DNA of 22,214 bases, from positions 1-22,214 of IMG/VR virus record IMGVR_UViG_3300028834_000005. One strand, written 5' to 3'. Origin of the DNA: a virus. Under the pieces are notes generated by a model, which saw only the letters and a list, made by a program, of their open reading frames with translations, was not told the DNA's origin and searched no databases. Positions 1 through 22,214 of the stretch are shown one piece after another (within the stretch, counting starts at the first letter, position 1; each line of letters begins with the position of its first letter). Made by a program: the position numbers and the translations under genes.

Positions 1-1324
1 TTGGTTTTTGGCGAGTTTGGTTAAAGCCGGAAGAATTAAGAGTGCTTATTTGAGGTATGCGTTTATGGAGGCTAAGGAGAGCGGGAGAGAGGTTGATGTG
101 TTTAATTTGAAAGCTAGTGTGAGTTATCAGAGTTTTGTGAAGTATTTTAATAAGGTTAAGGATGATCCGGTTATTAAGGCTATTATGAAAGGAAGAGATA
201 GTGTTAACGAGCTGGTAGTTAAGTTTAAGATACCTAAACATTATCCGAATGCGTGCTGGGAGATTGATGCTACTAAACTTGATTTGATGGTGAAAGTTCC
301 TGTAATAGATAACAAAGAGGAGTGGTATAGAAGGGTTGAGAGTGAAGAGTATAAGTTGGTTAGGTATTCGCTTATAGGGATTGTGGATAGATTTAGCGGA
401 GCTAGGGTTTATACGCTTGCTAAGAGTGATACTAGCTATGCGGATGTAAGGCTTCTTGAAAAGGCTATTAGGAAACTCGGAATGCCTGAGATGATTAAAG
501 GGGATAACGGGAGAAATTACGTATCAGGGCATTTTCAAGATGTTTTGCAAAGACTTGGTATAGAATGGGTTAGTGCTAATGCGTATAGAGGAAGTGAAAA
601 GCCGTTTGTGGAGAGAGGATTTAGGAGTATTCAGCATTACAGTGTATTTGAGAATTTACCGGGATTTATAGGGCATAATGTTGAAGAGAGGGTTAGAATT
701 GAAAACCAAGCGGTTAGAAGAAGTGAGAGAAGAGGAAAAACTAAGACATTTTTAAAAGAAGAGTTTATGTGGTGGTGGGAGGCTGAGAGAGTGATTGACG
801 GGATAATTAATCATTTGTTTGAGGATAAATTTAGTATGCATGAGGCAAGAAGTGAAATTGATGAGAATTTACATTATAAGCTCGGTAGAAGATACGTAAG
901 AAAATTACAACTTAGGGGTATATTTATAAACGGGAGATATTATGTTCCGGATAGTGAAATTTGGAATTTAGCAAAACTCGGAAGTGAAGTTGAGATATAT
1001 GAGGAGATAGATGATATTAGTAAAGTTTATATAAGAGTTGAGACGGCAGATGGTGAGAGATTTATAGAAGCGGTTGATGAGGAAGTGGCGAATATTAGTG
1101 TTGAAGAGGCAAAAGAGAGAGTTAGAAGTTATAAAAAAAGTGTGCTTAAAACAATAAAAGAGCAAATAAGAAAAGGTGAGGATAATTTAAGCGAACTGCA
1201 AGAGGAGATTAAAAGGCAGGCTATTAAGAAAAGCGAGATAGAGGAAGTGAAGCCGAAAATTAAGAAAAAAAGGAAAAATGATGAAGAGATTGTCGAGTTT
1301 ATTAAATCGGTGGTCGGGTTATGA
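1..1324 (+). CDS. Mu-type DDE transposase A (5' end cut by window edge)
   Basis: This is the catalytic subunit that cuts the phage ends and joins them to target DNA. The reading frame is open to the left edge, and the first plausible in-window start is a TTG at 8 with no ribosome site in front, so the gene very probably begins upstream. MuA is about 660 residues and only about 440 are visible here. Counting from that TTG, the rve/DDE core runs from about residue 80 to 210. It has Asp87 in WEIDATKLD, Asp166 in KGDNGRNY and Glu202 in KPFVERGF. The second Asp and the Glu are 35 residues apart, the spacing of TnsB and retroviral integrases, whereas MuA has 55. A mu-type beta-barrel-like region and a basic, Glu/Lys-rich C-terminal tail follow; in MuA the C-terminus contacts MuB and ClpX. 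The ATPase gene lies 72 bp downstream. Confidence 0.93.
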   Translation, partial: WFLASLVKAGRIKSAYLRYAFMEAKESGREVDVFNLKASVSYQSFVKYFNKVKDDPVIKAIMKGRDSVNELVVKFKIPKHYPNACWEIDATKLDLMVKVPVIDNKEEWYRRVESEEYKLVRYSLIGIVDRFSGARVYTLAKSDTSYADVRLLEKAIRKLGMPEMIKGDNGRNYVSGHFQDVLQRLGIEWVSANAYRGSEKPFVERGFRSIQHYSVFENLPGFIGHNVEERVRIENQAVRRSERRGKTKTFLKEEFMWWWEAERVIDGIINHLFEDKFSMHEARSEIDENLHYKLGRRYVRKLQLRGIFINGRYYVPDSEIWNLAKLGSEVEIYEEIDDISKVYIRVETADGERFIEAVDEEVANISVEEAKERVRSYKKSVLKTIKEQIRKGEDNLSELQEEIKRQAIKKSEIEEVKPKIKKKRKNDEEIVEFIKSVVGL

Positions 1325-1325
1325 C

Positions 1326-1345
1326 GGAATGGAGAATGGAATGAG
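1326..1345 (+). repeat. Two GAATGGA heptads just after the transposase stop
   Basis: Two perfect GAATGGA units (1327-1340) begin three bases after the transposase stop codon. GAATGGA is a cyclic rotation of GAGAATG, one of the two units of the large array at 13487-13682. The rest of the spacer up to the next gene (1346-1396) holds only an AAGGAG ribosome site. Confidence 0.6.
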
Positions 1346-1396
1346 GGATTTCGGATTTAGTGATTTTTTGATGAAAATTAACTAAAAGGAGCGGAT

Positions 1397-2254
1397 ATGG
1401 ATTTGAGAAAAGAGTTTAAGGATTTTTTAGAAATCAATGATTTAAAACAAGCTCATGTAGCAAGGTCGCTGGGGTTATCTCCCGCTGTAATTTCGCAATG
1501 GTTAAAGGGCGAATACAGAGGAGATAACGAAAGCTTGGAGAAAAAGCTCTCACAATTTATGAGCAATTTTAACATAAAAAGAGTTGAAATTCAAGAAGAG
1601 ATTGTTAAGACAAGAGATTTGGTATCGGCTCATTTTGTGATGGATGAGGCGATTGTAGGCAGAGAAATGGCAGTTTTATACGGAAATCCGGGGACGGGTA
1701 AGAGTGTAGCGGTTAAGGAGTGGGTAAAAGAGCATCCGGAGGCTATTTTAATAGAGGTAATTCCGGGAATGAGGGTTAAGAGTTTATTAAAAGATATAGC
1801 TAAAAGGCTCGGGATAGATGCGAATGCAAAAGCGGAAGAGCTTGTGGTATTGATAGCAAAAGAGTTTAAAAGAAGAGACGGGGTGCTTGTGATTGATGAG
1901 GCGGAGCATTTAAGTATAAGAGCGCTTGAGAATATAAGAAGAATTTGGGATTTTTCAAGAGTTCCGGTTATTTTAGTCGGGACATACGGACTTATTAAGA
2001 ATTTAAAGGGAAATAGAGGGGAGTTGTTGCAATTATATAGCAGAATTAAAGGTAAGTGGGAGTTTAAAGAGCTTGATGAGGAGGATTTTAAAAAGCTTTT
2101 CGGAGAGTTTGCGAGTGCTATAAAAAGATATACGACACATTTAAGAAGAGCAAAAAGCTTATATGAAAAGGCTAAAAGATTTGCACATCTTAAGGGTGAG
2201 AGTTTAAGTGTTAAGCATATAAAAGCCGCAAGCAGTATGATTTTTTTAGATTAA
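1397..2254 (+). CDS. MuB-like AAA+ ATPase, target-DNA activator
   Basis: This is a 285-residue ATPase that in Mu binds target DNA, delivers it to the transposase and gives target immunity. The N-terminal 55 residues form a Cro-like helix-turn-helix (around QAHVARSLGLSPAVISQW), as in MuB. The AAA+ core has Walker A GNPGTGKS (residues 96-103), Walker B VLVIDEAE (163-170), a sensor-like strand LVGTYG (193-198) and an Arg in YSRIKG near 216. The C-terminal 50 residues are basic and helical, fitting a DNA-binding domain. The start has AAAGGAG 6-8 bases upstream. The position right after the transposase is the A-B order of Mu. Confidence 0.93.
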   Translation: MDLRKEFKDFLEINDLKQAHVARSLGLSPAVISQWLKGEYRGDNESLEKKLSQFMSNFNIKRVEIQEEIVKTRDLVSAHFVMDEAIVGREMAVLYGNPGTGKSVAVKEWVKEHPEAILIEVIPGMRVKSLLKDIAKRLGIDANAKAEELVVLIAKEFKRRDGVLVIDEAEHLSIRALENIRRIWDFSRVPVILVGTYGLIKNLKGNRGELLQLYSRIKGKWEFKELDEEDFKKLFGEFASAIKRYTTHLRRAKSLYEKAKRFAHLKGESLSVKHIKAASSMIFLD

Positions 2255-2263
2255 GAGCGTTGC

Positions 2264-2306
2264 ATACGGAATACGGAATTTTCCGTATTTCGAATGGAGC
2301 GCTCCA
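2264..2306 (+). repeat. ATACGGA heptads, inverted repeat and 12-bp palindrome after the ATPase gene
   Basis: The spacer after the ATPase stop holds two perfect ATACGGA heptads (2264-2277). It also has an inverted repeat AATACGGAA / TTCCGTATT (2270-2278 and 2281-2289) and the perfect 12-bp palindrome TGGAGCGCTCCA (2295-2306). No U-run follows, so this is not a standard terminator. It could be an operator, an RNA hairpin between early genes, or simply repeat DNA. Confidence 0.5.
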
Positions 2307-2327
2307 AAAACTAATAAAGGAGAAGTA

Positions 2328-2441
2328 ATGGAGTTTTTATTAGGTGCGGTTTGCGGAGTTGTAGGGGTGATTGGCGGTATTTATTTATACGATGAGATGG
2401 TATATAGAAGAAACAGAAAAAAGATATGGAGGGAGGGATGA
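2328..2441 (+). CDS. Small single-TM hypothetical protein, 37 aa
   Basis: ATG at 2328 follows a clear AAAGGAG site. The peptide starts with a glycine/valine-rich hydrophobic stretch of about 20 residues (FLLGAVCGVVGVIGGIYLY) and ends in a short, strongly basic tail (YRRNRKKIWREG). It therefore looks like a single-pass membrane peptide with its basic end in the cytoplasm. Its stop overlaps the ATG of the next small ORF as ATGA, which supports real translation in the early operon. I do not recognise the family. Confidence 0.55.
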   Translation: MEFLLGAVCGVVGVIGGIYLYDEMVYRRNRKKIWREG

Positions 2442-2605
2442 GAGTTATTAAATATAAAAGTGAAGAGATTATTATAAAAGAAGTCGGTTTTAAAGAAGCG
2501 AAAGAAAAGATAATGGATGAAGCATTGAAAACAAAAGATGCGGATTTGATAGGTGCGATTGGTATGATACTTAAAGTGCTTGAAAAAAGGAGAAACAATG
2601 GCTAG
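2438..2605 (+). CDS. Small hypothetical early protein, 55 aa
   Basis: This ORF starts in an ATGA overlap with the preceding peptide, behind GGAGGGATG. The product is charged and helical (for example FKEAKEKIMDEALKTKDADL) with no membrane segment or motif I recognise. Its last codons overlap the start of the gam-like gene by 8 bp, so translation is probably coupled from one to the next. Mu-like phages often carry such small genes between B and gam. Confidence 0.55.
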   Translation: MRVIKYKSEEIIIKEVGFKEAKEKIMDEALKTKDADLIGAIGMILKVLEKRRNNG

Positions 2606-3098
2606 AAAAAAACCGGAAGTGAAAGTTAAAAAGATAACGAGTTTAAAAGAGGCCGATTCGGTTTTAAAAAGGCTTAGCGAGCTTAATAATACTTTAAAAA
2701 AACTTGAAGCCGAAACTGATGATATGATAAATGAAATTAAAAAAACGGCAAAAGAGAATGCCGAGCCTATAATTAAAGAGATGGAAGAGCTTGAGCATTC
2801 TTTGGCTATTTATAGCGAATATAATAAAGAGGAGCTATTTAAAGATAAAAAAACGATTGAGTTGACTTTCGGGCAGTTCGGATTTAGACAATCGACAAGC
2901 ATTAGTGTTAAGAAAAATACGCTTGATTTATTAAAAGAGCATGGTTTTAGAGAAGCTATAAAAGTAAAAGAGAGCGTAAATAAAGATATTTTAAGAGATT
3001 GGTCTGATGAGAGGCTGGCTTTGGTAAATGCTAAAAGAGTTGTTAAGGATAGTTTTTGGGTGGAAGTAAAAGAAAATCCGGTTGAATTTAAGGAGTGA
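2598..3098 (+). CDS. gam: Mu Gam-like host-nuclease inhibitor
   Basis: The product binds double-stranded DNA ends and shields them from exonucleases such as RecBCD/AddAB, and it is related to eukaryotic Ku. The 166 residues match Mu Gam (174 aa) in length and layout. There is a long N-terminal coiled coil (about residues 15-80) followed by a mixed region containing GQFGFRQSTSISV, LKEHGFREAIKVKESVNKDIL and a C-terminal strand near SFWVEVKE. The start chosen is ATG 2598 behind AAAGGAG rather than an in-frame TTG 18 bases upstream. It lies between the transposition genes and the endolysin, as expected for an early gene. Confidence 0.88.
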   Translation: MARKKPEVKVKKITSLKEADSVLKRLSELNNTLKKLEAETDDMINEIKKTAKENAEPIIKEMEELEHSLAIYSEYNKEELFKDKKTIELTFGQFGFRQSTSISVKKNTLDLLKEHGFREAIKVKESVNKDILRDWSDERLALVNAKRVVKDSFWVEVKENPVEFKE

Positions 3099-3100
3099 AA

Positions 3101-3724
3101 ATGGGTTTTAAAGAGTGTTTAGAGGGCGTTTTAAAATATGAGGGAAATTATTCTAAACATAATAGCGATATAGGCGGTGAAACATTTAGGGGGATAAGCA
3201 GGTTTTATCATAGTGATTGGGACGGATGGGAGATAATAGATTTGGTAAAAGAAAAAATTGACGGAATTAAATTGTTAAAAAGCGGAGATATTACGGCGGC
3301 TCTCGGGAGTGCTTATAATAATAAATTAAATCAACTCGTTATGCTTTTTTATAAAGAAGAGTTTTGGGATAGAGTTAGAGGTGATGAGATTAGCGAAATT
3401 GATGAGGATATTGCTTGTGAGGTTTTTGATATGGCTGTTAATATGGGAGTTAAGGCGGCTATTAGAAACTTACAAAAAGCGATTAATATAACATATGGAG
3501 AATGGGTTGATGCTAAAGCGAAAGATTTTATAACGGTTGACGGGATTGTCGGAAAAGAGACGTTATCGGCATTAGAGATTATAAAAGATTATGACGGAAT
3601 GTATGCTTTAGCGGAGTGTTTTAGAAAACTAAGGGCTTTGAAATATGCGCAAATAGTAAAAAACAATCCTAATCAAGCGGTATTTATTTACGGATGGTTA
3701 AAAAGAGCCTTGAAGGTCGGATAG
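3101..3724 (+). CDS. GH108-type endolysin (N-acetylmuramidase)
   Basis: This is a 207-residue peptidoglycan hydrolase of the glycosyl hydrolase 108 / secretion-activator type, which cleaves the glycan chain at lysis. The N-terminus carries the family motif in the form YEGNYSKHNSDIGGETFRGIS (from about residue 13), with Glu14 the expected catalytic acid. The C-terminal half resembles the partner peptidoglycan-binding domain: EVFDMAVNMG near 110, DGIVGKETLSAL near 150, and a final NPNQAVFIYGWLKRA. ATG 3101 is preferred over an in-frame GTG at 3095 because AAGGAG sits just upstream. There is no signal peptide, so export must depend on a holin; the likely holin gene lies 8.5 kb away in the tail operon. 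Confidence 0.85.
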   Translation: MGFKECLEGVLKYEGNYSKHNSDIGGETFRGISRFYHSDWDGWEIIDLVKEKIDGIKLLKSGDITAALGSAYNNKLNQLVMLFYKEEFWDRVRGDEISEIDEDIACEVFDMAVNMGVKAAIRNLQKAINITYGEWVDAKAKDFITVDGIVGKETLSALEIIKDYDGMYALAECFRKLRALKYAQIVKNNPNQAVFIYGWLKRALKVG

Positions 3725-3727
3725 GTT

Positions 3728-3741
3728 CCGGGTTTTCCCGG
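3728..3741 (+). other. GC-rich hairpin after the endolysin gene
   Basis: CCGGG-TTTT-CCCGG forms a 5-bp GC stem with a four-base loop three bases after the endolysin stop codon. The bases before it (GTTCCGG) match the heptad of the array at 4406-4447. No T-run follows, so it may slow or stabilise the transcript rather than end it. Confidence 0.4.
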
Positions 3742-3746
3742 CTCTT

Positions 3747-3790
3747 AGAAAATTGATAATTGAAAGAGTGTTTTTAATTATCAATTTTCT
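3747..3790 (+). other. Long 15-bp perfect inverted repeat before gemA
   Basis: AGAAAATTGATAATT (3747-3761) and AATTATCAATTTTCT (3776-3790) are exact reverse complements around a 14-base spacer, which can itself extend the stem with A-U and G-U pairs. The structure ends just before the gemA ribosome site (AAAGAGG, 3795-3801). In RNA it could act on gemA translation or mRNA stability; in DNA it could be a protein-binding site. It is AT-rich and has no terminal U-run after the right arm, so a terminator is less likely. Confidence 0.5.
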
Positions 3791-3806
3791 TCTTAAAGAG
3801 GATGAG

Positions 3807-4208
3807 ATGACTAAGAAACAAAAAGAGTATAAAAAGGTTCTTTTAAAGCTTGTGCATACTTCTAAAATGTATAAAGAGGTTTATTCGGAAGATAGAGAGC
3901 TTTGGGAAGAGTTTTTGAAGAGAAATTTCGGAGTAAAAAGCTCTAAAGATTTAAGTATTAACGAATTAGTAAGGTTAGTTGATTATTTGAATTATAAAAC
4001 TAGTGAGTTAAAAGAAAAAGCGACGATTAATCAAATAAAATATATGTGTTATCTTTGGGATAAAAAGGGTAAAATAAAAGGGGTTTTCGGATTAATAAAA
4101 TTTATAAGAGAGCGTATGAGATTTAGAGTATTAAAACTTAAAGATTTAACTAAAGAAGAGGCTACTAAAATAATTATAGCACTTGAGAAATTAAAGGAAA
4201 AAAAATGA
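3807..4208 (+). CDS. gemA: GemA / Mu gp16 family regulator (DUF1018)
   Basis: This 133-residue protein belongs to the family of Mu gp16 (GemA), an early protein linked to modulation of host gene expression and DNA topology. The N-terminal KKQKEYKKVLLKLVHTSKMY region, the central ELVRLVDYLNYK helix and the C-terminal ATINQIKYMCYLWDKKG section form the family layout. The start is ATG 3807 behind AAAGAGG. A longer form from a non-ATG codon at 3753 would begin inside the inverted repeat and adds a sequence without family match. The stop overlaps the next gene's ATG (ATGA), so translation is coupled. Confidence 0.82.
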   Translation: MTKKQKEYKKVLLKLVHTSKMYKEVYSEDRELWEEFLKRNFGVKSSKDLSINELVRLVDYLNYKTSELKEKATINQIKYMCYLWDKKGKIKGVFGLIKFIRERMRFRVLKLKDLTKEEATKIIIALEKLKEKK

Positions 4209-4405
4209 TTTGTCCTAAGTGTGCTTATAAAAAAACTAGGGTTTATGCTACAAGAAGCGGACTTGTTAATGAGAGATTTAGGGAGTGTCCTAAATGCGGA
4301 TATAAATTTTTAACAGTAGAGATAATAAAAGCGGATAAGGAAGCGGTGGAGTATAGGGAATATTTAAAAGAAATCGGGGAAATAGAAGAGGAAACAAAAA
4401 GATAA
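4205..4405 (+). CDS. Ogr/NrdR-like zinc-ribbon protein, possible late-gene activator
   Basis: This 66-residue protein has two CPxC pairs (CPKC at residues 3-6 and CPKCGYKF near 29-36), so it is a four-Cys zinc ribbon. The stretch between the pairs (YATRSGLVNERFRE) and the FLTVE end resemble the P2 Ogr/Delta late activators and the zinc ribbon of NrdR. Mu itself uses the helix-turn-helix proteins Mor and C, and neither is visible here. A zinc-ribbon activator at the end of the early operon is therefore a reasonable candidate for switching on the head and tail operons. This role is inferred from position and motif only. Confidence 0.6.
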   Translation: MICPKCAYKKTRVYATRSGLVNERFRECPKCGYKFLTVEIIKADKEAVEYREYLKEIGEIEEETKR

Positions 4406-4447
4406 GTTCCGGGTTCCGAGTTCCGAGTTCCAAGTTCCGGGTTCCGT
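4406..4447 (+). repeat. Tandem heptads GTTCCRN, six units
   Basis: Six back-to-back 7-bp units (GTTCCGG, GTTCCGA, GTTCCGA, GTTCCAA, GTTCCGG, GTTCCGT) start at the base right after the zinc-ribbon stop codon. A degenerate TTCCG copy follows near 4456. A single unit plus a hairpin version of it also follows the endolysin stop at 3725. Confidence 0.75.
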
Positions 4448-4503
4448 AATCAGAATTCCGTAATTTTGAAATATGTAAGTTTAGAAATAAATTTCGGTAT
4501 TAA

Positions 4504-4554
4504 TTGAAAGATCTTTTTTGTTATAATACACCAAGAGAAATTTTTACTAAGGAG
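4504..4554 (+). promoter_or_regulatory. Extended -10 promoter and ribosome site for the 76-codon gene
   Basis: TATAAT at 4522-4527 is preceded by TG at 4519-4520 (TGnTATAAT, an extended -10). A T-rich run lies just upstream, as is common in Campylobacterota promoters, which lack a strong -35. TTGAAA at 4504 is too close (12 bp) to be a standard -35. AAGGAG follows at 4549-4554. The orphan gene thus appears to be transcribed separately from the early operon. Confidence 0.6.
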
Positions 4555-4558
4555 CATT

Positions 4559-4789
4559 ATGAAGATTATAAGCGATTCGGAAAATAAAGCGGTATATGAA
4601 ATGTATGAAGCTAATAAAGAGTTTTTTGCATCGGATAAAAGTGATAGAAATAGCTCGTCGGATATCTTTTTATTATTAGATAAGTTTTTAAGAAATGTTA
4701 ATGATGTTGAAGAGTTGGAGAAAATAGATTTACCAAAAGAGTATTTAGATAAAATAAATTTAGTTGAGGAAATGTTAAATGAGCTCTAG
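4559..4789 (+). CDS. Acidic hypothetical protein, 76 aa
   Basis: ATG 4559 has AAGGAG four bases upstream and its own extended -10 promoter. The product is acidic and helical (for example SDIFLLLDKFLRNVNDVEELEKI), with no membrane segment, Cys or recognised motif. It is the last gene before the convergent head operon. Its separate promoter suggests a moron-type gene, possibly expressed in the lysogen, or a regulator of late genes. I cannot name the family. Confidence 0.65.
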   Translation: MKIISDSENKAVYEMYEANKEFFASDKSDRNSSSDIFLLLDKFLRNVNDVEELEKIDLPKEYLDKINLVEEMLNEL

Positions 4790-4844
4790 AATTCCTGATG
4801 ATTTTTATATAAAAACTATCTATTATATTCAAAAAAGCTCTTAA
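4779..4844 (+). CDS. Very short overlapping ORF, 21 codons, doubtful
   Basis: ATG 4779 overlaps the last codons of the 76-aa gene, with GAGGA nine bases upstream. It encodes MSSRIPDDFYIKTIYYIQKSS and runs 29 bp into the 3' end of the convergent gpG-like gene. The first residues look like the beginning of a normal protein, so it may be the leftover 5' end of a gene cut when the head operon was placed here in reverse. It may equally be chance. Confidence 0.2.
   Translation: MSSRIPDDFYIKTIYYIQKSS
4802..4815. terminator. AT-only palindrome between convergent operons
   Basis: TTTTTATATAAAAA is a perfect 14-bp palindrome in the 26-bp gap between convergent gene ends, touching the stop of the gpG-like gene. 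It supplies a T-run on both strands but only a weak stem, so a two-way terminator is possible but not firmly shown. Confidence 0.25.
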
Positions 4845-5286
4845 TAACTTCTAAAATCTCATTTTCGGTTTCTTTCGGTAATTCTTGAGTATTCGGTTTT
4901 ATCGGTAAAAAAGGTCTTGCGGGAATTTTAGCGGTATGTGATTTGCCGGCCACTCCTCCGAACTGATGGATTGGGGCGTATTTTATATTTGTTCCTAAGA
5001 TGAGTTTATTATTTCGGATGGTAAAATCTATGCTTTCGGCTAGAGTTCCTCTATTTTGTAAGATTTTTTTATAACCTTTTTTTTCTTTTTGTCTTTTGGT
5101 AGTAGTTGTTAGAGGAGTCCATTTTTCACCGAAGAAGCTTTCGTTTTCAAAATTTTCTTCCACCTGCTCGATTAGTGTATAGCCTATTTGATTTAGGAGA
5201 GGTTTAATATCATTTATTTTGGAGGTAAGCTCGTTTAGCTTTTTTGTGACTTCATCTTTTATTTCGACTTTTATTTCAAAGCCCAT
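4816..5286 (-). CDS. Mu gpG-like virion morphogenesis protein
   Basis: This 156-residue protein is of the phage virion morphogenesis family (Mu G, P2 S-like), which acts in head-tail completion. Family features are the N-terminal helical part, ENESFFGEKWTPLTTTTKRQK (about residues 48-67), ILQNRGTLAESIDF, LGTNIKYAPIHQFGG (about 97-111) and the IPARPFLPI motif (about 121-129). It is the last gene of the head operon, and its start overlaps the end of the F-like gene by 11 bp. The start is ATG at 5286. Confidence 0.85.
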   Translation of the reverse strand: MGFEIKVEIKDEVTKKLNELTSKINDIKPLLNQIGYTLIEQVEENFENESFFGEKWTPLTTTTKRQKEKKGYKKILQNRGTLAESIDFTIRNNKLILGTNIKYAPIHQFGGVAGKSHTAKIPARPFLPIKPNTQELPKETENEILEVIKSFFEYNR

Positions 5287-6454
5287 TTTTATCCTTTTTA
5301 AAATACATTAAAATTCCCGCTCTGTGTTTATCAAAAGATTTCAAATTTTTCGATTTAAAAATTGTCAAATCAAAAGAGCCGTCTCTTAATAATCTGAGTA
5401 TAGTAATTATATTATCTTTTTTCGTTTTAAAAAATTTTATAAATTTGTATCTTTTTTTAATAACGCTACCGGATTTTTCTTTTACCGCCCAAATTTCATC
5501 AGGATTTGTTAAAGTCGGTAAAAAAAAGGCTAATTTTTCTTTATTGTATTTTATTATGTGTTTTATCATTTGTTCGTCTATTAAGACTTCAGTTATCGGG
5601 GTTTTTATAATATTTTTTTCTTTGCCGTTTAAGAGAGTTTTTTTTAGTATATTTATCGCTTCTTTTTTCGGTAAAATTTTCGGGGCATTATCAAACACTT
5701 TAAATTCACTTGCACTCGGGAGGTTAAAATCTTTATAATTTGCAGTAGCTTTTAGTTCTACATCTTTACTGCTAAACTTATCGAAAAACCTACCTTCTCT
5801 TACATCATAAGCCCAATCCGGCTCAACCGCATTTTTAGGAAGATTTGTTTTATCTGCGGGGGTTATTTTTTTATGTGCGGGAATTGCTCGAACTCTACAT
5901 CTGCAATTCCAACCGTTCGGGGGATAGTGTGTTTGCCAGAACGGGTCGTTTTTATCAAGAACGATGCCGTTTAATGCTTTATGAGACGGTCTTGTTTTGC
6001 TATCTAAAACAGCAATATATTTTAGGTATTTTACATTTTTATCCGTGTAATATTTTTTTGCTTTGGCGACTTGATAGGATACTCTTGCATTGGTATAAAA
6101 AATAGTTTTTAATCTTCTATTACCTACGAATATTTTTTTTGTTTGTCCGGTTTTAGGATCTTTAATCTCCACATCCGCCCACCATCCTTTTTTTATTAGA
6201 ATCGGTTCGAGTTGTTTTTTGAATGATTGATAGCTAAGTCCTTGCTTTTGGGCGTTTAGTATCGCTTCTTTTATATCACTTAATAAATCGAGCCTTGTTA
6301 TTTTTGCGACGGTAAAAGCTTTATGATGGGCTTCGTGCATCATTTCTTTATAATCGAATGTGAGTTTATAGCCTTTATGCTCTAAATATTTTATAGCGTC
6401 TTTCGGAGGTAGTTTAAAGCTTACGATGTGTGTTATGTCTTTAGCTAAACTCAT
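5276..6454 (-). CDS. Mu F-like head morphogenesis protein with C-terminal PBECR-type nuclease domain
   Basis: This 392-residue protein has two parts. Residues 1-about 230 are the SPP1 gp7/Mu F head morphogenesis domain: TNARVSYQVAKAKKYY (about 121-136), DSKTRPSHKALNG (151-163), and PPNGWNCRCRVRAI (178-191) with its two Cys. F-type proteins are minor head proteins near the portal. Residues about 260-392 look like a phage-Barnase-EndoU-ColicinE5/D-RelE-type (PBECR) RNase domain: an entry helix with EQMIKHIIKYN (295-304), TNPDEIWAVKEKSG (316-329), RYKFIKFF (335-342) and strands up to ILMYF (381-385). Such domains are known fused to head proteins and are thought to be toxin-like. The start shares an ATGA overlap with the portal stop. 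Confidence 0.88.
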   Translation of the reverse strand: MSLAKDITHIVSFKLPPKDAIKYLEHKGYKLTFDYKEMMHEAHHKAFTVAKITRLDLLSDIKEAILNAQKQGLSYQSFKKQLEPILIKKGWWADVEIKDPKTGQTKKIFVGNRRLKTIFYTNARVSYQVAKAKKYYTDKNVKYLKYIAVLDSKTRPSHKALNGIVLDKNDPFWQTHYPPNGWNCRCRVRAIPAHKKITPADKTNLPKNAVEPDWAYDVREGRFFDKFSSKDVELKATANYKDFNLPSASEFKVFDNAPKILPKKEAINILKKTLLNGKEKNIIKTPITEVLIDEQMIKHIIKYNKEKLAFFLPTLTNPDEIWAVKEKSGSVIKKRYKFIKFFKTKKDNIITILRLLRDGSFDLTIFKSKNLKSFDKHRAGILMYFKKDKNGL

Positions 6455-7791
6455 TCTTCAAATCCTAAAATCGAATTTGCAAAAATTATACTCTCAAGTG
6501 CTTGTTGTAATTTAGGATTATCAAAAGCTTCTATTTTTTGCAAAGCTTCTTCATAAGAGGAGCAATTGTTTAGTATTTTATAAACGATATTAAATTCTTC
6601 TTTAATATCGTTTAAATCGGTATTTATTAATTGTTCTTCTTGATATGTTAGGGGCTTGTTGAATTGAGAATTGAGAATTAATTGAGAATTATTTCGATAG
6701 GTTTTATTTTTTTTCTTAATAGGGATTTTTAATGTTTTTGAAATATACTCTTCATCCACTTCATATCCGGAATCGTTTAGAGTTTTTATTATTTGTGTTA
6801 ATTCTTTTTTATTAACTTCATTTTCAAATATAAATTCGAACTTAACTTCTTTAAAATTCGAATTTAGTTTAATGATTTTATTTAAAAATTTCGTTACTTC
6901 TTCTTGAATGAATTCCGCATCGGCTTTTATTTTTTCTCTTAATCTTTCGTTTGTGGTTTTACTAAGAGCGTATGAGCCTTGTTTTGAGCCGTCTGATGCT
7001 ATTCCTTGTCCTGTAATATAATGAGAGATTAAATTGTCAAAATAATTGATAAGAGATAAAAAATCGGCTTGATTTGAGACTTTTAGCGAATCAATTTCCA
7101 TATCTTTCGGGAATATTCCAAAGCTGTTGCTTTTTAGATTTGTTAGTTCCACTAAGAGTTCTTTTATATCTTCTTCATTATCGGCAGATGTTTTTACAAT
7201 TAGCGGCGGAATGGCAAGAGAGTCGAAATATTGCATATTTAGAGTAATTGCGGTATGTTTTAAAATTGCATAAAAGATTATTTTATATCCTAGATTTTCG
7301 TTATGAATTTTTTCGCTTCCGGTGTGATTGTAAAAGATTATGTTTTGAAGGGTTTTTAGGTAGATCCGTTTTGAGGTGTTTTTTTCTATAAAATAATACT
7401 CTTCTTTTAATTCGTCATATTTTAATGCAAGAGGAGAGATTTTTTTTAAACTCGGGTATAAATAATTATCCTTTATTTCAAAAGCCATATCGATAATTGA
7501 AAATCCGTAATATATCGCATCGCTTAGCATTTTTATAAGTCTTTTTATATTAAATTCTTTTAAAAATTTTTCTAAGAAAGGATTAGTGTTTTCGATTTTA
7601 TAATTAAGTGCGAGTATTCCGTCTCTTCTTTTATCCACACCTTCGGCTATTTTTAGATCTCTTGTTAAGAATAGATAATATAAATTCATAAGCTTTTCGA
7701 AATCATTAGTTGCAATTGCTTCTTTTACATCGTTTATCGTTATAAAATAGACCTCTTGTTGCGTTAAAAGACTTGGCAGATTGTATTTCAT
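6451..7791 (-). CDS. Mu gp29-like portal protein (DUF935)
   Basis: This 446-residue protein forms the DNA gate at one capsid vertex. Recognisable DUF935 stretches are the early VDKRRDGILALNYKI, the SDAIYYGFSIIDMAFE region, the helical LLVELTNLKSNSFGIFPKDMEI, and TGQGIASDGSKQGSYALSKT with the following helix. The start is ATG 7791 because the ribosome site AAAGGAG overlaps an alternative in-frame GTG at 7797. A linker near residue 370 (NNSQLILNSQFNKP) is encoded by copies of the GAGAATT heptad (6661-6690), an apparent repeat insertion in a coding region. The gene ends in ATGA with the F-like gene. Confidence 0.88.
   Translation of the reverse strand: MKYNLPSLLTQQEVYFITINDVKEAIATNDFEKLMNLYYLFLTRDLKIAEGVDKRRDGILALNYKIENTNPFLEKFLKEFNIKRLIKMLSDAIYYGFSIIDMAFEIKDNYLYPSLKKISPLALKYDELKEEYYFIEKNTSKRIYLKTLQNIIFYNHTGSEKIHNENLGYKIIFYAILKHTAITLNMQYFDSLAIPPLIVKTSADNEEDIKELLVELTNLKSNSFGIFPKDMEIDSLKVSNQADFLSLINYFDNLISHYITGQGIASDGSKQGSYALSKTTNERLREKIKADAEFIQEEVTKFLNKIIKLNSNFKEVKFEFIFENEVNKKELTQIIKTLNDSGYEVDEEYISKTLKIPIKKKNKTYRNNSQLILNSQFNKPLTYQEEQLINTDLNDIKEEFNIVYKILNNCSSYEEALQKIEAFDNPKLQQALESIIFANSILGFEE
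6661..6690 (+). repeat. GAGAATT heptads inside the portal coding sequence
   Basis: The plus strand reads GAATTGA GAATTGA GAATTA ATTGAGAATT, that is, rotated copies of GAGAATT, the unit of the array at 13487-13682. On the coding strand they translate in frame into an Asn/Ser/Gln/Leu-rich linker, so the reading frame is kept. Confidence 0.6.
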
Positions 7792-7811
7792 CTTCACTCC
7801 TTTAAAATATA

Positions 7812-7852
7812 CGTTTAAATTGCGTTTAAATTCGTTTAAATTCGTTTAAATA
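7812..7852 (-). repeat. Four CGTTTAAATT decamers in front of the portal gene
   Basis: CGTTTAAAT(T/A) occurs four times at about 10-bp spacing (7812, 7823, 7833, 7843; one extra G after the first) in the 90-bp gap between the large terminase and portal genes. This is the only sizeable gap inside the head operon. Each unit carries the palindrome TTTAAA and the phasing is about one helical turn. That would suit cooperative protein binding, or the units may simply be slippage repeats. Confidence 0.65.
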
Positions 7853-7881
7853 ATTTAAAAGGTATCTACATACTTAAAATA

Positions 7882-9339
7882 CTAAAAATCGTATTTAAAG
7901 CCTTTAAATGAAAAATTTTTAAGATGTTTTCTTACAAGCTTATAATCCACTCCCGCACTTATTTGAAATGCACGTTTTGCCATTTCGCTTGCATCAAGCA
8001 AATCGTCATGAGCGGATTTAGGGTATGTATCCAGCTCGTCTATTAAAAGGGATGCTTTTTTATCTATTAAGATAGTTTCATCTTTTATAAGGGGCGCTAG
8101 AGAATTTATTCTAAGTTCTTTCGGAATGTTGTTTTTAAACTCTTGAATACTAAGAGTAATTTCACTCTCTTTTGCGACTTTTTTTAAAACGTCTTTGAAA
8201 AACTCCTGATAAGCTACCGTTTCGATAGCAATTATAGTTCTTGCAATTTTCGAATATTTTATATATGTCTTAATGATTTTTTCAATCATATCGGTAGGAT
8301 TTTTTTTATATCCGAATGCCGTAAGATAAAATCTTTTTTCATCGGCTTTATAGCCTAAGGAGGCAATTGCAAAATAATCACCTTTTGTTTTGCCTAAAGC
8401 AGGGTCTATTCCTATAGAGTAAAAATCGCATTTAGGAGCACTCTCATATGTTTTATAATGCGGAAATGTCAGTGTTTCTTCGGATAAAGGGATATTTTGG
8501 TATTCTTGTAAAAAGGCTTCTTTATCTTCTTGATATTCTTTTTTAATTTCATTAACATCAAGTTCGCTATCATCAAGTTTGTATGTCGTAAAATCCAATA
8601 CAAGAGGAAAATTTTTGTAAAAATCGACTTCCTCTTTTAATCTTGCAAGAAGAGAATCGTGATGTAAAATTGTCCCTATTATGAGAATATTATAAAATTT
8701 TTTTCTGCTGGGTAATCTTTTTATTACCTTTTTATACCAATTGTATAGTTTGTCTCTTTGGGCTTTGTTTTGGACGTTTTCGTCATTTTCTATGTCATCA
8801 AGAATTATTAAATCCGGACGAAATGATAAAAATCTTTTTCCTCTGATTTTCGCCCCCGCACCGTATGCGGCGATTTTTACTAAAAAATCGTCTATTTTTA
8901 CGATAACTTCGGTAGTGAGAGATTTAATAACTTCTATATTGAAATCTTGTTTGAAAATTTCGTTTGATATTAACTCTTCATTTATTAAATCGAAAATATC
9001 TTTTGCTAAATTTTCACTACTTGAGATTATGATTATAAATCTTTTTTCTTTTTGGATTAGTTTCCATAATAGGAAAAGATTTGAAATTAGTGTTGTTTTA
9101 GCAGCACCTCTATATGCGGTTATTAATACTTCTTTATTTGTTTTTAAGATTTTATTTAATTCTTTATGGACGAATTTTCTAAAAATTGATGTTTCTTTTT
9201 TTGCAAATTCTATATGATGAGGAAAATAGCTTTTTATAAAATAAAAAAAGTCTTTTTTCGCTTTTTTCTTATCAATCGGGTCTTTTATGAGATTTGGTAG
9301 CTCTTTTAAATATAGCTTTAACTCCTGAATATCAATCAC
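7882..9339 (-). CDS. Terminase large subunit (Mu gp28-like)
   Basis: This 485-residue motor and nuclease cuts phage DNA and packs it into the head. The ATPase part has a Walker A-type AYRGAAKT (residues 75-82), Walker B LIILDD (177-182) and the coupling motif IIGTILHHDS (220-229). The nuclease part has the first Asp in GIDPALG (Asp312), IAIETVAYQ near 373 and the final HDDLLDA (Asp445/446/449). The start is a GTG at 9339 with AGGAG in front, overlapping the small-subunit stop by 8 bp. Length and motif order are normal for the family. Confidence 0.92.
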   Translation of the reverse strand: MIDIQELKLYLKELPNLIKDPIDKKKAKKDFFYFIKSYFPHHIEFAKKETSIFRKFVHKELNKILKTNKEVLITAYRGAAKTTLISNLFLLWKLIQKEKRFIIIISSSENLAKDIFDLINEELISNEIFKQDFNIEVIKSLTTEVIVKIDDFLVKIAAYGAGAKIRGKRFLSFRPDLIILDDIENDENVQNKAQRDKLYNWYKKVIKRLPSRKKFYNILIIGTILHHDSLLARLKEEVDFYKNFPLVLDFTTYKLDDSELDVNEIKKEYQEDKEAFLQEYQNIPLSEETLTFPHYKTYESAPKCDFYSIGIDPALGKTKGDYFAIASLGYKADEKRFYLTAFGYKKNPTDMIEKIIKTYIKYSKIARTIIAIETVAYQEFFKDVLKKVAKESEITLSIQEFKNNIPKELRINSLAPLIKDETILIDKKASLLIDELDTYPKSAHDDLLDASEMAKRAFQISAGVDYKLVRKHLKNFSFKGFKYDF

Positions 9340-9781
9340 TCACTTCTCCTATTATTTCATCTGCGTATTTACTTAAAAACTCCGCTAAGCTTTTATTTTG
9401 GGTTTTTAGAGCAAGAGAAGAGATTTTTAAAAGAGTGTTTTTTACAATTTCTTCTTTTTTTAGTTTTATTGTGTGTTTTGAATTTGCGTTTATGTTTTTT
9501 AGTTTATAGTATGTTTTCGTATATTTTTCTAAAAGTGTAAGCTTATTTGCAAGATCGCTTTGTTTTAACTCTGTTAATGCCTTATCCCATTCTTTAATAA
9601 GCTCTAATAAAAACTCTTTTTCTTTAGAATTTGCATCTATTACCTGCTCGGATAGTAATAATTCGTCCCATTTTTCTTTTTTCTTCCAATTACTAATTGT
9701 TTGTCGGCTTACACCCAAAATAGCCGCAATTTCTTTTAAAGAGAAGTTTTGTTTGTATAGTTCGTATGCTTTTTTATGCAT
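9332..9781 (-). CDS. Terminase small subunit-like HTH protein (Mu gp27-like)
   Basis: This 149-residue protein has an N-terminal helix-turn-helix: YKQNFSLKEIAAILGVSRQTISNWKKKEKW (residues about 8-37). A long helical region with repeated charged residues, suited to oligomerisation, follows. The large subunit follows directly with an 8-bp overlap. Small terminases bind phage DNA and start packaging. The call rests on the HTH and the gene order; sequence identity in this family is low. Confidence 0.75.
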   Translation of the reverse strand: MHKKAYELYKQNFSLKEIAAILGVSRQTISNWKKKEKWDELLLSEQVIDANSKEKEFLLELIKEWDKALTELKQSDLANKLTLLEKYTKTYYKLKNINANSKHTIKLKKEEIVKNTLLKISSLALKTQNKSLAEFLSKYADEIIGEVSD

Positions 9782-10133
9782 AATTTTCCTTTAAACTTTT
9801 TACATAATCTATGCTAAATTGCTCGTTTACTTTTATAGTTACATCGTATGTAACGAAAAATTTCCCAAGTTTTAAAGGTTTCATATCCACTACTTCAAAA
9901 TATTCATATTGAATTTTTAATAATTTATTTAAAAGCTCTCGGAGTGAGTTTAAATCATCTTGAGTTAGTTGATTTTTTATTATGTATATATGAAAAATAT
10001 AATCGACAAACTCAAAACGATTAGGTTTTATGTGAGAAAAAAATATATACTCTCCGGGAGTGTTGGGCTCTTTTGTAAGTAAAATAAACGGATGGATTTG
10101 TTTTAATTCATCTATTTTTTTCATTATATCCAT
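9774..10133 (-). CDS. Hypothetical structural protein, probable Mu gp37-like tail terminator
   Basis: This 119-residue protein has a mixed strand-helix pattern (PFILLTKEPNTPGEYIFFSHI, IFHIYIIKNQL, FFVTYDVTIKVNEQF). No diagnostic motif is visible. It follows the gp36-like gene and precedes the small terminase, each with short overlaps. In Mu the gene after gp36 is gp37 (DUF1834, tail completion/terminator), and the length and fold-like strand pattern agree. The assignment is mainly by position. Confidence 0.5.
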   Translation of the reverse strand: MDIMKKIDELKQIHPFILLTKEPNTPGEYIFFSHIKPNRFEFVDYIFHIYIIKNQLTQDDLNSLRELLNKLLKIQYEYFEVVDMKPLKLGKFFVTYDVTIKVNEQFSIDYVKSLKENYA

Positions 10134-10432
10134 ACATTCTCCCTTGTTGATACTTTAACTCTAAATTCCCCGCTATCGGTGATAATCGGAGCTTCTTTAA
10201 GTCTTTTTAAAGCCTCTTTATAGGCGTTTTGAATATTTTGCGGAACTTCAAGGTTTACACGAATAAAAACTCTATAAAGCGCAATATCTAAAATAAAAGG
10301 TTTTTGTAGTTTTTTTTCTTTTACTATCTCTTTCGTATCTTCAATTGCATTTTTTATTACATCATCACTAACATAATCCGGATTTGAAAGGATGGAGGAT
10401 AAAACCTCCTTAACGGATGATACTGCTATCAT
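10124..10432 (-). CDS. Mu gp36-like head completion protein (DUF1320 type)
   Basis: This 102-residue mainly helical protein contains the pattern seen in gp36/DUF1320 and related head-tail connectors: an N-terminal helix with NAIEDTKEIV, then LDIALYRVFIRVNLEVPQNIQNAYKEALKRLKEAPI (residues about 43-78). It shares an ATGA overlap with the capsid gene stop, as in the Mu T-gp36 order. It probably joins the capsid vertex to the neck. Confidence 0.65.
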   Translation of the reverse strand: MIAVSSVKEVLSSILSNPDYVSDDVIKNAIEDTKEIVKEKKLQKPFILDIALYRVFIRVNLEVPQNIQNAYKEALKRLKEAPIITDSGEFRVKVSTRENVWI

Positions 10433-11307
10433 TTACTATCCGGTGTTGATTTTGCTATAAGTTGCCATAAGCCGTATCCTGCATTGTGCTCCGCATCAAC
10501 TCCGTATCTGAATGCAGCTCTCATAAATACCGCCTCGTCATCCGGTTTATCCATTGCCGTGAATGTGATTGGTTTTGATATTTGTAAAATTAACGGTTTT
10601 ATCGGTTTTGTAGTATCCGTTAAATACCAACTTTTTTCATCCGTTAATTCCGAAGAAACTAAAATATCGGCCATGTTTTTTGTTATATTGGTAGTTCCGT
10701 CTATTTGATCCGATTTTAATATTTTTAGAGCTTTTTCTTCAAGTTGAGGCGGAATTACTAAGAGATTCGGTTTTATTTTTAAGTTTCTGTTGCTTTCACT
10801 TCTTATGCTCATAAGAAAAGCTCTTACTTTTAAGAAATTTTCTTGTGTTAAGTCTAAATTAAAAAGATTTGTGTAGGTTTTTTCTCCTAATTTATGCTCG
10901 CCGAAAAATTTTTTTCCATCATAACATATGTCGTTTTTTTCAAGCAGTCCGAAAACAAGTTCGTCATAATGCGTTTTTGCAGCTGCAGCCATTGATTGGA
11001 TTCTAGGTTTTACAACTCCTAGCGTATCATATATAATATGGTCTCTATCAATTTCAATAGTGGCTTCAAATCTTTTTTTAGTAATTGTGTATTTATAGGC
11101 TTTTAAGTCTTTTAATTCTCTATCACCTATCCACTCTCTCATATTAGGTATATCACCAAGCCAAGCATAATCAACACTAATTGCTTTTGCCTTTACAACC
11201 GTTGCAACTTTATCATAATTAGTCGGATACTCTTTAAAAACTCTATTAAACTCGTCTTTAAAGGCTTTTGAAATTGTTTTTAATGTTTGTGAATTTAACT
11301 GTGCCAT
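10429..11307 (-). CDS. Major capsid protein (Mu gpT-like)
   Basis: This 292-residue protein builds the icosahedral head. It carries the gpT family signature near the N-terminus, AWLGDIPNMREWIGDRELKDL (about residues 48-68), followed by YTITKKRFEATIEIDRD (73-89), the helix around RIQSMAAAAKTHYDELVFGLL (102-122), the LLVIPPQLEEKALKIL stretch and the final FMRAAFRYGVDAEHNAGYGLWQLI. The length is slightly below Mu gpT (305 aa). It follows the protease/scaffold gene directly, as in Mu. Confidence 0.93.
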   Translation of the reverse strand: MAQLNSQTLKTISKAFKDEFNRVFKEYPTNYDKVATVVKAKAISVDYAWLGDIPNMREWIGDRELKDLKAYKYTITKKRFEATIEIDRDHIIYDTLGVVKPRIQSMAAAAKTHYDELVFGLLEKNDICYDGKKFFGEHKLGEKTYTNLFNLDLTQENFLKVRAFLMSIRSESNRNLKIKPNLLVIPPQLEEKALKILKSDQIDGTTNITKNMADILVSSELTDEKSWYLTDTTKPIKPLILQISKPITFTAMDKPDDEAVFMRAAFRYGVDAEHNAGYGLWQLIAKSTPDSK

Positions 11308-11308
11308 A

Positions 11309-11629
11309 TTAATCCTCCCATCCTAATTCTTTTAGTAAATTGTTGTGATTGTTTTGTGTGTCTTGAAAATTGTTTTTTTGTGTAAATCCTAAAGGCTCTC
11401 TTGTTTCAAGATAGCTTTTTAGAGCATCTAAAGGCATAGCTTTTAAGGCTTCTTTTTCCGCCGGCAGGATTTTATTATCTTTAATTGCCGCATTTAAGTG
11501 AAACTCTTTTAAATCGGAGATTAGTTTTTTAATTTGCTCTTCTTTTTGGTTTAGCTCTTTTTGAAGTTTAGTGATTTGAGATTCTTTTTGGTTTATTTCT
11601 TTTTGAAGTTTAGTGATATCTTCTTTCAT
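11309..11629 (-). CDS. Nested Z-like head scaffold from an internal start
   Basis: Inside the protease gene and in the same frame, ATG at 11629 (residue 136 of the full protein) is preceded by a near-perfect AAAGGAGAG ribosome site at the usual spacing. Translation from here gives a 106-residue, coiled-coil, helical protein without the protease domain. This is the same design as Mu, where Z is made from within I. The strong internal site is seen directly; the scaffold role is by analogy. Confidence 0.7.
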   Translation of the reverse strand: MKEDITKLQKEINQKESQITKLQKELNQKEEQIKKLISDLKEFHLNAAIKDNKILPAEKEALKAMPLDALKSYLETREPLGFTQKNNFQDTQNNHNNLLKELGWED

Positions 11630-12034
11630 TTTCTCTCCTTTGTTTATTTCAAGCTCGAAATTAGGGTTATTTACTAATGCAACCGCTTCAATACTTTCAA
11701 CGTGCCTATTTTCCCCTACTATAAATTCCGGTGATAAATAGCGGTAGTTTTTGTTTTTGATTAACTCTTTTCCTTCTTCGTTAAGAGTTAAGCGTGCATA
11801 TACTCCGTCTTCTTTCAATTCTAAAGTGTTGACATCAAACCAACCGACAGCCGCACATCCTTTTTCGGTAAAGCAGTGCTCTATATTTAAAGGTAGATCC
11901 ACTCCTTTCGCTTTTGTTTTTGCAATTGTGTTTTCATCCACAATAAACACTCTCCCATCAAAGCCGGTTATAGTGCCTGCGGGTGAAATTTTTACGACCT
12001 CTTTGGCGTTGAATTCGATTCTTACGCTTCCCAT
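11309..12034 (-). CDS. Mu gpI-like prohead protease/scaffold
   Basis: This 241-residue protein has an N-terminal serine-type protease domain (residues 1-130) with His53 in LPLNIEHC, AAVGWFDV (61-68), DGVYARLTLNEEG (76-88) and Ser101 in YRYLSPEF. A scaffold half follows, whose coiled coil repeats ITKLQKEINQKE twice (140-163). In Mu the protease matures the head and the C-terminal half also exists as the separate scaffold Z. The same nested arrangement is visible here (see next entry). The start has AAGGAG four bases before the ATG. This is the first gene of the head operon. Confidence 0.9.
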   Translation of the reverse strand: MGSVRIEFNAKEVVKISPAGTITGFDGRVFIVDENTIAKTKAKGVDLPLNIEHCFTEKGCAAVGWFDVNTLELKEDGVYARLTLNEEGKELIKNKNYRYLSPEFIVGENRHVESIEAVALVNNPNFELEINKGEKMKEDITKLQKEINQKESQITKLQKELNQKEEQIKKLISDLKEFHLNAAIKDNKILPAEKEALKAMPLDALKSYLETREPLGFTQKNNFQDTQNNHNNLLKELGWED

Positions 12035-12174
12035 TTCCTCTCCTTAAAAGTTCTTCGTAATTTTTGAATAAATTTTGAGATATTTCGTCCAAATACGTAG
12101 GCATACCGCATATAGATAACAAAGCGTAAATTTTCAGGGAAAATTGCAAAAGAAAAGCCAATAAAGGAAGTAAA
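12035..12174. promoter_or_regulatory. Divergent promoter region of the head and lysis/tail operons
   Basis: This 140-bp gap separates the first genes of the two late operons, so both promoters should lie here. It holds a ribosome site for each side, a compact AT-rich block with TATAGATAAC (12111-12120) that could give -10 elements on either strand, and the inverted repeat AATTTTC-AGG-GAAAATT (12129-12145). A consensus promoter is not evident, which fits activator-dependent late promoters. Confidence 0.45.
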
Positions 12175-12567
12175 ATGATAGATGCTATTTTAGGGCTAGT
12201 TGGAAAAGTAGCGGATAAATTCTTTCCTGATAAAACACAGCAAGAGAAGTTTAAGCACGAATTAGCACTTGAAATGATGAGAGAAGCTAGCAAGGAAAAT
12301 AGTGAATTTAGAAACTTTTTTATTAAATATGAGGGCGAATTAAAAGATATTCCAAAGTCGATGCAAATATTAAGAACAAGTGTTAGACCTGTATTAACCT
12401 ATGTTTCAATGGGAGCTTATATTTGGGGATTTTTACATCCTGAAACATTTACTCCACAGCAAATGGCTTTACTTAACAATTTACTTTTATTAATGCTTGC
12501 TTTTTGGTTTGGAGAGAGAGCAGTTAAAAATCTCGGACTAGTTGATGTGTTAAAAGGTAAGAAATGA
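12175..12567 (+). CDS. 3-TM holin-like protein
   Basis: This 130-residue protein matches the 'holin of 3 TMs' type found in gene-transfer agents and phages. An amphipathic N-terminal helix (DAILGLVGKVADKFFPDKT) and a charged helix are followed by RTSVRPVLTYVSMGAYIWGF (residues 67-86) and a second hydrophobic span, MALLNNLLLLMLAFWFGERAV (97-117). The RPxLTY and FWFGERA stretches are typical. It would make the membrane holes that let the cytoplasmic endolysin out. The start has AAAGGAAG in front. It is the first gene of the plus-strand late operon and overlaps the next by 4 bp. Confidence 0.8.
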   Translation: MIDAILGLVGKVADKFFPDKTQQEKFKHELALEMMREASKENSEFRNFFIKYEGELKDIPKSMQILRTSVRPVLTYVSMGAYIWGFLHPETFTPQQMALLNNLLLLMLAFWFGERAVKNLGLVDVLKGKK

Positions 12568-13055
12568 CAGAGGCGAGTTTTGCAATTAAAGATTTATTAA
12601 TGCTTGGAACTATATTAGTCTCAGTTGGAAGCTCATTTGCTGTTGCGAAGTTTCAAATAGGGAGGCTTGAAAAAAATCAGGAAAAGATAAGTGATGCTGT
12701 TACCGCAATTGGCAAAAAACTAGACATTATGAAAAATGATTTTACAGAAAATAAAACTATATGCGATAAAGAAATTGCATTTCTAAAAAAAGAGGTTGAT
12801 TATTTTAACGAGCACCATTTAACAAGAAAAGATATTGAGAATTTTGTCACTAAAAAGCATTGTGAAACTAGATTTAAAGAGGTTGTTCCTAAAAGCGAGT
12901 TTGAGCTTACTTTACAAAAAATTGACTTAAGGTTTAAGCACCTTGAAGAGGGGTTAGCAGAGGTAAAAAAGGACACAAAAGAGATAAACGAAACTTTGAA
13001 AAATTTAACTATTTTTTTGCATAAAAGATTAGGAAAAAATGATGAAAGAACTTGA
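12564..13055 (+). CDS. Membrane-anchored coiled-coil protein, possible spanin-like role
   Basis: This 163-residue protein has one N-terminal transmembrane helix (LLMLGTILVSVGSSFAVAKF, about residues 11-30). A long coiled coil fills the rest (about 32-155), with two Cys (67, 100 region) in the middle. The layout resembles an inner-membrane spanin or a phage DUF2730-type membrane protein. It is coupled to the holin gene by ATGA, which favours a lysis role. No outer-membrane lipoprotein partner is visible nearby, so the role stays open. Its 3' end overlaps the spike gene by 17 bp. Confidence 0.6.
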   Translation: MTEASFAIKDLLMLGTILVSVGSSFAVAKFQIGRLEKNQEKISDAVTAIGKKLDIMKNDFTENKTICDKEIAFLKKEVDYFNEHHLTRKDIENFVTKKHCETRFKEVVPKSEFELTLQKIDLRFKHLEEGLAEVKKDTKEINETLKNLTIFLHKRLGKNDERT

Positions 13056-13488
13056 GAGAAAAATTAACAACATTGTCCAATTAGGCACGGTAACAGAGGT
13101 AAAAAGTGCTGATGGTTTAGCGCTTGCAAGAGTAAATGTTTTAGGTCGTGTTACAGACTTTTTACCTGTGTTTATGTGGGCGAATGATTTTGTAAAAGTG
13201 TGGATGCCTATAAGAGTAGGACAGCAGGTAGCGGTATTAAGTCCGTTTGGTAACGCAAATAGCGGAATAATACTTCCGAGTGTGTATAACAAATCTTGCA
13301 AAGAGCCAAGCGGGGCAAGTGATGGTAATGTAGTAATTGATTTTAGCGGCGGAGTTAGGATTGATAGTGACGGGGTTAATTTAAATATTTTTGCGCCCGG
13401 ATTTTTAAATATTGCCGCAAGCAGTGGGATTAATATAGCAAGCGGTGGAGAGATAAATATTAGAGGAAGCAGGATTAATCTTAATTGA
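13039..13488 (+). CDS. Baseplate assembly protein V / tail spike
   Basis: This 149-residue protein is of the gpV (Mu gp45) type, the central spike below the tail tube. The N-terminal OB-fold part is ARVNVLGRVTDFLPVFMW and MPIRVGQQVAVLSPFGN. A repetitive beta-helix spike follows (DGNVVIDFSGGVRIDSDGVN and NIAASSGINIASGGEINI). Either ATG 13039 or ATG 13042 could be the start; the latter has better spacing to AGGA. The stop codon TGA shares bases with the first unit of the heptad array. The spike tip is probably the PAAR protein encoded next. Confidence 0.87.
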   Translation: MMKELERKINNIVQLGTVTEVKSADGLALARVNVLGRVTDFLPVFMWANDFVKVWMPIRVGQQVAVLSPFGNANSGIILPSVYNKSCKEPSGASDGNVVIDFSGGVRIDSDGVNLNIFAPGFLNIAASSGINIASGGEINIRGSRINLN

Positions 13489-13682
13489 GAATTGAGAATG
13501 GAGAATGGAGAATTGAGAATTGAGAATGGAGAATTGAGAATGGAGAATGGAGAATGGAGAATTGAGAATGGAGAATTGAGAATTGAGAATGGAGAATGGA
13601 GAATTGAGAATTGAGAATGGAGAATTGAGAATGGAGAATGGAGAATGGAGAATTGAGAATGGAGAATGGAGAATTGAGAATT
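13487..13682 (+). repeat. 28 tandem GAGAATK heptads
   Basis: Twenty-eight uninterrupted 7-bp units, each exactly GAGAATT or GAGAATG, fill 196 bp between the spike stop and the PAAR gene. Writing T and G for the last base, the order is TGGTTGTGGGTG T TGGTTGTGGGTG GTT. Units 1-12 and 14-25 are therefore identical, an 84-bp duplication at a 91-bp shift. The plus strand is almost free of pyrimidines other than T. No coding role is likely: forward frames are closed by TGA, and the open reverse frame is an artefact of the repeat. Confidence 0.97.
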
Positions 13683-13725
13683 ATGGGGGGTTCGAAAAAT
13701 CAGGGTTTTGTATAAAGGGGAGAAA

Positions 13726-14016
13726 ATGAGTGCAATGACAAGAAAAGGCGATGCCTTAAGCGGACACGGATGTTGGGGCGGGCATGTAATAGCTGAGGGT
13801 AGTGGTAATGTTTTAGTAAACGGCATACCTGCCGCAAGGGCAAACGATAGCTCAACTCCTCATACCTGCCCCGCAATTCCAGAAACACACAGCGGGGTTA
13901 TGGTAGGAAGCAATAGCGTATATGTAAACGGAAGAAGCGCACAAAAGGTTGGTGACGGGGTAAGTTGCGGAAGCACTCAAGCAAGCGGTAGCAATAATGT
14001 ATTTATAGGCGGATGA
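13726..14016 (+). CDS. PAAR-domain spike tip protein
   Basis: This 96-residue protein forms the sharp metal-bound cone at the end of the tail spike. PAAR features are the start MTRKGDALSGHG, the motif NGIPAARANDS (about residues 37-47) that gives the family its name, THSGVMVGSNSVYVNGRSAQKVGD (about 59-82) and the closing GSNNVFIGG. Several His and Cys (CWGG, HTCP, VSCG) suit metal binding. The start chosen is ATG 13726 behind GGGGAG rather than an in-frame TTG 18 bases earlier. GC content is higher than in neighbouring genes because of the many Gly/Ala codons. Confidence 0.92.
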   Translation: MSAMTRKGDALSGHGCWGGHVIAEGSGNVLVNGIPAARANDSSTPHTCPAIPETHSGVMVGSNSVYVNGRSAQKVGDGVSCGSTQASGSNNVFIGG

Positions 14017-14294
14017 TGAAAAAGATAGCAACCGAAGAAGCAATTAAAAGAGTTTTGTTAACTCCGCTTAATAGCAGAGTTATGAGACCTGAATTCGGAA
14101 GCAAATTATTCGAGCTTATTGATAGGAATTTTGATAGTGAATTTAAACTTGATGCAATAAGCTATACATACGAAGCAATTGAAAAAAACTTGCCTGAAGT
14201 TAGAATAAAAAAAGTTGATGTGGATAAAAACATAATAACCGTTTATTGCGAAGATGAAAACGGTGAGTTGGAGGTTAGAGTTGAGTTTAACTGA
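14013..14294 (+). CDS. Baseplate wedge protein W (gp25-like)
   Basis: This 93-residue protein of the gpW/gp25 family forms part of the baseplate wedge that starts sheath polymerisation. The family pattern is clear: AIKRVLLTPLNSRVMRPEFGSKLFELID (residues about 9-37, with the xRPEFG signature), AISYTYEAIEKNLPEVRIKKVDV and a final VEVRVEF-like strand. Start ATG 14013 overlaps the PAAR stop (ATGATG; 14016 is an alternative). Confidence 0.92.
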   Translation: MMKKIATEEAIKRVLLTPLNSRVMRPEFGSKLFELIDRNFDSEFKLDAISYTYEAIEKNLPEVRIKKVDVDKNIITVYCEDENGELEVRVEFN

Positions 14295-15357
14295 TATAAA
14301 AGAGCCTACAATTATCGAGACGTTAGATTATGAAAGTATTGTAAAAAGAAAACTAAATAGAGTAAAAGAGATACTTGCAAGCAAAGGAATTGAATATATT
14401 CCGAGTGAAGCGGATGATTTAATGACTTTAATCGAGATGGATGCATATGAAGAGATGCTTTTAACCGCAAAAATGAATGAAAAAATAAGACAACAGTTTT
14501 TACCTTTTGCAACGGGTGCTAATTTAGACAATATTGGAATTACCCGTTTTGGAGTTGAGAGATTAAAAGGCATAAGACCGAAAGCCGAGTTTGAATTTAG
14601 CCTATCATTAAAGCAAGATGTGGATATTGTCTTACCAAAAGGCTTAATACTAGGTAATGGTAAGGATATTAGCCACTTAACAAGCGATGTAATAATAAAA
14701 GCCGGAGAGTTAAAAGCCGGAGGAATTGTTGAATTAGATAAAGAAGTAGAAAGTGCGGATATAAAAACTGAAATTATCTTAACTCCTATTGCGTGGGTTA
14801 TAAAAGCAAAACAGCTTACAAAATTCACCGGCGGTGCAAATCCTGAAGATGATGAGAGGTATAGAAATAGAATATGGATAAGCAAAGAGAGAAAAACAAC
14901 TGCCGGAAGTAGATTAATGTATGAATTTTACGCAAAAAGTGCGGATGTCAGAGTAAAAGAAGTGAATGTAAAAAATGACGGTGCGGGAGTAGTTAGAGTT
15001 TGTTATCACGCAGATGAAGATTTAACGGATATTGTTAAAAACTATCTAAACGCCGATGAAATCAGACCGCTAACAGATAAAGTTGAAGTTGAAAAAGCAA
15101 ACATTAAAGAAGTTAAAATTGAAGCTACTCTTATTGCAAAAGATATATCTTTAGCGGATCTAAAAGAAGTTAAAAAAAGATTTTTAGAGTATGAAGAAAA
15201 ATTCAATATCTTCTTATCAATTCCGAAAATTTACGACCTGCTAACCGATAGCAATATTATCGATGTAGAGTTAAAAAGTCCTCTAAAAGCTATTAAAACG
15301 GAATTTAACGAAGTTTTGAAGTTTAGTTTTGATTTAGGAGTTAGCGGTGTTTGTTAG
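14281..15357 (+). CDS. Baseplate protein J
   Basis: This 358-residue J-family protein links the baseplate wedges. Family features are an N-terminal ETLDYESIVKRKLNRVKEIL, FATGANLDNIGITRFGVERLKG (about 79-100), GGANPEDDERYRNRI (about 188-202) followed by TTAGSRLMYEFYAKSADVRVKEVNV, and the later NADEIRPLTDKVEV. The likely start is TTG 14281 with GGAGG six bases upstream, giving the typical MSLTDIKEPT-like N-terminus. An ATG at 14254 would add nine residues that duplicate coding space of the W gene. The stop overlaps the next gene. Confidence 0.92.
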   Translation: MSLTDIKEPTIIETLDYESIVKRKLNRVKEILASKGIEYIPSEADDLMTLIEMDAYEEMLLTAKMNEKIRQQFLPFATGANLDNIGITRFGVERLKGIRPKAEFEFSLSLKQDVDIVLPKGLILGNGKDISHLTSDVIIKAGELKAGGIVELDKEVESADIKTEIILTPIAWVIKAKQLTKFTGGANPEDDERYRNRIWISKERKTTAGSRLMYEFYAKSADVRVKEVNVKNDGAGVVRVCYHADEDLTDIVKNYLNADEIRPLTDKVEVEKANIKEVKIEATLIAKDISLADLKEVKKRFLEYEEKFNIFLSIPKIYDLLTDSNIIDVELKSPLKAIKTEFNEVLKFSFDLGVSGVC

Positions 15358-16222
15358 TTATATAGACGAAAAACTAAAAGCATATTTTGAAATTTCTTCA
15401 CAAGATAGAAGAAAAATTTTAAATGAAAAGTATTTTGATACGAATCCGCTAACCTGCCTAAAAGAGTATCTGCCTTATTTAGCGCTTGAAGCTAATGTAG
15501 ATATTGATAACTTAAGCGAAGAAGAGGCGAGAATTGCAATAGATGAGGCTATAAAATCTCTAAATTACGCAGGCACAAGCAAAAGAGTAAAAGCCGGTGT
15601 TAAGCCCTTTAGTGATGCAAAGATTAAAGAGTGGTGGGAGTATGAGGGAGAGCCTTATCATTTTAAAACCGTATTAACTCCAAGTAGATTAGATTTTTCT
15701 TTCGGTGAGAAAAACTATAAAAAGCTTGAAGGGATAATTAATAAAAATAAAAACGTAAGAAGTGTGTTTGACGGGTTTTTGTTTGAGATTAAATCAAAAA
15801 GTGAGATTAAAGAGTATTGCGCACTTAATATAAAAAGCAATCTAAAAAAAGATTATAAGTTTTATCAAAATAACGGCTTTAATGTTTTTGTAAGAGACGG
15901 AATAAATATAAAAACGGACATAAAAAAAGATTATACCTACAATAAAAAAGCCATTATTAAATATTACGAATATACAAACACCAACACAAAAATAAATTTA
16001 CAAAAAACATACAAATATAAAAATCAAAACGAAGCCGTTTTTAAAGAGCATTCATTAAGTGTGTTTAATTCAAAACTAAATAGCAATGAAATTGCAATGA
16101 GCTTAAATGATAATTTTAATCTATCGGCACAAGGAGTTAACAATGTTTACTTAAATACACAATCCACACTAAATTTAACAACAAAAATATACTTACAAGG
16201 AGCGGTAGTATGGCTAGTTTAG
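15347..16222 (+). CDS. Tail protein I with long C-terminal extension
   Basis: The first 130 or so residues match P2 gpI-type tail proteins that connect baseplate and fibres: CLKEYLPYLALEANVD (37-52), KSLNYAGTSKRVKAGV (70-85) and KEWWEYEGEPYHFKTVL (94-110). P2 gpI is about 176 residues and this one is 291. The extra C-terminal part (about 150-291) is rich in Asn, Lys and Tyr, with repeated strand-like units such as IKSNLKKDYKFY, IKTDIKKDYTYN and INLQKTYKYKN. It looks like a beta-structured fibre-attachment domain. The start is GTG 15347, inside the J gene end. The stop overlaps the next gene by 13 bp. Confidence 0.82.
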   Translation: MFVSYIDEKLKAYFEISSQDRRKILNEKYFDTNPLTCLKEYLPYLALEANVDIDNLSEEEARIAIDEAIKSLNYAGTSKRVKAGVKPFSDAKIKEWWEYEGEPYHFKTVLTPSRLDFSFGEKNYKKLEGIINKNKNVRSVFDGFLFEIKSKSEIKEYCALNIKSNLKKDYKFYQNNGFNVFVRDGINIKTDIKKDYTYNKKAIIKYYEYTNTNTKINLQKTYKYKNQNEAVFKEHSLSVFNSKLNSNEIAMSLNDNFNLSAQGVNNVYLNTQSTLNLTTKIYLQGAVVWLV

Positions 16223-16683
16223 TCGGTATCCCCCACAAAGAGGGGCTGGAGATATTAAAAAATGAGCTTTTTGAGAGAATTAGAAAGTTTGAATTGCTAA
16301 ATGATAAAAAACAGCCTTATTATGCAGGAAATTTGCATAGTGTGTTTTTCGATAGCAATGGTGTATTAACCGCTATTGCGGTTATTCCGGTAGAGGAGCA
16401 TTTTACGGAGTGGAACAAATGGGTTAGAGTAAGAGCGGACACGGGAGAGATTATCTGTGAGATTGAAACTCCCGCAATACAGTTTGTAAAAGGAGTCGGC
16501 GGTGAGCAGGTTATAAAAATAGCGGTAAGCGGTGAAGCGGGAAGTGTGGCTTTTAAAAGAGATGATTATGTCACAAGTGCGGAGATAGAGCAATTAATAG
16601 CGGTAGTTGCAAGTATGTGGATGCAAAATGCAATTATTCAAAAAGCACTATTAAAAGAAGAATTAAATTCAATAAAGGAGTAA
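16210..16683 (+). CDS. Probable tail fibre attachment protein, 157 aa
   Basis: ATG 16210 follows AAGGAG. The 157 residues contain strand-rich stretches (LHSVFFDSNGVLTAIAVIPVEE, KWVRVRADTGEIICEIETPAIQF, VIKIAVSGEAGSVAFKRDDYV) and a C-terminal helical segment (AEIEQLIAVVASMWMQNAIIQKALL). The gene sits where contractile-tailed phages encode the fibre proximal part. I see no diagnostic motif, so the role is by position and overall pattern. Confidence 0.5.
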   Translation: MASLVGIPHKEGLEILKNELFERIRKFELLNDKKQPYYAGNLHSVFFDSNGVLTAIAVIPVEEHFTEWNKWVRVRADTGEIICEIETPAIQFVKGVGGEQVIKIAVSGEAGSVAFKRDDYVTSAEIEQLIAVVASMWMQNAIIQKALLKEELNSIKE

Positions 16684-16686
16684 CAA

Positions 16687-17394
16687 ATGGCTGATGTAAC
16701 AACGCTTTTAGCAAGCGCTATACAAAAAAGCAATGAAGTTATCGATTTGGTAAAAGGGCAGTTTAAAAAATGGGATAATGATGTTAAAAATAAGATAAGC
16801 TGGGCGGATGGAGAGATTAAGAATAAAGTAAGCTGGGCGGATGCGCAGGTAAATAACCTGATAAGCAGTGTTCATAGTTCCGTTATATTTAAAGTAGAAG
16901 GTGATAGTGATAAATTTTATCCTGTAATAGTAACAACAAGCTATCAACCTTTTAGTTTTACTATTAGTAGAGATAGTGTGCATTGGGATAGTGAATGGTA
17001 TGGTAGATGTTTAATTCAAATAAACGGATTTACTACGCATTGGGGACATGGTGCTAATTTTACAAGAATTGTTACTAATATGTATAATAAAAAAGAATTT
17101 CTTGCAAGAGCTTATGAAGAAAATGAAACTGGATGGATAGTTTTATATTTAAGGGGTAATACAACATATCGCTTTATAAATAATTTCGGCACTGCAACAT
17201 TGTATGACTATTCTATTAAGGCTAAAAGGTTTGAACAAGGGAGCGATTGGATAGAGTTTAGAGAAGTTGGTGATGGAGCGGATACCACTTATATGAATGC
17301 ATTAAAAAACTGGTGGCCTATGAGGCTTGATGTGGGTTGTGTTATAGTCTCACGTGGAGAAAATGGAAGAATAATTGATACACAACATCAATAA
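16687..17394 (+). CDS. Tail fibre / receptor-binding protein candidate, 235 aa
   Basis: The N-terminal 65 residues are a coiled coil with a short repeat (KNKISWADGEIK / KNKVSWADAQVN, about residues 35-57), suited to a trimeric stalk. The rest (about 70-235) is rich in aromatic and beta-prone residues (FYPVIVTTSYQPFSF, WYGRCLIQINGF, WIVLYLRGNTTYRF) and ends in a strand, as expected for a globular receptor-binding tip. It is followed by a small chaperone-like gene. AAAGGAG precedes the ATG. The family is not recognised. Confidence 0.6.
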   Translation: MADVTTLLASAIQKSNEVIDLVKGQFKKWDNDVKNKISWADGEIKNKVSWADAQVNNLISSVHSSVIFKVEGDSDKFYPVIVTTSYQPFSFTISRDSVHWDSEWYGRCLIQINGFTTHWGHGANFTRIVTNMYNKKEFLARAYEENETGWIVLYLRGNTTYRFINNFGTATLYDYSIKAKRFEQGSDWIEFREVGDGADTTYMNALKNWWPMRLDVGCVIVSRGENGRIIDTQHQ

Positions 17395-17404
17395 AGGAGA
17401 GAGA

Positions 17405-17755
17405 ATGAAAAAAATAGAAAAAGATAATGTAGTGATTTATTCAATAGAAGAAAGTGAAGTAAACGAAATTAGTAAAGAACAGTATGTTGAATTATATAAA
17501 CAACAAATAGAAGAGCAAGCAACAACTCTTGTAAAAACAACATTGCGAAAACTTGATTACGACAGTGAGGGAGAAGTTGCACTTTATGCCGCAAATCCCG
17601 ATAGCGAATGGCACGATGAAGCGGTTAAACTTCAAGCTTGGATTGAGGGAGTTTATAAAAAAATGTATGAACTTCAAGATAGCGTAACACCACAAAACTA
17701 TAAAGAAATTGATTTAGATAAACTCGAAGCGGAATATCCTGCTTTTGAGGAATAA
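17405..17755 (+). CDS. Small acidic protein, possible fibre-assembly chaperone
   Basis: This 116-residue, strongly acidic protein starts at ATG 17405 behind AAAGGAGAG. Its C-terminal half (SEWHDEAVKLQAWIEGVYKKMYELQDSV, about residues 60-87) resembles the 'add residue number, helix, then short acidic tail' layout of phage tail-fibre assembly and tail-assembly chaperone proteins. Its position directly after the fibre candidate supports that. The assignment is tentative. Confidence 0.5.
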   Translation: MKKIEKDNVVIYSIEESEVNEISKEQYVELYKQQIEEQATTLVKTTLRKLDYDSEGEVALYAANPDSEWHDEAVKLQAWIEGVYKKMYELQDSVTPQNYKEIDLDKLEAEYPAFEE

Positions 17756-17773
17756 AACTTTTAAGGAGAGGAA

Positions 17774-18958
17774 ATGAGTATAGAAAGAGGAGTAGTTAGC
17801 AAATGGCAGGCAATAGGCGCAAGACCTGTTAGAGTTTCTGCGACAGAGCCTATTGCTATTGTTTTGGTATCTAGTGAAGTAGAAGAAAATGAGATGAGAT
17901 ATTTTGATTCACTGCCAAAAGCATTAGCTTACTATCAAGGCAAAAGAACATTTGAAGATTTAAAAAAGGCAATAGAGACTGATTTTAAGGGTAATTTATT
18001 TAAATACCTTGTGTGGGTGAATAACAAATACGAAATTATCGTCCCTACAATTATTAGCATTGCAAAATACAGCGAAGATGAAAACGAGCTAAAGACAAAC
18101 ATAATAAATGCAATAGCCGAGCTAAAAAAAGCACCTGCAAAATTTAAAATAAGACCGGACATTATAAGCGTGCCCGATTATACTACGGATATTGATATAG
18201 CTAAACAATTAACGGCAACCGTTGATTTACTCAGGGCAAGAAGCTTTATAGATCTTGATGCGGTTGACGGAAGCGATGCGATTAAAAAAAGAAGTGTGTT
18301 CGGAAGCTATAGATTAACGCCCGTATATTGCAATATAAAAGATTGGAATACATTAATAGATGATAGCGATATATTTAGTGCTAATTTTGTTTTGAGTATT
18401 TTAAGATGTGCGGTTGATGCAAGCGATACTACAAGAGGTGTCGGATGGAGTTATAGTTTAAGTAATAAACTCTTACCGGTTGCGGAAGCCAGTAAGGATA
18501 TAGATTTTATTTTAGGACTTGCGGATGAGACGGATTTAATGACAAGAAATCAAATCACTACATTCATAGAATTTCAAGGTATAAGAGTTTGGAATTATCA
18601 AACTTGCTCAGCTGATGCACTTTTGCAAGATGCTACAAGGGTTAGGATTTTTGATAAGTTGACTTTTGCAGTGTTGCCTGCAATATTCCCGTTTATTGAT
18701 AGCGATAGAGGAGTAAAAGCGGTAAAAGAAGCAAAAGATACAATCCGTGCGTTTGTAGCGGATATGATAGGAAAAGAGGTGTTAATCGGCGGGATAATTG
18801 AACTGGATGAAGACTTAACGACACCGACGGCTATTACTAACGGAGAGTTTTATTTTAAAGTTTTAGCCCAAGAAAATCCGAAACCTACAAAAATAGCGGT
18901 TGAGTTTAATAGAGTTGATGCATTCTCAAGCGTAGTTTATAAAGTTATTAATAGTTAA
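17774..18958 (+). CDS. Contractile tail sheath protein (P2 FI-like)
   Basis: This 394-residue sheath subunit contracts to drive the tube through the cell envelope. Family features are the early TEPIAIVLVSSE and MRYFDSLPKALAYY (42-55), IRPDIISVPDYTT (about 125-137), VFGSYRLTPVYCNI, RGVGWSYSLSNKLL (about 217-230) and FIEFQGIRVWNYQTCSAD (about 264-281) leading to the C-terminal fold shared with the tube. AAGGAG precedes ATG 17774. The length matches P2 FI (396 aa). Confidence 0.92.
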   Translation: MSIERGVVSKWQAIGARPVRVSATEPIAIVLVSSEVEENEMRYFDSLPKALAYYQGKRTFEDLKKAIETDFKGNLFKYLVWVNNKYEIIVPTIISIAKYSEDENELKTNIINAIAELKKAPAKFKIRPDIISVPDYTTDIDIAKQLTATVDLLRARSFIDLDAVDGSDAIKKRSVFGSYRLTPVYCNIKDWNTLIDDSDIFSANFVLSILRCAVDASDTTRGVGWSYSLSNKLLPVAEASKDIDFILGLADETDLMTRNQITTFIEFQGIRVWNYQTCSADALLQDATRVRIFDKLTFAVLPAIFPFIDSDRGVKAVKEAKDTIRAFVADMIGKEVLIGGIIELDEDLTTPTAITNGEFYFKVLAQENPKPTKIAVEFNRVDAFSSVVYKVINS

Positions 18959-18968
18959 AGGAGAGAAG

Positions 18969-19451
18969 ATGTTACCAAGTGCAAGCTCAAAATATAACTT
19001 TTTTATAGAAGGCGTGGGATTTATAGGTAAAGTTGAAGATTTTAAAGAACCGGACATCAACACCCAAAAAGCGAAAACTCCGGATGGAATTGAGCAGGAT
19101 TTGCAAATACTAGATCCGGAAGGTATGAAAGCGGAAGTTAGCCTTCTTAGCGTAAATAAGGTTATTTATGATGCAATCAAAAAACAAAACAAAGCAAAAT
19201 TCGTAATTAAAGAAGTAGTTGTCGAAGATGGTAAAAATGTAAATATCACACACACAATTACCGGGAATTTCAATACCGAAAACGACACCACAAAAACAAA
19301 AGAAAACAAAAAGAAAAAAATAAAAATAAACTGCATACAATACACAAAAGAACAAGACGGAAGCGAGGTAATCTTTGCGGATTTAGAAAACAATATCTTA
19401 AGAATTAACGGCAAAGATGTGATGGAAGATGTTAGAAATGCGATTATATAA
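18969..19451 (+). CDS. Major tail tube protein (P2 FII-like)
   Basis: This 160-residue tube subunit follows the sheath gene with an 10-bp gap and AAAGGAGAG. The N-terminus NFFIEGVGFIGKVEDFKEPDI (about residues 10-30) and the central PEGMKAEVSLLSVNKVI (about 50-66) agree with the FII family, which starts with 'N.F.dG..y.G...e...P'. The central section is rich in Thr/Lys/Asn (TENDTTKTKENKKKKI, 101-116), a low-complexity loop. Confidence 0.85.
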   Translation: MLPSASSKYNFFIEGVGFIGKVEDFKEPDINTQKAKTPDGIEQDLQILDPEGMKAEVSLLSVNKVIYDAIKKQNKAKFVIKEVVVEDGKNVNITHTITGNFNTENDTTKTKENKKKKIKINCIQYTKEQDGSEVIFADLENNILRINGKDVMEDVRNAII

Positions 19452-19460
19452 GGAGTGTGA

Positions 19461-19673
19461 ATGAAAGAAGTTAAATTAAACAACGGCAAAATTATAAAGA
19501 TAAGAAGCCCGAAAGTTAGAGATCTAAAGGCCGTAAGCCATATAAACGATGAAATCGAAAAAGAAGAAAATCTAATAGCAAACTTAACAGGCCTTAGTAT
19601 AGAAGAACTTGATGAGATGGATTTAAGCGATTATAAAAAATTGCAAGAAGCTTTAATGGGTTTTTTATCTTAA
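19461..19673 (+). CDS. Tail assembly chaperone gpE-like
   Basis: This 70-residue protein lies between tube and tape-measure genes, the fixed place of the E/E' (G/GT-type) tail assembly chaperones. It has the gpE pattern: KLNNGKIIKIRSPKVRDL near the start and NLTGLSIEELDEMDLSDYKKLQEAL in the second half. AAGGAG lies upstream. The end of the gene has a perfect slippery site, so part of the ribosomes should make a longer form (next entry). Confidence 0.82.
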   Translation: MKEVKLNNGKIIKIRSPKVRDLKAVSHINDEIEKEENLIANLTGLSIEELDEMDLSDYKKLQEALMGFLS

Positions 19674-19822
19674 ATTGGGATAAAAATCTCTTAAAAGGCA
19701 TTGCCTTAATAGGTAATGTCTTGCATTTTTCTTATAATGAAATACTTGATATGGAAGTTGAAGAATTTATCCAGTTTATTGAGGAAGCAAACGAATTAAT
19801 CAGAATCCAATATGGAAGCTAA
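19461..19822 (+). CDS. E-E' fusion chaperone by -1 ribosomal frameshift
   Basis: Zero frame is read to codon TTA at 19665-19667. A slip of -1 on T_TTT_TTA (19661-19667) continues at 19667 and stays open for 51 codons to TAA at 19820-19822, giving a 120-residue fusion. The added part reads ILNWDKNLLKGIALIGNVLH and later YNEILDMEVEEFIQFIEEAN. This fits E' domains, which follow a Trp with helices and a final acidic helix. The -1 frame has no good start codon of its own here, so the extension makes sense only as a fusion. P2 makes E+E' in the same way with a T-rich heptamer. Confidence 0.8.
19661..19667 (+). other. Slippery heptamer T_TTT_TTA for programmed -1 frameshift
   Basis: The heptamer matches the X_XXY_YYZ rule in the correct phase, two codons before the zero-frame stop. 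A possible 11-bp stem (19695-19705 with 19712-19722, two G-U pairs, six-base loop TTAATA) lies 27 bases downstream. This is farther than usual for a stimulator, so its role is uncertain. Confidence 0.8.
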
Positions 19823-19996
19823 AAAATAAGTTATAGGAGTAGCAAAAATCCATCCTCCTATAATTGAAAAAAATGCAGAACCGAAAATAGCAGTGTAAAA
19901 CTCGGTCCCTGTTAAATAAGTATATAAAAACAAAACAATAAAACTAAGCAATATCGGTGCTATTGGCGAATCGAAAAATTTAGCTAATGTTTTCAT
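19796..19996 (-). CDS. Antisense two-helix membrane protein, probable moron
   Basis: This 66-residue protein is encoded against the tail operon, in the only sizeable gap between the chaperone and tape-measure genes. It has two hydrophobic spans, APILLSFIVLFLYTYL (about residues 13-28) and IFGSAFFSIIGGWIFATPIT (about 37-56), with short polar ends, like a small inner-membrane protein. An extended -10 box lies directly upstream on the minus strand. An own promoter, opposite strand and position inside a structural operon are typical of moron genes, which often act on the lysogen (for example superinfection exclusion). The specific function is unknown. Confidence 0.65.
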   Translation of the reverse strand: MKTLAKFFDSPIAPILLSFIVLFLYTYLTGTEFYTAIFGSAFFSIIGGWIFATPITYFLASILDSD

Positions 19997-20002
19997 AGGT
20001 TT

Positions 20003-20011
20003 ATTATATCA
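20003..20011 (-). promoter_or_regulatory. Extended -10 promoter of the antisense gene
   Basis: Read on the minus strand, TGATATAAT (20011-20003) is a perfect TGnTATAAT box. Only six bases (AAACCT) separate it from the ATG at 19996, so transcription would begin at or next to the ATG and the message could be leaderless. No AAGGAG lies before the ATG. It also overlaps the region just before the tape-measure start. Confidence 0.55.
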
Positions 20012-20024
20012 AAAAGGCTAAAAA

Positions 20025-22214
20025 ATGGCAAAAACACTTGGAATAGACATAGTTATAGGTTCTGCTGTTGCAGGAGCTGTTAACGGATTTAGGAGTGTAT
20101 TAGGAGAGACAAATAAACTAGGAAGTGCAATTGAGAAATTAAACAAGGAAAAACTAACTATTCTTGAAGAAACTACGGCAGTTAAAAAATTTAATGATAG
20201 GCTATCTACTTTAAATAAAACGCTTGATAATTTATATAGCAAAAAAAAGGATTTACAACTTAAAAAAGCACTTGCAAAAACAGATGAAGAAGCAAAAAAA
20301 TTTAATGAAGAATTAAAAAAAGTAAATAAAAGAATTTCCGCACTTAATAGACAAAAACTAAACATAAAAGATGAGTTAGAAAAAGCAAAAGAAGAAGCAA
20401 AAAAGACCAATTTAGAGTTTAGAGCATTAGATAAAACTCTTTCTAGATTAAAAAAATATAAATTAACTCTTGAATTAAATCGGTTAAAAAGAGAAGATTA
20501 TAAAAGTAAAATATTGGATACCATTGCAATAGGTGCTACTGTTAGTTATCCTGTTAAAAAAGCAATTGAATTTGAAAGTGCAATGGCGGATGTTGTAAAG
20601 GTGGCTAATTTAAGTGAGAAAGAGACTAAAAAAATGTCTCTTGCACTTGAAAAACTTTCTACTAAAATCCCTATTGCCGCAGACGGACTTGCAAGTATTG
20701 CTGCAAGTGGGGCTAGTCTTGGTATAGCAAAAGATAAATTAATAGACTTTACAAAGGTGGTTGCAAAAATGTCAACGGCCTTTGATATGAGTGCAGATGA
20801 AGCGGGTGAAGCGGTTGCTAAGATTATGAATGTATATGGATTAGGACTTAAAGAGACTACAAAACTTGGAGATGTGTTAAATTATATATCCGATAATACG
20901 GCAGCAAAAGCAAGAGATATGATAAATGTATTAAGCAGAATAGGCGGAACTGCTAAAATGTTCGGACTTAGTGCTAAGAATGCCGCAGCACTTGCCGATG
21001 CGTTTTTAGCAATGGGAAAACCGCCGGAAGTTGCGGCTACTGCAATAAATGCACTCCTTACAAAACTTAACACAGCCGATAAACAAGGTAAAAAATTTCA
21101 AGACGGACTAAAAGCACTAGGACTAAATGCAATAGATATAAAATTTGCAATTAAAAATGATCCTCAAAAAGCCATTATGATGGTTTTAAATGGAATCAAA
21201 CAATTTGATAAACAAACTCAGATGGGAATTTTAACCGATATGTTCGGAGCTGAATATAGTGATGATATTGCTTTATTAGTAGCCGGACTTGATAATTACA
21301 AAAAAGCCTTAAAGCTTGTAAATGATGAACAAGGCTACAATAATTCAATGCAAAGAGAATTTGAAAATAGAAGCAAAACTACTGCAAATCAATTGCAACT
21401 TTTAGGCAATGCTTTAAATAGAATAGCAATAGATTTAGGAAGTGTAGTATTGCCTGCTTTGAAAACTTTTGCAAATTTCGGGGTAAAAATAGCAGATTTT
21501 ATTGCTAATCTTAATCAAGAATTTCCTATTTTAGGAAAAGTTATCACTACAACGGCTATCGCTCTTGGAAGTTTTACTGTTGTAGGAGCGGCTGTAGGGT
21601 ATTTCTTAACTTTTATAATCAGCGGAATTACAAGACTTAAAATAGCACTTACTTTTTTGAGTAAAGCATTAAAATTAAATAAATTAGAGCTTATTTTGCT
21701 TGATAAAGCTCATAAAATTTTTAACAGGACCGCACTAATTACAAAAGCAAACCTTATAGGTTTAAAGAATTATTTAAGTTCTGTTTCATTAAAAAGCATT
21801 TTATTAAGAACTAAAACTGTTTCTTTAACTATTGCTAAAAAAGCTTGGGGAGTTGCTAATTTATTTGTGAGTAAAAGTTTAAATCTTTTAAATAATACAC
21901 TTAATCTAGTAGGTAAAGGCCTTTTATTTATAAAAGCAAATCTAAAAACAGGTGCAATTTATGCTTATAATTTTGCACTTAAAACATTAAATTTTACGGC
22001 GAAATTAACATCTAACGCACTTAAATTTGCAGGCAAATCTCTTTTATGGCTTAGTAGAGCAGTGTTTACAAATCCAATAGGCATAGCAATAACCGCAATT
22101 GCTGCCGGGGCATATCTTATTTATAGCAATTGGGATAAGCTAAAAGGATTTTTTACCGGACTTTGGAATGGAGTGAAAAATATTTTTAGCGGTGCTTGGG
22201 AATTTATAAAAAAT
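20025..22214 (+). CDS. Tail tape-measure protein (3' end outside window)
   Basis: The frame is open from ATG 20025 to the window end, 730 codons, with no stop. The N-terminal 150 residues are a Lys/Glu-rich coiled coil. A TP901-type tape-measure core follows: YPVKKAIEFESAMADVVKVANLS (about 182-204), LASIAASGASLGIAKDKLIDFTKVVAKM, MSADEAGEAVAKIM and DVLNYISDNTAAKARDMINVLSRIGG (about 285-310), then MFGLSAKNAAALADAFLAMG. Later come hydrophobic membrane-like stretches (GKVITTTAIALGSFTVVGAA; NPIGIAIT and the Ala-rich run after it) and NWDKLKGFFTGLWNGVKNIF near the edge. The protein sets tail length and enters the target membrane. The ribosome site is weak, so coupling to the E' stop may be limited. 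Confidence 0.93.
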   Translation, partial: MAKTLGIDIVIGSAVAGAVNGFRSVLGETNKLGSAIEKLNKEKLTILEETTAVKKFNDRLSTLNKTLDNLYSKKKDLQLKKALAKTDEEAKKFNEELKKVNKRISALNRQKLNIKDELEKAKEEAKKTNLEFRALDKTLSRLKKYKLTLELNRLKREDYKSKILDTIAIGATVSYPVKKAIEFESAMADVVKVANLSEKETKKMSLALEKLSTKIPIAADGLASIAASGASLGIAKDKLIDFTKVVAKMSTAFDMSADEAGEAVAKIMNVYGLGLKETTKLGDVLNYISDNTAAKARDMINVLSRIGGTAKMFGLSAKNAAALADAFLAMGKPPEVAATAINALLTKLNTADKQGKKFQDGLKALGLNAIDIKFAIKNDPQKAIMMVLNGIKQFDKQTQMGILTDMFGAEYSDDIALLVAGLDNYKKALKLVNDEQGYNNSMQREFENRSKTTANQLQLLGNALNRIAIDLGSVVLPALKTFANFGVKIADFIANLNQEFPILGKVITTTAIALGSFTVVGAAVGYFLTFIISGITRLKIALTFLSKALKLNKLELILLDKAHKIFNRTALITKANLIGLKNYLSSVSLKSILLRTKTVSLTIAKKAWGVANLFVSKSLNLLNNTLNLVGKGLLFIKANLKTGAIYAYNFALKTLNFTAKLTSNALKFAGKSLLWLSRAVFTNPIGIAITAIAAGAYLIYSNWDKLKGFFTGLWNGVKNIFSGAWEFIKN

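What the first reader, a model, noticed from the sequence alone, without database searches (positions are those of the whole stretch)
5276..6070. Toxin-like PBECR nuclease domain fused to the head morphogenesis protein
Residues about 260-392 of the F-like protein match the layout of PBECR RNase domains, part of the Barnase/EndoU/colicin E5-D/RelE group. Fusion to a structural protein that sits near the portal would let the particle carry a nuclease into the next host, where it could attack host RNA or competing phages. The DNA-packaging machine, the portal and this domain are encoded next to each other.
Basis: partly seen in the sequence, partly recalled or inferred. Interest (0 to 1): 0.6.

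Follow-up and report, generated by a model that had tools for sequence, protein, structure and literature searches.

The report
Phage head protein carrying PBECR2 domain
A Mu-like bacterial virus makes a head protein whose far end is a recognisable relative of a phage RNA-cutting domain, an arrangement already described in 2017, but this copy has lost the arginine that nearly all its relatives keep at the predicted active site, so it may well be a weakened or dead enzyme rather than a toxin.

Summary
The 392-aa F-like protein (5276-6454, minus strand) has a Phage_Mu_F domain (E 1e-21) and a C-terminal PBECR2 domain (PF18810, E 3.2e-14; codons 5303-5623). Terminase, portal, F and G are adjacent. 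The architecture is published: Iyer 2017 describes MuF-PBECR fusions, Mu gp30 included; Jamet 2017 describes MuF toxins. It is common: PBECR2 passes the cut-off in 68 of 397 Campylobacteria genomes, 13 checked as MuF fusions.

The 'toxin' part is only partly supported. The domain model (pLDDT 87) has the expected helix-plus-strands layout with Thr364 in strand 4, but Foldseek finds no significant match. The helix Arg kept by 43 of 44 other copies (His in one) is missing here through a 4-codon gap. There is no immunity gene: F overlaps G by 11 bp. The C-terminal module is gained or lost repeatedly across F proteins. Best reading: a MuF-PBECR2 head protein, probably weakened or inactive in this phage. 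Virion presence, injection and RNase activity are untested.

The parts
5276..6454 (-). F-like minor head protein, 392 aa (MuF + linker + PBECR2)
   Evidence: Pfam PF04233 and PF18810 above cut-off; PHROG 220 'minor head protein and DNA pilot' E 7.7e-68
5891..6277 (-). Phage_Mu_F (MuF / SPP1 gp7) domain, residues 60-188
   Evidence: PF04233 E 1e-21; TIGR01641 E 9.6e-17
5717..5824 (-). Probable flexible linker, residues about 211-246
   Evidence: pLDDT below 50 for 211-215 and 221-246 in the full-length model
5303..5623 (-). PBECR2 domain, residues 278-384
   Evidence: PF18810 E 3.2e-14, 3.5e-17 in its own record; domain model of residues 246-392 pLDDT 87.2, pTM 0.83
5558..5560 (-). His299 in the helix that precedes the strands; kept in 11 of 28 MuF-fused copies
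5531..5536 (-). K307/L308: junction of the 4-codon gap (as aligned) that removes the near-invariant helix Arg
   Evidence: alignments with 44 other PBECR2 copies; codons
5363..5365 (-). Thr364 in strand 4, the S/T position of the BECR active-site pattern
   Evidence: pattern from PMC5512222
5321..5323 (-). Arg378, conserved in 24 of 28 MuF-fused copies
4816..5286 (-). G-like tail completion/virion morphogenesis protein, overlaps F by 11 bp
   Evidence: TIGR01635 E 4.3e-16, PHROG 26 E 6.3e-29
6451..7797 (-). Portal protein (Mu gpH-like), overlaps F by 4 bp
   Evidence: PHROG 113 E 7.5e-49
7882..9339 (-). Terminase large subunit
   Evidence: PHROG 38 E 7.4e-88
9332..9781 (-). Small terminase-like helix-turn-helix protein
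   Evidence: several terminase small subunit/DNA-binding PHROGs

Best explanation
This is the F (gp30-like) minor head protein of a Mu-like transposable phage. The N-terminal MuF domain is expected to sit at the portal inside the head; a flexible linker joins it to a C-terminal PBECR2 domain. In relatives with the full active-site pattern this module is best seen as a metal-independent RNase carried in the particle and delivered with the DNA. In this phage the helix arginine has been lost in a small in-frame gap while the rest of the domain is kept, so the copy is more likely weakened or catalytically inactive and kept for folding, portal-side structure or RNA binding, as Iyer et al. proposed for Mu's own inactive domain. 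Shown: domain content, gene context, predicted layout, absence of the Arg, absence of an immunity ORF, repeated gain/loss of the module. Inferred: virion location, delivery, RNase activity of relatives, weakness of this copy.
For: Pfam/NCBIfam/PHROG matches. Mu-like gene set: DDE integrase core, MuB-like ATPase, Gam, GemA, portal, terminase, capsid. Domain model pLDDT 87.2 with long helix, four strands, helix and strand; Thr364 in strand 4. Low-confidence linker 221-246. Arg column: Arg in 27/28 MuF-fused and 16/17 other copies, one His, window none; the DNA shows a clean in-frame 4-codon difference from the closest relative L046. C-terminal domain 52% identical to L046 against 76% for residues 1-255, dN/dS about 0.31: relaxed but not free drift. 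No ORF of 50 aa or more between F and G here and in 17 of the 19 PBECR2-type loci in which G was found, this one included. Literature for MuF-PBECR fusions and an inactive domain in Mu gp30.
Against: His299, Thr364 and Arg378 are kept, and Lys307 lies about one helical turn from where the Arg would be, so activity could remain. Purifying selection on the domain seems to persist. The BECR fold itself rests on Pfam/Iyer and on the order of elements; Foldseek gave no PDB or BFVD match with E below 0.001. dS between window and L046 is high, so the dN/dS values are rough.
Confidence: 0.5

Rival explanations
1. The domain is an active RNase that uses His299, Thr364 and a lysine in place of the Arg; one or a few copies enter the cell with the phage DNA and cut host, defence or rival-phage RNA.
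For: PBECR2 match well above cut-off; His299 and Thr364 follow the helix-His plus strand-4 S/T pattern reported for five PBECR families; domain still seems to be under purifying selection.
Against: The near-invariant helix Arg is missing. No experimental activity of any PBECR2 protein turned up in the papers searched.
Confidence: 0.3
2. The C-terminal module is purely structural or a folding aid for the head-portal complex, in all these phages, and never acts as an enzyme.
For: Many Mu-like phages carry F with other or no C-terminal modules; Mu's own C-terminal domain is described as inactive.
Against: A module that is repeatedly gained and lost, and is also found in very large proteins with the Arg and Ser kept, looks like an enzyme cassette rather than a scaffold.
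Confidence: 0.16
3. It is a MuF polymorphic toxin with a cognate immunity protein, used by lysogens against non-lysogens.
For: MuF plus nuclease-type C-terminus in a temperate phage (definition).
Against: F overlaps G by 11 bp, with no small ORF between; G is the conserved tail-completion gene. The 76-aa ORF at 4559-4789 lies beyond G on the other strand and has no family match.
Confidence: 0.04

Closest known systems
MuF-PBECR fusions of phages (Iyer et al. 2017, PMC5512222; Pfam PF04233 + PF18810)
   Same: Same two domains in the same order, next to the portal gene in a Mu-like phage; PBECR2 above the Pfam cut-off.
   Different: This copy lacks the helix Arg kept by 43 of the 44 other PBECR2 copies aligned here (the remaining one has His).
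Mu gp30 (gpF)
   Same: Orthologous N-terminal domain (45% identity over residues 14-195) and same place between portal and G.
   Different: Mu's C-terminus scores as MuF_C (below cut-off, E 0.00036), not PBECR2; profile comparison of that type with PBECR2 is only marginal (E 0.02 for one comparison).
MuF polymorphic toxins (Jamet et al. 2017, PMC5576092)
   Same: MuF head protein with a nuclease-type C-terminus in a temperate phage.
   Different: No small immunity ORF downstream; the toxins are mainly in Firmicutes, this phage is of a Campylobacterota type.
F protein of L046 (IMGVR_UViG_2654587899_000001, same as L016 in genome G129)
   Same: Closest relative, 68% identity over the whole protein, same architecture.
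   Different: Keeps the Arg (HSIEDNKDNR) and has a 76-aa zinc-ribbon-like ORF between F and G.

Membership tests
Phage_Mu_F / SPP1 gp7 (MuF) | PF04233 or TIGR01641 above curated cut-off | tested here: met
   78.2 bits vs 29.6; 61.3 vs 39.65
Phage_Mu_F / SPP1 gp7 (MuF) | Gene directly downstream of the portal gene | tested here: met
   Portal 6451-7797 overlaps F by 4 bp
PBECR2 (PF18810) | Profile match above gathering score | tested here: met
   53.6 bits vs 27.1; all 15 members of A4 match at E up to 0.01
[quoted passage not shown]
   AlphaFold2 model, pLDDT 87.2: H49-58, H60-71, E75-83, E86-98, E103-110, E116-123, H126-132, E136-140
PBECR2 (PF18810) | S/T in strand 4 | tested here: met
   Thr364 = domain residue 119 in E116-123
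PBECR2 (PF18810), as an active enzyme | Arg (or His) at the conserved helix position | tested here: not met
   Arg in 27/28 MuF-fused and 16/17 other copies, one His; gap in window. Counted from PDEIW, the position holds Asn304 here and His299 is five residues away.
[quoted passage not shown]
   No Foldseek match with E below 0.001 in PDB or BFVD; no profile match in PDB sequences; element order agrees
[quoted passage not shown]
   Needs bench work
MuF polymorphic toxin | MuF plus toxin-type C-terminal domain in a temperate phage | tested here: met
MuF polymorphic toxin | Small downstream ORF as immunity gene | tested here: not met
   F-G overlap of 11 bp, no ORF between
Injected virion effector | Present in particles and delivered to the cell | not testable with these tools
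   Inferred from MuF homology and literature

The most novel reading that the evidence does not exclude
In Mu-like phages the C-terminus of the portal-side head protein is a readily exchanged slot for delivered RNA-acting modules that need no immunity gene, because the producing cell lyses and the recipient gets only a few copies; the window's copy is a natural variant in which the helix arginine has been lost while the rest of the module stays under selection, pointing to a second, non-catalytic job such as RNA binding.
Probability: 0.2. Interest if true: 0.45.

Novelty: new member of a known kind. Interest (0 to 1): 0.22.

Why it matters
If relatives are active, MuF-PBECR2 proteins would be RNases delivered by the particle itself, before any phage gene is expressed, and without the immunity gene that toxin models call for. 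The pair window/L046 (68% identical, one without and one with the conserved Arg) would make a natural test of which residue the PBECR2 active site needs. For this particular phage the finding is otherwise ordinary: a known domain fusion, widespread in Campylobacteria.

Tried and rejected
Immunity gene: searched the F-G interval here and in relatives; none here, and in most relatives none; the 76-aa ORF at 4559-4789 has no Pfam or PADLOC match and lies past G on the other strand. Close protein relatives of the domain alone: tblastn of residues 255-392 in 50,697 phage records found nothing at E 0.01, so only profile search shows the kinship there. Solved-structure relatives by sequence and fold: none significant. 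Homology of PBECR2 and the Mu-type C-terminus by profile comparison: right place, but only E 0.02 for a single comparison, not taken as shown. Full-length structure model: mean pLDDT 65.5, not used for fold search. Assembly error as the cause of the 4-codon gap: unlikely, as L002 has the identical protein, though both contigs may come from one population. PADLOC: no match for F. Relatives of the window's host could not be drawn because the window is a virus record; the class survey was centred on a Sulfurospirillaceae MAG that holds a related F.

Full report
What is in the sequence. The ORF 5276-6454 on the minus strand encodes 392 aa. Pfam finds Phage_Mu_F at residues 60-188 (E 1e-21) and PBECR2 at residues 278-384 (E 3.2e-14, 53.6 bits against a cut-off of 27.1). 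The PBECR2 codons are 5303-5623.

Context. On the same strand lie, in order, protease/scaffold 11309-12034, major head protein 10429-11307, two small genes, small terminase-like protein 9332-9781, TerL 7882-9339, portal 6451-7797, F, and G 4816-5286. The plus strand holds a DDE integrase-core protein, a MuB-like ATPase (AAA-type by NCBIfam, placed by position), Gam, a lysozyme-like protein and GemA. This is a Mu-like transposable phage; the record is 22,214 bases and probably partial (the transposase ORF begins at the left edge), with no host genome attached. Related F proteins are in Helicobacter, Campylobacter and Sulfurospirillaceae prophages or phages, so the host is probably in Campylobacterota (inference). 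A second contig, L002, is the same phage at 99.99%.

Known or not. Iyer et al. 2017 (PMC5512222) named the PBECR domains, described the fusion to MuF and portal domains as their simplest architecture, reported a PBECR-type C-terminus in Mu gp30, judged that one inactive, and predicted RNase activity for its orthologues. Jamet et al. 2017 (PMC5576092) described MuF toxins of temperate phages, with small downstream ORFs as likely immunity genes. So the arrangement is known. A survey of 397 genomes of the class around a Sulfurospirillaceae MAG gave PBECR2 above cut-off in 68; 13 of the best matches are in MuF-sized frames and align with F over the MuF domain as well.

Structure. The domain (residues 246-392), modelled with 14 relatives, reaches pLDDT 87.2 and pTM 0.83: helix, hairpin, long helix 49-71, four strands, helix, strand. 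This fits the helix-plus-four-or-five-strands core stated for BECR domains, and Thr364 falls in the fourth strand. However, Foldseek found no match with E below 0.001 in the PDB or in predicted viral structures, and a profile search of PDB sequences found nothing significant. The fold name is therefore compatible with, not shown by, these data. In the full-length model residues 221-246 are of very low confidence, suggesting a flexible linker.

Active site. Across 28 MuF-fused PBECR2 proteins, an Arg in the long helix is present in 27; the exception is the window. Adding 17 copies from other, mostly very large proteins, Arg is present in 16 and His in one (a few of these rows are near-copies). 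Iyer et al. state that five PBECR families have a helix His and the sixth an Arg at the same place; that PBECR2 is the Arg family is my inference from these counts. The window reads KHIIKYNKEKLAFFLPTLTNPDEI where L046 reads RHSIEDNKDNREVYAKYLLPTLTKPDEI: four codons fewer, in frame. Wherever the gap is placed, no Arg or His comes to the conserved position; Lys307 is the nearest basic residue that could stand in. His299, Thr364 and Arg378 remain. Between window and L046 the C-terminal domain is 52% identical and the rest 76%, with dN/dS about 0.31 and about 0.08; dS is high, so these are rough. The domain has thus changed faster than the rest but does not seem to drift freely.

Immunity. F and G overlap by 11 bp. 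Of 19 PBECR2-type loci in which G was found, 17 (this one included) have no ORF of 50 aa or more between F and G. This fails the immunity-gene mark of MuF polymorphic toxins. It does not exclude an injected enzyme, since virion-borne enzymes of the T4 Alt type need no immunity gene (general knowledge).

Exchange of the C-terminus. On a tree of the MuF part of 89 F proteins, PBECR2, other C-termini and short forms need 19 changes in all; PBECR2 alone needs nine, of which strongly supported branches force two. L058 (other C-terminus) and L060 (PBECR2) are close neighbours. The sample was chosen by similarity, so counts are not frequencies. Mu-type C-termini and PBECR2 align in the expected place by profile comparison, but only at E 0.02.

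Verdict. Observation confirmed; interpretation partly supported. Best reading: a MuF-PBECR2 head protein of a known kind, in which the nuclease-like domain is more likely weakened or inactive than a working toxin (about 0.5), with an active RNase as main rival (about 0.3). Delivery, virion presence and enzyme activity remain inference.

Noticed in passing
window 13483-13681: 28 copies of a 7-bp tandem repeat (AATGGAG) between a baseplate-like gene and a PAAR gene; it makes a spurious long ORF on the minus strand.
   Followed up: no
window 13708-14016: Small PAAR-motif protein (PF05488, E 1.3e-12), likely the tail spike tip.
   Followed up: no
window 4205-4405: 66-aa protein with an NrdR-type zinc ribbon only (PF22811, E 3.6e-9), without the rest of NrdR.
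   Followed up: no
window 4816-12034: Protease and major head genes lie upstream of the terminase-portal-F-G block, whereas in Mu they follow G.
   Followed up: partly
L006 5321-6100; also a 259-aa ORF in L059: A Helicobacter prophage with another F C-terminus carries a PAPS-reductase-type gene (PF01507, E 7.2e-10) between F and G; L059 has an ORF of the same length there.
   Followed up: no
L016 2028-2258 (L046): 76-aa ORF with two CxxC pairs between F and G in the closest relative; looks like a zinc ribbon, perhaps Com-like; not tested.
   Followed up: no
window about 4197 versus L002: The only difference between the two contigs over 12.55 kb is one base in an A/T run near the end of the GemA-like ORF.
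   Followed up: partly
L017-L020, L023, L025-L031, L053: A second group of MuF-PBECR2 proteins keeps the helix Arg (often followed by His) but lacks the upstream His299 position.
   Followed up: partly
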